From Bacteroidota bacterium (GTDB lineage Bacteria > Bacteroidota > Bacteroidia > Flavobacteriales > Flavobacteriaceae): a stretch of 64,000 bases of DNA. The stretch's first letter is position 1, and the number at the start of each line of letters is the position of its first letter. The stretch lies in the NCBI GenBank assembly GCA_020161455.1, contig JAIUNZ010000011.1:51620-115619 (forward strand), written 5' to 3'. This document shows positions 1 through 64,000 of this stretch, piece by piece. The translations under genes were made by a program, and so were the position numbers. Below the pieces are notes generated by a model that searched no databases, was not told where the DNA came from, and was given only the letters and a program-made list of their open reading frames with translations.

Positions 1-959
1 AATGATTGTCCAATAATAACAACAAAGGTTAAAATTCCAACTGGAATAGCATATTTTACTAACATTTCAGGATCAATTAGCATTCCAACAGATACAAAAA
101 AAACAGCTCCAAATAAATCTTTTACAGGTTTTACTAAATGTTCAATATGTTCTGCTTGTGTGGTTTCTGCAATGATTGAACCCATTATAAATGCACCTAA
201 AGCTGGAGAAAAACCAACATTTGCAGCAAATAATACCATCAACAAACATAATGCTAATGAAACTATTAATAACATTTCATCGGTCAATAAATGCTTTGCT
301 TTCTTTAACAATGTTGGGATGAAAAAAATTCCAACCACAAACCAAATTGTTAAAAAGAAAATTAACTTTAAGACCGATTGTAATAACTCAATTCCAGAAA
401 ATTGCTGACTAACAGCAACCGTTGATAGCAAGACCATCATTAAAATTGCCATAATGTCTTGAACTATTAATGCTCCAATTACATTTCCAGCAAATTTTTG
501 TGCTTTAACACCTAGTTCATCAAATGTTTTTATAATAATTGTTGTGGAAGAAATGGATAATATCACACCCAAAAACAAACTGTTCATCTTTCCCCAGTTC
601 ATCCAATGACCAACTAAATAGCCTAGTGCAACCATTCCAATAATCTGTGTTAAAGCGGTAATTGAAGCTGTGCCTCCAACTTTCATTAGTTTCTTAAAAC
701 TAAATTCCAATCCCAAACTGAACAAAAGGAAAATAACACCAATCTCTGCCCAAACAGAAACGCTGTTCATATCTTTAACCGTTGGGAAAAAATCGGATTG
801 ACTGCCCGCTAAAAAACCCGCTAAAAGATATCCTAAAACCAGAGGTTGTTTAAGCACTCGAAATATTAAGACAGCAATTGCAGCAGTGACTAGAATTAGT
901 CCTAAGTCACTAATCAAATTAGGTAAATGAACTACTGAAGCAGCTAAAAATATTGGCAT
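1..959 (-). CDS. Kef-type cation:proton antiporter (CPA2), partial
   Basis: This is the N-terminal 319 residues of a membrane antiporter that leaves the window at base 1. The translation is a run of hydrophobic segments with CPA2 landmarks: GYLLAGFLAG near the start, EIGVIFLLFSLGLEF in the first third, ISSTTIIIKTFDELG, and NVGFSPALGAFIMG followed by FGAVFFVSVGM toward the window edge. The family exchanges K+ or Na+ for H+ across the inner membrane. The ATG at 957-959 is the first sensible start. Any C-terminal RCK/TrkA domain would lie outside the window, so KefB/KefC type and ion specificity cannot be judged. Confidence 0.9.
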   Translation of the reverse strand, partial: MPIFLAASVVHLPNLISDLGLILVTAAIAVLIFRVLKQPLVLGYLLAGFLAGSQSDFFPTVKDMNSVSVWAEIGVIFLLFSLGLEFSFKKLMKVGGTASITALTQIIGMVALGYLVGHWMNWGKMNSLFLGVILSISSTTIIIKTFDELGVKAQKFAGNVIGALIVQDIMAILMMVLLSTVAVSQQFSGIELLQSVLKLIFFLTIWFVVGIFFIPTLLKKAKHLLTDEMLLIVSLALCLLMVLFAANVGFSPALGAFIMGSIIAETTQAEHIEHLVKPVKDLFGAVFFVSVGMLIDPEMLVKYAIPVGILTFVVIIGQS

Positions 960-1062
960 AAAAGTAATTTTTACTAAAATAGTAAACGTTATGAGTTAAT
1001 CCAATACTATTCGTAAAATAATTAATAGGCTTGGTAGCAGTAAATTTATAAAAATTAAAATA

Positions 1063-2409
1063 TTATATCCCTAAATAATTACTAGGTGTAATTTTTAATA
1101 ATTCTGCCTTAATTTCATCTGAAACTTCTAATGTACTAATGAATTGGTGAATTGATTCTTGAGTAATAGAGGAATTTGTTCGTGTCAAACCTTTTAAAGC
1201 TTCATAAGGATTTGGATAAGCTTCTCGACGCAAAATTGTTTGGATAGCTTCGGCAACTACAGCCCAATTTTTCTCTAAATCTTCTGCAAATTTACTTTCG
1301 TTAATCAATAATTTATTTAATCCTTTCAAGGTAGCATCAAAAGCAATAATAGTATGTCCAATTGGAACTCCAATATTTCTCAAAACCGTACTATCAGTCA
1401 AATCACGTTGTAATCTTGAAATAGGAAGTTTGGCTGAAAGATGTTCAAAAATAGCATTTGCAATTCCTAAATTTCCTTCGGAATTCTCAAAATCAATTGG
1501 ATTTACTTTATGTGGCATTGCCGAAGAACCTATTTCACCAGCTTTTATTTTTTGTTTAAAGTATTCCATCGAAACATACGTCCAAATATCTCTATCTAAA
1601 TCAATTATTATCGTATTAATACGTTTTAATGCATCAAAAAACGCTGCAAAATGGTCGTAATGTTCTATTTGTGTCGTTGGGAACGAATGGTGTAATCCTA
1701 ATGTTTCTTCGACAAACTGTGTTCCAAATTTTTTCCAATCGATGTTTGGATAAGCTACATGATGTGCATTATAATTTCCTGTAGCTCCGCCAAATTTTGC
1801 TGCAAATGGAATATTAAATAATTGACGCATTTGTTCTTCCAAACGTTCTACAAATACTAAAATTTCTTTTCCTAAACGTGTTGGTGATGCAGGTTGACCG
1901 TGAGTTCTAGCCAACATTGGAATGTCCTTCCACTCTATCGACAATTCTTTTAATTTTGCAATAACTCCAATTAAACTCGGCATATACACGCTTTCAAAAG
2001 CTTCTTTAGTCGAAAGTGGTATGGAAGTATTATTAATGTCTTGTGAAGTTAACCCAAAGTGGATAAACTCTTTGTATTTTGATAAACCTAAGATTTCAAA
2101 TTTTTCTTTAATAAAATATTCTACAGCTTTTACGTCATGATTGGTAACTTTTTCGGTTTCTTTAATCCGAAGTGCATCATCAGTAGAGAATTCAGTATAA
2201 ATTTTTCTCAAGGAATCAAAAGCAGTTGATTCGATGCCATTTAATTGAGGTAAATCAGCTTCACACAATGCAATGAAGTATTCAATTTCTACTAAAACTC
2301 TATATTTTATAAGTGCTTCTTCTGAAAAAAAAGGTGCTAAACTTACTGTCTTTTTTCGATATCTTCCATCTATTGGAGAAATGGCATTTAATGAAGTTAT
2401 TTCTTGCAT
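1063..2409 (-). CDS. purB: Adenylosuccinate lyase
   Basis: A 448-residue enzyme of the fumarase/aspartase superfamily. It performs two fumarate-releasing steps: SAICAR to AICAR and adenylosuccinate to AMP. Diagnostic motifs are SPIDGRY at the N terminus, THGQPASPT (catalytic histidine region) and the signature loop GSSAMPHKVNPIDFEN. Length is normal for the bacterial family. An upstream in-frame ATG at 2436 would add nine residues, but translation from 2409 (MQEITSLNAISPIDGRY) matches the usual start of the family. It stands alone here, not in a purine operon. Confidence 0.96.
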   Translation of the reverse strand: MQEITSLNAISPIDGRYRKKTVSLAPFFSEEALIKYRVLVEIEYFIALCEADLPQLNGIESTAFDSLRKIYTEFSTDDALRIKETEKVTNHDVKAVEYFIKEKFEILGLSKYKEFIHFGLTSQDINNTSIPLSTKEAFESVYMPSLIGVIAKLKELSIEWKDIPMLARTHGQPASPTRLGKEILVFVERLEEQMRQLFNIPFAAKFGGATGNYNAHHVAYPNIDWKKFGTQFVEETLGLHHSFPTTQIEHYDHFAAFFDALKRINTIIIDLDRDIWTYVSMEYFKQKIKAGEIGSSAMPHKVNPIDFENSEGNLGIANAIFEHLSAKLPISRLQRDLTDSTVLRNIGVPIGHTIIAFDATLKGLNKLLINESKFAEDLEKNWAVVAEAIQTILRREAYPNPYEALKGLTRTNSSITQESIHQFISTLEVSDEIKAELLKITPSNYLGI

Positions 2410-2496
2410 TGTGTCTTGTGTGTTGTTGAAGTGCAAAAATAGTTAAACCATTTTAGAAGAAAGAAAAAAGCGGAAAGATATTTTGAGTAAATTTAT

Positions 2497-3150
2497 TTAA
2501 AAAGTGTTTTTGAAAACATTTTTCCAATTTGTAGCAACTACTGTTTTCATTTCTTCTAAATCAATTCCTTTGTAATTTGCTGCTAAAACATAAACTTCTT
2601 CAAGAGTTTCTTCAATCATGTCTGTTTCTAAAAAAAAACGATCATTGGGTATCGATTGAAATACTGTTTTCAATTCAGGATTTCGTAATAAATATTTCCC
2701 AAAAGAAAGATAAAATCCATTATCCAAAAGCTGTTTGGCAACTTGTTCATTTTTTGAAAAACCGTGTAATACGACAGGAACAGAAATTTTTAATCGTTTA
2801 TTGAGTGCAATCAATTCATCATAGGCAGCAACTAGATGCAATAGTAATGGTTTTTTGAATTTTTCGGCCAATACAATTTGATGTTCAAAAACTTCTAATT
2901 GCAATGCTATCGGAATCTCAATTCGTTTGTCTAAACCACATTCGCCCAAAGCTAGACATTCTGGTAAAGCTAACTTTTCTTCAATGGTTTTTAAATCTTG
3001 TTTTAATCGGTTTTCATCAATATGCCAAGGATGAATGCCAATGGAGTACTGTGGTATCGTATTGTCAAATTCCCAAGGATATTGATTAACAAGCTCTACA
3101 ACTTTGGGATTATTTGTAAAAGTATGTGTATGTAGATTGTAGTATTTCAT
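2497..3150 (-). CDS. TatD-family metal-dependent hydrolase
   Basis: A 217-residue TIM-barrel hydrolase of the TatD type. Metal-binding landmarks are visible in order: HTHTF near the N terminus, ALGECGLDK (Glu ligand), LHLVAAYDEL, VVLHGF and FLETD at the end of the barrel. TatD proteins are metal-dependent deoxyribonucleases, but substrates of short flavobacterial members are not established. At 217 residues it is shorter than E. coli TatD (about 260). Its start codon overlaps the stop of the preceding gene by one base (TAATG), so the two are translationally coupled. Confidence 0.88.
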   Translation of the reverse strand: MKYYNLHTHTFTNNPKVVELVNQYPWEFDNTIPQYSIGIHPWHIDENRLKQDLKTIEEKLALPECLALGECGLDKRIEIPIALQLEVFEHQIVLAEKFKKPLLLHLVAAYDELIALNKRLKISVPVVLHGFSKNEQVAKQLLDNGFYLSFGKYLLRNPELKTVFQSIPNDRFFLETDMIEETLEEVYVLAANYKGIDLEEMKTVVATNWKNVFKNTF

Positions 3151-3749
3151 TATTCGTGAAATTTCTTAACACCAGCATTTATTGCAATTTCTAAGTCGTT
3201 TTCTAAGGGAACTATTGGGCAAGAATAGTTATGATTATAAGCACAATAGGGATTGTAAGCTTTATTAAAATCTATTGTCCAAATATTTTCTTTTTGAATT
3301 CGCATATCAATATAACGTCCGCCAATGTAACTTTCTTTACCATTGGTTACATCTGAAAATGGCAAAAACAAATAATCTTCGTAATCTTTCTTTTTAATTA
3401 ATTCTATATTTTGATAAACATTTAACACAAACGATTTTCCTTCTAATTCAAAGTGTAATTCTCCATATTTTTTATATTGTGGCAATCTAGTAGTAGAAGT
3501 TTTCATCTGAAATATCTTTTCATTTTTAGATTTTATAAAAGTTGCCAAAACAATATATTTTTCATCAATTGGAAAGAAATCTAAACCTTTAAATACGGCT
3601 AAATCTTCTTTGGTTAAAGGACTTTCGTTAACATCGGCATATTCTTTGTTCAAATTGTCTTGAAACTCTTTTGAAGCTTCACTTTTTTTTTCTTGAGCCG
3701 AAAGAATACCTATGGAAAATACCAAAAATAATGTAAATAGATTTTTCAT
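3150..3749 (-). CDS. DUF1684 secreted protein
   Basis: A 199-residue exported protein with an N-terminal signal peptide (MKNLFTLFLVFSIGILSAQ). The body carries the DUF1684 signature: YGELHFELEGKSFVLNVYQN, GGRYIDMRI, and DFNKAYNPYCAYNHNYSCPIVPLEN, with the conserved NPYCAYN core. No biochemical role is established for the family. The start at 3749 was chosen because the signal peptide begins there; a longer frame to 3803 adds 18 residues that look untranslated. It is transcribed ahead of and overlaps by one base the TatD-type gene. Confidence 0.85.
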   Translation of the reverse strand: MKNLFTLFLVFSIGILSAQEKKSEASKEFQDNLNKEYADVNESPLTKEDLAVFKGLDFFPIDEKYIVLATFIKSKNEKIFQMKTSTTRLPQYKKYGELHFELEGKSFVLNVYQNIELIKKKDYEDYLFLPFSDVTNGKESYIGGRYIDMRIQKENIWTIDFNKAYNPYCAYNHNYSCPIVPLENDLEIAINAGVKKFHE

Positions 3750-3834
3750 TTGAAGTAATTTTAACAAAAATACTTGAAAACTTTCAAAGTCACAACGTTT
3801 CAAAGTTTTACCTTTGCCACGATAATCAAAACCT

Positions 3835-5055
3835 ATGGTTAAAGCAGCTTTTTTTCGTTATATTGAAAATTACAAAGGTTTTTCTAGAGAAATTTGGATA
3901 CTTACTTTGGTTACATTTATTAATCGAGCCGGAACGATGGTGCTGCCTTTTTTATCCAAATACCTTAAAGAAGATTTGCATTTTTCGTATAGTCAAGTAG
4001 GCTGGATTATGGTTTGTTTTGGTTTAGGCTCTATGCTTGGTTCATGGCTTGGAGGAAAACTTTCAGACAAAATAGGTTTTTATCGAATAATGATTTTTAG
4101 CCTTTTCACGAGCGGTTTAATGTTTTTTGGACTACAATTCATTACTAGCTTCGAAGGTTTATGCATCGCTATGTTTCTAATAATGGTTGTTGCCGATATG
4201 TTTCGTCCTGCTATGTTTGTTTCGCTTGGAGCTTATGCAAAACCAGAAAATAGAACACGAGCCTTGACATTAGTACGTTTAGCAATCAACTTAGGATTTG
4301 CCGCAGGACCAGCTTTGGGTGGACTAATCATTATGAATATTGGTTATCAGGGTTTATTTTGGGCTGATGGTGGTACTTGCATTTTGGCAATTATTATTTT
4401 TGCAATTTTAGTAAAAGAAAAAAAGAAATCTAAATTCATTGATAAAAAAGATCCTGATAATGTATTAACGCATTCAGTCTTTAAAGACAAACCCTTTTGG
4501 ATTTTCCTTGGAACGTGCCTGATTACCGGAATATTATTTTTTCAATTATTCACTACTATTCCGCTCTATCACAAAGAACAATTCAATTTAACCGAATTAC
4601 AAACAGGTTTGCTATTAACTTTAAATGGTATTTTAGTGTTCTTTCTAGAAATGCCAATCGTTAGTTATATTGAGCGAAACAAAATCAACAAAGTCAAAAT
4701 TGTTTGTTTAGGATGTTTTGCCATGGCAATAAGTTTGTTTCTTATGCTAATCAATTTTTGGGCAGGCATATTAATCATTATGATGTTATTTATGACACTA
4801 GCCGAAATGTTTGCATTTCCTTTTTCCAATTCATTTGCTATGAGTCGTGCGCCAAAAGGTCACGAAGGCAGATATATGGCAATTTTTACGATGAGTTTTA
4901 GTTTAGCGCATATTCTAAGCGCAAAAGTTGGAATGGAAATAATTGCTAATTGGGGTTATCAAGCTAATTGGCTTTTCATGGGTTTACTTGGGCTACTCGG
5001 AACAGGAATGTGTTATTGGGTTTTGAAACTAACCAACGCCGAGAAAAAAAATTAG
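3835..5055 (+). CDS. MFS transporter (drug:H+ antiporter type)
   Basis: A 406-residue 12-helix major facilitator. The loop between helices 2 and 3 reads GGKLSDKIGFYRIMIFS, a clear MFS motif A (G-x-L-x-D-x-x-G-x-x), and helix 5 has LGFAAGPALGG, resembling the antiporter motif C. Length and two-halves layout are standard. It resembles MdtH/YajR-like multidrug exporters, but substrate cannot be inferred. It is divergent from the DUF1684 gene with only 85 bases between the starts. Confidence 0.85.
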   Translation: MVKAAFFRYIENYKGFSREIWILTLVTFINRAGTMVLPFLSKYLKEDLHFSYSQVGWIMVCFGLGSMLGSWLGGKLSDKIGFYRIMIFSLFTSGLMFFGLQFITSFEGLCIAMFLIMVVADMFRPAMFVSLGAYAKPENRTRALTLVRLAINLGFAAGPALGGLIIMNIGYQGLFWADGGTCILAIIIFAILVKEKKKSKFIDKKDPDNVLTHSVFKDKPFWIFLGTCLITGILFFQLFTTIPLYHKEQFNLTELQTGLLLTLNGILVFFLEMPIVSYIERNKINKVKIVCLGCFAMAISLFLMLINFWAGILIIMMLFMTLAEMFAFPFSNSFAMSRAPKGHEGRYMAIFTMSFSLAHILSAKVGMEIIANWGYQANWLFMGLLGLLGTGMCYWVLKLTNAEKKN

Positions 5056-5209
5056 TTGCGGGTATTGATTTCGCATTTCAAGACTTTATACAGTTGTTAT
5101 TTTTTAGTTTTACTTCAAAATAAATCCAAATACTAAATTTAACTATTACATACAAAATTTGTTTTTAACAACTAATATTCAATGTGTTGATTTTTTTAAT
5201 TTCATTCAA

Positions 5210-5274
5210 AACTAAAAAATTAGTTAATTAACTATAAAAATAGTTTAGCAACTAAAAAAATAGTTGTATGTTTG
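5210..5274 (+). promoter_or_regulatory. Triple BlaI-type operator and promoter
   Basis: Three perfect dyads lie in a row: AACTAA-N4-TTAGTT at 5210-5225, AACTAT-N4-ATAGTT at 5230-5245 and CAACTA-N6-TAGTTG at 5249-5266. Their centres fall at 5217.5, 5237.5 and 5257.5, exactly 20 bases apart. The last dyad abuts TATGTTTG (5267-5274), a perfect match to the Bacteroidetes -7 box TAnnTTTG, 29 bases before the BlaI-like start. This is the expected position for autorepression by the winged-helix protein encoded next. The assignment of the dyads to that protein is inference. Confidence 0.75.
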
Positions 5275-5303
5275 CTTTGTTGTATTAAACAAAAACAATC
5301 ATC

Positions 5304-5663
5304 ATGCAAAAATTAACGAACAAGGAAGAAGAAATCATGCAAATTTTATGGAAGCTCAAAAAAGCATTTGTAAAAGAAGTATTAGCAGAAATTGAAGACG
5401 ACAAGCCGCACTATAACACACTTTCGACTATTATTAGAAATCTGGAAGAAAAAGGATTTGTGGCTTACAACGCCTTTGGAAATACGCACCAATATTATCC
5501 AATTGTAAAAATGGAAGACTATAGAAAGCGTTTTATGAATACAGCTATCGAAACGTATTTCAATAATTCCTACAAAAGCATGGTGTCTTTTTTTGCAGAA
5601 GAAGAAAAAATCTCAGCCGATGAATTACGTGAAATTTTGGACATCATCGAAAAAAAGAAATAA
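5304..5663 (+). CDS. BlaI/MecI/CopY-family repressor
   Basis: A 119-residue winged-helix repressor. The N-terminal half (LTNKEEEIMQILWKLKKAFVKEVLAEI ... YNTLSTIIRNLEEKGFV) is the canonical BlaI helix-turn-helix and wing; the C-terminal third is the dimerisation helices. Family members bind DNA as dimers and are cleaved after the partner M56 membrane protease is activated. The next gene begins two bases after the stop, so the pair forms one transcript behind three phased dyads. No beta-lactamase gene is adjacent, so the target may be envelope stress rather than antibiotic response. Confidence 0.92.
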   Translation: MQKLTNKEEEIMQILWKLKKAFVKEVLAEIEDDKPHYNTLSTIIRNLEEKGFVAYNAFGNTHQYYPIVKMEDYRKRFMNTAIETYFNNSYKSMVSFFAEEEKISADELREILDIIEKKK

Positions 5664-5664
5664 G

Positions 5665-7431
5665 ATGGAAACGATACTACTATATGTCTTGAAAGCTTCT
5701 GGTTTGATGGTTGCATTTTACTTCGCTTATATTCTATTATTGAGAAATGAAACTTTTTTCACAAGCAATCGATGGTTTTTAATAACTGGATTATTGACTT
5801 CTTTGCTATTGCCTATTTACTTTATTACAAAAGTAGTTTTTATTGAAAAGCCTAAAATCAATTTTCAAAATTTAAACGATGTCACAACTGCAACAATTGA
5901 AACTATAAATGAAAATTCTGTAAAAGAAACTTTTGATTGGACACAACTAATTTGGATTGGATACCTGTTTGTTGTTTTGTTTTTATTGATGAAAATGTTC
6001 CTGAGTTTTATTTCACTTTATAAAATGATTTCAAAAGGACAAGTAATTGATAGTAAAAGCTATAAACTAATCTATGTAAATGAAAACAGTGCTCCATTTT
6101 CTTTTTTTAATACTATTGTAATCAATCCTAAACTTTATTCTGAAGAAGAATTTGAAAGTATCATTTGCCATGAAAAAATTCATTGTCAAGAAAAGCATTC
6201 CATTGATGTTTTGGTTACTAAACTAATTTGTATTTTCTTTTGGTTCAACCCATTTATTTGGATATACAACAAAGCTTTACTTCAAAATTTAGAATTTATT
6301 GCCGATCAAAAAGCTACACAATTATTAGAAAATAAAAACAAGTACCAAAAAACATTACTTAAAGTAGTAGCTACACAAAATTGCATATCAATAACCAATC
6401 ATTTCAATAAATCATTAATCAAAAAACGAATCGTTATGTTAAACACCAATCCATCTCAAAAAATCAATTCATGGAAATATTTTTCCATGCTGCCTTTACT
6501 TGTTGCTTTTGTTTTCTTTTTTCAAGTAAAAGTTCAAGCGCAAGTAAAAGGCGAAAATAAAATTCAAGCTAAAGAAGTTAAAAAAGTTGATAAAACAAAA
6601 TCAAACCCAAATGACACTGAAAACACTTTAAACCTAGTAATCGATAAAATTAGTTCAGACATTGATTTAAAAGGTGATTCAGCTGCATTGAAAGAACGTT
6701 TTAATATTAATTTAAAAGTAAATTATATAAAAAGAAATGCTAAAGGAGAAATTATTGAACTAAAACTTTCCTATAACGACAATAAAGGAAAAAAAGGTAA
6801 AACGGAACAAATAAGAACAATTCCAATTCGACCAATATTTATGAAAGTGTATAGAAAAGAAAATGGGGAAAATGAGATTGGTTTTTACGATAACCACGAA
6901 ATGAAGACGTTGCCAAAAAATGATGAAAAAGAAAAAAAAATAACATTCATTGAAAATTTAAAAGATGATGCTGTTATTTATGTTGATGATCAATTTCTTA
7001 TGAGAAAAGAGGATGTTCAAGAGTTAGATGTAAATAGTTTGGTTAGTATGAAAGTATTAAAAGATGCAAAATCTTTAGAAAAATACAATGTTATAGGTAA
7101 AAATGAAGTTGTTGTCATTGAAACGAATTGGACGACTAAAAAACCAAAAACGGAAGATGCTAAAATAAATTATGTAATATTTACCAATGATAATGGTGAT
7201 GAATTAACCTATAGTTTTGAACTAAATTATTTTAAAGTTCCACAATTTCCATCTGTAAAAATCACTGAAAATTCGCCTATACTTATTCTAAATGGTGTGC
7301 AACAATCAAATCCTTTAAAAACAATTGACAATATTGACTTTAAGAAAATAAAATCGGTGCGAGTTTCAAATTCAAAAGATGAAGTAGCTATAGGAACACC
7401 AATTGAAAAAATTGTGATTACTACAAATTAG
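5665..7431 (+). CDS. BlaR1-type M56 membrane metallopeptidase
   Basis: A 588-residue membrane protease and likely signal transducer. The N-terminal half has about four transmembrane segments and the zinc protease motif HEKIH at residues 169-173, followed by FWFNPFIWIYNKALLQNLEFIADQKA, typical of M56. A further transmembrane segment (about residue 275-295, LLVAFVFFFQVKVQA) leads into a ~290-residue C-terminal domain of lysine-rich, plug-like character, not a penicillin-binding domain. The start is the ATG directly after the BlaI stop; a longer frame overlapping BlaI is a shadow. In the family, ligand sensing triggers proteolysis and release of the repressor. Confidence 0.88.
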   Translation: METILLYVLKASGLMVAFYFAYILLLRNETFFTSNRWFLITGLLTSLLLPIYFITKVVFIEKPKINFQNLNDVTTATIETINENSVKETFDWTQLIWIGYLFVVLFLLMKMFLSFISLYKMISKGQVIDSKSYKLIYVNENSAPFSFFNTIVINPKLYSEEEFESIICHEKIHCQEKHSIDVLVTKLICIFFWFNPFIWIYNKALLQNLEFIADQKATQLLENKNKYQKTLLKVVATQNCISITNHFNKSLIKKRIVMLNTNPSQKINSWKYFSMLPLLVAFVFFFQVKVQAQVKGENKIQAKEVKKVDKTKSNPNDTENTLNLVIDKISSDIDLKGDSAALKERFNINLKVNYIKRNAKGEIIELKLSYNDNKGKKGKTEQIRTIPIRPIFMKVYRKENGENEIGFYDNHEMKTLPKNDEKEKKITFIENLKDDAVIYVDDQFLMRKEDVQELDVNSLVSMKVLKDAKSLEKYNVIGKNEVVVIETNWTTKKPKTEDAKINYVIFTNDNGDELTYSFELNYFKVPQFPSVKITENSPILILNGVQQSNPLKTIDNIDFKKIKSVRVSNSKDEVAIGTPIEKIVITTN

Positions 7432-7509
7432 TTGTTTATTGAGATAAAAAAAATAAATTTGAAACCGATTGGTTTAACTGACTAAACGTTTTTTTAATTC
7501 GAACTCATT

Positions 7510-7647
7510 ATGTATAAAATAATAGCTAAAATCAATAAACTCTTGTTACCCAGTTTTACAAAACGGAATTTAGATTTGTCAAAAGCAAAAAAGTGGCAAC
7601 TTGCCATTATAGCTTGGCGGTTTTATATCACAAAAAAAGCATTGTAG
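7510..7647 (+). CDS. Small conserved basic protein, 45 residues
   Basis: A short open frame reads MYKIIAKINKLLLPSF then TKRNLDLSKAKKWQLAIIAW and ends YITKKAL. It is strongly basic, begins with ATG and ends with TAG. From memory, flavobacterial genomes carry similar ~45-residue proteins, often mislabelled SsrA-binding protein; the K-A-K-K-W-Q motif is what I recognise. No function is known to me. It lies alone between the protease gene and tRNA-Arg. Confidence 0.65.
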   Translation: MYKIIAKINKLLLPSFTKRNLDLSKAKKWQLAIIAWRFYITKKAL

Positions 7648-7681
7648 AATTAATAAATATTAAATTTTATTTTGAAAACCA

Positions 7682-7712
7682 TTTGCACCTTTCACAATAA
7701 TACCTATATTTG
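7682..7712 (+). promoter_or_regulatory. Promoter of tRNA-Arg
   Basis: TTTG at 7682-7685 and TATATTTG at 7705-7712 are separated by 19 bases, matching the Bacteroidetes primary sigma consensus (TTTG, about 19, TAnnTTTG). The tRNA begins 15 bases downstream. Confidence 0.75.
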
Positions 7713-7726
7713 CACCCACAAAAAAA

Positions 7727-7800
7727 GGCCTCGTGGCGCAACTGAATAGCGCACTTGATTACGGCTCAAGAGGTTACTGGTTTGAATCCAGTCGAGGTCA
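7727..7800 (+). tRNA. tRNA-Arg (ACG)
   Basis: A 74-base cloverleaf. Acceptor strands GGCCTCG and CGAGGTC pair with one G-U; the discriminator is A. The anticodon arm is CTTGA-TTACGGC-TCAAG, placing ACG at the anticodon, so it reads CGN arginine codons after A34 deamination. The T arm ACTGG-TTTGAAT-CCAGT is intact. CCA is not encoded. Confidence 0.97.
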
Positions 7801-7807
7801 CAATTTA

Positions 7808-7849
7808 ATCCCCAATCTTTAATAAATAGTTAAGGTTTGGGGATTTTTT
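7808..7849 (+). terminator. Terminator after tRNA-Arg
   Basis: ATCCCCAA at 7808-7815 pairs with TTGGGGAT at 7837-7844, with extra imperfect pairs toward the loop, followed by a run of T. It sits eight bases after the tRNA. Confidence 0.8.
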
Positions 7850-8043
7850 ATTTCTAACTTGTGTCTGTTTTGTGTCAATACAAATTTTATAAACTATTCT
7901 TTTTTAGTTATTTTTGAAAAATGGAGAGTGGATGTAGCTTAGAACAAGACTCTAAATTCATCAAAATGTACTTTATAATTGTGAAATAAATAGGTTTTAA
8001 ATTAATGATAATCAAGCCATAGTAATTGCAAATAAAAAACAAA

Positions 8044-8724
8044 ATGGAATATCTCTTTGCTCCTATCCAAAGACTTTATTATTTAAAAAAAACGATTGCA
8101 GTACTTTGTTTATTAGCACTCTTTAGTTGCGCCATCAAACCACCATTTGAAAAAGGAACTTTCAAAAAATCAGATTTAGTAGAATTGGTAAAACTCGACC
8201 CAAGTATTCATTTAGACATTCGTTATGCAACGAATAACAACTTTATTGGACGACCAGTATATACTGAAGCCAGAGCATTTTTGCAACGCCCAGCTGCCGA
8301 AGCATTAGTAAAAGTTAATACTGAGCTAGAACCTTTGGGCTATGGTTTATTAATTTTTGATGGATATCGTCCGTGGAGTGTAACCAAAGTGTTTTGGGAT
8401 AACACGCCTGAAGATAAAAAGAACTTCGTAGCCGACCCCAAAAAAGGTTCAAGACACAACAGAGGTTGCGCTATAGATTTGACCTTATATGACCTAACAA
8501 CAGGAAAACAAGTAGCCATGACCAGCGATTATGACGAAATGAATGAAAACGCTTATCCCGATTTTACTGGCGGAACTAAAGAACAACGCAACAACAGAGA
8601 TTTGTTAAGACAAAAAATGGAAGCCAATGGTTTTAAAGTCTATAAATATGAATGGTGGCATTTTGATTTTCAAGGTTGGGAATCTTATAGAATTGAGAAC
8701 ATTCCATTTTCTGAAGTGCATTGA
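8044..8724 (+). CDS. VanX/DdpX-type D-Ala-D-Ala dipeptidase, lipoprotein
   Basis: A 226-residue M15D peptidase. The zinc site is visible as SRHNRGCAIDLTLYD (His and Asp ligands) and YEWWHFDF near the C terminus (catalytic Glu and third His ligand). The N terminus has a hydrophobic segment ending LALFSC, a plausible lipobox, so it is probably anchored in the periplasm facing the wall. The family cleaves D-alanyl-D-alanine; without VanA/VanH neighbours a role in dipeptide salvage or wall recycling is more likely than vancomycin resistance. A TTG-initiated extension to 8026 is possible but ATG at 8044 is preferred. Confidence 0.9.
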   Translation: MEYLFAPIQRLYYLKKTIAVLCLLALFSCAIKPPFEKGTFKKSDLVELVKLDPSIHLDIRYATNNNFIGRPVYTEARAFLQRPAAEALVKVNTELEPLGYGLLIFDGYRPWSVTKVFWDNTPEDKKNFVADPKKGSRHNRGCAIDLTLYDLTTGKQVAMTSDYDEMNENAYPDFTGGTKEQRNNRDLLRQKMEANGFKVYKYEWWHFDFQGWESYRIENIPFSEVH

Positions 8725-8754
8725 TTTTTAGTAAAGAAATACTAACCTGTTCTA

Positions 8755-9654
8755 TTACTGAGCTTTATTTAAAAATTGAACAGGCATTTCGTTTAAAGCT
8801 GTTCCTCCTTTAATGCCAAAATCTAATGTTCTTATAGGGAATGGTATCATAATATCGTTAGCTTCATAAGCTTTCTTGATGCGTTTGATAGCTTCACTTC
8901 CAACTAAGTTATAAATCGGTTGATCGGCAGAATTAATCCACATGTTTAGGGTTAAATTGATAGAACTGCTGCCAAACTCAGTAAAAAACACTTTCACTTC
9001 GTGTGTTTTAGATAGACCATCTATATCTTTAACAGCATTCAATGTTATTTCTTGAACTATATCCAAATCATCGCCATAGGAAACACCAATGCTTAAATCA
9101 AAACGTCGTATTTTGAGATGTGAATAATTTTCTATTGGGTTTTGAAACACTTCTTTATTTGGAATTATAACCGTTTGACCTTGAAATGTCTCCATCACAG
9201 TGTCTCGCAAATTAACTTCAACAATTTTGCCCATATACTCACCAATCTTAACAATATCACCTACTCGTAAAGGCTTTCGAAATGAAATAAATATGCCCGA
9301 AATAAAATTGGCAGCTATATCTTGAAAAGCAAAAGCCAATCCTAATCCAAGGATACCAGCACCTGCTAATACCGTAGTAACTGCTTTGTCTAATTTTAAT
9401 ATACTTAAAACAGTAAAAAATACAATGCCAATTGCAGTAAAATAAATTATCGAACTAAAAAGTTTGTTTAAAGTTAAATTCTTTGAAGCTTTACATATTA
9501 GTTTATTAGCAGTCTTACGAATGTATTTTGATATAAAGATTCCAACTACTAAGACTATTGCAGCCAATAAAATATTAGGTAGCAATTTAATTAATATTTG
9601 TGTCCAATTTGTTAATTTATCAGTTATTAGATTTGTTATAGCATTGATGTTCAT
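8755..9654 (-). CDS. Small-conductance mechanosensitive channel (MscS family)
   Basis: A 299-residue channel. Three N-terminal transmembrane segments are followed by the pore-lining helix and beta domain: VTTVLAGAGILGLGLAFAFQDIAANFISGIFI is the TM3 signature, then RVGDIVKIGEYMGKIVEVNLRDT and VIIPNKEVFQNPIENYSH. These channels release solutes on hypo-osmotic shock. Start at 9654 (MNINAITN) is preferred over a 30-residue upstream extension. It is convergent with the dipeptidase gene, 30 bases away. Confidence 0.93.
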   Translation of the reverse strand: MNINAITNLITDKLTNWTQILIKLLPNILLAAIVLVVGIFISKYIRKTANKLICKASKNLTLNKLFSSIIYFTAIGIVFFTVLSILKLDKAVTTVLAGAGILGLGLAFAFQDIAANFISGIFISFRKPLRVGDIVKIGEYMGKIVEVNLRDTVMETFQGQTVIIPNKEVFQNPIENYSHLKIRRFDLSIGVSYGDDLDIVQEITLNAVKDIDGLSKTHEVKVFFTEFGSSSINLTLNMWINSADQPIYNLVGSEAIKRIKKAYEANDIMIPFPIRTLDFGIKGGTALNEMPVQFLNKAQ

Positions 9655-9860
9655 AATTTTAAATAGTTTTTTTTGAATTATTGCTAATATACTACTTTTA
9701 ATGATGGAAAACAAAATTATACAACCCGGATAATACTTCAATTAAATCAATAAAATTAAAGAAATCACTTATTTTTAGTTTTTAAAAAACAAAATTTAAA
9801 GCAGTTTTGTGTATTTATACTTTTGCGTTAAATTTACACAACTACAACAAAAACTATCTT

Positions 9861-10424
9861 ATGGACAACAACAAAGAATTAACATCAGAAGAAAAAGAAG
9901 GACTGCTAAACACTTTGAAGCTTCGTTTTGAGAAAAATAATCACCGCCATGAAGGCATTGATTGGAACAATGTAAAAGAAAAACTAGAAACCTTGCCAAA
10001 AAAACTATGGTCGCTGAACGAAATGGAGCGCACTGGCGGAGAACCCGATGTTGTAGCCTATGATGCTAAAACAAAAGAGTTTGTTTTTTATGACTGTTCG
10101 GCAGAAAGCCCAAGTGGTCGCAGAAGTTTTTGTTATGACCGTCAAGCATTAGAAAAACGAAAAGAACACAAACCCAAAAACTCTGTAATGGATAGTGCGG
10201 CAGAAATGGGAATTTCACTTTTGGATGAAGCAGCTTACCGAACCTTACAACAACTAGAAAAAGTAGATGCCAAAACATCAAGCTGGCTCAAAACACCCGA
10301 TGCTATTAGACAATTAGGCGGTGCCATCTTTGGCGATTTTAGATACAACACCATTTTTATATACCATAATGGTGCAGATTCGTACTACGCCGCTAGAGGT
10401 TTTAGAGGTTCGCTCAGAGTGTAA
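9861..10424 (+). CDS. DUF4256 protein
   Basis: A 187-residue cytoplasmic protein matching DUF4256 over its full length: GGEPDVVAYDAKTKEFVFYD, CSAESPSGRRSFCYDRQALE, AAEMGISLLDEAAY, SSWLKTPDAIRQLGGAIFGD and the C-terminal YHNGADSYYAARGFRGSLRV. No function is assigned to the family. The ATG at 9861 is preferred to an upstream frame. A TAnnTTTG box (TACTTTTG) lies at 9818-9825, 36 bases before the start. Confidence 0.88.
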   Translation: MDNNKELTSEEKEGLLNTLKLRFEKNNHRHEGIDWNNVKEKLETLPKKLWSLNEMERTGGEPDVVAYDAKTKEFVFYDCSAESPSGRRSFCYDRQALEKRKEHKPKNSVMDSAAEMGISLLDEAAYRTLQQLEKVDAKTSSWLKTPDAIRQLGGAIFGDFRYNTIFIYHNGADSYYAARGFRGSLRV

Positions 10425-10444
10425 AAGCTAATAGTATATGCACT

Positions 10445-11251
10445 TTATTTCAAAATCTCTTGAAGCTTTTCTTGAAACTCATAATTATCATTAATACCAC
10501 GATGTCCTTGGCTTTCTAGAGCAAACAAACTGTCTTTTGGTTTAAAAAGCTTTTGAAGTTGGAGTGCATTATCGTATGTAATCAAATTGTCTTGCTTGCC
10601 ATGAAAAATATAAACAGGTGCTTTTACTTTCACCATATAGTTATTGGTCTCAAAACTAAATTTCTTTAATACATCTGGATAAAAAGGAACTCTATTAGTA
10701 GTAAATTCTGTAAAATTAAAATAGGGTGCTTGAAGCAACAACATCTTTGGTTGTTCGACTGATGCTAAATAAGCAGCGATTCCAGTTCCAATTGAATAAC
10801 CAATTATAATCGTTTTGTTTTTATCATACCGTTTCATCAACGTTTCATAAGCGATGGTAATGTCTTTATATACCTGTTCTTGATCGTCAATTTCGCCTTC
10901 ACTTTTACCAAATCCTCTGTAATCTAAAAAGAAAATATCGTAGCCCAAACGAGTGTATATATCGGCATGATTTCCCCAGCTGTCTAGCGAACCAGCATTG
11001 CCATGAAGATAAAAAATTAATCCTTTTGGGTTTTTGGATTTAAACAATAATCCATTTAACTTAACACCATCAAAAGACAGAATGGTGATTTCCTCGAAGT
11101 TATTTTGAAATTGAAATTGGTAATCATTTGGAAGTTTGCTGGCTCTAAAAACCATTTCAGATTGATTGAAATATACATAGCTTAAATAAATGCTGTATAT
11201 AACACCTAATAGTAATAGTACAGAAGTAAATATAAATCGCAATGCTTTCAT
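10445..11251 (-). CDS. Membrane-anchored alpha/beta hydrolase
   Basis: A 268-residue protein with one N-terminal transmembrane helix and an alpha/beta-hydrolase fold. The oxyanion motif FYLHGNAGS and nucleophile elbow GYSIGTG (Ser) are clear; the catalytic Asp and His are probably in FHGKQDNLIT and SQGHRGIND. It resembles the ABHD13/17-like serine hydrolases. Substrate is unknown. It precedes the DUF2007 gene's end by five bases in the same direction, so the two are likely co-transcribed. Confidence 0.88.
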   Translation of the reverse strand: MKALRFIFTSVLLLLGVIYSIYLSYVYFNQSEMVFRASKLPNDYQFQFQNNFEEITILSFDGVKLNGLLFKSKNPKGLIFYLHGNAGSLDSWGNHADIYTRLGYDIFFLDYRGFGKSEGEIDDQEQVYKDITIAYETLMKRYDKNKTIIIGYSIGTGIAAYLASVEQPKMLLLQAPYFNFTEFTTNRVPFYPDVLKKFSFETNNYMVKVKAPVYIFHGKQDNLITYDNALQLQKLFKPKDSLFALESQGHRGINDNYEFQEKLQEILK

Positions 11252-11256
11252 GCAGC

Positions 11257-11472
11257 CTACAATCCCATTTTAAAATCTTCCACTACTTGGTTGACTTTCA
11301 TAAAATCGTTTTCTTGAATGAAAACTTCTACGGCTTTAGAGCTGTTTAGACTAGGAAATACGTTTGCTTGGTTGTTATTTTTTATCACAACGTTTACTCC
11401 AGCATTTTCTATGCGCAATTTTAAATCGATGGCTAAGGTTTCTGGTCCCGAAAAAATTTTAACTAAACCCAT
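11257..11472 (-). CDS. DUF2007 small protein
   Basis: A 71-residue protein. FSGPETLAIDLKLRIENAGV and AVEVFIQENDFMKVNQVVEDF match DUF2007, a ferredoxin-like fold labelled a putative signal transducer in databases without firm evidence. It is the first gene of a two-gene unit with the alpha/beta hydrolase. Confidence 0.8.
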   Translation of the reverse strand: MGLVKIFSGPETLAIDLKLRIENAGVNVVIKNNNQANVFPSLNSSKAVEVFIQENDFMKVNQVVEDFKMGL

Positions 11473-11640
11473 GATATTATTTGTTTTAAGTATTAAATGT
11501 ATTGAAAAATAAAGTAGGCTGCTTCAACTTTATAGAATGTACTATAATGAACTATTTTACAGTACACAAATTTAATTAAATTCTTAAGAAACATCCATGA
11601 TATTAACAAGTATTTATATATTTGCTTAAACTTTTAGTCT

Positions 11641-12825
11641 ATGAAAAAAATTACTTCTCTTGTGTTATTTGTGTTTGTGCTTTCCGCTTGTGGAGTTCGT
11701 CAAACACGAGAATTGTTAACTTCTGGCGAATATGATGCTGCCATTGAAAATGCGATTGATGGTTTGAGAGGAAACAAAAATGCCAAAGGAAAACAAGATT
11801 ATATTTATATGCTAGAAGAAGCTTTTGCAAAAGCAAAAGAGCGAGATTTAAGAAATATTGAAACTTGGTTTAAAGATGCCAATCCACAAAAGTTAGAAAA
11901 GATTTACAACACTTATATAGCACTAAACAACCGTCAAGAAAGCATACGACCTTTATTGCCCTTGAAGTTATTGAAAGAAGGTAGAGATGCTATTTTTCCT
12001 TTCGAGGATTATTCAGACCAAATAGTGAGCAGCAAGAATGCTTTGTCTAAATATCTATACGACAATTCAAAAGCATTGCTCGTTACCAAAGACAAGATGA
12101 CCATTCGGCGTGCCTATGATGATTTGATATATTTAGAAAGCATCAATCCTAACTTTAAAGATACCCGAAAACTAATAGACGAAGCACAATTTAAAGGTAC
12201 CGACTTTGTTAGCGTGTATTCTAAGAACGAAACCAACATGGTCATTCCTGTTCGTTTGGAAAATGATTTGTTAGACTTTAGCACTTATGGTTTGAATGAT
12301 AAATGGACGGTATATCATAGCAATAAACAAAAAGATATTAAATATGATTATGTTATAGTCATCAATTTCAGAGATATAAAAATATCGCCTGAGCAAATTA
12401 AAGAACGCCAATTTGATAAAGAGAAACAAATTAAAGACGGTGTTAAAACCCTTTTAGATTCGCATGGAAATGTTGTTAGAGACAGTTTAGGTAATGCAAT
12501 AAAAGTAGATAATATGAAAACCATTCGCATCAGTATCTACGAGTATTCACAAGTAAAAGCGTGTCAAGTTACCGCTAAAGTAGATTATATCGATTTTGCT
12601 AACAATCAGTTGTTACAATCATTCCCGTTAGCAAGCGAGTTTGTTTTTACTAATACCTATGCCAAATATCGTGGTGATAAACGAGCATGTGAAGAAGCGT
12701 ACTACCCTACTTTTGACCAAAGACCATTACCGTTTCCAACCAACGAACAAATGGTTTTTGATACAGGTAATGATTTAAAAACGAACTTAAAAAATATTAT
12801 TTCTAAAAATAGAATTAGGCGCTAA
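11641..12825 (+). CDS. Conserved lipoprotein of unknown function
   Basis: A 394-residue protein with a lipoprotein signal peptide (MKKITSLVLFVFVLSACG, lipobox L-S-A-C). The first half is helical and repeat-like (SGEYDAAIENAIDGL, a TPR-like pattern); the second half is beta-rich with YDYVIVINFRDIKI and YEYSQVKACQVTAKVDYIDF. I recognise it only as a conserved flavobacterial lipoprotein. A TATATTTG box at 11617-11624 lies 16 bases before the start, implying a very short leader. Confidence 0.8.
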   Translation: MKKITSLVLFVFVLSACGVRQTRELLTSGEYDAAIENAIDGLRGNKNAKGKQDYIYMLEEAFAKAKERDLRNIETWFKDANPQKLEKIYNTYIALNNRQESIRPLLPLKLLKEGRDAIFPFEDYSDQIVSSKNALSKYLYDNSKALLVTKDKMTIRRAYDDLIYLESINPNFKDTRKLIDEAQFKGTDFVSVYSKNETNMVIPVRLENDLLDFSTYGLNDKWTVYHSNKQKDIKYDYVIVINFRDIKISPEQIKERQFDKEKQIKDGVKTLLDSHGNVVRDSLGNAIKVDNMKTIRISIYEYSQVKACQVTAKVDYIDFANNQLLQSFPLASEFVFTNTYAKYRGDKRACEEAYYPTFDQRPLPFPTNEQMVFDTGNDLKTNLKNIISKNRIRR

Positions 12826-13207
12826 CGTATTCTTCCAAATCATTGGCATCAATGCTTTCATGCGAAGTATGAAAAACCACTACTCCATCCTTAATTACTA
12901 AAATTTGAGGCGATTGATGTAGCACTTGAAACTGCTCCTCAATGGCATTTGATAGCGAACGGTGTTCTAATAAATCTAGATAATATAATTCCATTTTATC
13001 ATTAGGAATGTTGTAGTGCTTCTGAAATTGATTCCAAGACATTCTACTGATGCTGCATCGCGTGCTGTGTTTAAAGATAGTCACAGGTTTTTCAAAAGAA
13101 GTTTTTTTTATTTCTTCCAATTGCTGTTCGCTTTCAAGATAATTCCAAAACACATCTGGCATTGGCTCTACTTTACTTTTCCCAAAAAGATTATTAAACA
13201 AACTCAT
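12815..13207 (-). CDS. ytxJ: Bacillithiol-system monothiol protein YtxJ-like
   Basis: A 130-residue thioredoxin-fold protein of the YtxJ/DUF2847 family. The active-site stretch TIFKHSTRCSISRMSWNQF carries the single conserved Cys in TRC-S-I-S, and the end has PQILVIKDGVVVFHTSHESI with a thioredoxin-like cis-Pro. The family is proposed to act as a monothiol bacilliredoxin in bacillithiol producers. It overlaps the convergent lipoprotein gene by 11 bases at their 3' ends. Confidence 0.88.
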   Translation of the reverse strand: MSLFNNLFGKSKVEPMPDVFWNYLESEQQLEEIKKTSFEKPVTIFKHSTRCSISRMSWNQFQKHYNIPNDKMELYYLDLLEHRSLSNAIEEQFQVLHQSPQILVIKDGVVVFHTSHESIDANDLEEYVSA

Positions 13208-13381
13208 ATTGACGGGTTTTAAGACATTTTGACTTGAAAAATAGTAAATTATCTTGAAATATCAGCCATTTTGACTTGATTTTAATTATGGAACACATAT
13301 TGACTAATAATAATTGAAGTTTTAAATAAAAAAATATAGAAACGATTTATACTAACGTTTCTTTTAAAAAATATAAAGAAA

Positions 13382-15985
13382 ATGAATATAAAAAATTTAA
13401 CCATCAAATCGCAAGAAGCGTTGCAACTAGCACAGCAAATTGCGCAAGAAAACAGCAATCCACAGCTGGAGAATGAGCATTTGATAAAAGCCATACTCGA
13501 AGTAGATGAAAACGTTACGCCATTTCTTTTAAAGAAATTAAATGTAAACGTTGACCTTTTCAAAAAAGTAATTGATAGCACAATTCAAAGCTTTGCCAAA
13601 TCGCAAGGTAGCGAAATTATGATTTCGCGTGAAACGGCAAATACCATTACAGAAGCCAACATTATCGCCAAGAAAATGAACGACGAATACACATCGATTG
13701 AGCATTTAGTAATGGCAATATTCAAATCGAAAAGCAAAGTAGCACAGATTTTAAAAGACCAAGGTGTTACCGAAAAAGGATTGAACAGTGCTATCGAAGA
13801 ATTGCGAAAAGGCGAAAGAGTTACTTCGGCTTCGGCAGAAGAAAATTATAATGCACTAAACAAATATGCCAAAAACCTCAACGAATTGGCACGTACCGGA
13901 AAATTGGATCCTGTGATTGGTCGAGATGAAGAAATTCGTCGCGTGTTGCAAATCTTAACCCGAAGAACCAAAAACAACCCAATGCTTGTGGGTGAACCTG
14001 GTGTTGGTAAAACAGCCATTGCCGAAGGGTTGGCACACCGAATTGTTGATGGCGATGTTCCTGAAAATCTAAAAGATAAGATTGTTTTTTCACTGGATAT
14101 GGGTGCATTGATTGCTGGAGCTAAATATAAAGGTGAATTTGAAGAACGCTTGAAAGCTGTAGTGAAAGAAGTAACTTCTGCCGAAGGTGATATTGTTCTC
14201 TTTATTGATGAAATACACACTTTAGTTGGTGCAGGCGGTGGCGAAGGTGCCATGGATGCTGCTAATATTTTGAAACCTGCCTTGGCTCGTGGCGAACTGC
14301 GTGCTATTGGTGCTACTACATTAGACGAATATCAAAAGTATTTTGAAAAAGACAAAGCACTCGAAAGACGTTTTCAGAAAATAATGATTGACGAACCAGA
14401 TACCGAAAGTGCGATTTCGATTTTGCGTGGTATTAAGGAGAAATATGAAACCCACCACAAAGTGCGTATTAAAGACGATGCCATTATTGCTGCAGTAGAA
14501 TTATCACAACGTTATATTACCAATCGTTTTCTTCCTGATAAAGCCATAGACTTAATGGACGAAGCGGCTTCTAAGTTACGCATGGAAATCAACTCCAAAC
14601 CAGAAGAATTGGATGTTTTGGATAGAAAAATCATGCAACTTGAAATTGAAATTGAAGCTATAAAACGCGAAGATGATGAAACCAAATTAAAAAGTTTGGG
14701 AATGGACTTGGCGAATTTAAAAGAAGAACGCAACGAGATATTTGCCAAATGGAAATCGGAGAAAGATGTGGTAGATAACATTCAAATGGCAAAACAAGAA
14801 ATTGAAGATTATAAACTTGAAGCCGAACAAGCCGAACGAAACGGTGACTACGGAAAAGTAGCCGAATTGCGTTATGGAAAGATAAAAGAAGCACAAGAAA
14901 AACTAGACATTTTTCAAACCCAATTGGCCGAAAGTCAAGAAGGTACTTCGCTGATTAAAGAAGAAGTGACCCGAGAAGACATTGCAGAAGTGGTAGCCAA
15001 ATGGACAGGCGTTCCTGTGATGAAAATGCTGCAAGGCGAACGTGAAAAGTTGTTGCGTTTGGAAAACGAATTGCACCACCGTGTGGTTGGTCAAGAAGAA
15101 GCTATTGAAGCGGTTAGTGATGCTGTTCGCCGTAGCCGTGCCGGATTGCAAGACATGAAGAAACCCATTGGTTCGTTCTTGTTTTTAGGAACCACTGGTG
15201 TTGGAAAAACCGAGCTGGCAAAAGCCTTGGCAGAATACCTATTTGATGATGAAAACGCTATGACACGTATTGACATGAGCGAATACCAAGAACGGCACAG
15301 TGTGAGCCGATTAGTAGGTGCTCCTCCAGGATATGTTGGCTATGACGAAGGTGGACAATTGACCGAAGCCGTGCGAAGAAAACCTTATAGCGTAGTACTT
15401 TTAGATGAAATTGAAAAAGCACATCCCGATACGTTTAACATCCTATTGCAAGTGCTTGATGAAGGACGATTGACGGACAATAAAGGTCGTGTGGCGGATT
15501 TTAAAAATACGATTATAATCATGACCAGTAATATGGGAAGTCATATTATTCAAGAGAAGTTTGACAATCTAAAAGGTTCGGCAGAAGCCGCTATTGAAGC
15601 AGCAAAAGTAGAAGTATTGAGCTTGCTTAAACAAACGGTACGTCCTGAGTTTATCAACAGAATTGATGAAATAGTGATGTTTACGCCGTTGAGCACCGAA
15701 AATATAAAAGAAATTGTTGGTTTACAACTAAAAAATGTAACCAAAATGTTAGCCCAACAAAACATTACCATGGATGCTACACCCGAAGCACTAGACTATC
15801 TAGCACTGAAAGGCTTTGATCCACAATATGGTGCGCGACCTGTAAAAAGGGTTATCCAACGCGAAGTATTGAACCAATTGAGTAAAGAAATATTAGCTGG
15901 AAAGATTACTACTGATAGCATCATCTTGCTCGATAGTTTTGACGGCAAGCTAGTGTTTAGAAACCAAGCAGAATTAGTAGAATAA
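13382..15985 (+). CDS. clpB: ClpB disaggregase chaperone
   Basis: An 867-residue Hsp100 ATPase. Order: Clp N domain (1-145), first AAA+ module with Walker A GEPGVGKT at 204-211 and Walker B VLFIDEIH, the long coiled-coil M domain (about 400-525), second AAA+ module with Walker A GTTGVGKT at 603-610 and VVLLDEIEKAHPDT, and the ClpB C-terminal domain. The pore loop KYKGEFEERLK is present, and the M domain separates it from ClpA/ClpC. It resolves protein aggregates with DnaK. No CIRCE element is visible upstream. Confidence 0.98.
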   Translation: MNIKNLTIKSQEALQLAQQIAQENSNPQLENEHLIKAILEVDENVTPFLLKKLNVNVDLFKKVIDSTIQSFAKSQGSEIMISRETANTITEANIIAKKMNDEYTSIEHLVMAIFKSKSKVAQILKDQGVTEKGLNSAIEELRKGERVTSASAEENYNALNKYAKNLNELARTGKLDPVIGRDEEIRRVLQILTRRTKNNPMLVGEPGVGKTAIAEGLAHRIVDGDVPENLKDKIVFSLDMGALIAGAKYKGEFEERLKAVVKEVTSAEGDIVLFIDEIHTLVGAGGGEGAMDAANILKPALARGELRAIGATTLDEYQKYFEKDKALERRFQKIMIDEPDTESAISILRGIKEKYETHHKVRIKDDAIIAAVELSQRYITNRFLPDKAIDLMDEAASKLRMEINSKPEELDVLDRKIMQLEIEIEAIKREDDETKLKSLGMDLANLKEERNEIFAKWKSEKDVVDNIQMAKQEIEDYKLEAEQAERNGDYGKVAELRYGKIKEAQEKLDIFQTQLAESQEGTSLIKEEVTREDIAEVVAKWTGVPVMKMLQGEREKLLRLENELHHRVVGQEEAIEAVSDAVRRSRAGLQDMKKPIGSFLFLGTTGVGKTELAKALAEYLFDDENAMTRIDMSEYQERHSVSRLVGAPPGYVGYDEGGQLTEAVRRKPYSVVLLDEIEKAHPDTFNILLQVLDEGRLTDNKGRVADFKNTIIIMTSNMGSHIIQEKFDNLKGSAEAAIEAAKVEVLSLLKQTVRPEFINRIDEIVMFTPLSTENIKEIVGLQLKNVTKMLAQQNITMDATPEALDYLALKGFDPQYGARPVKRVIQREVLNQLSKEILAGKITTDSIILLDSFDGKLVFRNQAELVE

Positions 15986-16014
15986 TAAAGGATTGATGAT
16001 TGTTTTTTGGTTGG

Positions 16015-16050
16015 AACCTAATGAGTGTAAAAGCTTGTTAGGTTTTTTTT
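16015..16050 (+). terminator. Terminator of clpB
   Basis: AACCTAA at 16015-16021 pairs with TTAGGTT at 16037-16043, then eight T in total. It begins about 30 bases after the clpB stop. Confidence 0.8.
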
Positions 16051-16143
16051 ACTTTTGTGATGTGGATTAGACGCTAATGGTAAAGGTTTCTTTTTAAAAT
16101 ATTTAGGGTATTAATCTTTAGTCTTTTTTTTATTTTTTATTTT

Positions 16144-17190
16144 TTATTTTATGAATTTTTCAAATGTTATTCCATTGAATTTATATGCTCCGTTGCCGTG
16201 AGTCCCAAGCCAAAGATCGCCTTTGTTGTCTTTGTATATACAGAATAAAGCAATCTGTCTGGATTTGTTTTTAACTGCATAATGAGTAATTTTTGTTCCA
16301 TCATATTTCCAGACACCATCAAGATAGGTTACAAACCATAAATTGTTATTGTTATCTTTTACTATTGATAGATACTCGTCCAAATCGCTATTCTTTTTCC
16401 CATCTAAACCACCTATGCTTTGATGTCTTGTATAAAATTTATTGCTTTTTAATGTTGTACTATCATAAACACCATATCGATATTCGGTATTAAACCAAAA
16501 GTCGCCATTTTTGTCTTCCGTAATTGAACGGACTCCGTTTGCACCTTCATTGCGAAATTCTGTCACATCTTCTTCTGTAATCCATTTAAATGATTTTCCA
16601 TCGTACCGACAAACTCCAACAGGATTTGTGCCAAACCATAGATTTCCTTTCTTATCTTTATAAATGCTATAGATTCCAAAAGAAGTAGAGAGGTTTGGTG
16701 GCTTGGGCAACTGCAATTCATATAAAGTAATACCATCATACCGATATACTTTATTCTCAAATTCATAAGAATGTCTAAACCATAAATCATTTGATTTAAG
16801 CTTCCATTCGTTACTGGGGATTGCGGATAATGTAGTAAAAGTATTTCCGTCAAATTTAACTATCGTAGAAGTTGGGTGACAACTAGTGAAGTATATGTTG
16901 CCAAACTCATCTTCTTTTATTTCATCAATTCTATTGTTTGGCAGTCCTTACTTTGTTGTGTAATTTATCAATTCTTTTCCATCGTATTTATAAACTCCTG
17001 TTTTCCAACTACCAAACCAATAAGTATTCTTACTGTCTTGATAGACAACCATTATACTGCTACCAAGTTCTTTTACCGTGTCGCCTTTTACAATGTTGTC
17101 TATTTTAATTTGTTGTTTAGCGGTTTGTCCATTACAAGATGTCAATAAAATTATTGTATTGAAAAATATTAATATGTATTTTATTATCAT
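16144..17190 (-). pseudogene. Two-component-regulator-propeller lipoprotein, interrupted by one stop
   Basis: Reading from 17190, a lipoprotein signal (ILLTSCNG) leads into beta-propeller repeats of the reg_prop type: QDSKNTYWFGSWKTGVYKYDGKELINYTTK, then TAA at 16948-16950, then without any change of frame GLPNNRIDEIKEDEFGNIYF and on to DKKGNLWFGTNPVGVCRYDGK, DKNGDFWFNTEYRYGVYD, DNNNNLWFVTYLDGVWKYDG, DNKGDLWLGTHGNGAYKF to 16144. The intact product would be 348 residues. The stop falls in the usual xGLPNN blade start, where Gln (CAA) or Lys would need one substitution. No histidine kinase domain is present. Confidence 0.8.
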
Positions 17191-17577
17191 CAGATTGAAA
17201 TTTGTATGGTCGTTTTTGAGTTACAATTAATAGCCGGAAACTTGACGAAGTCGTTTGATTTCTTCAAAGTTCAAGTTCAGCAAAGTGTCTGCCTATTGAG
17301 TGATAGGCTTACGGACATTTCACTAAACTTATATACATTCGAAACAAACTTTCGCAAATGCACCAAAATCGGGTAGATTGTCGTTATTTTGTTTCGTTTC
17401 TCAAATATAAAAAAAAACCAATAACTAATTACCAATCTCAACAACACATTGTAAAGAGCCATACAGTTACTCTGGAGCAACAACAAGAACTACAACCAAT
17501 AACACAACAGAGTAAAACTCTTAAGCTAACTTTCCTTCGTCAAAGAAACAAAATTTGGCTTATAATAGCTTCTCTGT
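17191..17577. other. Intergenic region with hairpin and repeat element
   Basis: No gene is supported. The perfect hairpin GCCTAT-TGAGTG-ATAGGC lies at 17291-17308 inside a longer imperfect stem (17281-17322). Immediately after it, at 17341-17400, is one copy of a ~60-base element that recurs inverted at 39479-39538. A 96-codon frame here lacks family features. Confidence 0.6.
17341..17400 (+). repeat. Dispersed palindromic repeat, copy 1
   Basis: Begins GAAACAAACTTTCGC, has the central string CCAAAATCGGGTAGATTG at 17363-17380 and ends TGTTTCG-like. Aligned to the reverse complement of 39479-39538, the central 18 bases are identical and the flanks are similar. This copy has lost the inner hairpin on its right side (TCGTTATTTTGTTTCG). 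Confidence 0.75.
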
Positions 17578-18558
17578 TTACACTTCATGAGTTGTTTTGG
17601 CAAATTTATTTCTATATTCTATCGGTGTTAATCCCGTTATTTTTTTAAATACTTCTCGAAAAGCCTTAGTATCGGTGTATCCAACATCAAACATTACTTC
17701 GCCAACATTTTTTCTCGAAGCTTCAAAGAATTTCTTGGCAGCTTCTATGCGCACACGCTGAATGTATTCAATAGCTGTGTTGTTTGTTGCTTTTTTAAAT
17801 CGTCTTTCAAAAGTTCTTCTTCCAGAATTTATTAATGCAGCTAAACTTTCGATAGTTAGTTTTTCTTCATAATTCTTTTCAATATGGTCTTGTACTTTTT
17901 GAATTTCATCGTCGTCATGATTACGCTGTCCTCTAAAAATGGCAAACGAAGCTTGGCTTTCTCTACCAATGTCTAAGGCAAAGTATTTCGAAATCAATAC
18001 CGCTGTTTCTCTATCCGAATATTTTTCTATCAGATATAAAATCAAGTTCCACAAGCTGCTAGCACCACCGCTACTATATATAGTATCATATTCGGTGATA
18101 ATGGCACCGTCTTCTACTTCTACTTCAGGATATTTGGCTTTAAATTCGTCAATATAAGCCCAATGAGTAGAACATTTTTTGCCGTTCAATAAACCCGTTT
18201 CTGCCAACAAAAAAGCACCGATGCAAAGACTTGCCAAACTACTTCCACTTTTATACAATTTAGTAAAAAGAGGTATGGCATCGGCATTGGCATCAATACC
18301 TCTTTGGGTATCACCAAAAGTTGGAGGAATAATTAACAGGTCAGTGTGTTTTACATCCTTTAGCAATCGGTCAGTCTTAACGGTGTACTCGCCATTATTG
18401 GCAGATACATACTTGTTTAACCCTACATACTCAACATTAAATTTAGGTTCTTTTCCAAAAGCAACCAGAAATTCATTGGCAGTATTGAATGATCTAAAAG
18501 GTGGTGTAATGGCTTCAATAACACCATGCTCGGGAACAAAAACAGCTATTTGCATCAT
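17578..18558 (-). CDS. GlxA-type AraC-family regulator
   Basis: A 326-residue two-domain regulator. Residues 1-190 form a DJ-1/PfpI-like domain (DLLIIPPTF, SLASLCIGAFLLAETGLLNGKKCSTHW, with Cys at the nucleophile position); the C-terminal 110 residues are an AraC double helix-turn-helix (LAALINSGRRTFERRFKKATN ... VGEVMFDVGYTDTKAFREVFKKITGLTP). The start at 18558 gives MMQIAVFVPEHG; the ATG at 18555 is equally possible. It is divergent from a six-gene SRPBCC/DoxX/VOC operon with about 130 bases between, so it probably regulates that operon. Confidence 0.9.
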   Translation of the reverse strand: MMQIAVFVPEHGVIEAITPPFRSFNTANEFLVAFGKEPKFNVEYVGLNKYVSANNGEYTVKTDRLLKDVKHTDLLIIPPTFGDTQRGIDANADAIPLFTKLYKSGSSLASLCIGAFLLAETGLLNGKKCSTHWAYIDEFKAKYPEVEVEDGAIITEYDTIYSSGGASSLWNLILYLIEKYSDRETAVLISKYFALDIGRESQASFAIFRGQRNHDDDEIQKVQDHIEKNYEEKLTIESLAALINSGRRTFERRFKKATNNTAIEYIQRVRIEAAKKFFEASRKNVGEVMFDVGYTDTKAFREVFKKITGLTPIEYRNKFAKTTHEV

Positions 18559-18687
18559 TTTTAATAATTTTAATGTCAAATATATAAAATCTAATTGTCA
18601 TAATCTACCCCTAAGGTTGACTTAAACACACATTTTAATATACTAAAATAGTTGCCATCTTTGTATAACAATAAAAACTAAAAAAAA

Positions 18688-19110
18688 ATGATTGGAAGAG
18701 AAAAAATAACCGTAAAAACAACGATAGCGGCACCAATAGCTAAAGTTTGGAATGCCTTTACTAATCCTATTGACATTATCAATTGGAATACTGCCGATGC
18801 CAGTTGGCATTGTCCAAAAAGTGAAAATGACCTTAGGGTTGGAGGACGATTTTTATCCCGAATGGAAGCCAAAGATGGTAGTTTTGGCTTTGACTTTGAA
18901 GGCAATTATAACATCATTAACCTCCACAAAGAAATCACTTATACTATGGATGATGGCAGAGTAGCAAAAACATTGTTTAACGAAGTTGATAATAAAACAG
19001 AAGTAGAAACAACCTTTGATGCAGAAGAAGAAAACACTCTCGACTTACAAAGAAATGGCTGGCAAGCGATTCTCAACAATTTTGCAAACTATGTAACGAA
19101 TAAAAAGTAA
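18688..19110 (+). CDS. SRPBCC/AHSA1-family protein
   Basis: A 140-residue START-like protein of the activator-of-Hsp90-ATPase-homologue (AHSA1) group. The pattern VKTTIAAPIAKVWNAFTNPIDIINWN, LRVGGRFLSRMEAKDGS and GWQAILNNFANYV is typical. Such proteins bind hydrophobic ligands, but these small bacterial ones have no fixed role. It opens a run of six short genes with spacings of about 20-85 bases. Confidence 0.88.
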   Translation: MIGREKITVKTTIAAPIAKVWNAFTNPIDIINWNTADASWHCPKSENDLRVGGRFLSRMEAKDGSFGFDFEGNYNIINLHKEITYTMDDGRVAKTLFNEVDNKTEVETTFDAEEENTLDLQRNGWQAILNNFANYVTNKK

Positions 19111-19131
19111 ACAACCTTAAGATAAATCAAT

Positions 19132-19515
19132 ATGAAAAAAGACAAAATCATTTATTGGAGTGCTACAATATTTATAGTGCTTTTTGAAGGCTTCATGCCA
19201 CTAGCCACGCTCCTATTTGCAAAACAATATGCCACTGCAGGAACACAACCTTTGGGGTATCCCGATTATTTTGCTTATGCTTTAATAATCTGTAAAGTGC
19301 TGGGATGCATTGCTATATCGGCACCAAATATCTCTTCTAAACTAAGGGAATGGGCTTATGCTGGGTTTACATTCAATTTGTTATTTGCCACACTAAGTCA
19401 TGCCGTAGTTGACCAAAACATTGGATTTATTCTAATGCCGTTAGTAATATTAGCAATACTGGCAGTCTCTTATTTTTATAACGATAAAATTAAAAAACAA
19501 ACCATAAATCAGTAA
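19132..19515 (+). CDS. DoxX-like membrane protein
   Basis: A 127-residue protein with four transmembrane segments. The pattern GYPDYFAYALIICKVLGCIAI, with LREWAYAGFTFNLLFA and LSHAVVDQ, matches the DoxX-like family. No specific function can be given. It is the second gene of the operon, 21 bases after the SRPBCC gene. Confidence 0.82.
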   Translation: MKKDKIIYWSATIFIVLFEGFMPLATLLFAKQYATAGTQPLGYPDYFAYALIICKVLGCIAISAPNISSKLREWAYAGFTFNLLFATLSHAVVDQNIGFILMPLVILAILAVSYFYNDKIKKQTINQ

Positions 19516-19539
19516 TAAAAACTATATATAAAAAAAATT

Positions 19540-19977
19540 ATGGCACTAATCAATCCCTATTTAAACTATAATGGAAATGCAGAAGAAGCATTTACATTTT
19601 ACAAATCAGTATTTGGCGGAGAATTTGCAAAAGTTATCCGTTTCAAAGAAATGGCATGTCCAGAAAATCCAGTAGCAGTGCATGAAGAAAATAAAATAAT
19701 GCACATTGCGTTGCCTATTGGCAAGAATGTTTTGATGGCAAATGATGTTCCCGAAAGTATGGGAAAAGTAAATGAAAACGAAAATAGATCTAAAATAGCT
19801 ATTGCAGCCGAAAGTCGTGAAGAAGCAGACCGTTTATTCAACGGACTATCCGCTGGCGGACAAATCGAAATGCCTATTGCCGATAGTCCTTGGGGTTCTT
19901 ACTTCGGAATGTTTAGAGACAAATATGGCATCGAGTGGATGGTTGATTTTGATACAAATTACAAAGGAAAAGTATAA
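19540..19977 (+). CDS. VOC-family protein (PhnB-like)
   Basis: A 145-residue glyoxalase/bleomycin-resistance fold. Typical PhnB landmarks: INPYLNYNGNAEEAFTFYKSVFGGEF, KIMHIALPIG, LMANDVPES, FNGLSAGGQIEMPIADSPWGSYFGMFRDKYGIEWMVDF. Chemistry is unknown for most of this group; the name PhnB does not imply phosphonate use. First of four VOC genes in a row. Confidence 0.9.
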   Translation: MALINPYLNYNGNAEEAFTFYKSVFGGEFAKVIRFKEMACPENPVAVHEENKIMHIALPIGKNVLMANDVPESMGKVNENENRSKIAIAAESREEADRLFNGLSAGGQIEMPIADSPWGSYFGMFRDKYGIEWMVDFDTNYKGKV

Positions 19978-20061
19978 AGTCTTCTATAATATCAACAGCG
20001 TAATTTAGGAATAGTGACACGCTCCTATTTTTATCAAAATAATAACTTTAAAATTTATATA

Positions 20062-20466
20062 ATGTCAAAGAAAATCTTTATCAATTTGCCCATTTCAGAC
20101 TTACAAAAATCAATGGACTTTTACGCGGAAATTGGGTTTACTAACAATCCAACTTTTACTGACGAAACCGCTGCTTGCATGGTGCTCACAGAAGAAATCT
20201 ATGTAATGTTACTAACATATCCTAAGTTTTCACAATTTACAAACAAAGAAATTATTGATGCTAAAAAAACTGCTGGTGTAATTAATTCTTTATCTGTTGA
20301 CAGTATAGAAGAGGTAAATACAATGATGACCAATGCGATAAAAGCTGGAGCAACAGAACCAAGACCAGCAATGGATTATGGATTTATGTTTCAACGAAGT
20401 TTTGAGGATATTGACGGTAATCTTTGGGAAGTATTCCACATGGATGTTACTAAGTTTCCCGGATAA
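20062..20466 (+). CDS. VOC-family protein (lactoylglutathione-lyase-like)
   Basis: A 134-residue VOC protein. Landmarks are FINLPISDLQKSMDFYAEIGF, CMVLTEEIYVMLLT, ARPAMDYGFMFQ-like EPRPAMDYGFMFQRSFEDIDGN and LWEVFHMD. Metal-binding side chains are only partly conserved, so glyoxalase I activity is not implied. ATG at 20062 gives the family start; the upstream frame from 20014 is unlikely. Confidence 0.87.
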   Translation: MSKKIFINLPISDLQKSMDFYAEIGFTNNPTFTDETAACMVLTEEIYVMLLTYPKFSQFTNKEIIDAKKTAGVINSLSVDSIEEVNTMMTNAIKAGATEPRPAMDYGFMFQRSFEDIDGNLWEVFHMDVTKFPG

Positions 20467-20492
20467 TCAACACTCTAAAAAAAACAATAAAA

Positions 20493-20984
20493 ATGGAAAA
20501 TAACAAAATGAAAATCTGTTTGTGGTTTGAAAGCCAAGCAGAAGAAGCAGCAAATTTTTATAGCACTATCTTTCCTAATACCAAAATTGGAAAAGTATTA
20601 CGCTATAGTAAAGAGGCAATAGAAATACATAAAATGCCCGAAGGATCAGTAATGACAGTTGAATTTAGTATAAACGATATGGATTTTATTGGCATTAATG
20701 GTGGTCCTGTTTTTAAATTTAATGAAGCCATATCCGTAATGGTGAGTTGTGACACTCAAGAAGAAATAGACAATTATTGGAGTAAATTGACTGTTGATGG
20801 AGAAGAACTACCTTGTGGATGGTGCAAAGACAAATATGGTTTGGTGTGGCAAATAGCACCAACAATATTACATCAAATGTTATCGGATAGCAATTCTGAA
20901 AAAGTACAAAGGGTTACACATGCCTATATGCAAATGAAAAAATTTGATATAGTAAAGTTGGAAAAAGCTTTCGCAGGTAATTAA
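20493..20984 (+). CDS. VOC-family protein (PhnB/3-demethylubiquinone-methyltransferase-like)
   Basis: A 163-residue protein matching the group annotated as 3-demethylubiquinone-9 3-methyltransferase: KICLWFESQAEEAANFYSTIF, VEFSINDMDFIGINGGP, MVSCDTQEEIDNYWSKLT, PCGWCKDKYGLVWQIAP and a C-terminal helical tail (YMQMKKFDIVKLEKAF). The methyltransferase label is historical; these are VOC proteins of unknown activity. A second ATG at 20508 could be used. Confidence 0.88.
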   Translation: MENNKMKICLWFESQAEEAANFYSTIFPNTKIGKVLRYSKEAIEIHKMPEGSVMTVEFSINDMDFIGINGGPVFKFNEAISVMVSCDTQEEIDNYWSKLTVDGEELPCGWCKDKYGLVWQIAPTILHQMLSDSNSEKVQRVTHAYMQMKKFDIVKLEKAFAGN

Positions 20985-21008
20985 ACGGTATATAAAAAAA
21001 ATTTAAAC

Positions 21009-21389
21009 ATGCCGACAGCACAAACAGTAAAGAGTGCCTTTTTCATTACTTTTAATGGTAATTGTAAAGAGGCACTTTCCTTCTATCAAAGTTGTTTTGG
21101 TGGTGAATTGCATATTGATACGTTCACTACTCCAATGAATGGTTTAACAGAAACACCGGTAATCACAGGTTTTTTAACTTCTAATATAATTACTATTTAT
21201 GGTTCCGATTTGGTAGCAGATAACGGAAGACGTATTGGTAACTTTATGGCTATTTATGTACATTGTACTAATCATAAAGAGCGATTGTCTTATTTAGAAA
21301 AATTAGCTCCTAAACCACAACTTTATGTTTCAGAAAAATTAATTGAAATATCAGATGTGTTTGATGTAGTGTGGTTATTTGGAATATAA
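21009..21389 (+). CDS. VOC-family protein, shortened
   Basis: A 126-residue VOC-like protein: FFITFNGNCKEALSFYQSCFGGELHIDTF at the N terminus and LTSNIITIYGSDLV after it are recognisable, but the second half is short and lacks the W-G-x-x-x-G-x-x-x-D-x-x-G-x-x-W ending of its paralogues, finishing DVVWLFGI. It may be a degenerate or divergent member. Last gene of the operon. Confidence 0.78.
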   Translation: MPTAQTVKSAFFITFNGNCKEALSFYQSCFGGELHIDTFTTPMNGLTETPVITGFLTSNIITIYGSDLVADNGRRIGNFMAIYVHCTNHKERLSYLEKLAPKPQLYVSEKLIEISDVFDVVWLFGI

Positions 21390-21474
21390 ATTTGATATAA
21401 ATCGCTCATGTAAAAATACAAGCTGAAATAATTAACATTAATAATATTTATATTTTTTTTGTCATAAAAGATAA

Positions 21475-21624
21475 ACTATTGGTTTTCAAACTAAAATAGC
21501 AAATGCTAAAGAAGAAGTCTATTCTTCTATAGTCAGTAAAGGCTGGAAGTATGCTAGTGGCGTTTACTTTGTAAAAGTATTTATAGCTGATGCAAACCAA
21601 ACTTATAAATTATTGAAAGAATAA
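21475..21624 (+). pseudogene. Remnant of a T9SS C-terminal sorting domain
   Basis: In frame from 21475 to the TAA at 21622 the sequence reads SKGWKYASGVYFVKVFIADA then NQTYKLLKE. The A-S-G-V-Y-F-V-K-V pattern and lysine-rich end are those of a type A sorting domain that directs outer-membrane export by the type IX system. A stop codon immediately precedes and no start or passenger domain is present, so it is a 3' relic of a lost secreted protein. Confidence 0.6.
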
Positions 21625-21645
21625 AAGTTGAATAGTTAATTACTG

Positions 21646-21680
21646 AAAAATCCACTAGTTTAAAAACTTTGTGGATTTTT
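21646..21680. terminator. Bidirectional terminator
   Basis: AAAAATCCAC at 21646-21655 and GTGGATTTTT at 21671-21680 form a perfect 10-bp stem with T runs on both strands. It serves the T9SS relic on the plus side and the M28 peptidase gene on the minus side. Confidence 0.8.
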
Positions 21681-21715
21681 CTTTTTTTATTTGCATATCC
21701 AATAAACCTAACTCT

Positions 21716-22894
21716 TTAATTCAATACAATCTTTTGAGTATAACGAATAACATTACTTTTAATAACAGCAAGATAAATTCCTTTAGCTAAAGAAGAGATT
21801 GGGATAGTTTCAATTTGATTTGGTTTGTTAAAAGATTGTTGTATCACCACTTTTCCATTTATATCTATTAACGAAACGGTAGTTGCAGTTGGTGTTTGGT
21901 TACCAAAATTGATATTAAGAAATTGAGCCGTTGGATTGGGAAAAACATTCATCAAAGTAGCATCTTTAACCTTATCATTACCCAAAGCACTCGTAGCCGC
22001 CACAGCAAAGTGCATCATGGCACCTGTAGCCGCTTTACCTACTCTATAAACATAGTTGGGATCCATGTTTTCTAACAAATCGTTAGCAGTGTGTTTGTAT
22101 GGTGTTTCGTTGGTTTCAAAAAAACCTGTGATGATTTCATTGTTTTCTTCAAATGGCATATAGTCTGAAGCATATGCGTAAGATAAATCAGTGAATAAAT
22201 CAGAATAGAGTTCTACACAAGTAATCAATTCGTTAGTAACAGCATTAGAAGCCGCGTTGTTAGATGTTGGGCTACCTGTATCGCGCTCGCAAGTTATGGT
22301 GTCGTTATCCATGTCAGCTCTACCGCCTACTTCATCAATATTAAAAACCAATTTAATATTCATTTTCGGATTAGTACTATTCACCACATTAGAAACAAAG
22401 TTTTGACTTCCAATAAGTCCGTCTTCTTCTCCGCTGAAATTAATAAACTTAATAGAATATTCGGTTGGAATGTTTTGTAATAAACGCGCAACTTCAAGCA
22501 ATATGGCTGTTCCGCTACCGTTATCGTTTGTTCCTGTACCAGTAATAGTATCATAGTGCCCACAGATAATGACAAACGTATTGGGATAAGTAGTACCAAT
22601 TTTGGTTAAAACCAAATTTTTGCAGGTAGCATTGCCATTGCTAAAACTATATTCTTGCATTTGCGAAGCCGTATATCCATAGCTGGTGTATTTGTTCTTT
22701 ATCCAGGTTAATGTATTCTGCAAAGCCGCAGTTCCTCTACACTTGACACCAAGGTTTTCAAATTCAGTCAAGTCATTCAAGACGTTTGTAACCGATACTT
22801 GGTTGGCAATAGTAGCATAATAAGGAATGTATTGTTGACTGTGGGAAGCAAATGCGAATAAAAAAAGAACTGCGAAAAGTAACTTTGACTTCAT
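21716..22894 (-). CDS. Secreted M28-family zinc peptidase with T9SS sorting domain
   Basis: A 392-residue exported peptidase. A signal peptide (ending FASHSQQ) is followed by an M28 catalytic domain with metal ligands in VIICGHYDT, TNDNGSGTAILLE, FSGEEDGLIGS, NIDEVGG and PYKHTANDLLENM. The last ~75 residues (NVFPNPTAQFLNINFG ... GIYLAVIKSN ... TQKIVLN) are a type A T9SS sorting domain, so the enzyme is delivered to the cell surface or medium. It is probably an aminopeptidase. Start at 22894 is where the signal peptide begins. Confidence 0.92.
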   Translation of the reverse strand: MKSKLLFAVLFLFAFASHSQQYIPYYATIANQVSVTNVLNDLTEFENLGVKCRGTAALQNTLTWIKNKYTSYGYTASQMQEYSFSNGNATCKNLVLTKIGTTYPNTFVIICGHYDTITGTGTNDNGSGTAILLEVARLLQNIPTEYSIKFINFSGEEDGLIGSQNFVSNVVNSTNPKMNIKLVFNIDEVGGRADMDNDTITCERDTGSPTSNNAASNAVTNELITCVELYSDLFTDLSYAYASDYMPFEENNEIITGFFETNETPYKHTANDLLENMDPNYVYRVGKAATGAMMHFAVAATSALGNDKVKDATLMNVFPNPTAQFLNINFGNQTPTATTVSLIDINGKVVIQQSFNKPNQIETIPISSLAKGIYLAVIKSNVIRYTQKIVLN

Positions 22895-23166
22895 TAGATT
22901 GTAGGTGCTAATTGGGGTAATAGTAAATAAATGAGATAGCAAATATACTAATTCTTTAATGATTTACTAAAAACACCTCATTTGTATTTTGAAACCAACT
23001 CTAAATTCCAGTTTGATTATCAAACCATTAAAACGCCTTAATCAAACCTTAAGCATTCGAAACTAATCTTTGGCACAGCTATTGGAATATAACAAATAAC
23101 AGCAACAAACACTGTTCGACGAAGCCGAAAATCGAAAGAGTAAGCAAAACTCAAATAATAATGATT

Positions 23167-23700
23167 ATGAAAAAAATTACCCTTTTAGTAGCTAGCATTT
23201 TACTGGTAGGAAATGTAGCGAAAGCATCAGAAGTAATCATAAACGCTGGTGAAGAACGTGGAACGAGAATGAGCTTTGATGAGCCAATTTCATTTGTAGA
23301 ACGAGGTATTGAGTTTTTTGTATTCCCAAATGGAGATTTTGACTTTAACACTCGTCCACAAGACAGTCAAGGCGACTATTTTTTTAGAAAAGCTGGCGGC
23401 AGAAACACTTCAACACAAGCAAGAGGAAACACAAATTATGGTGGACTAATTCAGCACGATAGTTTTGGCAGAGTTAGAAGAGTTGGCAACACGTTTATCA
23501 ACTACGACAATCGTGATAGAGTAAGCAGAATTGGAACCGTTTATATGAAGTACAACCGAATAGGAATGTCACAAATTGGCGGAATGCAGTTGGTATATAA
23601 CTACAGAGGCGATCTTATAAACACCATTGGAAGCATCAAAGGAAGAAGCAACCAAGGTTTTGTGTACACGAACAATTATAATAACAACTATAACAACAGT
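23167..23700 (+). pseudogene. Secreted Asn/Tyr-rich protein, 5' part of IS-split gene
   Basis: Residues 1-178 of an exported protein: signal peptide MKKITLLVASILLVGNVAKA, then a Gly/Arg-rich body with repeated motifs RVRRVGNTFINYDNRDRVSR and IGTVYMKYNRIGMSQIGG, and an Asn-Tyr run. The open frame continues nine codons into the IS element (to 23730, tail SCCTTPPKK), but those codons are IS end sequence. Removing 23701-25407 and one copy of the 8-bp target repeat joins this part in frame to 25416-25499, giving 205 residues. I do not know the function; similar small secreted proteins occur in flavobacteria. Confidence 0.85.
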
Positions 23701-23754
23701 AGCTGTTGCACAACCCCTCCCAAAAAATAATTTTTCCAAATAAATCAAAAAAAC

Positions 23755-23784
23755 AACCTTGTTTAGTGATTTCTAAGCGAGGTT
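23755..23784 (-). terminator. Terminator of the IS transposase
   Basis: A 12-bp stem with two G-U pairs (arms 23755-23766 and 23773-23784, loop TGATTT) overlaps the transposase stop codon and is followed on the minus strand by seven T. Confidence 0.7.
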
Positions 23785-25371
23785 TATTTTTGGGTTGAAA
23801 TTGGGATTTTGAAAAATTGGGTATCTCAAAAAGGTGCTTTTTAAGTCAAAAAGAAAGGTTTTTAAACAAGTTTGTGCTTTTCCTATTTGTAAACACATTT
23901 CTTGGGCTGTGATACTTGGCTTTTTGGTGATGAACTTCAGGTATTTCTTGAGATTGTAGGTCATGGCAGCCATAAGTACATGCTTGTTGGCTTGCTGTAT
24001 GCCTCGTGAGTTGATTTTTTTCATGTTTAGGAAGTTGATGAGCGTTCCTAAAACGGGTTCGACCGTTTTACTGCGTATTTTGCTCATTCGCTTGGCATAG
24101 AGCGGGTTTTTGGTGAGTTTTTTATGCATCAAGTCATACAAGGGTTTATGGATGCTGTCGTCTATCTTTTTAAAATTAGTTTTCAGACCACAACAGACTT
24201 CGCGTAGCGGACAGTTTTTGCAATCGCTTTCGCTACTTCGGTAGGTTTTTTTGGTGTAGCCTTTGCTGTCGGTCTTTTCGCCTTTGAAGTGTAGTTTGGC
24301 TTGGTTTCCGCCTTCTTTGATGCAGTCGTATCGATTCTCTTCTTTGTTGAACACAAAGCCTTCTCGCTCGGGTGTGTATTGCCCAAAGTTGGGCATCCAA
24401 GCTTCAATGTCGTTCTCGTGTAGGTATTTCAATGCTTCGCCACTACTGTATCCTGCATCGGCTAGTATTTCGCCCAGTTCGATGTGGTTTTCTTCTAGGT
24501 TTTCTTTGGTGATTTCTACTATTTGTTCTAAGCATTGACTGTCGCGTTTGTCGGCAAAGTCGGCGCAAGCTCCAGTAATAACGTGGTTGGCATCGTCTAC
24601 GGCGAGTTGTCCAAAATAATTGAGTTGTCTGGCTTTGCCTGGTTTTACACTTATTCTGGCATCGGGATCGGTTGAACTATAGTGCGTGTGATTGCTCAGG
24701 TATTTTGGTCGAATTAGGTTGCCGTGTTCGTCTTTTCTGTCGCCTTTACTGCTACTTTTTGGCATTGACTTATAGGCTTTTTTTTTCCAGTCGTGGTGTT
24801 GTTCCACTTGTTTGGTGCGGGTGTTACTTACTTTAAACTCGCTGTTTTCGTTGAGTTCATCGGCATAATAATCGGCATCGTCTAACACTTCTTTTTCAAC
24901 CAAACTGTCCATAGAAGCATTGGCTTTGATAAACGCACTATCCACCGCTTGCCGTTTGCCGCGAACCATACCTTTGGAAACGCACAGTTGCAAAACGGTT
25001 TTGAACAATTCTATAAATACTTCTTCGCCATACAAACTTCGGGTTCTACTAATGGTACTGTGCCATGGTAGTTGCTCATGAATATCATATCCTAAAAACA
25101 AACGAATGGATAAACTATCGCTACAAAAAGCTATCAATTGTCTATCTGAATTGATGTTGTTCAAATAACCAACCAATAATATCTTGAAAAAAACTACTGG
25201 GTCAATACTTTCCTGGCCTTCCTTGCCATAGTAGTCTTTAGTAGCTTTATAAATAAAATCTAAAGACAAATCTTTAGATAATCGACGGTAGAAATTATCC
25301 GTCGGAACTAGGTCATAAATATTGACCGTAGTGAATAGTTCTGGGGTTAAGTGCTTTTTTCCTTGCATCAA
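23773..25371 (-). CDS. IS1182-family transposase
   Basis: A 532-residue DDE transposase. An N-terminal DUF772-type domain (YDLVPTDNFYRRLSKDL ... LVGYLNNINSDRQLIAFC) is followed by a transposase DDE domain: AVDSAFIKANASMDSLVE (first Asp), GACADFADKRDSQCLEQI and ILADAGYSSGEALKYLHEN (second Asp), and a C-terminal part with NCPLREVC and a Glu in KTVEPVLGTL. No frameshift or stop interrupts it, so the element may still be active. Confidence 0.93.
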   Translation of the reverse strand: MMQGKKHLTPELFTTVNIYDLVPTDNFYRRLSKDLSLDFIYKATKDYYGKEGQESIDPVVFFKILLVGYLNNINSDRQLIAFCSDSLSIRLFLGYDIHEQLPWHSTISRTRSLYGEEVFIELFKTVLQLCVSKGMVRGKRQAVDSAFIKANASMDSLVEKEVLDDADYYADELNENSEFKVSNTRTKQVEQHHDWKKKAYKSMPKSSSKGDRKDEHGNLIRPKYLSNHTHYSSTDPDARISVKPGKARQLNYFGQLAVDDANHVITGACADFADKRDSQCLEQIVEITKENLEENHIELGEILADAGYSSGEALKYLHENDIEAWMPNFGQYTPEREGFVFNKEENRYDCIKEGGNQAKLHFKGEKTDSKGYTKKTYRSSESDCKNCPLREVCCGLKTNFKKIDDSIHKPLYDLMHKKLTKNPLYAKRMSKIRSKTVEPVLGTLINFLNMKKINSRGIQQANKHVLMAAMTYNLKKYLKFITKKPSITAQEMCLQIGKAQTCLKTFLFDLKSTFLRYPIFQNPNFNPKINLA

Positions 25372-25415
25372 TAAATTTAATAATTAAATTTGAGTTGTGC
25401 AACAAGCACAACAGT

Positions 25416-25499
25416 TATACTTCAAATTATACTCAGGATAATAATTACTACTACTATAGAACCGACGGAACAAAAGCCGTAATTGAGGAAAGAAAGTAG
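25416..25499 (+). pseudogene. 3' part of the IS-split secreted-protein gene
   Basis: Twenty-seven codons and a TAG continue the reading frame of 23167-23700 after the IS: YTSNYTQDNNYYYYRTDG then TKAVIEERK. The Asn/Tyr-rich character matches the upstream part exactly, and the frame is restored only if the element and one copy of its 8-bp target duplication are removed. A terminator follows at 25546. Confidence 0.85.
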
Positions 25500-25545
25500 T
25501 CAAAAGAAAAAAGATAGTTTAGGTTAGTTAGGTTTTGATGAAAAA

Positions 25546-25578
25546 AATCCCGCAAAGTGAGTACAATGCGGGATTTTT
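25546..25578. terminator. Bidirectional terminator
   Basis: AATCCCGCA and TGCGGGATT form a perfect stem (25546-25554 with 25567-25575) with A and T runs on either side. It would end the original secreted-protein gene and the sugar-transporter operon. Confidence 0.85.
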
Positions 25579-25599
25579 GATTTTATGAAATAGACAGTT

Positions 25600-27258
25600 T
25601 TAATGGCTTCCTTCTACTTCAATGGCATCTACATCGATGTTTTGTTTCTTCAATAAACCTTTCACTAAAAAGGCAAATAAAGTTAAATAACCAAAGCAAA
25701 CTACAGCAATAATATACGATTGATGAATACCAATAATATCAGATAACTTCCCTTGAATTGGCGGAATAATACCTCCACCAAGTATCATCATAATTAAGAA
25801 AGCAGAACCTTGCGAAGTATATTTCCCTAATCCAATAATAGACAAACTAAAAATAGATGGCCACATTATACTACACGCCAATCCACCCGCTAAGAAAGCG
25901 TAAATGGCAAGAGTACTTGTAGTAGATAAACCTACGACCATTGCAATAATTCCAAAGCTTCCAAAAATCATTAAGGTTTTGGCAGGCTTGTCTTTACTTA
26001 AAAAGAAAGCACCAATTTGGATTAAAACACAGAATACATAATAATACAAAGGTGTCATATCTTTTCCTAAAAAGACATTAGCTCCAAGGATAATACCAAA
26101 AGCAATAAGCGGAACAACGATTAAAGCTATTGTTTTTTTCATTCCTTTTAAATTGAAAACGCTGATGGCACCAGCCCAACGACCAATCATCAAACTTCCC
26201 CAATACATAGATATATAAGGTGCAATGTCAGAAGATTGCAAACTTCCAAATTCATCAAGCTTTAACAATTCTCCTAGGTTACTTCCTATCGCAACTTCTA
26301 CACCAACATAAGTAAAAATGGCTAACATTCCCAAAACCAACTGTGGATATTTCATAGCTCCCCAACCTTCGGATTTCTTTTGAGCAGATGCATAAGAAAA
26401 TAATATCCCACCAATCACTACTACTAATGCACCCATTAGCCAATTCATTCTGTATTGTTCTAAAGCTTGCATTTGAACGACATCAAAAGTTGTTGTATCG
26501 GTTTGATAGGTTTTAAAGATTGGCACAAAACAAGCCGCTAACAAAATAGTCATTACTACCAACGTTGTTAAGGCTTTGTTAGCTTTCTCTATCGGTTCAT
26601 CAGAAATGCCACTTGGTACTTTTTTTGAAAAGTAAAACAAGGCAGCCGCGGCTACAAAAAGAAAACCTACACATGCATAAAGTATCACAACTTTACTTAA
26701 TTCTAGAGCTTTTATTTGCTCATCTGTAATAGAAGCGGTAGTTCCAAATAAAGCTACACCAATAATAAGCGGACCAATAGTTGTTCCAAAAGAATTGATT
26801 CCACCGCCAAGATTGACACGACTTGCACCAGTTTTTGGATCACCCAATAAAACCGCAAAAGGATTGGCAGCCGTTTGTTGCAAAGAGAAACCCAATGCTA
26901 CAATAAACAGTCCAACTAACATTCCTACATATAAATTGGCTTCAACTGCAGCTATCATTGCTCCAGCTCCAAGAGCCGAAAATAATAAACCATAAACTAT
27001 ACTTTTCTTGTAACCCCATTTTCCAACAATGTCTTTTCCGGACATGTTTCCAAAAGCAAACAATAATAATGCACCAATATAATAAGCCGTATAAAAAGCA
27101 AAATCTACCAATTGTGATTGAAACTGATCTAAAGAAAAGTAACTTTTACAAAAAGGAATGAAAATACTATTTCCTGCAGCGATAAATCCCCAGAAAAAGA
27201 AAACAGTAATCAGCGTATAAAGTGCTGGATAATTGGTTTTTTGGTTTTCAACATTCAT
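25600..27258 (-). CDS. FHS-type sugar MFS transporter
   Basis: A 552-residue membrane protein of the fucose-galactose-glucose:H+ symporter group. Landmarks are [22 protein letters not shown] at the N terminus, [20 protein letters not shown] with the family's N-P motif, and [41 protein letters not shown] near the C terminus. It is longer than FucP (~438) because of a large insertion in the middle, seen in other Bacteroidetes members. It lies 12 bases after the GH97 gene, so it probably imports the sugar that enzyme releases. Confidence 0.88.
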
Positions 27259-27270
27259 AGTTAAAATGGG

Positions 27271-29370
27271 TTAGTTAGTTATTGGGTCAAAAGAAATAGC
27301 GGTTCCACCTCCTTTTGCCAAATGTAATTTAATTTTTGATTTGTTAGTAATATTCAAAGTTTTTATACGATATGATTTTGGATTTTTTTGCCAATCTGCA
27401 TCTTTTCCATCTTCATAAATTACTGCTACATACTTTTTATTAGGAGAAAGAAAATCAAGTTTAATTTCAGTTTCTCTTGCATTTTCATCAGTAATAGCAC
27501 CCAAAAACCATTTTTCGGAATGTTTGTCTTTTCGAACAACCGTTAAATAATCGCCTGGTTCAGCTTCCAAATAAATACTTTCTTGCCAATCGGCAGGAAC
27601 ATCTTTAATAAACTGAAATGCATCCATATGTTTCTCGTAGTTTTCAGGTAAATCGGCAGCCATTTGCAGCGGTGAATACATAGTGACGTAAAGTGCTAAT
27701 TGTTTAGCTAAAGTAGTATGAACCTGCTCTTTTTTTGTAGTATCATAAGCATTCATTTTAATTTCAAAAATGCCTGGTGTATAATCCATTGGTCCACCAA
27801 GAAGCCTTGTGAAAGGCAAAATAGTTTCGTGCATTGGTGGATTTCCGTTACTCCAAGCATTAAATTCGTTTCCTCTAGCGGCTTCGGCAGCAATATAGTT
27901 TGGATAGGTTCTATTGTAGCCTGTTGGTCGTGAGCTTTCATGAGAGTTGACCATCAGTTTATTTTCTGCCATGCGTTGTGCTACAAAGTTGAAATGATTA
28001 ACCATTGTTTGTCCATCATGAAATTCGCCACGCGGAATGATTTTCCCAACATAACCCGTTTTGACTGCCGGATATCCGTATTGTTTCATCAAATTCATAG
28101 CTCGGTCTAGATGACGTTCATAATTACCTACTGAACCTGATGTTTCGTGATGCATTATCATTTTTATACCTTTCGACTTGGCATAGTCATTAACAACTTT
28201 TAAATCGAAATCTGGATAAGGTGTAGTGAAATCGAACACATTTTCTTTCCAATTTCCAAACCAATCTTCCCAACCAACGTTCCAACCTTCTACTAAAACA
28301 CCATCAAACCCGTGTTGTGCTGCAAAATCGATATAGCGTTTAGTGTTTTCGGTGGTTGCGCCATGTTTACCTGATGGTTTCAATTGGTCTAATGTGTTTT
28401 GTGCATTCTGACTGCCAGCATAGTCCCAAGTTGCTTTACCAACATGCATTTCCCACCAAATACCAACATATTTCATAGGTTTTATCCACGAAGTATCGTC
28501 TATTTTGGATGGTTCATTAAGATTTAAAATCATTTTAGAACTAACAATATCTCTGGCATCATCACTAATCATAATGGTTCGCCAAGGAGAAACAGCTGGT
28601 GTTTGAAGGTAAGCTTTGTCACCGATAGCATTTGGCACTAACTTAGAAGTAAACGAATAATTTTCTTTATTCAACTCTAAATGCATCACTGGATAGTCTA
28701 CCACAGCAGCTTCAAAGATATTTAGATAAATTCCATTAGTTGATTTCATCATCAATGGCGATTGAACGGTATATTTTCCAGAAATAGACTTTACTCCTAT
28801 TCCATTATTCAGATCAATTTTTTCGGTATCAATTGCTGATAATAACGTTTCGTTATAGGCATATTCATTGCTATCAAAATCACCAGGAATCCAAAAGGCT
28901 TTATGGTCGTCGGTCAATCTGAATTCTGATTTTTCATCACTAATGATAAAGTAATTTAAGTTAGCCTGTTTTGGAAATTCATACCGAAAAGCAACACCTT
29001 CATTATATACTTTGAATATTATATTGAGCTTTTTTAAAGTCGCTTTCTGAATTAAATGAACGGTTAATTGATTGTAATTGTTTCTAATGTTAGTTTGCTC
29101 ACCAAGAACAGGTTGCCACGCTTCATCAAAAGTAATTATACTCGTATCTTCTACTATGAATCCTGAAGTGAAATCGGTACCATCTTTTAAGAGCAAACCC
29201 AAGTTGCTTCTAGAAATAACTGGTTTATTTTTATAGTTTACGGAATAAGTTGGTTTTCCATTTGAGAATAATAAAAAGTCAAGACTTATATTGTTTGATG
29301 GAGATTTGATATTTTGTGCAGTAGTTAAATAACCAACAAGCATTATACGAATAAATATTAATTTTTTCAT
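27271..29370 (-). CDS. Glycoside hydrolase family 97 alpha-glycosidase
   Basis: A 699-residue secreted or periplasmic enzyme with N-terminal signal peptide (LVGYLTTAQ), a GH97 N-terminal beta-sandwich, a TIM barrel and a C-terminal beta domain. The barrel carries KYVGIWWEMHVGKATWDY, HGFDGVLVEGWNVGWEDW, IKMIMHHETSGSVGNYERHLD and MVNSHESSRPTGYNRTYPN. The HHE motif and Glu in NSHE are those of the inverting SusB-type alpha-glucosidases rather than the retaining alpha-galactosidases, so maltooligosaccharide cleavage is likely. Next to an FHS sugar transporter; no SusC/SusD pair in the window. Confidence 0.92.
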   Translation of the reverse strand: MKKLIFIRIMLVGYLTTAQNIKSPSNNISLDFLLFSNGKPTYSVNYKNKPVISRSNLGLLLKDGTDFTSGFIVEDTSIITFDEAWQPVLGEQTNIRNNYNQLTVHLIQKATLKKLNIIFKVYNEGVAFRYEFPKQANLNYFIISDEKSEFRLTDDHKAFWIPGDFDSNEYAYNETLLSAIDTEKIDLNNGIGVKSISGKYTVQSPLMMKSTNGIYLNIFEAAVVDYPVMHLELNKENYSFTSKLVPNAIGDKAYLQTPAVSPWRTIMISDDARDIVSSKMILNLNEPSKIDDTSWIKPMKYVGIWWEMHVGKATWDYAGSQNAQNTLDQLKPSGKHGATTENTKRYIDFAAQHGFDGVLVEGWNVGWEDWFGNWKENVFDFTTPYPDFDLKVVNDYAKSKGIKMIMHHETSGSVGNYERHLDRAMNLMKQYGYPAVKTGYVGKIIPRGEFHDGQTMVNHFNFVAQRMAENKLMVNSHESSRPTGYNRTYPNYIAAEAARGNEFNAWSNGNPPMHETILPFTRLLGGPMDYTPGIFEIKMNAYDTTKKEQVHTTLAKQLALYVTMYSPLQMAADLPENYEKHMDAFQFIKDVPADWQESIYLEAEPGDYLTVVRKDKHSEKWFLGAITDENARETEIKLDFLSPNKKYVAVIYEDGKDADWQKNPKSYRIKTLNITNKSKIKLHLAKGGGTAISFDPITN

Positions 29371-29407
29371 TTTACCTTTTTTTAATAAAACTTTTATAAA
29401 AATAGAA

Positions 29408-29437
29408 AATCCTGATGGAGTATCAGGATTTTTTTAT
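29408..29437 (-). terminator. Terminator of the dehydrogenase gene
   Basis: AATCCTGAT (29408-29416) pairs with ATCAGGATT (29422-29430) around a five-base loop. It lies just past the stop of the minus-strand gene at 29444. Confidence 0.8.
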
Positions 29438-29443
29438 CATTAG

Positions 29444-30652
29444 TTACTTACCATCAACATAATCTTGCAAATATGCAAACCTTGATGTCAATTTTCCGTT
29501 TTCGGTCATTTGTGCTCTTTTCAATATACCGTCTTTATCACCATTAAAAAAAGCGGGAATTACGTGTTCCATAAACATTACTCCAAAACCTTCACTAGCA
29601 TCTTTTGGCAATTCGCAAGGTAGATTATCAACTGACATTACCATAATAGATGCTGGATGCGTGTGTGAAACTTCTTTGTGTTCACTAGGCAAATAACCAA
29701 AGAATGGCTCTGCAATTGTAGAAGCCTTTAAAGTACAAGCAATTGGGCCATCAACATCGCATGAAATATCGGCGACTACTTGAATTTTGTTATTTGAAGC
29801 ATTTAACATTTCTCTAGTTAGTATATCGGGTGCATTGTTACCATGAAAATGTCCAGACATATAAATATCAGCTACTTTGGTAAAACGTTCAAAGTCGGAA
29901 ATGTAATCTTGTGGATTTTTATAGAAATCTTGTTTATCTAGCTTTACACCATCTTTTCTTTTATTATAATCCAACACATCAATTTGTGTATAAACAGGTT
30001 GCGAATAGTTTTTGGTTAAAAAATCTTGGGGAGAAACTTGTTTTATTTTAACACCGTCAAGAATTTCTTTAATTCCCATACCTACTTTTCCGTGACCTGT
30101 AACCACTATTTTTATGTTGGGCAACGTATGTCTTTTTATTCTGGCAATTAAATCTTCTTTGCTATGTAGTGTTTCGGCTTTTGGCAAATTGAATAAATCA
30201 TATTTGATTCCAAATCCTCTAAAACCATTGTAAGCACCAACCAAGCCTGCGTATCTTCCAAAACCAATTAATCTTTTATTATTTGCATCAACAATCGTTT
30301 CATGATCATACAGTTCGATGTTTTTTTCGAGAATCGCTTGCAAAAGCTTGCGGTTATAGGGTTGCTTTTTGATAGTATGCGAAAAGAAAAAATATTTTTT
30401 ATTTGGTATCAAATAATCCACTGGAATTTCTTTAACACCAAAGAAAACTTCACAGTCTGAAATATCATCTGCTACTTCAATCCCTAAAGAGGTATATTCT
30501 TCATCTTTAAACACTCTAATGTCTGAGCTTTCTACTTTAATGACAGCTTCAGGATATTTTTGTTGTAATAGTACTAATTCTTCAGGAGAAAAAACAACTC
30601 TTCTGTCTGGTGGATTTTTGCGCTCTTTGATTATTCCAAATTTCATTTTCAT
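29444..30652 (-). CDS. Alanine-dehydrogenase/saccharopine-dehydrogenase-like NAD(P) oxidoreductase
   Basis: A 402-residue protein with the alanine dehydrogenase/PNT fold. The N terminus KFGIIKERKNPPDRRVVFSPEEL is the usual opening of the group; the substrate region has LIGFGRYAGLVGAYNGFRGFG; the Rossmann motif is IKIVVTGHGKVGMG; later DISCDVDGPIACTLKASTI. It resembles fungal-type saccharopine dehydrogenase (lysine-forming) and alanine dehydrogenase. Specific substrate is uncertain. ATGs at 30652 and 30646 are both possible. Confidence 0.8.
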   Translation of the reverse strand: MKMKFGIIKERKNPPDRRVVFSPEELVLLQQKYPEAVIKVESSDIRVFKDEEYTSLGIEVADDISDCEVFFGVKEIPVDYLIPNKKYFFFSHTIKKQPYNRKLLQAILEKNIELYDHETIVDANNKRLIGFGRYAGLVGAYNGFRGFGIKYDLFNLPKAETLHSKEDLIARIKRHTLPNIKIVVTGHGKVGMGIKEILDGVKIKQVSPQDFLTKNYSQPVYTQIDVLDYNKRKDGVKLDKQDFYKNPQDYISDFERFTKVADIYMSGHFHGNNAPDILTREMLNASNNKIQVVADISCDVDGPIACTLKASTIAEPFFGYLPSEHKEVSHTHPASIMVMSVDNLPCELPKDASEGFGVMFMEHVIPAFFNGDKDGILKRAQMTENGKLTSRFAYLQDYVDGK

Positions 30653-30805
30653 ATTTTTTTGCTTGCCAAAAGTAAGGGTAACGAAAACGTTTTCAAAACT
30701 TTTTTACTTAAAATCCATTGTGGAAAACCTGTTGATAGCTTTATTGGAAACCTTTTTTAAAAAATGTTTGAATCGTTATATTTGTTTTTATACAAGTCTC
30801 AAAAA

Positions 30806-32008
30806 ATGAAATTCAATTCTCTATATAAATCATTAACATTACTATTTGTTCTAACTATTTTATTCTCTTGTTCTAAGCAGGAGAAAACAGAAGAAGGTGT
30901 TGTTAAAATAAATGAAAATGGTTTGCCAATTATGCAACCGCTTCAAGAACCTTTACCTAAACTATCCGATCAATTTGTGAAGGATAAAAAGTTTGGTGTA
31001 TCCATGTTTTTTGAAAAAACGTGGTCTGAAAAGAATGATAATGTTAGTTTTTTGGTTGCCAAAAATGGTCAAATCATTTATGAAAACTACATGGGTTTTG
31101 CCAACAAGCGTACCGATGAAAAAATCACCGCAGATACGCCATTACACATTGCTTCTGTAAGCAAAGTATTGACGGCAACAGCAACTTTAATGTTAGTTGA
31201 TGCAAAAAAATTAACTCTAGACCAAAAAGTAAACACCATTATTAAAGAATTTCCTTATCCAGAGGTTACGGTACAAACATTACTAAATCACAGAAGTGGC
31301 ATGAAGAATTATGCTTATTTCACTTATGAAAATAATAATTGGGACAAGAAAAAGATACTGACCAACGAAGACATCGTAAAGGTTATGGTAGAAAAAGAAA
31401 TTCCATTGGAAACAAAAACTGATACACATTTTAGTTATTGCAATACTAATTATGCTGTTTTAGCATTAATTATAGAGAAAATCACTGGTCTAACTTATCC
31501 TGAAGCGATGAAAGAAATGATTTTTGCGCCACTTGGTATGAAAAATACTTTTGTGTGTGAATTTGAAAAAGACAGAGAAAACATTGTACCGTCCTATAAA
31601 GGAAACAATACAGAAATTGGTACCGATTATCTGGACGCTATTTATGGCGATAAAAACATCTATTCTACACCACGTGATTTATTACTTTTTGATACTGCTC
31701 GTTATGCTCCATTTTTCTTAAATGCTGATTTGATTAAGAAAATATATCAAGGTTATAGTTATGAAAGTAAAGGCATCCGCAATTATGGACTTGGAATAAG
31801 AATAAGTGAGTTTGAAAAAGGGGAACCTTTTTATTACCACAACGGTTGGTGGCATGGCAATACGTCTTCGTTTCTAAATTTGAGAAAGGAAAAAGTAACG
31901 ATAATTGTTTTATCTAATAAATTTACCAAGAAAACCTATCAAACCAAAAAACTTGCATCATTATTTGGTGATTATCCGTTCAAGTTGAATGATGATGGCG
32001 AAGAATAA
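30806..32008 (+). CDS. Class C beta-lactamase-like serine hydrolase, lipoprotein
   Basis: A 400-residue lipoprotein (lipobox LFSC) with the penicillin-binding/class C fold. Catalytic motifs are SVSK (S-x-x-K), YCN (Y-x-N) in FSYCNTNYAVLALIIEKITG, and HNG in FYYHNGWWHG, the third motif. The YCN and HNG variants are common in esterase and peptidase relatives, so penicillin hydrolysis is not implied. Start chosen at 30806 where the lipoprotein signal begins. Confidence 0.88.
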   Translation: MKFNSLYKSLTLLFVLTILFSCSKQEKTEEGVVKINENGLPIMQPLQEPLPKLSDQFVKDKKFGVSMFFEKTWSEKNDNVSFLVAKNGQIIYENYMGFANKRTDEKITADTPLHIASVSKVLTATATLMLVDAKKLTLDQKVNTIIKEFPYPEVTVQTLLNHRSGMKNYAYFTYENNNWDKKKILTNEDIVKVMVEKEIPLETKTDTHFSYCNTNYAVLALIIEKITGLTYPEAMKEMIFAPLGMKNTFVCEFEKDRENIVPSYKGNNTEIGTDYLDAIYGDKNIYSTPRDLLLFDTARYAPFFLNADLIKKIYQGYSYESKGIRNYGLGIRISEFEKGEPFYYHNGWWHGNTSSFLNLRKEKVTIIVLSNKFTKKTYQTKKLASLFGDYPFKLNDDGEE

Positions 32009-32028
32009 TTCTTTTTGAAAGCTAGTTA

Positions 32029-32538
32029 CTATATTATTTTTTCGTAGGCCAATCGCTTGTTGCCATCTTCAAGATAAATAATACCACAATACTTGTAATC
32101 TAACTTAGTGAGTATGTGCTGCATTCCAATATTATCTTGATGCGTATCAATTCGCATAGAAACAATATTTTCCGCCTTAAGCAATTGCTCAAAATAATGG
32201 AATATAAACTTTGCTGCGCCAGTATTTCGATACTCATTATTTACTGCCATTCTATGAATAACGCCATAAGTTGTGTTATCGTTTGTTAACCAATTACCTT
32301 CTATGACGGCATAAGTTAATTCATTTCGAGTAGTAAACATTGTTATGGCAATAATTTGATTTTGTTCGTTTTTTATTAAATAACTTTCCTGATTCGCAAT
32401 ATCTTCTAGTATTTTCTGCTCATTAGGATAACCATTTTGCCATTGGTCAATATTTAATGAAGCAAGATATTCTTGTGCTTGATGAATTATATGCATCATT
32501 GCAGAAAGATCTTCTTTAGTGGCTTTTATAATTTTCAT
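32029..32538 (-). CDS. GNAT-family N-acetyltransferase
   Basis: A 169-residue acetyl-CoA-dependent acyltransferase. Motif A is IHRMAVNNEYRNTGAAKFIFHYF (R-x-x-G-x-A), followed by IVSMRIDTHQDNIGMQHILTKLDYKYCGII, typical of the group near RimI. The N terminus (IIKATKEDLSAMMHIIHQAQEYL) is the usual substrate lobe. Acceptor unknown. Confidence 0.88.
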   Translation of the reverse strand: MKIIKATKEDLSAMMHIIHQAQEYLASLNIDQWQNGYPNEQKILEDIANQESYLIKNEQNQIIAITMFTTRNELTYAVIEGNWLTNDNTTYGVIHRMAVNNEYRNTGAAKFIFHYFEQLLKAENIVSMRIDTHQDNIGMQHILTKLDYKYCGIIYLEDGNKRLAYEKII

Positions 32539-32587
32539 TTAGCCTTTATTGTGTATGAATGAGTCAAAATAAATTATCCTTATAAAG

Positions 32588-34615
32588 CTACAACAATCCA
32601 TTGTATTTTCTAATAAACCATTCTGCACCAAGCATTGTTACTATCAAAACCAATAACCAAATCCAATCAATTAATGGCGATTTTTTAACAATGCTTTTTT
32701 GCATGGCTTTATAACTTTCATCAGCCAATAACTTTTGAATCAATGTTTCGGATTGGTTTGCCAAATAAGCTTTTCCATTAGTTTGTACCGCTAGTTGATT
32801 CAATTTATTCCAATCTGGATTTACAAATTGCTTTTCGATATCGAAGTCTAATACTTCAAAATTGCCGTTATAGCTTGAATTGGAGTTCAGTTCTTTAACA
32901 GTAAATGAATATTTTCCAGCAGCCAATCCGTCAAGATTTACTTTAAATGAATTGGAAAAACGTACTAAATCGTATTTTTTCTGTTGTTTGTTAGTCGAAT
33001 TGGTTACCGTTATCGTCAATCTTGCCTTTTCGTCAAATTCATAGTTTTTATTGAAATATTGCGCATTGATTTCAATAGCTTCGCCAGAATTGTAAAAGCG
33101 CTCATGCGAAACTACTAATGATTTTTTAGAATCATTAGATGCCAAGAATTGAATTATTTTATCCGCAAAAACATCAAATTTCTCAAAAGACTTGTTGTTG
33201 ATATAAACATCTGCGCGCCATTTCCAAATATTTTCTCCAAATAAATATGCATTTCTTCTACCTTGATTGTCCGAAAAAGACAATAAGGGTTGGTTGGTTT
33301 CAATGTTTCTAATTCTCGAAGATAGCAACACGTTTTGATTGCTTTTTGAAGTAATGGTTCCAAATTGATTTTCTAATGGTGGAAATTGTTCAAACCCAAA
33401 ATCATCAATGGCGAACAAGTTGAATTGCTTTTCAAAAGTTGACAAATAGTTTTCCGATTGTCCACTCATTTTAAATGTATAATCTTCTTGATTTTGATTT
33501 AAAAAAGTATAATCAGTATTGTTTCCTGTGATAATCCATGTATTAATTTTAGCATTTTTGTTTTGATCAAAAACAGTTTTAAAACTTGCGTTTGGCTGAT
33601 ATAAAACCAAAACATTGTAATCAAGTAATGATTTGATTTCATTAGGCTTAACTATCGTCACTTTACGTTGCGAATTAGTCTCAACACTTCTTTTTATAGC
33701 ACCTAAGTCAGGATGTGAAATAGCACTAATTAATGCTACTTCTGTTCGCTGATCCATTACTTCAATGGCGAAATTCTTGGTATTGTTATAGGTGTTTTTT
33801 TCTTGTTCTTTAGATGTAATGCTTGCTCTAAAAACTTGAACACCTACTCTATCTGCTGGAAGTAAAACAGAAAACGATGCCGACTTTTTTGATGATGAAA
33901 AAGAAACCGTTTGCTCATTTAGAACAGTATTTCCTTGGCCAATTTTAAATGTTGCATTGATACTTTTTGTACCGCTATAATTTAAAAATACTTCTACTGG
34001 AAATTTGTTTTTGTGAAAAGCATACTTATTCACATTCAACTGCGAAATACGCAAATCCATATAAGTCGTTGTATCGCCCACAGCAACTGGATATACTTTA
34101 TTTTCTGGATTGAAACTAAATACAAAATCTTCCCCTGAGGTTTGATTTCCATCAGAAATTAAAACTGTTGGAAATAATTGGTTTTTATAAATACTTTTTA
34201 AGTTTTTGGCAACCAAATCTATTCGAGATTGCTTACCACTAAACGTAATAGAATCGGCAGGAGAAACATCAGAATCAAATTGATACGTTTGTACTTCAAA
34301 CTTCTCTTGAAGTGCTTTGTTTTCGGATAATGCTTTGAAAACACCTAAGGCTTCTTGGTCTGCTTTTAAATCTTTTACAGAAGCCGAATTGTCAACTATA
34401 ATTGGCAAAGGCGTTTTGATAACTTCTATTGTTTTCCTTGAAATAATTGGATTTATTAATAATAACAAAATCCCGAAAATGGAAATAAAACGCAAAAAAG
34501 CTAAAAGCAAATTAATTTTAGACTTGCTTTTAGCTTTATAATAATATTGATAAAATGACAGTATTCCAGCAATTACAACTGAAAGTAAAAGTAGTAGAAT
34601 AGTTGTATTTGTCAT
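32588..34615 (-). CDS. vWA-like large membrane protein
   Basis: A 675-residue protein with two N-terminal transmembrane helices (residues ~5-25 and ~38-58), a long extracytoplasmic region and a C-terminal helix (SPLIDWIWLLVLIVTMLGAEWFIRKY). After the second helix LPIIVDNSASV resembles a MIDAS-type D-x-S-x-S motif and PTVLISDGNQTSGED the second metal loop of von Willebrand A domains. The layout fits the BatA/B-like family found in Bacteroidetes. Function unknown. Confidence 0.78.
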   Translation of the reverse strand: MTNTTILLLLLSVVIAGILSFYQYYYKAKSKSKINLLLAFLRFISIFGILLLLINPIISRKTIEVIKTPLPIIVDNSASVKDLKADQEALGVFKALSENKALQEKFEVQTYQFDSDVSPADSITFSGKQSRIDLVAKNLKSIYKNQLFPTVLISDGNQTSGEDFVFSFNPENKVYPVAVGDTTTYMDLRISQLNVNKYAFHKNKFPVEVFLNYSGTKSINATFKIGQGNTVLNEQTVSFSSSKKSASFSVLLPADRVGVQVFRASITSKEQEKNTYNNTKNFAIEVMDQRTEVALISAISHPDLGAIKRSVETNSQRKVTIVKPNEIKSLLDYNVLVLYQPNASFKTVFDQNKNAKINTWIITGNNTDYTFLNQNQEDYTFKMSGQSENYLSTFEKQFNLFAIDDFGFEQFPPLENQFGTITSKSNQNVLLSSRIRNIETNQPLLSFSDNQGRRNAYLFGENIWKWRADVYINNKSFEKFDVFADKIIQFLASNDSKKSLVVSHERFYNSGEAIEINAQYFNKNYEFDEKARLTITVTNSTNKQQKKYDLVRFSNSFKVNLDGLAAGKYSFTVKELNSNSSYNGNFEVLDFDIEKQFVNPDWNKLNQLAVQTNGKAYLANQSETLIQKLLADESYKAMQKSIVKKSPLIDWIWLLVLIVTMLGAEWFIRKYNGLL

Positions 34616-34620
34616 TATAA

Positions 34621-34663
34621 TGGTTAAAAGTTTAGGAGTTTAGGAGTTTAAAAGTATAAAAGG
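34621..34663 (+). repeat. Left flank of the four-helix-bundle cassette
   Basis: A TTTA-rich block of iterated GTTTAGGAGTTTA-type words. The word TAGGAGTTTAAAAGT (34641-34655) recurs inverted on the other side of the gene at 35078-35094 with two extra bases. Confidence 0.5.
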
Positions 34664-34667
34664 TGAC

Positions 34668-35039
34668 TTACACCTTAAAATTTGATTTTTGAGATTTGTG
34701 TAAACCATCAATTAACATGTTAACTTCTGTAATTTTCTCTCTAATTGTAATGTATTCATTTTCATCAATATATTCAAAATCGACACTTAAGATAACTTGA
34801 TTAAGCAATTCCAATGACGAGCTATACGCTATTTCAGTAAATCGAGCTTTGTCTTTATAAGAACTTCGACCCGAACCTTCCGCCAAATTTGAAGCAATTG
34901 ATATTGAACAACGACGCATCTGGCTAGTTAATCCAAATAATTCATCTTTAGGATATTTTTTGGTGCATTTAAAAGTCATTAAAGCTAATTCTCGAGATTT
35001 CTGCCAAGCAATCAATTTTTCAAAACTAAATATTCTCAT
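34668..35039 (-). CDS. Four-helix-bundle protein (S23/IVP family)
   Basis: A 123-residue helical protein. FEKLIAWQKSRELALMTFKCTKKYPKDELFGLTSQMRRCSISIASNLAEGSGR is the signature of the family first seen as the open frame in 23S rRNA intervening sequences and related to the Avd protein of diversity-generating retroelements. No retroelement reverse transcriptase is nearby. The gene is bracketed by inverted TTTA-rich words and separates fabG from the vWA-like gene, suggesting a mobile cassette. Confidence 0.9.
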   Translation of the reverse strand: MRIFSFEKLIAWQKSRELALMTFKCTKKYPKDELFGLTSQMRRCSISIASNLAEGSGRSSYKDKARFTEIAYSSSLELLNQVILSVDFEYIDENEYITIREKITEVNMLIDGLHKSQKSNFKV

Positions 35040-35077
35040 AACTTAATTTTATTACTTTTAACCTTTTAAACGCTTAA

Positions 35078-35094
35078 ACTTTTAAACTCTCCTA
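35078..35094 (-). repeat. Right flank of the four-helix-bundle cassette
   Basis: ACTTTTAAACTCTCCTA, the near-perfect inverse of 34641-34655 (15 of 17 bases), overlapping the fabG stop codon and continuing into more TTTAAA words to 35053. Confidence 0.5.
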
Positions 35095-35838
35095 AGTCAA
35101 CATTCCTCCACAAACATTTAATACTTGTCCCGAAACATAGGCACTCATATCAGAAGCAAAGAACAAACAAGCATTGGCTACATCTTCTGGTGTTCCGCCA
35201 CGTTTCAATGGAATTGAATCTCTCCAACCTTGCACCACATCTTCGTTTAATTTTGCCGTCATTTCAGTTTCTATAAATCCTGGTGCAATAGCATTGCAAC
35301 GAATGTTTCTTGAACCCAATTCTAAAGCAATTGATTTAGTAAAACCAATCATTCCTGCTTTTGATGCAGCATAGTTAGCTTGTCCTGCATTTCCTTTTAC
35401 ACCAACAACCGAACTCATGTTGACAATTGAACCTTTACGGTTTTTAAGCATTACTTTTTGCACCGCTTTTGTCATGTTGAAAACTGATTTTAAGTTGATT
35501 TCGATTACTTTATCAAAATCTTCTTCGCTCATTCGCATTAACAAATTGTCTTTTGTAATTCCGGCATTATTGATAAGGACATCGATAGTTCCAAATTCAG
35601 CCATAACGTCGTCAATTAATTTTTGAGCTTCGTTAAAATCGGCAGCATTTGATTTATATCCTTTTGCTTTTATTCCTAAACCTGATAATTCATTTTCTAA
35701 AGCTGTAGCTGATTCTACTGATGAGCTATAAGTGAAGGCAACATTTGCTCCGTTTTCGGCAAACACTTTTGCAATTCCACTTCCAATTCCACGACTTGCG
35801 CCAGTAATGATGGCTACTTTTCCTTCTAATAATTTCAT
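35092..35838 (-). CDS. fabG: 3-oxoacyl-ACP reductase
   Basis: A 248-residue short-chain dehydrogenase. Cofactor motif TGASRGIG near residue 12, NNAGI, the catalytic SMSSVVGVKGNAGQANYAASKAG (Ser, Tyr, Lys) and the ending AYVSGQVLNVCGGM are the FabG pattern. It reduces 3-oxoacyl-ACP with NADPH in fatty-acid elongation. Start at 35838 (MKLLEGKVAIITG) is the family start; an upstream ATG at 35868 is less likely. Confidence 0.95.
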   Translation of the reverse strand: MKLLEGKVAIITGASRGIGSGIAKVFAENGANVAFTYSSSVESATALENELSGLGIKAKGYKSNAADFNEAQKLIDDVMAEFGTIDVLINNAGITKDNLLMRMSEEDFDKVIEINLKSVFNMTKAVQKVMLKNRKGSIVNMSSVVGVKGNAGQANYAASKAGMIGFTKSIALELGSRNIRCNAIAPGFIETEMTAKLNEDVVQGWRDSIPLKRGGTPEDVANACLFFASDMSAYVSGQVLNVCGGMLT

Positions 35839-35968
35839 AAATGTGATTTTAAAAAATACAAAGGTCAAATATACTATTATTTTGAGGTTTTAAAAAAATA
35901 GATTTTTAAGATACTCACACAAGAAATGATTATTTTTAGCGTCAATGTAATTAGAGAATCTCATCTTA

Positions 35969-36520
35969 ATGCAAAACAACGCTTTTGATTTAAACTTTTT
36001 ATATCAAACGTATAACCTATTGGTCTATAACGTTGCGTTAAATTATGTTCAAAATGTAGAGGATGCAGAAGAAATTACTCAAGATGTATTTGTTAAAGTA
36101 AATTATTCGCTGAAAAATTTTAATCAAAAATCTTCTCTTAAAACTTGGATATATCGCATAACAGTAAACCAATCGTTGGATTTTATTAAGAAGAAAAACA
36201 GTCAAAAACGCTTCTTTATTTTTGGAAAAAGAAACGAAAACGAATATGATTATTTGAATGCAAGCTCTTTTGAACATCCTGGAATTGAATTGGAAAAAAA
36301 AGAAGAAGCGGAACTATTGTTTACAACCATCAATACTTTGCCCGAAAATCAAAAAACAGCTTTTATACTTTCAAAAATTGATGGTTTGTCAAATCCTGAA
36401 GTAGCAGAAATTATGGAAATCTCTATTTCGGCAGTAGAATCATTAGTGTTTAGAGCCAAAAGCAGTTTAAAAGATAAATTGGCTCATAAATATTTAGAAT
36501 ACCGCAAGAATAAAAAATAA
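35969..36520 (+). CDS. ECF-type sigma-70 family factor
   Basis: A 183-residue extracytoplasmic-function sigma factor. Region 2 is present as YNVALNYVQNVEDAEEITQDVFVKV with RITVNQSLDFIKKKNSQ; region 4 is LPENQKTAFILSKIDGLSNPEVAEIMEISISAVESLVFRAKSSLK. It is first in a five-gene run followed by a single-pass membrane protein, a CpxP-like protein, MbnP and MbnH, so it probably controls that copper-type operon and itself. Confidence 0.93.
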   Translation: MQNNAFDLNFLYQTYNLLVYNVALNYVQNVEDAEEITQDVFVKVNYSLKNFNQKSSLKTWIYRITVNQSLDFIKKKNSQKRFFIFGKRNENEYDYLNASSFEHPGIELEKKEEAELLFTTINTLPENQKTAFILSKIDGLSNPEVAEIMEISISAVESLVFRAKSSLKDKLAHKYLEYRKNKK

Positions 36521-36561
36521 AATACGTCTAAAAAAGTGTGAAGAATATAAAATTCATCATT

Positions 36562-36834
36562 ATGAAAAAAGAAAATTGGATAGAAACAGTAATGGAAAGT
36601 ACTAATGGAATAACGAAAGTTACTCCAAGTAAAACTTTGTTCTCAAAAATTACTTTTAAAATCAATCAAGAGAAAAAAGCTAGTCCACAAACTATTTGGT
36701 TAGTTGCAGCATCAATACTTGTTTTAGTATTATTAAACATAGCTGCAATTAAAACTCAACGTTTTTCAAAACAAGAAACAAGCTCAGTTTACTTATCAGG
36801 AACACTAAATCAAAGCAATCAATTGTATCAATAA
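36562..36834 (+). CDS. Small single-pass membrane protein, possible anti-sigma factor
   Basis: A 90-residue protein with a soluble N-terminal ~45 residues, one transmembrane helix (TIWLVAASILVLVLLNIAAI) and a ~25-residue outer tail. The position between the sigma factor and a CpxP-like sensor, and the N-in topology, fit an anti-sigma factor, though no zinc-binding HxxxCxxC motif is present. I do not recognise a named family. ATG at 36562 is preferred over the GTG at 36538. The next gene starts two bases after the stop. Confidence 0.72.
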   Translation: MKKENWIETVMESTNGITKVTPSKTLFSKITFKINQEKKASPQTIWLVAASILVLVLLNIAAIKTQRFSKQETSSVYLSGTLNQSNQLYQ

Positions 36835-36835
36835 A

Positions 36836-37330
36836 ATGGAAAAATCAAAATTAAATAGCATTGCCATAATTGTGTTAATTGTGTTAAATCTCTGCACTTT
36901 AGGATTTATTTTTTTCAATTCTTCTAAAAATCATCGTCCGCCAATGGACAGAATGAATCCTAAAGATATTATTATCAAAAAATTGCATTTAGATGAAAGT
37001 CAACAAAAGGATTTTACAAAATTAATCGAATGGCATCAAAGTGAAATTCAAAAACATGATAAAGAAATAGTGAATGCCAAAAAAAGCCTTTATGGATTGC
37101 TGACCAATAACGAAATTGATTTGAAGAGTAAAGATAGTTTGATTACTGTAATAAATTTGAATCAGAAACAAATTGAAGAAACACATTTCAAGCATTTTGA
37201 AGACATCAAAAAGCTTTGCAAACCAGAACAATTAGATGATTTTAAAGAATTCTCTAAAGAATTAGGAAGACTTTTTGCACCAAACAAACAACGAAAAGAA
37301 AAGAGAGAATCAGAAAGACCAAAACCTTAA
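36836..37330 (+). CDS. CpxP/Spy-type periplasmic sensor protein
   Basis: A 164-residue protein with an N-terminal membrane anchor (SIAIIVLIVLNLCTLGFIFF) and a helical periplasmic domain: HLDESQQKDFTKLIEWHQSEIQKHDKEIVNAKKSLYGLL resembles the LTxxQ repeats of CpxP/ZraP/Spy. Such proteins sense envelope metals or misfolded proteins and are often encoded beside ECF or Cpx systems. It sits between a possible anti-sigma factor and the MbnP gene, whose ATG follows its stop by one base. Confidence 0.82.
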   Translation: MEKSKLNSIAIIVLIVLNLCTLGFIFFNSSKNHRPPMDRMNPKDIIIKKLHLDESQQKDFTKLIEWHQSEIQKHDKEIVNAKKSLYGLLTNNEIDLKSKDSLITVINLNQKQIEETHFKHFEDIKKLCKPEQLDDFKEFSKELGRLFAPNKQRKEKRESERPKP

Positions 37331-37331
37331 T

Positions 37332-38033
37332 ATGTTTAAAAATTTTGGAACACCGTTATTAATTGTCTTACTATTTTGTTTACATAGTACCGCACAAACT
37401 ACGACTATTCCAATTCGTTTTAAGTTGAAGTTTAATTCAAATGATGTCGTTAAAGGTCAAAACTTTATTAGCAAAAATAACGATACTTTAAGCATTGAAA
37501 CCTTCAAATGTTATCTTTCTAATTTCAAATTAGAATATACCGATAAATCTATTTCTGAAATTAAAAACCATTATTATTTATTAGATAGTGATAGTTTGAA
37601 ATCCTTTCGGATTGAACTTCCAAAAAAAGAAAACAAAACAATTTCTAAAATTACTTTTGCCATCGGAATTGATAGCATCACCAACACTTCTGGAGTTCAA
37701 AATGGAGCATTAGACCCAATTAATGGAATGTATTGGGCATGGCAAAGCGGCTATATCAATTTTAAGATTGAAGGTAAAAGTTCGAGTTGCAAAACTCGAC
37801 TGAATAAATTTCATTTTCATATTGGTGGATATCTTTATCCCAACTATGCCTTAAGAATTATTGAAATTCCAATACATAAATCCCAAAACCCAACTAAAAC
37901 TCTTGATTTAACCATCGACTTAGCAACATTTTTCAATGAAATTCATTTAGAGGAAAATAACTCTATAATGATTCCTGGAAAAGACGCCATGAAGTTGGCG
38001 GATATGAGTCTAAAATTATTTACTGTTGAATGA
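37332..38033 (+). CDS. MbnP-family copper-binding protein
   Basis: A 233-residue exported protein: signal peptide (IVLLFCLHSTAQ), then a beta-rich body with FKCYLSNFKLEYTD, ITFAIGIDSITNTSG, the conserved tryptophan motif MYWAWQSGYINFKIEG, and KFHFHIGG. This is the MbnP family of the methanobactin and related clusters; in its best-studied member a buried Trp is oxidised to kynurenine by the partner MbnH and forms part of a copper site. The next gene is MbnH-like and overlaps its end by four bases. Confidence 0.88.
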   Translation: MFKNFGTPLLIVLLFCLHSTAQTTTIPIRFKLKFNSNDVVKGQNFISKNNDTLSIETFKCYLSNFKLEYTDKSISEIKNHYYLLDSDSLKSFRIELPKKENKTISKITFAIGIDSITNTSGVQNGALDPINGMYWAWQSGYINFKIEGKSSSCKTRLNKFHFHIGGYLYPNYALRIIEIPIHKSQNPTKTLDLTIDLATFFNEIHLEENNSIMIPGKDAMKLADMSLKLFTVE

Positions 38034-39064
38034 AAAAAGTACTATACATAGTGTCGCTAAGTTTTGGAATTGGAATTTTATTTTTTTCTATTTTGGGATT
38101 TACCAATATGGTCTTCACTCCTATTTACTTTGAAGTTCCAAAACATTTTCCAAAACCAGTTTATGATTTTTCCAAAAACCCATTAACCGAAGAAAAATTT
38201 CAGTTGGGCAGAACATTATTTTACGACCCAATTTTATCTCGAGATAACACTATTTCGTGTGCCAGTTGCCATTTGCAAGCTTCTGCTTTCACCCATGTTG
38301 ACCACGATTTAAGTCATGGAATTGATGGTCGAATTGGTACACGCAATTCATTGACATTGCAAAACTTAGCTTGGAGCAAAGATTTTATGTGGGATGGTGG
38401 CATCAATCATTTAGATGTGCAAGCCATTACTCCTATTACACATCAATTGGAAATGGATGAAACACTTCCAAACGTGATTAAAAAACTGCAAGAAAGTCCC
38501 AAATACAATGCGTTATTTACTCAAGCCTTTGGAGATAAAAAAGTAACTTCGGAGCGACTTTTAAAGTCATTTTCACAATTTTTGGTGCAATTAGTAACCG
38601 CAAATTCCAAATACGATAAAGTAATTCGCAAAGAAGAAACCTATACATCACAAGAACAAAATGGTTATACGCTATTTCAAAACAATTGTGCTTCGTGTCA
38701 TACCGAACCTTTATTTACAAGTGATGTTTTTGAAACCAATGGATTGCCCGTTGATGCGTATTTAAAAGATGGCGGAAGAATAAAAATAACCACTTTAAAG
38801 AAAGACAGTTTGCTTTTTAAAGTGCCAACATTGAGGAACATTCAATTTTCGTTTCCCTATATGCACGATGGTCGTTTTAAAACTCTAAACGAAGTGGTAC
38901 TCTTCTACAACACCAATCCAGATGCACAAAAAGCATTGCTCAAAAAGAACAAAAAAAGAATGCAATTAACCGACAACGAGCGTGTTGATTTGATTACTTT
39001 TTTAAAAACCTTATCGGACAAAGAGTTTTTATTCAATCCGCGTTATTCTTTCCCTAGAGAATAA
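38030..39064 (+). CDS. MbnH-type diheme cytochrome c peroxidase
   Basis: A 344-residue exported diheme protein with two haem motifs, CASCH in SCASCHLQASAFTHVDHDLSHG and CASCH in NNCASCHTEPLFTSDVF. The first-domain loop DFMWDGGINHLDVQAITP and MHDGRFKTLNEVVLFYN are MauG/MbnH-like. MbnH performs two-electron oxidation of a Trp in MbnP via a bis-Fe(IV) state, rather than peroxidase chemistry. The four-base overlap with mbnP and the absence of other peroxidase partners make that pairing very likely. Confidence 0.9.
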   Translation: MKKVLYIVSLSFGIGILFFSILGFTNMVFTPIYFEVPKHFPKPVYDFSKNPLTEEKFQLGRTLFYDPILSRDNTISCASCHLQASAFTHVDHDLSHGIDGRIGTRNSLTLQNLAWSKDFMWDGGINHLDVQAITPITHQLEMDETLPNVIKKLQESPKYNALFTQAFGDKKVTSERLLKSFSQFLVQLVTANSKYDKVIRKEETYTSQEQNGYTLFQNNCASCHTEPLFTSDVFETNGLPVDAYLKDGGRIKITTLKKDSLLFKVPTLRNIQFSFPYMHDGRFKTLNEVVLFYNTNPDAQKALLKKNKKRMQLTDNERVDLITFLKTLSDKEFLFNPRYSFPRE

Positions 39065-39136
39065 TTTCTTGATTTTAAAGCCTAAAAGTCATCTCCTAAT
39101 AGTTTAAAGATGTCTCAAAAAATTTGAAGACGTTAA

Positions 39137-39375
39137 AAAAGTCGCCCACCATTTGGACACCGTTCTCCACCAAATGGATTCCGTCCACTTTTTCGTCAGC
39201 ACCGTTCCCCACGGGATGGATTCCGTCCACTTTTTCGTCGGCAACGTCCACTATTTCGTCAGCACCGTTCCCCACGAGATGGATTCCGTTCACTTTTTCG
39301 TCAGCAACGTTCCCCACGGGATGGATTCCGTCCACTTTTTCGTCGGCGCCGTTGCCGAAATGGTGGGCGACTTTT
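39137..39375. repeat. 42-bp tandem array bounded by an 18-bp inverted repeat
   Basis: About five units of period 42 (two 21-base halves), each containing CCGTCCACTTTTTCGTC then CAGCACCGTTCCCCACGGG-like text; one unit carries an extra 21-base half. The array is enclosed by AAAAGTCGCCCACCATTT (39137-39154) and its perfect inverse (39358-39375). A second hairpin, CCATTTGG with CCAAATGG (39149-39156 and 39170-39177), competes with the long one for the same bases. Coding is unlikely. Confidence 0.8.
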
Positions 39376-39478
39376 ATTTTAAATCTAAAAAAGGTGATAA
39401 AATGTTTAAAAACAGTTAAAAAACTGTAAGGCAAATTTGAAATTGAAATGATTTTTTTGGTTATTTTTGAAATATAAA

Positions 39479-39538
39479 GCGAAACAGAGTTTCGCCAATC
39501 TACCCGATTTTGGGTGTATAGGCGAAACTTTGTTTCGG
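39479..39538 (-). repeat. Dispersed palindromic repeat, copy 2
   Basis: GCGAAACAGAGTTTCGC (39479-39495, 7-bp arms) and GCGAAACTTTGTTTCGG (39522-39538) are two hairpins around the core CAATCTACCCGATTTTGG. In reverse complement this matches 17341-17400, including an 18-base identical core. It is the better-preserved copy. Confidence 0.78.
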
Positions 39539-39665
39539 GTATATACTAGTTGACAGAAACCTTTGAGCTACACGAAACGTATAGAAACCGTAAAAACATA
39601 ATTTTATAACAAAAAGTTTACATTATTTAAAATCAATTGTATAACTTTATATAAAAATTAGAGCA

Positions 39666-40214
39666 ATGAAAAAAATAATCTCATTACTACTAATCACTAC
39701 ATTTCTTGCGTGTTGTAACAAAGATGACAACCCAATACCAACTAACCCAGTTAACCAATTACCACCTGCGACCCAAACAGGAGCAAATACTTTTGGTTGC
39801 CTGCTTGATGGAGAAGTATTTAAACCAGGATTAACAAATAATTCATATAATTGTTTTTACCAGTTAGTTGATGGAGAATATTTTTTTGTAGTGGGCGCTA
39901 GTAATCAAAAAAATGGAATTTTAAAATCCATAACAATAGGAACGGAAAAAAAATCAATATCATTAGGAGAAACACTTAACTTATTTGAAAGAATAAACGG
40001 AAATGCATATGGTGCGTATTATAGAGGTAATTCAAACACTGGAACAGATGAGCTACTGTATACTTCTCAAATAAACACAGGCGAATTAAAGATTACAAAA
40101 TTAGATTTTACAAACAATATCGTTTCAGGTACATTTTGGTATGATATTAAAGACAGTCAAAACGTTGTACATCAAGTAAGAGATGGACGATTTGATATGC
40201 AGTTTACACAGTAA
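39666..40214 (+). CDS. Lipoprotein of tandem family, copy 1
   Basis: A 182-residue lipoprotein (signal ending TTFLACCNKDD). After a low-complexity linker (NPIPTNPVNQLPPATQTGAN) comes a beta-type domain with TFGCLLDGEVFKPGLTNNSYNC and, at the C terminus, GELKITKLDFTNNIVSGTFWYD and QVRDGRFDMQFTQ. The last motif resembles a calycin-like domain seen in Bacteroidetes lipoproteins (DUF6252-like). Function unknown. First of three tandem paralogues on a 567-base period. Confidence 0.85.
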   Translation: MKKIISLLLITTFLACCNKDDNPIPTNPVNQLPPATQTGANTFGCLLDGEVFKPGLTNNSYNCFYQLVDGEYFFVVGASNQKNGILKSITIGTEKKSISLGETLNLFERINGNAYGAYYRGNSNTGTDELLYTSQINTGELKITKLDFTNNIVSGTFWYDIKDSQNVVHQVRDGRFDMQFTQ

Positions 40215-40232
40215 CTTTTAAACCATTATATT

Positions 40233-40781
40233 ATGAAACATATAATTACATTTCTATTTATCACAACATTTCTAGCGTGTTGCAATAAAGACGATAACCC
40301 AACACCAACTAATCCAGTTGACCAATTACCACCAGCAACTCAAACAGGCGCAAATACTTTTGGTTGTCTACTTGATGGAGAAGTTTTCAAACCAGGATTA
40401 ACAAACAATTCATATAATTGCTTTTACCAATTGGTTGATGGGGAATATTATTTTTTAGTAACTGCCAACAGAACAAAAAATAATATTTTGAAAGGAATTT
40501 TTGTTGGAACTGAAAAAAAAACAATCTCTCAAGGACAGACTTCAAATCTTTATGAAAGAATAGTAGGTAATGCATACGGTAGTTTATCAAATTTAGATGA
40601 TAATACAGGTATATATCAAATCAATAATACATCGCCTCAAAATACAGGCGAACTAAAAATCACAAAATTAGATTTTACAAACAACATAGTGTCAGGCACT
40701 TTTTATTTTGATGTCAAGGATAATCAAGGCATAATCCATCAAATAAGAGACGGTCGCTTTGATATGCAGTTTACACAGTAA
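40233..40781 (+). CDS. Lipoprotein of tandem family, copy 2
   Basis: A 182-residue paralogue of the preceding gene. N-terminal ~65 residues and C-terminal ~45 residues are nearly identical to copy 1; the central ~60 residues (YYFLVTANRTKNNILKGIF ... YERIVGNAYGSLSNLDDN) diverge. The 18-base spacer before it (CTTTTAAACCATTATATT) recurs before copy 3 and after it. It is probably co-transcribed with its neighbours. Confidence 0.85.
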   Translation: MKHIITFLFITTFLACCNKDDNPTPTNPVDQLPPATQTGANTFGCLLDGEVFKPGLTNNSYNCFYQLVDGEYYFLVTANRTKNNILKGIFVGTEKKTISQGQTSNLYERIVGNAYGSLSNLDDNTGIYQINNTSPQNTGELKITKLDFTNNIVSGTFYFDVKDNQGIIHQIRDGRFDMQFTQ

Positions 40782-40799
40782 CTTTTAAATCAATATATT

Positions 40800-41333
40800 A
40801 TGAAACATATAATTACATTAATATTTATAACAACATTTCTAGTGTGTTGCAATAAAGACGACAACCCAATACCAACTAATCCAGTTGACCAATTACCACC
40901 AGCAACTCAAACAGGTGCAAATACTTTTGGTTGCCTACTTGATGGTCAAGTTTTTAAACCAGGATTAACAAATAACTCACTTGATTGTGTATATCAATTT
41001 ATTGATAATGAATATTATTTTTCTTTACAAGGAAATAAGAGAGATACAAATAATAATATTATTTTGGTAGGATTAAGTACAAAAGCTAAACAAATTGAAC
41101 AAAACAATACATATCAATTATTAGAAAATATAATTGGAAATGCTTATGGAACATATGCTTATGCAACCATTTTTACTTATACGAATCAAATTAATTCAGG
41201 CGAGTTAAAAATTACAAAATTAGATTTTACAAACAATATCGTATCAGGTACATTTTGGTATGATATTAAAGACAGTCAAAACGTTGTACATCAAGTAAGG
41301 GATGGACGCTTTGATATGCAGTTTACACAGTAA
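40800..41333 (+). CDS. Lipoprotein of tandem family, copy 3
   Basis: A 177-residue paralogue, five residues shorter in the central region, which again differs (YFSLQGNKRDTNNNIILVGL ... ENIIGNAYGTYAYATIF). Its C-terminal 40 residues equal those of copy 1 rather than copy 2 (FWYDIKDSQNVVHQVRDGRF), so the copies are mosaics. After its stop the spacer repeats once more and an ATG at 41352 opens only 15 codons: a broken fourth copy. Confidence 0.85.
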   Translation: MKHIITLIFITTFLVCCNKDDNPIPTNPVDQLPPATQTGANTFGCLLDGQVFKPGLTNNSLDCVYQFIDNEYYFSLQGNKRDTNNNIILVGLSTKAKQIEQNNTYQLLENIIGNAYGTYAYATIFTYTNQINSGELKITKLDFTNNIVSGTFWYDIKDSQNVVHQVRDGRFDMQFTQ

Positions 41334-41600
41334 CTTTTAAACCATTATATTATGAATCAATTACGCTTTTTACAAAAAGGGTTGACTGTCTTGTCCTGAA
41401 TTATGTTTACACAAAAGTGTAAAAATATGGAAATAGATTCCGCTAGAAATTATGCGGGTTTAGATTGGGAGATTGCGGTAGTTTTGTTAGATTTGTTTTG
41501 ATAATGATTGTGTGCACGGATTGCAAATCCGAGCTATCGGGTTAAGATTGATTTTTCTTGAAGGTTTAACGGCGTTTCAATAAATAAAAGCAAACCAAAA
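41334..41600. other. Degenerate region after the lipoprotein array
   Basis: The spacer of the tandem array recurs and the ATG at 41352 begins like its paralogues for about a dozen bases, then diverges and stops at codon 16. Beyond it are two perfect hairpins, TTTACAC-AAAA-GTGTAAA (41406-41423) and CGGATT-GCA-AATCCG (41517-41531). The second is the type of small palindrome common in flavobacterial intergenic repeats. No gene is supported. Confidence 0.5.
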
Positions 41601-41638
41601 AAGGAAGCCCTAAAGCTTCCTTGTCTATTATTTTTTTT
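41601..41638. terminator. Bidirectional terminator
   Basis: AAGGAAGC (41601-41608) and GCTTCCTT (41615-41622) form a perfect eight-base stem, with A and T runs outside. It would end the lipoprotein array on the plus strand and the DinB-type gene on the minus strand. Confidence 0.8.
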
Positions 41639-41662
41639 CTTCTTAAAAGTAAAAGTTTCTCC

Positions 41663-42181
41663 TTAAAGATAGCGTTCTTCAAAAACTTTCTGATGATGAT
41701 TTTGATGTCCTATAATAATAAAACCGATGGCTCTTACCGATGCTGGGTTATTGGATGCTGTTCCAATTCGTTTTAATTCATCGTCTGACAACGATTTGAA
41801 AAGCGACAATGTAGCCTGACGAACAACAGCCAATTCTGTCAACAAGGATTGGATGCTCCTACTCGACCCGTTGGCATTATTTGCGTAATCATCTTCATCA
41901 AAACCTGGTAATTCAGTTTTGTCATTTCTAGCTATGCGCAAAGCACGATAGGCAAAAATTCGTTCGGCATCAATGATGTGTTGCAGTATATCTTTTATAG
42001 TCCATTTTCCTTCGGCATACCGATAATCAAATTTATCCATCGGGATATCTTGCACAAATTTTATCAAGCGATGAACCGAAATTTCAAGTTCTTCTACTAA
42101 TGTATATTCATCCGAAACTTGATTAATATAGTTGGCAAAATATGCTGAATGTTCGTTTGGGTTTATGTCTTTTGGTTTCAT
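41663..42181 (-). CDS. DinB-family protein
   Basis: A 172-residue four-helix protein of the DinB/YfiT metal-binding superfamily. WTIKDILQHIIDAERIFAYRALRIARND supplies the first His of the three-His metal site and IIGHQNHHQKVFEERYL the C-terminal pair. In Gram-positive bacteria related proteins are thiol transferases for bacillithiol; that would fit with the YtxJ gene elsewhere in the window but is not proven. It follows ppc on the same strand by 12 bases, so they may be co-transcribed. Confidence 0.85.
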   Translation of the reverse strand: MKPKDINPNEHSAYFANYINQVSDEYTLVEELEISVHRLIKFVQDIPMDKFDYRYAEGKWTIKDILQHIIDAERIFAYRALRIARNDKTELPGFDEDDYANNANGSSRSIQSLLTELAVVRQATLSLFKSLSDDELKRIGTASNNPASVRAIGFIIIGHQNHHQKVFEERYL

Positions 42182-42193
42182 ATAATTTATTTA

Positions 42194-44770
42194 TTAAGCT
42201 GAATTTCTACTGGCATTCGTGTTTCCAAACAACGAACGAACTACTAGTTTTTCATAAATTTCTTTTAATTCTACATCATCAATCTTGCCTCTTCGCAATT
42301 GTGACAATGCATATTGTTGAATGGTTAACAATGGTCGTACAATTTGTTCTCTAATTTGAATAGAAGCTTTTCCATCAGGATAATTATCCATCAATTCTTT
42401 GTGTCCAGCTATTTTCAACAACAAACGTTTGGTTTCTAAAAATTCATCATAAATAATTTGCCAAAACGCGCCAAATTCTTTGTCTTTTTTCATATAAGAT
42501 GTCAATGGGAAAAATGATTTTGCCAACGACATCATGCTGTTTTCCAACAAGGTTTTAAAGAATAGAGAGTTGTCATAAAGCAATTGCACTTCTTCCCAAC
42601 GATTGTTGTCTTCAAAATATTTTAAAGCTGTTCCAACACCATAAAATCCTGGAACATTTTGTTTCATTTGACTCCAAGAACCAACAAACGGTATGGCTCT
42701 CAAATCGGAGAAATTCAATTTATCGTCTGCATTTCTTTTTGCAGGACGACTACCAATATTGGTTTTTGCATAGAAACGCAGTGTACTTATTTGCTCCAAA
42801 TAAGGCACAAACTTGGGATGGTTTTTAAAATCAATGTATTTTTGATATCCCAATTCCGCCAATTTTTGCATGGTTTGCTTTTCGGATACCGTCAAATTGT
42901 TTTCATCTTTATTAAAAATCTCATTGGTTACACCAGCACTTAGCATGTTTTCTAAATTTAATCTACATGAATCTAATGTTCCAAAATTTGAGCTAATGGT
43001 TTGCCCTTGAATGGTTAATTGAATTTCTTGGTTTTCAATGGTTGAACCTAACGATGCATAAAATTTATGTGTTTTTCCACCACCACGAGCTGGCGGTCCG
43101 CCTCTACCGTCAAAGAAAATAACTTTAATTCCGTATTTTCTAGACATGGCTGTAATGGTTTCTTTGGCTTCAAAAATACTCCAGTTTGCCATCAAATAAC
43201 CACCGTCTTTTGTTCCGTCTGAAAAACCAAGCATCACGGTTTGTATATTTTTTCTGCGTTCTAAATGAATTTTATAAACTTCATTTGTATAAAGTTGTTC
43301 CAAAATATGATGTGCTTTTTGCAAATCATCCACCGATTCAAACAAAGGCACCATGTCAACTGTTGGATTTTCCCAACCACAAAGCTGAAACATTGAGAAT
43401 GTTTCCATCACATCCAAAGCACTTTCGTTGTTGCTGATGATGTATCGATTGCAACCCAATTCGCCATTGTTTTCCTGAATGGTTTTTATTGCTAAAATTG
43501 ATTCAAGCGTTAATTTCGTAATTTGATCTTCAAAATTTTCTGGAGCAATCGTACTTCGAACCAAAAGCAAAGCATCAATTTTTGCAGTTTCGTTCAATTC
43601 GTTATAATTTTTTGGAAAACCATTGGTTTGCTGTTCAATTAAATAATTGACAATATCATCAACTACTTTTCCGTGTACTCTGCTGTTCTGACGAATGTCT
43701 AAAGATGCGAAATGGAATCCAAAACTAATCACTTTTTGAATCAAAGCATCTACATAATCTACATACAATGATTGGTGATTGTGAATCAATACTTCTTTAA
43801 TTTTCAATAATTGCGACTTGAATTCATCACAAGTAATGAAGATTTCTCCTTTTGAGTAAAAAACAGAACGATAGAGTTTGTTCTCTAATTCTGATATAAT
43901 GGTTTCAACACCCGTAAACGTTAATTTTCTTCTAAGCTTCCGAACATCAAAATAGTAACACTTCAGAATAGAAGTTCGCAATCTTTCGGCAACTTTCAAG
44001 GTAATTTCGGTAGTTACAAAAGGGTTTCCATCTCTATCACCACCAGGCCAAAATCCTAAACTAATGATTGGGTTTTCGATTATTTTTCCATCATAAAGAT
44101 TTTTTTGCATGTATTGCATCATGTCGCCAATGGTTTGATAAAAAACATTTTCAAGATACCAAATCAAACTTATGGCTTCATCAAAAGGCGATGGTTTTTC
44201 TTTTTTGAAGAATGGCGTTTTTCCCAATTGCGCCAACAATTGTTTTATCTGAACCAAATCATTTTGACGAATAGCTTCCGTTAAATCTGTAATTATTCCA
44301 AGTACTGCACCAGGATAAAATTGGGTTGGATGTGCTGTCAAAACCGTTCGGACTTTAAATTCTTCTAAAAATTGAATTAATTCCTCACGCTTATTTTTAG
44401 CTTCTGTTTTTTCTTTTATATCGCGAAGCGAACCTCTACCTTCTAAGTTATTGATAATCGAGAAAGCAGCATCTTCAATGGCATCAAACAAAACGATTTG
44501 TCGTTCGATATATTGTATGAAACGAAACATCAAATCTACTTTGTCTTTTTCAGTAGCGTTGTCTAAATATTTGTTGGAAAAGAAGTTTATTATTTGTTCG
44601 GGCGACCAATTATTTTTATAACCGTTATCACAAATTTCGGCAAATAACGGCAATAAAACACCAGTGTTATCAATTGCATCAAATGGTAATGTCATAAAGA
44701 CACTATTGTACACCTGATATTTTGATACTACGTTTTGATTGAACCGCTCCATTTTTGGTAAAGTGTACAT
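42194..44770 (-). CDS. ppc: Phosphoenolpyruvate carboxylase
   Basis: An 858-residue enzyme that carboxylates PEP to oxaloacetate, refilling the TCA cycle. Catalytic features: RTVLTAHPTQFYPG (first active-site His), PGGDRDGNPFVT, SLDIRQNSRVHG, VMLGFSDGTKDGGY and the glycine-rich loop FFDGRGGPPARGGGKTH. GSRPAKR lies near the C terminus. Slightly short for the family (883 in E. coli) and with P in place of the usual T-V in the Gly loop, as in other Bacteroidetes enzymes. A second Met at residue 7 could be the start. Confidence 0.96.
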   Translation of the reverse strand: MYTLPKMERFNQNVVSKYQVYNSVFMTLPFDAIDNTGVLLPLFAEICDNGYKNNWSPEQIINFFSNKYLDNATEKDKVDLMFRFIQYIERQIVLFDAIEDAAFSIINNLEGRGSLRDIKEKTEAKNKREELIQFLEEFKVRTVLTAHPTQFYPGAVLGIITDLTEAIRQNDLVQIKQLLAQLGKTPFFKKEKPSPFDEAISLIWYLENVFYQTIGDMMQYMQKNLYDGKIIENPIISLGFWPGGDRDGNPFVTTEITLKVAERLRTSILKCYYFDVRKLRRKLTFTGVETIISELENKLYRSVFYSKGEIFITCDEFKSQLLKIKEVLIHNHQSLYVDYVDALIQKVISFGFHFASLDIRQNSRVHGKVVDDIVNYLIEQQTNGFPKNYNELNETAKIDALLLVRSTIAPENFEDQITKLTLESILAIKTIQENNGELGCNRYIISNNESALDVMETFSMFQLCGWENPTVDMVPLFESVDDLQKAHHILEQLYTNEVYKIHLERRKNIQTVMLGFSDGTKDGGYLMANWSIFEAKETITAMSRKYGIKVIFFDGRGGPPARGGGKTHKFYASLGSTIENQEIQLTIQGQTISSNFGTLDSCRLNLENMLSAGVTNEIFNKDENNLTVSEKQTMQKLAELGYQKYIDFKNHPKFVPYLEQISTLRFYAKTNIGSRPAKRNADDKLNFSDLRAIPFVGSWSQMKQNVPGFYGVGTALKYFEDNNRWEEVQLLYDNSLFFKTLLENSMMSLAKSFFPLTSYMKKDKEFGAFWQIIYDEFLETKRLLLKIAGHKELMDNYPDGKASIQIREQIVRPLLTIQQYALSQLRRGKIDDVELKEIYEKLVVRSLFGNTNASRNSA

Positions 44771-44800
44771 GCTCTTTTTTTGTGTTAAGTTAATAAAAAA

Positions 44801-44826
44801 ACCTCAAGCACAAAACTTGAGGTTAG
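44801..44826 (-). terminator. Terminator of the Lrp-type regulator
   Basis: ACCTCAAG and CTTGAGGT (44801-44808, 44816-44823) pair around CACAAAA; seven T follow on the minus strand. Confidence 0.82.
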
Positions 44827-44847
44827 AATATTTTTGAATACTATTTC

Positions 44848-45330
44848 TTAATCTAGTTCGTGGAAAATAGTGTGCATTAAACGTTTTTTATCATTAATGC
44901 TTTCTTCCAATGAAATCATTGTTTCTGTTCTATAAACACCTTCAATGTCATCAATCATAAAGATTACATCTTTGGCATGTTTAGTGTCTTTAGCTCTAAT
45001 TTTACAGAAAATATTAAACTTACCAGTTGTTACGTGTGCTACTGTTACATAAGGAATGTCATTAATTCGCTCTAGAACAAATTTAGTTTGCGAAGTATTG
45101 TTTAAGAAAACACCAACGTAAGCAATAAACGAATAACCTAATTTTTCATAGTCTAATGACAAAGATGAACCCATAATTATCCCTTGTTCTTCCATCTTTT
45201 TAACACGAACGTGAACTGTTCCTGCTGATATCAATAATTTTTTAGCAACATCTGTAAAAGGAATTCGGGTATTCTCAATCAACATATCCAATATCTGAAG
45301 ATCAATTTCATCTAATCTAAATTTACTCAT
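44848..45330 (-). CDS. Lrp/AsnC-family regulator
   Basis: A 160-residue regulator. The N-terminal helix-turn-helix is LDEIDLQILDMLIENTRIPFTDVAKKLLISAGTVHVRVKKMEEQGII; the C-terminal RAM domain carries FIAYVGVFL and VTVAHVTTGKFNIFCKIRA. Lrp-type proteins form octamers and respond to amino acids. The sequence is of the highly conserved flavobacterial type. Start at 45330 (MSKFRLDEID) preferred over an eight-residue extension rich in lysine. Confidence 0.93.
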   Translation of the reverse strand: MSKFRLDEIDLQILDMLIENTRIPFTDVAKKLLISAGTVHVRVKKMEEQGIIMGSSLSLDYEKLGYSFIAYVGVFLNNTSQTKFVLERINDIPYVTVAHVTTGKFNIFCKIRAKDTKHAKDVIFMIDDIEGVYRTETMISLEESINDKKRLMHTIFHELD

Positions 45331-45400
45331 TTTTTCTTTTTTTTTTTTTATCATGTATTTTTTCGACCTGCAAAATAAAGTATTCTTAACATTAAAATTT

Positions 45401-46546
45401 TTAACAAATCAATATTCCATTAACAAATTTAATGTGATTTCCTATTGAGAAATCCGCTTTTTCATCCATTATTGGGAAATTGTTTTGTTTATTGAAATAA
45501 GCTGCTCCATTTGCATCAAATTCTTTGTGTCCAAAATAATCATCAAGATTATCAATTTGTGAAATATATGCTTCAAATTTAATTTTATCTTGCTGAAGAA
45601 CTTCTTTATAGTGCACTGCAAAATTCAAACATTTTTTATTAGAATCATAATCTATATTGACATTTTTGCACACAAAGTCGTGAAAATTAACATTATTTTG
45701 AGAAATTCTCAAATAATCTTCAATTTCATTACAAACTATATCGTTTTCGTAAACATATTGGATTCCCGAAAGTATTGCTATAAAAATATATTTTCGAGTA
45801 ATTTCTCGTTCATAATCATTAGGAAAATGTCCTGCTTCAAACAAAACGGTTGGTACATTTAAAAACTGAAACGTATCGCCAACACAATTTATATTAAAAG
45901 AATCATCATAGCGACCAACTTGACCAGGAATAAGTTTTTGCAATTCGTTATTCATAGCTACAATGATTGCTGCAGCTTTTTTTCTATTCACATTCCAATT
46001 TCTGTCTTCATCAAATGCTGGTGCCAAAAAAGAAACTGTTGCTGGTTTGCCAGTTGTTCCCGCACCATAAATAGTGCGCTGATCGTGTAAATTATAGCAG
46101 TAATCAGGTTGAAAGACATCAAAGACACTGCGCAAAACTTTACTTTCTGGTTGGGATAAGTCTTTTGCATCGCGATTCAAATCGATTTCATTGGCATTCT
46201 CTCTAGTATAAGCTGCTGCGCCATCAGGATTGAGCATTGGCAACAAACAAAAGGTAAAGTATTCTAATAAAGCTTTGCTTTCTGGCGAATTTGAATGCAG
46301 ATAGTTTATAAAATCAAACAATGCTTTGGTAGTGGTGCTTTCGTTTCCGTGCATTTGCGACCACATTAATATCTTGGTTTTTCCTTTACCTAATTCTAAT
46401 TTATAAATAGGTTTGTCAAGCACAGAACTTCCTATTATTTCGGCATTATATTTTTTTAATAATGGCTCAATGTGTTGCAAAGCAATGTATCTACCCGAAA
46501 TACTTTCTTCTTTATTTTCTTGAAATAAATTTGTATAATCTCTCAT
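45401..46546 (-). CDS. M14-family zinc carboxypeptidase
   Basis: A 381-residue protein with the M14 carboxypeptidase fold. Zinc ligands are in WSQMHGNESTTTKALFDF (H-x-x-E) and YNLHDQRTIYG; DLNRDAKDLSQPE has the substrate Arg, and FEAGHFPNDYEREITRKY holds the catalytic Glu region. No signal peptide is visible, so it is cytoplasmic. Its start overlaps by one base the stop of the acyltransferase gene (TAATG). Confidence 0.9.
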   Translation of the reverse strand: MRDYTNLFQENKEESISGRYIALQHIEPLLKKYNAEIIGSSVLDKPIYKLELGKGKTKILMWSQMHGNESTTTKALFDFINYLHSNSPESKALLEYFTFCLLPMLNPDGAAAYTRENANEIDLNRDAKDLSQPESKVLRSVFDVFQPDYCYNLHDQRTIYGAGTTGKPATVSFLAPAFDEDRNWNVNRKKAAAIIVAMNNELQKLIPGQVGRYDDSFNINCVGDTFQFLNVPTVLFEAGHFPNDYEREITRKYIFIAILSGIQYVYENDIVCNEIEDYLRISQNNVNFHDFVCKNVNIDYDSNKKCLNFAVHYKEVLQQDKIKFEAYISQIDNLDDYFGHKEFDANGAAYFNKQNNFPIMDEKADFSIGNHIKFVNGILIC

Positions 46547-47097
46547 TATAATTCAATTTGTTTTTCTGGATTTTTCCCTTTTACATCTTTAAAAAATATA
46601 GCTAATTCCTTTATATCTTGATCATAATTACCCGTTGGATGAAATGGTGTTCCTATTTTCACTTCTTTTTTTCCATAGTCAAATGCCACTGGAATTATAG
46701 GAACATTGGCTTTTAGAGCGATGTAGTAAAATCCTGTTTTGAGTTCTGTTACCTTTTTTCGAGTACCTTCGGGTGCTATGGCAAGTCTGAACACTTTTCT
46801 TGAATTAAAAATATCTACAATGGTATCGACTAAATTTTTTCCACCACTTCTATCTAAAGCAGCACCGCCAACATTTTTAAAATAATAACCAAATGGGAAT
46901 ACAAACAATTCTTTTTTGGCCACAAAATTCATTTCCATATTCATAATTCCTCTAGTAAAAATTCCAATAAAAAAATCGAAATTGCTTGTGTGAGGCATGA
47001 CCATCAAAATACATTTGGTAACTTTTTCATCAATAGTTCCACTGATTTTCCATCCCAAGAGCTTAAAAAAAATAAATTTATAAAGTAGTTTTCGCAT
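46546..47097 (-). CDS. PlsC-type 1-acylglycerol-3-phosphate acyltransferase
   Basis: A 183-residue acyltransferase. The catalytic H-x4-D is HTSNFD within VMPHTSNFDFFIG; the second motif is FAIAPEGTR-like RLAIAPEGTRKKVTELKTGFYYIALKANVPIIPVAFDY. It is short relative to PlsC (about 245), belonging to the compact group of Bacteroidetes. Substrate, lysophosphatidic acid or another lysolipid, is not certain. Confidence 0.87.
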   Translation of the reverse strand: MRKLLYKFIFFKLLGWKISGTIDEKVTKCILMVMPHTSNFDFFIGIFTRGIMNMEMNFVAKKELFVFPFGYYFKNVGGAALDRSGGKNLVDTIVDIFNSRKVFRLAIAPEGTRKKVTELKTGFYYIALKANVPIIPVAFDYGKKEVKIGTPFHPTGNYDQDIKELAIFFKDVKGKNPEKQIEL

Positions 47098-47108
47098 GGT
47101 TGTTATTT

Positions 47109-47141
47109 TTTGGTAAATTTAGTATTTATGTAGTATATTTG
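47109..47141 (+). promoter_or_regulatory. Promoter of the spermidine-synthase-like gene
   Basis: TTTG at 47109-47112 and a perfect -7 box TATATTTG at 47134-47141, separated by 21 bases. The start codon at 47159 is only 17 bases past the -7 box, implying a nearly leaderless mRNA. Confidence 0.55.
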
Positions 47142-47158
47142 AGAAAACAAGTCTATTA

Positions 47159-47821
47159 ATGCTACAAAAACTATTCAGTTATCTTATACCTGTAAACATC
47201 TACAAAAAAAAATCAGATGTAAGTCAATCACTTGAAGTGACTTGGAATAATGGTCAATTGGTGTTAGATAGTAAAAATACAAATTATTCTTATGGCAGTT
47301 TGCAGCGAATTCTTAGAAAAGGACTGAAATACATTGGATTTGAAAGAATAAAAAGATTTGAAAATGTGTTAGTGCTTGGTGTTGCTGGTGGAAGTGTTAT
47401 AAAAACTCTGGTGGAAGAAGTAAAATTCAAAGGCAAAATTACTGGTGTTGAAATAGACAAAGACATTGTAGCAATAGCTGAGAAATACTTTGGATTATCC
47501 AAAATTTCTAATCTTGAAATCATAATTGAAGATGCTTTTGAATTTGTTTTACGCACTAAAGACAAGTACGATTTAATCATCATTGATATTTTTCAAGACA
47601 CTACTATGCCCAACTTTTTATTTCAAGATTTTTTTATCAATCACATTAACTTACTACTTAAAGTAAATGGTTTTATCCTTTTTAACACTATGGTTATAAA
47701 TGAAAAAGATAATCAAAGAAATGCTGAATACAAATCAAAATTCAATGGTAACTATTCTTTAAGAATGTATCCAAAAGTTGAAGTGCATAATGAGTTGTTT
47801 ACCATCAAAAAGTTATCCTAA
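47159..47821 (+). CDS. Spermidine synthase-like methyltransferase-fold protein
   Basis: A 220-residue protein of the spermidine-synthase/PABMT type. The class I fold nucleotide motif is [18 protein letters not shown], then [20 protein letters not shown] and [23 protein letters not shown] with the acidic residue in place of the catalytic Asp. The N-terminal beta domain of full spermidine synthases is short. Whether it makes polyamines is doubtful. It overlaps the 3' end of kdsB by nine bases. Confidence 0.85.
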
Positions 47822-48541
47822 TAACTTTCTTGCTTTCTCTAAATCTTCTGGCGTATCAATGCCAATGCTGCCTTGATGGGTTTCAACCATTTTTATGCGT
47901 TTGCCAAATTCAAGATAGCGCAGTTGTTCTAACTTTTCCGAGGCTTCAAGCGATTTCATGGGCAAATGATAAAAATCCAACAATGCTTGTTTTCTAAACG
48001 CATAAATTCCGATGTGTTTCATATAGCGAACGCCCACATTTTTCTCTCTTGGAAACGGAATAACGGAACGCGAAAAGTATAACGCAAAACCATTTTGATC
48101 GGTTACTACTTTTACATTATTAGGGTTGTTGATTTCTTCTTCATCGGTAATTTCAAACATCAACGAAGCCAAATCTACTTTTTTATCAAAATCAGTTCTA
48201 AAAACATCCAATACTTTTGCCAAAGGTTCGTCATTAATAAACGGTTCGTCACCTTGCACATTTACCACTATATCAACGTCTAAATTCTCAACTGCTTCGG
48301 CTATTCTATCGCTGCCACTCTCGTGTTCCTTGATACTCATAATGGCTTTTCCGCCATGCGAAACAATTTCATCATATATCAAAATACTATCGGTTACCAC
48401 AAAAACATCGTCAAAAAGTTGCGTGTTTTTTGCCGCTTCATACGTGCGTTGAATAACGGTTTTTCCACCCAAATCTTGCAGTAACTTGGCAGGAAAACGT
48501 GTAGAAGCATAACGAGCAGGAATAACAGCGATGATTTTCAT
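47813..48541 (-). CDS. kdsB: 3-deoxy-manno-octulosonate cytidylyltransferase
   Basis: A 242-residue nucleotidyltransferase that activates Kdo as CMP-Kdo for lipopolysaccharide inner core synthesis. The motif [28 protein letters not shown] at the N terminus, [11 protein letters not shown] and [18 protein letters not shown] ... EQLRYLEFG are diagnostic. Length is typical (248 in E. coli). The other Kdo genes are not in the window. Confidence 0.96.
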
Positions 48542-49127
48542 TGGAATACAATTTTAAAGTGGCTAAGTTACAAAGTTTGCATCATTTTTTTGGAAGTTTA
48601 TCATTTGGCTTTATTTTTTTGTGTGGCAAAATGGTTTAATAGTGAAAAGAACCTTTCAAACTACTTGGGAAACATGTTTTACAATGAAAAGAACCTTTCA
48701 AACTGCTTGGGAAGCATGTTTTACAATAAAAAGAACCTTTCAAACTGCTTGGGAAGCTTCTTTTCAATGTTGAGAGCCTTCCAAACTACTTGGGAAGCAT
48801 TTTTTACAATAAAAAGAACCTTTCAAACTACTTGGGAAGCTTCTTTTTAATGCTGAGAACCTTTTGCCAACTGACGGAAGGTTCTTTTAAAGTGTTGAGA
48901 GCCTTTTGCCAACTGACGGAAGGTTCTTTTAAAGTGTTGAGAGCCTTTTGCCAATTGCCGAGAGGTTCTTTTAAAGTGTTGAGAGCCTTTTGCCAACTGA
49001 CGGAAGGTTCTTTTAACTTTTATAGCTAAGTTACTTAGTATCGTTTTATTATTTACTATATATTAGCGGAAGAGAATAATTACGAATTTGAATTAAATTA
49101 AATTAAACTCATCAAATCAGATTAATT
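48542..49127. other. Intergenic region between kdsB and the next gene
   Basis: No gene is supported. Nearly the whole interval is a nine-unit 42-bp array (48645-49020). Open frames of 60-90 codons across it result from the repeat period being a multiple of three and shift with the sequence variants. Confidence 0.65.
48645..49020 (+). repeat. Nine-unit 42-bp tandem hairpin array
   Basis: Nine consecutive 42-base units without indels. Units 1-5 carry AGAACCTTTCAAACTACTTGG; units 6-9 carry GAACCTT-TTGCCAACTGACGG-AAGGTTC-TTTT, a seven-base stem with a T tract that looks like an intrinsic terminator on the plus strand. Units 7 and 9 are identical over most of their length. The array begins about 100 bases from the kdsB start and ends about 108 bases before the next gene. 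Confidence 0.85.
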
Positions 49128-49934
49128 ATGAAATCCATTTATCTTCTACTCATCTTATTCCTTTTTTCGTTTAGTACTCCTAAGATTAGAGATTTTGACA
49201 AAGATTATACCCAAGAATTATTAGGCAAAATAAAATCGATAACAATAAAAACTTATGAATATAAATATGTTGATAAGGATACCGTTATGTGGGCAAAAAC
49301 AATTGTTCAAAATTTTGATACAAATAATACTATTATCAATGAAAAATTTATCTCGGAATTTGATGAATATGAAAATGCATTTAAGTATCAAAATGGTTTG
49401 TTAGTTGAGAAAAAAGCGGTTGGAGATAAAAATAATTATACAACTGCCTATAAATATGATGAAAACAACAATCAAATTGAAGAAAAGTCGTTTAATAACA
49501 ATACTTTTTTTGTGCAGAAAGAGAGAAAATTTGATAAGTACAGAAATGTTATTGAAGAAAAATATACTTCATTTGGTAAAGAAGTAAGAAAAACTGAAAT
49601 GGAATATGATTATAAAAAGAAATTTTATCTCTCAAAAACAGCAATCGATACTTTTAAATTAATTTTTTCAACTTCAAAAAAAGAGTTCAATAAGAAAGGA
49701 TATATCACCAAATATCAACCATTAAATTTTTATAAAACATTTGATTTTCAAACCTATGAAATAGACAAAAAAGGGAATTTAACAAAAAAGACTTTGTATA
49801 AAAACGACAACACTATTATAGAAACCGTTACCTATAAAAACACTTATGACAAAAAGGGCAACATCATTGTTAGAGAACGTTTTTTAAATAATAAATTGTT
49901 GGAAAAAACAACTTATGATATAGTTTATTTATAA
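49128..49934 (+). CDS. Exported protein with YD/RHS-like repeats
   Basis: A 268-residue protein with an N-terminal signal peptide (LLLILFLFSFSTP). The body has repeats of the pattern Y-x-Y-D-x-x-N-N-x-I-x-E: TAYKYDENNNQIEEKSFN, RKFDKYRNVIEEKYTS, TYEIDKKGNLTKKTLYKN, YDKKGNIIVRERF. This is the sugar-binding YD motif of RHS proteins and of small Bacteroidetes secreted proteins. No toxin domain is present. Function unknown. Confidence 0.75.
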   Translation: MKSIYLLLILFLFSFSTPKIRDFDKDYTQELLGKIKSITIKTYEYKYVDKDTVMWAKTIVQNFDTNNTIINEKFISEFDEYENAFKYQNGLLVEKKAVGDKNNYTTAYKYDENNNQIEEKSFNNNTFFVQKERKFDKYRNVIEEKYTSFGKEVRKTEMEYDYKKKFYLSKTAIDTFKLIFSTSKKEFNKKGYITKYQPLNFYKTFDFQTYEIDKKGNLTKKTLYKNDNTIIETVTYKNTYDKKGNIIVRERFLNNKLLEKTTYDIVYL

Positions 49935-49938
49935 AAGT

Positions 49939-51360
49939 TTATTCCTCAAAACTTTCCTCTTTAAACCCAATTAAATACAATTTGTCTTTGGCACGTGTAA
50001 TGGCGGTGTACAACCAGCGAACGTAATCAACAGTAATGCCATCGGGCAGATAGGGTTGTTCTATAAAAACGGTGTTCCATTGTCCGCCTTGGCTTTTGTG
50101 ACAGGTGATGGCGTAGGAGAATTTTACTTGCAAGGCGTTGAAATATTCGTTGCTTTTTACTTTCATAAACTTTCGGTATTGCGATTCGCCTTCGTAATCT
50201 TTCATCACTTCTTGATAGAGTTTGTTACTTTCTTCGTAAGTTAATGATGGCGATTCGCTGGTAATGGTATTGAGTAATACGATGGTTTCAAAGGGTTTTT
50301 GATTGGGATAATCTACCATTCTAATTTTTACTTTGGCAAAATTAAATCCGTATAATTCTTTGAACGCAAAGATTTCTAATACTTCCACAATGTCACCATT
50401 GGCAATAAACCCGGCTTCGTCGGAGTCTTTGAGCCAGAAGTAATTGTTTTTGACCACCATCAAAAAATCGCCAACAGAGAGATCGCTTTCTTTGTCAAGA
50501 ATTTTGGTTCTAATTTGTTGGTTGTATTGGTTGGCTCTTTTGTTAGAGCGCACAATAAAGCAGGTGTCTTCTATGCTATAGTTTCGATACGCACTTTCTA
50601 TGGCATCTTGAATATCAAAACCATCTGTCAAACGCACTATGTCTTTAAAGCCACGAAGGTGAAACTGAAACTCGGTAATAAAACTGTCTTTCAACAACTC
50701 GCGCAATTGTGTGGCATTGTATAAAATACCCGATGCTTCGGCTTGTCGCATTACTTCATCTAACTCGATTGAAAACACTTCTTTGTGATAATGCATAGAC
50801 AAAGTATCGCTATTCAATGCCGGACTAATATCTAATTGTACTGGTGGCAACTGCGCCGTATCGCCTATCAAAATCATCTTGCAATCGGTGCCACTATAAA
50901 CATAGGAAATCAAATCGTCGAGCAACGAACCGTTTTCATACAACTTCGAATCGGATTCGGTATCAGAAATCATGGACGATTCATCAATGATAAATACTGT
51001 GTTTTTGTGTTTGTTTTGTTTTAGCGTAAAACCAACCGAACCGTTGCTGCTTTTCTTTGGAAAATAGATTTTTTTGTGAATAGTAAAAGCTTCTTTGTTG
51101 GAATAATTGGCAATCACTTTGGCCGCTCTACCCGTTGGTGCCAGCAAGACATATTTTTTTTTGATAGAAAATAAATTATTAACCAACTCCGAAATGACGG
51201 TCGTTTTCCCAGTTCCGGCATATCCTTTTAGAAGAAATAGTTCGTCGGAATTGGTATTGGTTAGAAAAACAGCTATCTGCTGAAAAAAAATATCTTGTTT
51301 TACAGTAGGCGCAAAAGGAAATTTGTTTTTTAAAACATTGTAAAACTGGCTTGAAGTCAT
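49939..51360 (-). CDS. RecD-like ATP-dependent DNA helicase
   Basis: A 473-residue superfamily 1 helicase. Walker A is LKGYAGTGKTTVISELV, Walker B VFIIDESSMISD, motif III ILIGDTAQLPPV, and the C-terminal UvrD-like part YAITCHKSQGGQWNTVFIEQPY and RWLYTAITRAKDKLYLIG. It resembles RecD2/Dda-type helicases without the RecD N-terminal domain. A role in recombinational repair or fork processing is likely. Convergent with the preceding gene, five bases apart. Confidence 0.88.
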   Translation of the reverse strand: MTSSQFYNVLKNKFPFAPTVKQDIFFQQIAVFLTNTNSDELFLLKGYAGTGKTTVISELVNNLFSIKKKYVLLAPTGRAAKVIANYSNKEAFTIHKKIYFPKKSSNGSVGFTLKQNKHKNTVFIIDESSMISDTESDSKLYENGSLLDDLISYVYSGTDCKMILIGDTAQLPPVQLDISPALNSDTLSMHYHKEVFSIELDEVMRQAEASGILYNATQLRELLKDSFITEFQFHLRGFKDIVRLTDGFDIQDAIESAYRNYSIEDTCFIVRSNKRANQYNQQIRTKILDKESDLSVGDFLMVVKNNYFWLKDSDEAGFIANGDIVEVLEIFAFKELYGFNFAKVKIRMVDYPNQKPFETIVLLNTITSESPSLTYEESNKLYQEVMKDYEGESQYRKFMKVKSNEYFNALQVKFSYAITCHKSQGGQWNTVFIEQPYLPDGITVDYVRWLYTAITRAKDKLYLIGFKEESFEE

Positions 51361-51527
51361 TACTGTATTTAATATATAAGAACTTCAAAGATACGCATAG
51401 ATATGATAATACAAATTAATACAAACCATTTATATACTCAGTGATTTTAGATTTGAAATAAATTATTCTATTGCAATTGAATTTGAATTTCGTAAGTTTG
51501 TTTTTTTTAAAAAAAGGCAACCAAACT

Positions 51528-52340
51528 ATGTGGCAAAACACCAGCATAATCGATAAGATGTATAAAAAGTTAGCAATTCAAGTCTCATTAAGCGGTCTGT
51601 CGTTTGCTTGTTTCGATACTCTTACCAATAAAGTCATTTCTTTAAAAAAGATTCCTTTAGAAAAATTTGAAAAAAACACCACCATAGAAGAACTGTTCAG
51701 TAATGCCTTTCTGAAGTACGAAGAACTCAAAGCAGGATACGACCAAGTAGTTGTGCTACACAGCAACAATTTATCAACCTTTGTTCCAACACCTCTTTTT
51801 GACGAAGAATACATCGGAAGCTATCTCCAATTCAACACTAAAGTCTTTGAAACCGATTTCTTTGCCTTTGACACTTTAGAAAACTATCAAATGCACAATG
51901 TTTATATACCTTATGTAAACATGAATAACTTCTTCATAGACCAATTCGGAACCTTTGATTATAAACACGCCAACAGTATTCTAGTAGAAAAAATCCTTGA
52001 TTTATCAAAGAACAGTTACGAACACAAGATGTACATCCATGTTAGTGAAACTCACTTTGAAATCATCGTAATCAGAAATCAAAAGCTAGAACTCTATAAT
52101 TCTTTTGAGTACAAAACCCCCGAAGACTTTCTATATTACGTCTTATTCACCGCAGAGCAGTTACATCTAAACCCAGAAAGTTTCCCTTTAGAACTCCTAG
52201 GAACTATAGACGAAGAGCATCCTCTATTCAAAATAGCATACCAATACATCCGAAATGTTTCACTACTAGAAGTTGATGCTACCAACAATCAATTCTCCGA
52301 AAAAGAATTAAGAGAACATTTTATACTGTTACACTCATGA
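51528..52340 (+). CDS. DUF3822-family protein
   Basis: A 270-residue protein. KKLAIQVSLSGLSFACFDTLTNKVISLKKI, followed by QVVVLHSNNLSTFVPTPLFDEEYIGSYLQFNTK, is the DUF3822 opening; it resembles an actin-like fold related to the MreB/FtsA superfamily in Bacteroidetes. Function unknown. ATG at 51528 chosen because the family begins near there; the frame extends to 51471. It overlaps rsmD by four bases (ATGA), a strict and conserved arrangement. Confidence 0.85.
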   Translation: MWQNTSIIDKMYKKLAIQVSLSGLSFACFDTLTNKVISLKKIPLEKFEKNTTIEELFSNAFLKYEELKAGYDQVVVLHSNNLSTFVPTPLFDEEYIGSYLQFNTKVFETDFFAFDTLENYQMHNVYIPYVNMNNFFIDQFGTFDYKHANSILVEKILDLSKNSYEHKMYIHVSETHFEIIVIRNQKLELYNSFEYKTPEDFLYYVLFTAEQLHLNPESFPLELLGTIDEEHPLFKIAYQYIRNVSLLEVDATNNQFSEKELREHFILLHS

Positions 52341-52885
52341 GAATAATTTCTGGAAAATATAAAGGAAGAAGGATTCAAGCACCAAAGAATTTACCTGTTC
52401 GCCCAACGACGGATATGAGCAAAGAAGCCTTGTTTAACATCTTGAACAATCAATTTAACTTTAGTGAACTGACCATTCTTGATTTATTTGCCGGAACAGG
52501 AAACATTAGTTATGAGTTTGCCTCACGTGGTAGCGATACCATTGTTTGTGTAGATGGTGATATGGGTTGTGTCAACTTCATCCGTAAAACCGCTGCCGAA
52601 TTTGAGTTTGATATTGTTCCTATAAAATCGGATGTATTTGCCTTTTTAGAAAAACACCAAGAAAGTTACGATATTGTTTTTGCCGATCCGCCTTATGATA
52701 TGGCGCAAAAGGACTTTGAAAAAATTCCCGAATTGGTTTTTAAAAACAACCTTGTTGCTAATGAAGGTGTCTTAGTTATTGAACACTCCAAACATACCAA
52801 GTTAGACCATTTGCAACATTTTTCTTCTGCCAGAAATTATGGTGGTTCAGTATTTAGTTTCTTTGAACTAAAATCTGAGGAATAA
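52337..52885 (+). CDS. rsmD: 16S rRNA (guanine966-N2)-methyltransferase
   Basis: A 182-residue Rossmann-fold methyltransferase. SAM site LTILDLFAGTGNISYEFASRG and the catalytic D-P-P-Y in VFADPPYDMAQ are clear; the N terminus MRIISGKYKGRRI and PVRPTTDMSKEALFNIL is the RsmD signature. It modifies G966 in small-subunit rRNA. Coupled to the upstream DUF3822 gene by a four-base overlap. Confidence 0.95.
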   Translation: MRIISGKYKGRRIQAPKNLPVRPTTDMSKEALFNILNNQFNFSELTILDLFAGTGNISYEFASRGSDTIVCVDGDMGCVNFIRKTAAEFEFDIVPIKSDVFAFLEKHQESYDIVFADPPYDMAQKDFEKIPELVFKNNLVANEGVLVIEHSKHTKLDHLQHFSSARNYGGSVFSFFELKSEE

Positions 52886-52886
52886 T

Positions 52887-53555
52887 TTATACCTCAAAGA
52901 TGAGTGATTCTGATTTTGCTCCCAAGTCGAGTAAGATAGTAGTAATCTCTTTTACAAAATCATCTGGACCACAAACATAAAAATGTTGACTAAAATCAAT
53001 GATGTTTTCAATCAAATAGTTTCGGTCAATTCTGCGTTCTCTATATCCTATTACGTTTTGTCTAGTAAGCACATTCACAAAATCTTTCTTGAGCATTCGA
53101 AATAATTCTTCACCCATGATAATATCGTCCATGGTTTTATTTACATAAATCAAACGATTACCTCGAAGCGCATTCTTATTGTATAAATCTCTAAAGATGG
53201 ATATAAAAGGTGTTATACCAGAACCCGCAGCAATGAAAACACCTGGTTTTTCATAATGTATTGCACCAAAAACATCATGAATAATGAGTTCATCACCAGC
53301 ATTTACTTTACCCAACAACTTCGTTACACCGTTGTGGTCACTATAAATCTTAATCATAAACTCAAGATACTTTGCATCTCTAAGATTGGTAAAAGTAAAA
53401 GGTCTTATTTCATCTTTCCATTCGGGAAGATTTATAGAAACTACAGTAGCTTGTCCTGGAATAAAATCATATCCTTCAGGCTTTTCAACTTTAAATCGTT
53501 TTACATCATGCGTTATAAAACGAGCTTCCAATACTTTTACAATGTGAGCACTCAT
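52887..53555 (-). CDS. FNR-type flavin oxidoreductase
   Basis: A 222-residue ferredoxin-NADP reductase-like protein. FAD site RPFTFTN, nucleotide site IAAGSGITPFISIFRDL, and the C-terminal HFYVCGPDDFVKEI are visible. It has no iron-sulfur or heme domain, so it is a stand-alone reductase whose electron partner is unknown. Its stop is one base from that of rsmD, converging. Confidence 0.87.
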   Translation of the reverse strand: MSAHIVKVLEARFITHDVKRFKVEKPEGYDFIPGQATVVSINLPEWKDEIRPFTFTNLRDAKYLEFMIKIYSDHNGVTKLLGKVNAGDELIIHDVFGAIHYEKPGVFIAAGSGITPFISIFRDLYNKNALRGNRLIYVNKTMDDIIMGEELFRMLKKDFVNVLTRQNVIGYRERRIDRNYLIENIIDFSQHFYVCGPDDFVKEITTILLDLGAKSESLIFEV

Positions 53556-53590
53556 AGTATTTTAATTAATTTTGAATATATTAAAAAAAA

Positions 53591-53892
53591 GCAGACCTAT
53601 AAGCCGGATTCTGTATCCGCCGAGGCGGACTCTTATCATTTATCTAGACCAACAATTACTCGTTGGTTCAAGCTTCCTACCCTTCGACAACGGACGAGTA
53701 ATCCTTAAATGCCGATATACTTGGAATTTCACCGCATAGAGTTTACCTGGTTTCACTACAGCATTACCTGTACCTGCTTTCTGTTGCACTTGTCCTTCCG
53801 CTGTGGCGGTGACGGATGTTATCCGTTATGCTACTCTGTGGTGTCCGGACTTTCCTCTCCCAATTACTCAGGAACGATAAGACGGTCTGCGG
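53591..53892 (-). ncRNA. rnpB: RNase P RNA
   Basis: On the minus strand the universally conserved GAGAGGAAAGTCCGGACACC follows the 5' helix, and later come ACAGAAAGCAGGTACAG, GTGAAACCAGGTAAACTC and, near the 3' end, ATCCGGCTTATAGGTCTGC. The P1 helix is GCAGACC at the 5' end with GGTCTGC at the 3' end (53884-53890 and 53591-53597). About 302 bases, short but complete class A. This is the catalytic RNA that matures tRNA 5' ends. Confidence 0.95.
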
Positions 53893-53997
53893 AACAAAGG
53901 TAGAATTTTAAATTTTAGATATTAAATATTGATATTAGATATTTCTTAAGACTTTTGAGTTTTTGATTTTGTATATTTATAAATAAATAATCAAATC

Positions 53998-54294
53998 ATG
54001 GAAAAGAGTTATCACTACGCATCTGTAATAAAAGCATTAGAAGAATTAAAAGCTAAAGGATTTACGCTTGACTTCAATCTTCAAGAAGAAGTTATCATAC
54101 AAAATCCTAACGATTATGAAATCATACACATATATAGATATGAAGGAGAATCCAATCCTGACGATTCTGCTGTAGTTTACGGCATTCAATCTAAACATGG
54201 TGAAAATGGTGTCTTCGTAGCAGGTTATTCTGCCAATTCCGAAAGTCAAGCTGCTAAAGTTTTGAGAGAAATCAGTATTAAAAGAAAACTATAA
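53998..54294 (+). CDS. Conserved small cytoplasmic protein
   Basis: A 98-residue protein without signal or membrane segment: [22 protein letters not shown], then [35 protein letters not shown]. The family is common in Bacteroidetes and is often mislabelled phosphoribosylpyrophosphate synthetase; it has no PRPP-synthase motifs. Function unknown. Confidence 0.75.
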
Positions 54295-54374
54295 TCGTTA
54301 CATCTTATTCACAAAGTGCTGAAAACTTTTCATCAAATATGTGCTTAACCAATTTATCAAACCAACAAAAATTA

Positions 54375-54382
54375 TATATTTG
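54375..54382 (+). promoter_or_regulatory. dnaX -7 element
   Basis: A perfect TATATTTG lies 18 bases upstream of the dnaX start. A clear TTTG is not seen at the right distance, so the promoter is assigned on one box only. Confidence 0.45.
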
Positions 54383-54399
54383 TAATCCAATAAAAACCT

Positions 54400-56150
54400 A
54401 TGGAACAATTTGTAGTATCGGCGCGCAAGTATCGTCCGCAAACGTTTAAAGACGTAGTGGGACAACAAGCCATTACCAATACATTATTGAATGCTATTGA
54501 AAGTAATCACTTAGCGCAAGCACTACTTTTTACAGGTCCAAGAGGTGTTGGAAAAACTACCTGTGCCCGAATATTAGCTCGAAAAATAAACCAACCAGGC
54601 TATGACGATCCGCTAGAAGACTTTGCATTTAACGTATTTGAATTGGATGCCGCATCTAATAACTCAGTTGATGACATCCGAAACCTGATTGACCAAGTAC
54701 GCATACCACCACAAACCGGACAATATAAAGTATATATAATTGACGAGGTACACATGCTGTCGGCTTCGGCTTTCAATGCTTTTTTGAAAACATTAGAAGA
54801 GCCACCAAAACATGCCATCTTTATATTGGCAACCACCGAAAAACATAAAATCATTCCAACTATATTGTCTCGTTGTCAAATATTTGATTTTAAGAGAATC
54901 ACTGTAAAAGATGCGAGAGAACACTTAGCCGAAGTTGCTAAGAGTCAAAATGTAACTTATGAAGAAGATGCTTTGCACATCATTGCCCAAAAAGCCGATG
55001 GTGCTATGCGTGATGCATTATCTATTTTTGACCGTGTGGTTTCCTATTGTGGTAATAACTTAACCCGTCAAGCGGTTACGGAAAACTTGAACGTGTTGGA
55101 TTATGAAACCTATATAGAAATTACCAACTTACTACTAGAGAATAAAATTCCTGAAACCTTGATGATGTACAACGATGTGTTGGCTAAAGGTTTTGACGGA
55201 CATCACTTCGTTGCAGGATTGGCTTCTCACTTTAGAGATTTGATGGTTACCAAAAACCCAAGCACTTTGTCGTTGCTTGAAGTTGGAGAACAAGCCCAAG
55301 AACTATACCGACTACAATCGCAAAAGGCACCACAAGATTTTTTGTTAAAAGGCATCGAACTGGCTAATGATTGTGATTTAAAATTCAAGGTGTCGCAAAA
55401 CCAACGATTACTTGTCGAACTTTGTCTTATGCAACTTTGCTCTATCACACTTGATGGAGAAAAAAAAAAGCTAACTTCATAATTCCACCTATCTATTTTA
55501 AAAACCAAGGCTATTCTATAGCCGAAAAGGTTACCAAGGCTGAGGTTACAGTTGCGATTCCTGACGCTAAAGTTTCAACATCAAAAGTAAACGTTGTTAG
55601 TGCTGAAATTGAAGTTCCCGAAACCGTGCTAAAAGTTGAAGAAAGCGCTACTATAAAGACCGAAACTAAAGTAAGTGATGGTTTTACTTCTACCAAAGTT
55701 TCTGCTTTTTCGCTGAAAAGTATTTCAATAAAAAAAGAATTAGCAGAGAATCAAAAGAATATTTCTAAAGATACCAGCCACCTGCCTAGTGAAATTTTTA
55801 CGGAAACAGAAATGCAAGAACAATGGTTTAAATATGCACAACGACTAAGTGACAAAGGTCACATGATTATGATGTCATTATTAAGCATCAACGAACCTAC
55901 TCTAGAAGGTACAACTATTATTCACGAATTGCCAAACGAAGGCTCTAAAATTGATTTTGAACGCGAAATGCCCGAATTACTGGGTTACTTGAGAGGAAAA
56001 CTACACAACCACGACATCAAAATCACTGTTAGAATCAACGAAGCCATCGAAGCTAAAAAAGCATTTACGCCGCAAGACAAGTACAATAGAATGCTTGAAA
56101 TCAATCCTAATTTAGAGGTATTGAAAAAAATATTTGATTTAGAACTCTAA
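54400..56150 (+). CDS. dnaX: DNA polymerase III gamma/tau, read with a -1 shift at an A10 tract
   Basis: Clamp-loader ATPase. 0-frame from 54400: FVVSARKYRPQTFKDVVGQ, Walker A GPRGVGKT (46-53), VYIIDEVHMLSASAFNAFLKTLEEPP, SRCQIFDFKRI, domain III, then GEKKKLTS and TAA at 55480: 360 residues. The four-Cys zinc module is absent. Bases 55460-55469 are ten A then G (GAA AAA AAA AAG). A slip of -1 yields KKKANFIIPPIYFKNQGYS and continues to 56150 through the tau C-terminal domain (EQWFKYAQRLSDKGHMIMMSL), 583 residues in all. The open stretch from 55470 has no start before GTG 55626. It overlaps the 3' end of ppx by four bases. Gamma-like and tau products may both be made. Confidence 0.88.
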
Positions 56151-57037
56151 ATTATCTCTTGATACATTGCTTTAATAATACCGTCCGAAAGACCAATTTT
56201 TGGCACGTATATTTTAGTAGCACCACTCCATTTCATAGCGTTAAGATATATCTTGGTAGCCGGAATAATTACATCGGCTCTATCGGTGTTTAGTCCCAAT
56301 TCGGCGATACGCTGTTCATAAGTTAGCGAGTTTAGGTATTGGTATTGCGCATTTAAATATAAATAAGTTAGCGGTTGTTCTTGTGATTTGCCCGACATCT
56401 TAAATATCTTGTTGATGTTTCCGCCAGAACCAATGAGAATAACGTTTTCTAAATCGGTTGTTTTTTCCTTAATCCACTTTTCTATTTCGGTCCAAACAAT
56501 TTCGTTTACCATATCGTTTAACAAACGAACAGTTCCGTTTTTGAAGGATTTTGAAGCAATCATTTTTCCGTCATTAAAGAGTGAGAACTCCGTACTTCCA
56601 CCACCAACATCAACATAGAGATAGGCTTGGTCTGTTTTAATAAACGAATGCAAATCGGTAGAAGCAATGATAGCGGCTTCATTTTTTCCGTCAATTATAT
56701 CAATTTTAATGTCTGATTGTTGGTAAATATAATCAGCTACTTCTTTACCATTAAAGGCTTCGCGCATTGCCGATGTGGCACAGGCTTTGTATTTTTCAAT
56801 TCGATAAACTTTCATTAAGAGTTTGAAGGCTTTCATAGCATCAACCATTCTGTCGATGTTTTCTTCGGATATTTCTCCAACGGTAAAAGCATCTTGCCCA
56901 AGACGGATAGGCACACGAATCAGTGCGCTCTTGTTAAACTGAGTTTCCTTTCCTTGTTGTTCTACAATGTTCGATATGAGCATTCGCATGGCATTGGAAC
57001 CAATATCGATAGCAGCATATTTCTTAATGGTTATCAT
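56147..57037 (-). CDS. ppx: Exopolyphosphatase (Ppx/GppA family)
   Basis: A 296-residue ASKHA-fold phosphatase. Phosphate-1 motif AIDIGSNAMRMLI, and phosphate-2 motif AYLYVDVGGGSTEFSLF; ACATSAMREAFNG and LIGSGGNINKI are also family features. This short form lacks the C-terminal HD-type domain of E. coli PPX (513 residues). It hydrolyses polyphosphate or pppGpp; next to ppk1, polyphosphate is the likely substrate. It is the last of three genes in the unit. Confidence 0.92.
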   Translation of the reverse strand: MITIKKYAAIDIGSNAMRMLISNIVEQQGKETQFNKSALIRVPIRLGQDAFTVGEISEENIDRMVDAMKAFKLLMKVYRIEKYKACATSAMREAFNGKEVADYIYQQSDIKIDIIDGKNEAAIIASTDLHSFIKTDQAYLYVDVGGGSTEFSLFNDGKMIASKSFKNGTVRLLNDMVNEIVWTEIEKWIKEKTTDLENVILIGSGGNINKIFKMSGKSQEQPLTYLYLNAQYQYLNSLTYEQRIAELGLNTDRADVIIPATKIYLNAMKWSGATKIYVPKIGLSDGIIKAMYQEII

Positions 57038-57043
57038 GCTTAT

Positions 57044-59185
57044 TTATTTTTCGGGTACGATACAATTTGTGTTTAACACTTCACTATTATGGTCAAGAAA
57101 ATAATTATAGGTTTCAAATTGAGCTCTAAAAATAGATTCGTTTGTAGTTCTTGCTTTATATTTATTTTCCAAATCCGCAGAATGAATCCGAGCTTTAACG
57201 TTTCCACGCCAACCAATATCGAAAGTGTCAATAATAGCTTTCTTTATATCTTCATCATAAATCGGACAGGTTACTTCTACTCTACCGTCAAGATTTCTTC
57301 GCATAAAATCGGCAGAAGAAATGAATACCTCGGGATTATCATTATTGCAAAAAATGTATGCTCTCGAATGTTCCAAGAAATTATCAACAATGCTAATAGC
57401 TTCTATGTTTTCGCTCATTCCTTTAACACCCGGGATTAATGAACAGATACCTCTTACTTGTAGTTTTACCTTCACACCAGCGTTACTTGCGTCGTATAAT
57501 TTATCAATAATTGGGTAATCTGACAAACTGTTCATCTTTAAATTTAAGTATGCTGGTCGTCCCATTTGAGCATTTTGAATTTCACGATCTATCAATTTAT
57601 TGAACTTTGAACGAGTATAATGTGGCGAAACAATGAGGTGTTTGTAACGATGGATGCGATAGTTAACATCAAAGAATTCGAAAATTTTGTTGACGTCTTT
57701 TAAAATCTGTTGATGGCAAGTAAACAAAGTTAAATCGGTATAAATTTTAGCTGTTGATTCGTTAAAGTTTCCTGTAGAAATAAATCCGTACCGTTTGATT
57801 TTTTCTTTTTCGATACGCTCAATAACACATATTTTACTGTGTACTTTTAATCCTTTGATACCAAAAATGAGTTCGATACCCTCTTGTTGCATTACTTCGG
57901 CATAATTTATATTAGAAGCCTCATCAAATCTAGCTTGAAGTTCAATTTGTACAGTTACTTTTTTTCCATTTTTAGCTGCATTTATTAAGGAACTAATAAT
58001 TTGCGAGTTTTTGGCCAGTCGGTATAATGTGATTTTAATTGAAGTTACCTTTGGATCAAGAGCGGCTTCTCGCAAAAATTTTATTAGATAAGAATAAGAC
58101 TGATACGGTGTATGTATAAGATAATCTTTTTTAGCAATTCTATTCAAAATACTACCATCAAGAGACAATCCTTCTACTGGCAACGGATCTTGTTGTTGGT
58201 ATAATAAGTCTTGACGACCTAAATCGGGAAATGACATATAATCACGACGGTTATGGTATTTTCCACCAGGTATGATGCTATCGGTAAGTTCAATACCCAT
58301 TTTGGTTAAAAAGAAATTGAGCGTATCTTTTTCAATCGATTGGTCGTAAACAAATCGAACAGGTTCGCCAATTCGTCTATCTTTTACCGATGTAGCTATT
58401 TTTTCGAGCATACTTTTACTCATATCGCTATCAATGTCTAATTGTGCATCGCGAGTAATTTTTATCATGTGTACCGAAATACTTTCGTAATCAAAAATGT
58501 TAAAAATACTGCTCAAATTCAATCGAATAACATCATCAAGCAGTATCACATACTGTTTATTATCTTTTTTGGGAAGCACTAAAAATCGATTAAAAGACTT
58601 TGGAATTTCGATTAAAGCATAACGAATTTCTTTTTTTTTCTTTTTTACAATATCTAATACAGAAGCTGGTTTATCTTCATTTTTCATCACCAATCGAACG
58701 GTTAAATAACCCGTATTGTCAACTAACAAAGGAAATTCAGCCAAATCATTTAAGATAATAGTAACCAGTTCTTGACTCATTTTTTGAATAAAAAAGTCTT
58801 TGATATATTCTTCTTGTGTTTGAGTAACTTGTTTTTCATCAACAATAATGATGTTCTGTTTTTCGAGTTGTTTTTCAATTTCGCCCAGCACTTTTAAACT
58901 TTCGTTTTGCTGTTTGATAACGATTTTAGTAATGTCTTTTACTAATTGTTGTGCCGTAATTCCGCCTAATAACTTTTCACCAGTAACACCCGAAAGTGAA
59001 AGTCTTCTAACCGCAGCAAATCTCACTCTAAAAAACTCATCTAAGTTGTTGGAAAATATTCCTAAAAAACGAAGTCTTTCTAACAATGGAACGGTATCGT
59101 CTGCGGCTTCTTGTAAAACTCTAGCATTGAAAGCGAGCCAACTTTTTTCTCTATCTATATAGGTATAATTTTTTTCTACAGTCAT
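57044..59185 (-). CDS. ppk1: Polyphosphate kinase 1
   Basis: A 713-residue PPK1 (ATP + polyP(n) to ADP + polyP(n+1)). The N domain starts YIDREKSWLAFNARVLQEAAD; the ATP-site histidine is in GLKVHSKICVIER and FISTGNFNESTAKIYTD; a second conserved His is in FLEHSRAYIFCN, with FISSADFMRRNLDGRVEVTCPI near the end. Length is slightly above that of E. coli (688). The upstream SixA-like gene starts four bases before and ppx follows six bases later, so all three form an operon. Confidence 0.96.
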   Translation of the reverse strand: MTVEKNYTYIDREKSWLAFNARVLQEAADDTVPLLERLRFLGIFSNNLDEFFRVRFAAVRRLSLSGVTGEKLLGGITAQQLVKDITKIVIKQQNESLKVLGEIEKQLEKQNIIIVDEKQVTQTQEEYIKDFFIQKMSQELVTIILNDLAEFPLLVDNTGYLTVRLVMKNEDKPASVLDIVKKKKKEIRYALIEIPKSFNRFLVLPKKDNKQYVILLDDVIRLNLSSIFNIFDYESISVHMIKITRDAQLDIDSDMSKSMLEKIATSVKDRRIGEPVRFVYDQSIEKDTLNFFLTKMGIELTDSIIPGGKYHNRRDYMSFPDLGRQDLLYQQQDPLPVEGLSLDGSILNRIAKKDYLIHTPYQSYSYLIKFLREAALDPKVTSIKITLYRLAKNSQIISSLINAAKNGKKVTVQIELQARFDEASNINYAEVMQQEGIELIFGIKGLKVHSKICVIERIEKEKIKRYGFISTGNFNESTAKIYTDLTLFTCHQQILKDVNKIFEFFDVNYRIHRYKHLIVSPHYTRSKFNKLIDREIQNAQMGRPAYLNLKMNSLSDYPIIDKLYDASNAGVKVKLQVRGICSLIPGVKGMSENIEAISIVDNFLEHSRAYIFCNNDNPEVFISSADFMRRNLDGRVEVTCPIYDEDIKKAIIDTFDIGWRGNVKARIHSADLENKYKARTTNESIFRAQFETYNYFLDHNSEVLNTNCIVPEK

Positions 59186-59188
59186 AAA

Positions 59189-59674
59189 TTAATTAAAATC
59201 TTTTGGAAGAATAATTTTATTTGTTTTTCCGTTAGAAATTGCTTTCCAAGAATTTGTTTCAAAGGTAATAGAAACAAAGCCTGAAGTAGAAACATTATCA
59301 ACAGTTACATTACCAAATTTATTAACAAAATGTGTGATTGCTTCGTTGTGTCCAAAAAGTATTAGATTATCAAATTGATCATTACAATTTTTTATTATTG
59401 TTTCAAGCTTAGTTAAATCAAAAGTATATAACTCTTTTTTAAAAATAATACTTTCAATAGGACATGAAAAATTTTGAGTAAAAATAATAGCCGTTTCCAT
59501 TGCTCTTTTTGCTGCACTAGACCATATTATAAAAGTTTCTGGCAAATAATTTATTACTTTACTTGAAATTAAATGTGCATCTTGAATTCCTCTATTAGAC
59601 AGTGGTCTGTCAAAATCTTGAACAGGCAAATCCCAACTTGATTTGGCATGTCTCACTAATATTAATTGCTTCAT
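59189..59674 (-). CDS. SixA-type histidine phosphatase
   Basis: A 161-residue phosphoglycerate mutase-fold phosphatase. The catalytic RHG-type motif is LVRHAKSSWDLPVQDFDRPLSNRG with RHA, and LFGHNEAITHFVNKFG contains the second His. E. coli SixA dephosphorylates phosphohistidine on NPr; here the neighbours are polyphosphate genes, so a link to phosphate metabolism is likely. First gene of a three-gene unit. Confidence 0.9.
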   Translation of the reverse strand: MKQLILVRHAKSSWDLPVQDFDRPLSNRGIQDAHLISSKVINYLPETFIIWSSAAKRAMETAIIFTQNFSCPIESIIFKKELYTFDLTKLETIIKNCNDQFDNLILFGHNEAITHFVNKFGNVTVDNVSTSGFVSITFETNSWKAISNGKTNKIILPKDFN

Positions 59675-60232
59675 GAGATTATTAGTAATAGATTATAAAT
59701 AAATTTAATTTCATAAATATAGGAATTTGAAATTGAATATTCAGCAACAACATAATATTTATAAAATATAACATCAATACTTTAGAATTAAATTGTTTGT
59801 TATTAATATTTTTTTGTTTAAAATTCATAGAAACTTACAAATGTTATAAACAATACGATGTTAATATATTTTTGTAGCTTTTTTACTTTTATAAAATAAA
59901 AAATATGCATTTTATCTATGTTTTTATGCGTTTTATCGACGTTTTTCTTTGTCAATTAAAAAAGATAATATACTTTCGACCTATAATTTAACTAAAAACC
60001 AAGAAAAATGTTTGAAAAAAATTTAAAAAACAACCAAAAAAAATCCGATTAAATGAATAAAATACGTCAAAATCAACATTTCATCGAGTTTTCTAGCTAT
60101 TGATAGAAAAAATTAATCATTATGAGAACATGTATCTAAATTAGCTCCAAAATTAATGTTAAAAATAAATAGCAATAATGAGTAGAAAAAAAATTACATG
60201 ATTGAAAAGTAATGAATTAAAAAATTATTATC
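59675..60232. other. Long AT-rich intergenic region
   Basis: No gene above 30 codons is supported. It contains a probable promoter at 59948-59978 and a leader of about 250 bases before 60233, or 320 before the preferred start of the next gene. Within the leader an ATG at 60008 opens 14 codons (MFEKNLKNNQKKSD) ending TAA; the lysine/asparagine richness may just reflect A-rich DNA. Confidence 0.55.
59948..59978 (+). promoter_or_regulatory. Promoter of the adhesin operon
   Basis: TTTG at 59948-59951 and TACTTTCG at 59971-59978 (one mismatch to TAnnTTTG) are 19 bases apart. Confidence 0.5.
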
Positions 60233-60304
60233 ATGAAAAAAGTGAACCCAAACCCTTTAATTAACCGTCAAACAACCTATTTGTTTGATAAAAAATGCGA
60301 AACT

Positions 60305-60826
60305 ATGAGTAAAAAAGTAATATTACTTTTTATGTTTGTTATGTTTATAACAAACATATCTGCACAAGTTACCAATGATGAAGATGCTCCGGTTATCCGA
60401 GAGATTAGTACATTCATTAATCAAGGTGCCTTGATGCGTTCTGCAAAACCTGGTTATTCTGATTCAAAAAATTTAGAAAACTTGGTAACCAAAGTTCAAT
60501 CTTCGGTTTATGTAAAAAATGGAACTGTAAATAGTTATGGTGAAAAACCAAAAAACCTATTTACTGATATAAGTTCTATTAATCAATTGGGAAATTTATC
60601 GATGTTAAAGAACAATATTGAAATTGTTATTATTTCAATTAATACTTCGGCAGAATTAAATTCAATAGTAAATTTATCAATGCTATCAAGTTTCAAAAAT
60701 TTGAAGTATGTGTACTTTGTTTCCAAAGTAGCTATTACTAATCAAAACATCAGTAATATGATTTCAAACTATAATGATAGATATAGTATTTTCTATAAGT
60801 TCGAAAATAGCGATACAAATCAATAA
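60305..60826 (+). CDS. Small secreted protein preceding adhesin
   Basis: A 173-residue exported protein from ATG 60305: signal peptide (ILLFMFVMFITNISAQ), then a domain with DAPVIREISTFINQGALMRSAKP, FTDISSINQLGNLSMLKNNIEIVIISI and LKYVYFVSK. An alternative ATG at 60233 gives 197 residues with a 24-residue extension before the signal peptide, less likely. I do not recognise a named family. It ends 20 bases before the large adhesin gene and is surely in the same transcript. Confidence 0.8.
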   Translation: MSKKVILLFMFVMFITNISAQVTNDEDAPVIREISTFINQGALMRSAKPGYSDSKNLENLVTKVQSSVYVKNGTVNSYGEKPKNLFTDISSINQLGNLSMLKNNIEIVIISINTSAELNSIVNLSMLSSFKNLKYVYFVSKVAITNQNISNMISNYNDRYSIFYKFENSDTNQ

Positions 60827-60845
60827 TTTACTAAAAAGAAACTAT

Positions 60846-63800
60846 ATGAAAAATTTATACACATTGAAAGTAAATACTATGCTTAAGTGTTTGGTTTTAT
60901 TACTTGTATTTCTTTTAGGAAATACGGTTGATTCCAACGCACAAGTACGAAAAGAATTTACACAAAGATCTTCTACTTATACACCTACCAAAAAGATTTA
61001 TAATGTAAAAGGAGATTTTACCATGTTAGGTAATACGTGTTTGACACCGCAAAACTATGGTCCAAACACGAACAACAATGGTCAGTTTATGACTTATGTT
61101 GATTTTGATAATGATCCTAGTACATTCAATTCATCTTCATCTACATTAGTTTTGTCAAATGAAAATGGAGCAATACCATCTTGTTCTGACATTGTTTATG
61201 CAGGATTATATTGGACCGGTAAATCTTCCTCAGATGAATCATTTGATGTAACAAAGTCGATTCAAACGGGTACGCAAAGCGTAAATAATAATTTGAATAT
61301 TGTTCACAATCAAAACATTGCGAATACAAATTATACTTTATCTATCTCAAGAAATAGCCCAAGTAGTAGCAACAGAAATCCTATTTATAAGTTCTCTGGA
61401 AATGGAAATACTTATGAATTTAATTTTTATAACAGTAGTGCTACTAATAGAGTAACTTTATCAGTAAATGGCGCAACTGCTATTAATATTCCCGTTACAG
61501 TTAATGGTGCAGGAACAGAAGCTACTCTTAACACTCAATATGTTATTACAGATGGTACAGTAACCTTAAAGATTAAAAAACTATACAGAGATGCTGCTAC
61601 GAATTTAAGTACAACTTCAACCCAAAACTCATCTAACGCAGATGTAAATGTATCTGGTCTAGCTCCAGTTTTTTCGAATGTTACTAAAACATTTAATAAA
61701 AGACAGGTTAAGATAAAAGGACCTAACGCTTCTTCGTATAGTCAAGTAACAGCTTCAACGAATAATATTTATTATCCTTCTGGTAGTGATGATGATATTT
61801 TTTCTGCATATGTAGAAGTAACAGACTATGTTAGAACAAATGGAATAGGAGAATATTATGTAGCTGATTTGCCGTTATTAGAAGGTAATGTTGGTGGTAC
61901 TGGCTACTCAGGTGGATGGGGAATGATCGTAATATATGAGAATTCTAAAATGAAATGGAGAGACATTACTATTTTTGATGGCTATGCTTATGTAAACTCA
62001 GGAAATTCTTCTGGATATGACTTACCTGTTTCTGGCTTTAACACTGTTCAATCAGGAAATGTTGGAATGAAAATTGGTGTTATGGCAAGTGAAGGTGATG
62101 TTGCATTCACTGGAGATTATTTTAAAATTAGAAACTTAAATACAACTAATTACACCACGTTAGATCATGGTTCTGGAACTGATACCAATTTCTTTAATTC
62201 ATCTATAAACGCTGGTGGTGCTAGAAATCCTCAACTTTCTAACAATACAGGTATTGATATAAATATTATCGATATTCCTAATACAAACAATAGTATAATA
62301 GGAAACAATCAAACATCAACAAATTTTAGATATGGAACAAATGGAGATACTTATTCAATATTTGGAATTGCCATGTCAGTTGATGCTTATATTCCGGAAG
62401 CACAAGGTATTTTATCAACTACAACGATAAATAATGTTCCTGCAGTTCTTCCATATACAACTTTACCAGGACAAGAAATAGGTTTTAGTATTGATGTACG
62501 CAATTTAGGTACAGAAGCAATAAATAATTATAAAGTAATTATACCTATTCCATACAATGCAAGTTATGTAGCTGGAAGTGCTACAGGAACGCTTTATTAT
62601 ACAAACCCAAATACAACTATCACAGGTACCTTTGATCCATCATTAGGTGCAACTGGTTCCGTGGTATGGAATTTTGGAACATTGCCTTTACCAGCAAATC
62701 CGAGTGTATTGTTAGCGCAATTATCATTTAAACTTAAATCAACTACTGATTGTTCAATATTAAATAATGCAACATGTGCTAGTGTTATAGGTGTGAATGG
62801 TTTATCTACTGGTACAGGTTCAACAACTGGTGTTGCCTTAACAAATTCTAAATTAATTCAAGGCTTAACTCAAAATGGAAATTGTGTAGGTGAACCTATT
62901 GCTACTCCAATCAATATTGGAATCAATGGTGCCAGTTATGTTCAACAAAACTGTCCTAGTACAGATGTTGTGAGACACTTTACTTATTGTAGTACAAGTA
63001 CAACTGTGCCAACATCTCAAATTGCATCAAATTTCCCTGCTGGATCTATGTATTACAATGAATTTCCAGTAACTATTAATTCTATAGAATATACTGACAG
63101 CAATCCAATACCTCTTGTATCAGGCTCAACTGTAACATATTATGCTGTACCTGCTGGAGGTGGAACAGGTTGTAATTTCCCATTTACTGTTAGCAAATGC
63201 CCTAAAATAATTGCTCAAGACGATTCTTTTAGTGGTGTAAATGGTCTTACAGGAAATCCAAATCTAGGTAATGTATTTAATAATAATGGAAATGGTCCTG
63301 ATACTTTAAATGGAAATCAAACAAGTACAAGTCAAGTTACTTTAACGATTCTTAATCCTGCTAATCCTATAAATGGTGGACTAGTTCCTTTTATTAATCC
63401 TTCTAATGGACAAATAATTGTTCCCCCTGGAACGCCTTCTGGAAATTATAGTATCACTTATCTAATTTGTGAAAATGGTAATTTGTCAAATTGTGATTCT
63501 GCAGTAGTTTATATTACAGTAGTATGTCCTGTTGTTCCACAACCAACAATAGAATGTTACCAAACTGCTACTTTTAACACTAATACATGTTCTTGGGATA
63601 TCACTGGTACGCAACCAAATCCTCCTACAGAATTATTGTGTTACCAAACTGCTACTTGGAATCCAACTACTTGTCAATACGATGTAACAGGTGAACAACC
63701 TGCTGCTCCGACTGTATTGTGTTACCAAACTGCTACTTGGAATCCAACTACTTGTCAATATGATGTAACAGGTGAACAACCTGCTGCTCCAACTGTATTG

Positions 63801-64000
63801 TGTTACCAAACTGCTACTTGGAATCCAACTACTTGTCAATATGATGTAACAGGTGAACAACCTGCTGCTCCAACTGTATTGTGTTACCAAACTGCTACTT
63901 GGAATCCAACTACTTGTCAATATGATGTAACAGGTGAACAACCTGCTGCTCCAACTGTATTGTGTTACCAAACTGCTACTTGGAATCCAACTACTTGTCA
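60846..64000 (+). CDS. Large Cys-rich repeat adhesin, partial (T9SS substrate candidate)
   Basis: An open frame of 1051 codons that continues past the window. Signal peptide: CLVLLLVFLLGNTVDSNAQ. An N-terminal region (SDIVYAGLYWTGKSS ... GEYYVADLPLLEGNVGGTGYSGGWGMIVIYENSK) is shared by gliding/adhesin-type proteins of Flavobacterium. Then a CARDB/DUF11-like domain (GQEIGFSIDVRNLGTEAINNYKVIIPIP) and Ig-like segments. From 63555 there are Cys-rich repeats CYQTATWNPTTCQYDVTGEQ of 27 residues (81 bp), four full plus one cut by the window end, preceded by one degenerate 28-residue unit. Similar repeats occur in SprB-like surface proteins. The C-terminal T9SS signal would lie outside. Confidence 0.88.
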   Translation, partial: MKNLYTLKVNTMLKCLVLLLVFLLGNTVDSNAQVRKEFTQRSSTYTPTKKIYNVKGDFTMLGNTCLTPQNYGPNTNNNGQFMTYVDFDNDPSTFNSSSSTLVLSNENGAIPSCSDIVYAGLYWTGKSSSDESFDVTKSIQTGTQSVNNNLNIVHNQNIANTNYTLSISRNSPSSSNRNPIYKFSGNGNTYEFNFYNSSATNRVTLSVNGATAINIPVTVNGAGTEATLNTQYVITDGTVTLKIKKLYRDAATNLSTTSTQNSSNADVNVSGLAPVFSNVTKTFNKRQVKIKGPNASSYSQVTASTNNIYYPSGSDDDIFSAYVEVTDYVRTNGIGEYYVADLPLLEGNVGGTGYSGGWGMIVIYENSKMKWRDITIFDGYAYVNSGNSSGYDLPVSGFNTVQSGNVGMKIGVMASEGDVAFTGDYFKIRNLNTTNYTTLDHGSGTDTNFFNSSINAGGARNPQLSNNTGIDINIIDIPNTNNSIIGNNQTSTNFRYGTNGDTYSIFGIAMSVDAYIPEAQGILSTTTINNVPAVLPYTTLPGQEIGFSIDVRNLGTEAINNYKVIIPIPYNASYVAGSATGTLYYTNPNTTITGTFDPSLGATGSVVWNFGTLPLPANPSVLLAQLSFKLKSTTDCSILNNATCASVIGVNGLSTGTGSTTGVALTNSKLIQGLTQNGNCVGEPIATPINIGINGASYVQQNCPSTDVVRHFTYCSTSTTVPTSQIASNFPAGSMYYNEFPVTINSIEYTDSNPIPLVSGSTVTYYAVPAGGGTGCNFPFTVSKCPKIIAQDDSFSGVNGLTGNPNLGNVFNNNGNGPDTLNGNQTSTSQVTLTILNPANPINGGLVPFINPSNGQIIVPPGTPSGNYSITYLICENGNLSNCDSAVVYITVVCPVVPQPTIECYQTATFNTNTCSWDITGTQPNPPTELLCYQTATWNPTTCQYDVTGEQPAAPTVLCYQTATWNPTTCQYDVTGEQPAAPTVLCYQTATWNPTTCQYDVTGEQPAAPTVLCYQTATWNPTTCQYDVTGEQPAAPTVLCYQTATWNPTTC
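63639..64000 (+). repeat. 81-bp tandem repeats in adhesin
   Basis: Units begin at 63639, 63720, 63801, 63882 and 63963 and encode CYQTATWNPTTC-QYDVTGEQPAAPTVL. Units 2-4 are identical at DNA level apart from window truncation of the last; unit 1 differs at two synonymous bases (TAC/TAT, CCG/CCA). One related 84-bp unit precedes them at 63555. Homogenisation or recent expansion is implied. Confidence 0.9.

Follow-up and report, generated by a model that had tools for sequence, protein, structure and literature searches.

A hairpin and A10 tract in the dnaX gene of Flavobacteriaceae as a candidate site of programmed transcriptional slippage

The dnaX locus and its two reading frames

The window considered in this study (64,000 nucleotides of contig JAIUNZ010000011.1, assembly GCA_020161455.1) contains, on the forward strand, a dnaX gene whose reading frame is broken at a run of ten A's. 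The 0 frame (54400-55482, 360 codons) encodes the shared ATPase/clamp-loader part with a short tail, giving a gamma-like product; this template frame is ended by the TAA at 55480-55482, as read from the ORF. The A10 tract (55460-55469), for which a role in slippage is proposed from the sequence, is followed by a G at 55470 and directly preceded by a hairpin at 55440-55459, a putative slippage stimulator with arms at 55440-55447 and 55452-55459 (8 bp) around a 4-nt loop. According to the computed frames, the frame reached with one A fewer is closed by a TAA at 55472-55474, and the addition of one A (or the loss of two) gives access to the tau-specific tail (55470-56150), which is open for 226 codons over 55470-56147 and ends in a TAA at 56148-56150. 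Additionally, near its end the 0 frame reads through the heptamer A_AAA_AAG, and a second inverted repeat, GGCTAT-TCT-ATAGCC, lies at 55509-55523, 39 bases 3' of the A10 tract. The initial annotation had described the 360-codon frame, its stop, the A10-G and this downstream hairpin, and had likened the heptamer to the slip site of E. coli dnaX; all of the coordinates hold and the heptamer is present in the 0 frame.

The short part matches the DnaX models PF13177 and PF22608 (Pfam) and TIGR02397, and the tail matches NCBIfam NF011531 (DNA polymerase III gamma/tau) at model positions 418-613 of 614 (E 4.1e-25); the tail was without a match in Pfam and returned a single chance hit (E 0.6) among solved structures. 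A conserved FIIPPxYF block starts a few residues past the tract, upstream of a GTG at 55626 from which a 174-codon ORF runs in the tail frame. When the last 130 codons of 52 genus tails were compared with the window's tail, the differences at codon positions 1, 2 and 3 numbered 1918, 1503 and 3782 over 6630 codon pairs, a pattern indicating that the shifted frame is really coding. The model match and these counts together bear out the earlier proposal that the shifted frame yields a conserved tau tail of 226 codons. Because of the split, the gene loses its most specific model name: the short frame alone scored 615 bits against NF011531, below the cut-off of 685, while passing the cut-offs of PRK05563 and TIGR02397. 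In most such Flavobacterium genomes, gene finders that rely on the frame would call the tail as an orphan next to a short DnaX.

Runs of this kind are uncommon in the source genome (3.08 Mb): it holds 93 overlapping A10 matches on both strands, and a small number of long runs accounts for many of them. Elsewhere in the window, 13 T's at 45337-45349 (A13 on the minus strand) fall within the opening codons of a minus-strand ORF (44848-45354, 168 codons). By eye, the encoded protein resembles an Lrp/AsnC-type regulator, and the ORF has a second in-frame ATG after the run.

Conservation of the tract, the template frame and the closing stops

Within the genus Flavobacterium, DnaX was detected in 388 of 398 genomes. 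An exact signature for A10 in which the template frame encodes the short product was found in 295 of the 398, including single-contig assemblies (e.g., G010, G036, G042, G045), and the corresponding signature for tau as the template-frame product in 16; genomes outside both signatures differ in sequence or length, or lack an assembled copy. The frame break in dnaX is a fixed, conserved feature and not an assembly error. Being shared beyond one genome and followed by a constrained tail, it does not behave as a pseudogene or a misassembly, and the fixed indel or assembly error that had been offered initially as the alternative is contradicted by the same break in the 295 genomes.

A wider survey comprised 346 dnaX loci: 80 named loci (the best 80 of at least 593 confirmed stretches), the window's own, 55 from the genus, 120 from the family, 2 from the order, 20 from the class and 68 from elsewhere in the phylum. 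The family search covered all 118 matched genomes and the phylum search 105 of 146. The genus rows consist of the 29 closest relatives, 6 loci from the phylum search and 20 hand-picked loci (11 chosen for being unbroken); since they are partly hand-picked, genus proportions are taken from the 398-genome signature counts. At least nine A's stand at the end of the shared part in the window's own locus (1/1), in 55/55 genus, 119/120 family, 2/2 order, 19/20 class and 41/68 other-phylum loci, and in 70/80 of the named loci (again the best 80 of at least 593). The initial annotation had suggested comparing the tract in related genes, and no near relative with an unbroken frame and no homopolymer was found among these 55 genus loci.

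Among 343 distinct loci, the tract is A9 in 34, A10 in 244, A11 in 24, A12 in 1 and A13 in 1, a total of 304 with A9-A13; A7 was seen in 2 and A8 in 0, and 37 are without a run of seven or more. Such recurrence of the tract at one and the same position, in 304 of the 343 distinct relatives, is more than chance. Only 140 of the 304 tracts have a G next. Ten named loci lack the run, of which 8 are Bacteroidales (among the best 80 of at least 593). The named Bacteroidales loci in question and 27 of the 68 other-phylum loci have no run of seven or more A's at the site and mostly have a continuous frame, suggesting that these genes either lost the device or never had it. On the tree, run presence changes at least 16 times.

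Among the 304 distinct loci with a run, the run starts at codon position 1, 2 and 3 in 25, 226 and 53 cases, respectively. Tau can be read from the template frame itself in 195, after the addition of one A in 100 and after the loss of one A in 9 (7 of these with tails over 140 codons), with the tau call being weak in 4 of the 304 whose tails are under 140 codons. In a separate case, the end of one locus (L043, ~3805-3826) carries what we take to be Nextera transposase adapter sequence; its contig runs into the adapter, so the short 441-codon frame of that locus is an artefact.

Both non-tau frames stop within 5 codons in 233 of 304 loci, as compared with 9% of control positions taken from these tails (557 of 6060), and within 10 codons in 288 of 304, as compared with 1780 of 6060 (29%), stops straddling the tract end being counted. 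Where relatives carry tau in the template frame, the median distance from a -1 shift to the next stop is 1 codon.

A phylogeny of the shared part made with FastTree (343 rows, 300 of them with a state) requires at least 38 changes of template class, or 19 after the removal of 20 isolated rows that were unlike their three nearest; some of the isolated switches could be homopolymer sequencing errors. In 100 label shuffles the mean was 87 changes and the minimum 75. The changes are fewer than in the shuffles yet many, suggesting that the template class is inherited but changes frequently, with the run and the closing stops retained.

The hairpin directly upstream of the A run

Structure was sought in one window upstream and three windows downstream of the run; the upstream window stood out in genus and family and was retested in two other ways. 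In the window's own dnaX, the hairpin at 55440-55459 abuts the first A with a gap of 0 nt (-7.8 kcal/mol, z -4.9, with 0 of 200 shuffles as good). The 60 nt 5' of the run have a mean z of -2.78 in 60 genus loci (54 with the window's own included, plus 6 named) and of -1.77 in 60 of the 118 family loci. As the first retest, perfect hairpins ending 0-3 nt before the run were ranked against other positions of the same gene, and they fell in the best 5% in 54/54 genus loci (the window included), 92/118 family loci, 28/70 named loci (from the best 80 of at least 593), 0/2 order, 5/19 class and 6/41 phylum loci. The second retest randomised synonymous codons according to the codon usage of each gene and placed the hairpin in the best 5% in 51/54 genus loci (mean -8.40 vs. 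-1.77 kcal/mol), 84/118 family loci, 22/70 named loci (from the same best 80 of at least 593) and 2/62 other loci. The synonymous-codon test indicates selection on the hairpin, in addition to that on the protein, in Flavobacterium and in much of its family; outside Flavobacteriaceae this test gave no support for the hairpin (2/62) and the positional enrichment is weak.

The mean hairpin energy profile is strongest (most negative) at the run edge; a second, minor peak lies ~42-44 nt 5' of the tract in both genus and family (genus mean about -1.6 kcal/mol). Both arms together with at least nine A's were found in 101 of 121 near-complete genus genomes, and the right arm with the A's in 102 of 121. 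One genus genome, G005, has GTC against GAC in place of the usual ATC against GAT pair. In the family, hairpins are strongest in front of A10: the mean energy is -6.5 for A10 (n=102), -2.0 for A9 (n=4) and -2.5 for A11 (n=12). Pairing in the fixed register holds for 96.4% of cells over 21 distinct genus 20-mers (28-78% in slid registers) and for 68.0% over 70 distinct family 20-mers (38-57% in slid registers). Covariation was set aside as hairpin evidence: double changes occur at 7 pairs in the fixed register and at 3-6 in slid registers, which is nearly as common, so the case rests on the synonymous-codon test.

The elements that stimulate ribosomal shifting in E. coli dnaX were also sought. 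Between -20 and -7 relative to the tract, 60/60 genus loci and 117/118 family loci have no Shine-Dalgarno-like element; a GGAG is present directly against the tract and is the right arm of the stem. Structure 3' of the tract is at background (mean z -0.22 over 60 genus loci, with controls at -0.24 and -0.40), and the window's own 60 nt downstream (z -2.4) are not shared in this respect by its relatives. The hairpin at 55509-55523 was considered as a stimulator and rejected (z -1.1, 29 of 200 shuffles as good). The earlier description of it as lying 39 bases away stands, but its relevance does not, as an exact copy occurs in 1 of 60 genus loci and the relevant hairpin adjoins the tract on its 5' side.

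Slippage by RNA polymerase and comparison with known systems

Combined, these results make it probable that dnaX carries a programmed transcriptional slippage site of the Thermus type, with the nascent hairpin probably acting as a stimulator. RNA polymerase would stutter on the A10 tract and give a pool of mRNAs with ten, more, or fewer A's. Transcripts with one more A (A11) or two fewer (A8) would bring the tail into frame and yield tau (~583 aa), and all other counts would lead to a stop within a few codons and yield gamma-like proteins (~357-360 aa). With the run filling the 9-10 bp RNA-DNA hybrid, the hairpin ending at the start of the A's would sit at the RNA exit channel, arranged as in an intrinsic terminator but with A's replacing the U's, and would probably promote slippage; ribosomal shifting at A_AAA_AAG may contribute. 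Four features point to RNA polymerase: the floor of nine A's, the free template frame, the stops that close both wrong frames and the position of the hairpin, one hybrid length from the end of the run. The floor in particular suits polymerase slippage, which uses runs of ~9 (PMC1088944), better than a 7-nt ribosomal site. From the tract, the frames, the closing stops, the coding tail and the selected hairpin, all of them conserved, we infer that slippage occurs, how strong it may be and that the hairpin acts on it. The preference of the initial annotation for transcript slippage over ribosomal shifting is supported by this comparison of sequences. As counter-points, the window's own 60 nt downstream do fold at z -2.4, and 26 of 118 family hairpins are not in the best 5% of own-gene positions; being partly missing in the family and unsupported outside Flavobacteriaceae, the hairpin cannot be generally required.

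A stronger reading is held with moderate confidence: in Flavobacteriaceae, the terminator-like hairpin-A10 would scramble the dnaX frame so strongly that the template frame is nearly neutral, and gamma-first and tau-first genes would interconvert repeatedly, with no loss of the hairpin, the A10 or the two closing stops. If scrambling were complete, tau and gamma would be expected at about 1:2 from any template, and repeated switching fits this expectation. The short product is indeed in the template frame of the window's gene, as first described, but calling it the default would mean little if slippage is strong.

An E. coli-type -1 ribosomal frameshift at A_AAA_AAG, which would make tau from uniform A10 mRNA (and gamma in tau-template relatives), is unlikely. 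The window's gene does have the heptamer in the 0 frame, as do the 295 genus genomes (of 398) with the short-product signature, and the prompt stop that tau-template relatives meet in the -1 frame resembles that of E. coli. Against such a shift, the tract is held at nine or more although six or seven A's would be enough, a G follows in fewer than half of the tracts, and neither the upstream element nor a conserved downstream stem was found in the loci searched. Additionally, the 9 loci in which tau needs one A fewer would need the opposite shift, the selected hairpin would presumably be covered by the decoding ribosome, and F. johnsoniae is reported to make little use of Shine-Dalgarno sequences and to be inefficient at the prfB frameshift (excerpts of PMC12421855). 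Codon phase was dropped as a discriminator between ribosome and polymerase, and counts as a counter-point to the argument for slippage, because A10 contains a slippery heptamer in any phase.

Still less probable is a sum of the two mechanisms, in which the ratio is set mostly by slippage of the polymerase, with additional shifting by ribosomes on the same run. A10-G suits both, and a review states, in the part consulted, that both may occur at one site (PMC5009743), but the known E. coli dnaX stimulators were not found in the 60 genus loci. It is highly improbable that the tail is a separate protein made from an internal start or by reinitiation, with dnaX making gamma alone: the GTG-started ORF at 55626 would serve for this, but the FIIPPxYF block begins upstream of that GTG, and a continuous protein is encoded in 16 genus genomes and in 195 of 304 loci. 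Least credible of all is an assembly error, a pseudogene, or replication slippage varying between cells (phase variation), for which an error-prone homopolymer and one indel would suffice, but which the shared break (single-contig genomes included), the constrained tail and the retained hairpin and closing stops already contradict.

Programmed slippage by RNA polymerase, the preferred reading, can be set beside known systems as far as the consulted excerpts of the cited papers describe them. The two-ORF A10 organisation of dnaX has been known since 2013: Antonov et al. listed 17 such genes with poly-A runs from 12 genera, nine with ten A's, in which recoding is needed for tau, and proposed transcriptional realignment (PMC3711429). 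The window's dnaX shares with them the gene, the -1 transition at the DNA level, the poly-A run at the junction and tau by recoding; the hairpin before the run and the switching of the template frame found here go unmentioned in the consulted passages of that paper. In Thermus thermophilus dnaX (Larsen 2000), gamma and tau arise from one gene through an A run (PMC1088944, PMC5009743), with near stops in both non-zero frames (PMC5009743). A run of at least nine A's between the shared and tau parts and near stops in both non-tau frames are common to both, whereas Thermus has A9 with tau in the template frame and the window's dnaX has A10 with gamma in it. The heptamer and the pair of gamma and tau products are shared with E. 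coli dnaX, where tau is the 0 frame and an SD-like element upstream and a stem-loop downstream act as stimulators (PMC3711429, PMC5009743), neither of which was found here.

The hairpin has its closest counterparts in insertion sequences. A nascent stem loop beside the 9-10 bp hybrid is a described slippage stimulator, and stem-loop-stimulated slippage was reported for Roseiflexus IS630 (Penno 2015, via PMC5009743). In IS1447, slippage on an A9 that follows a stem-loop amounts to ~16% in each direction (+1 and -1), and removal of a codon next to the run brought no visible change in slippage, a result that counts against the role proposed here (PMC6211511). The stem-loop directly before the slippage run is shared with both elements; those are mobile elements, whereas here the setting is a core replication gene with A10, with a hairpin kept through a bacterial family and a predicted role for it. 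In the part of the literature searched, no dnaX hairpin before an A run and no template-frame switching in Bacteroidota were found, which is not proof of novelty. Relative to the known kind, the adjoining hairpin and the switching template frame thus appear to be new. The ~300 natural variants differ in tract length (A9-A13), in phase (three), in template relation (three) and in the presence of the hairpin; they offer a series for measuring how tract, hairpin and frame control the gamma:tau ratio, and could show whether a template frame can be nearly neutral. If the interpretation is true, stem-loop-stimulated slippage, tied to insertion sequences in the literature consulted, would be placed in a core replication gene across a whole family.
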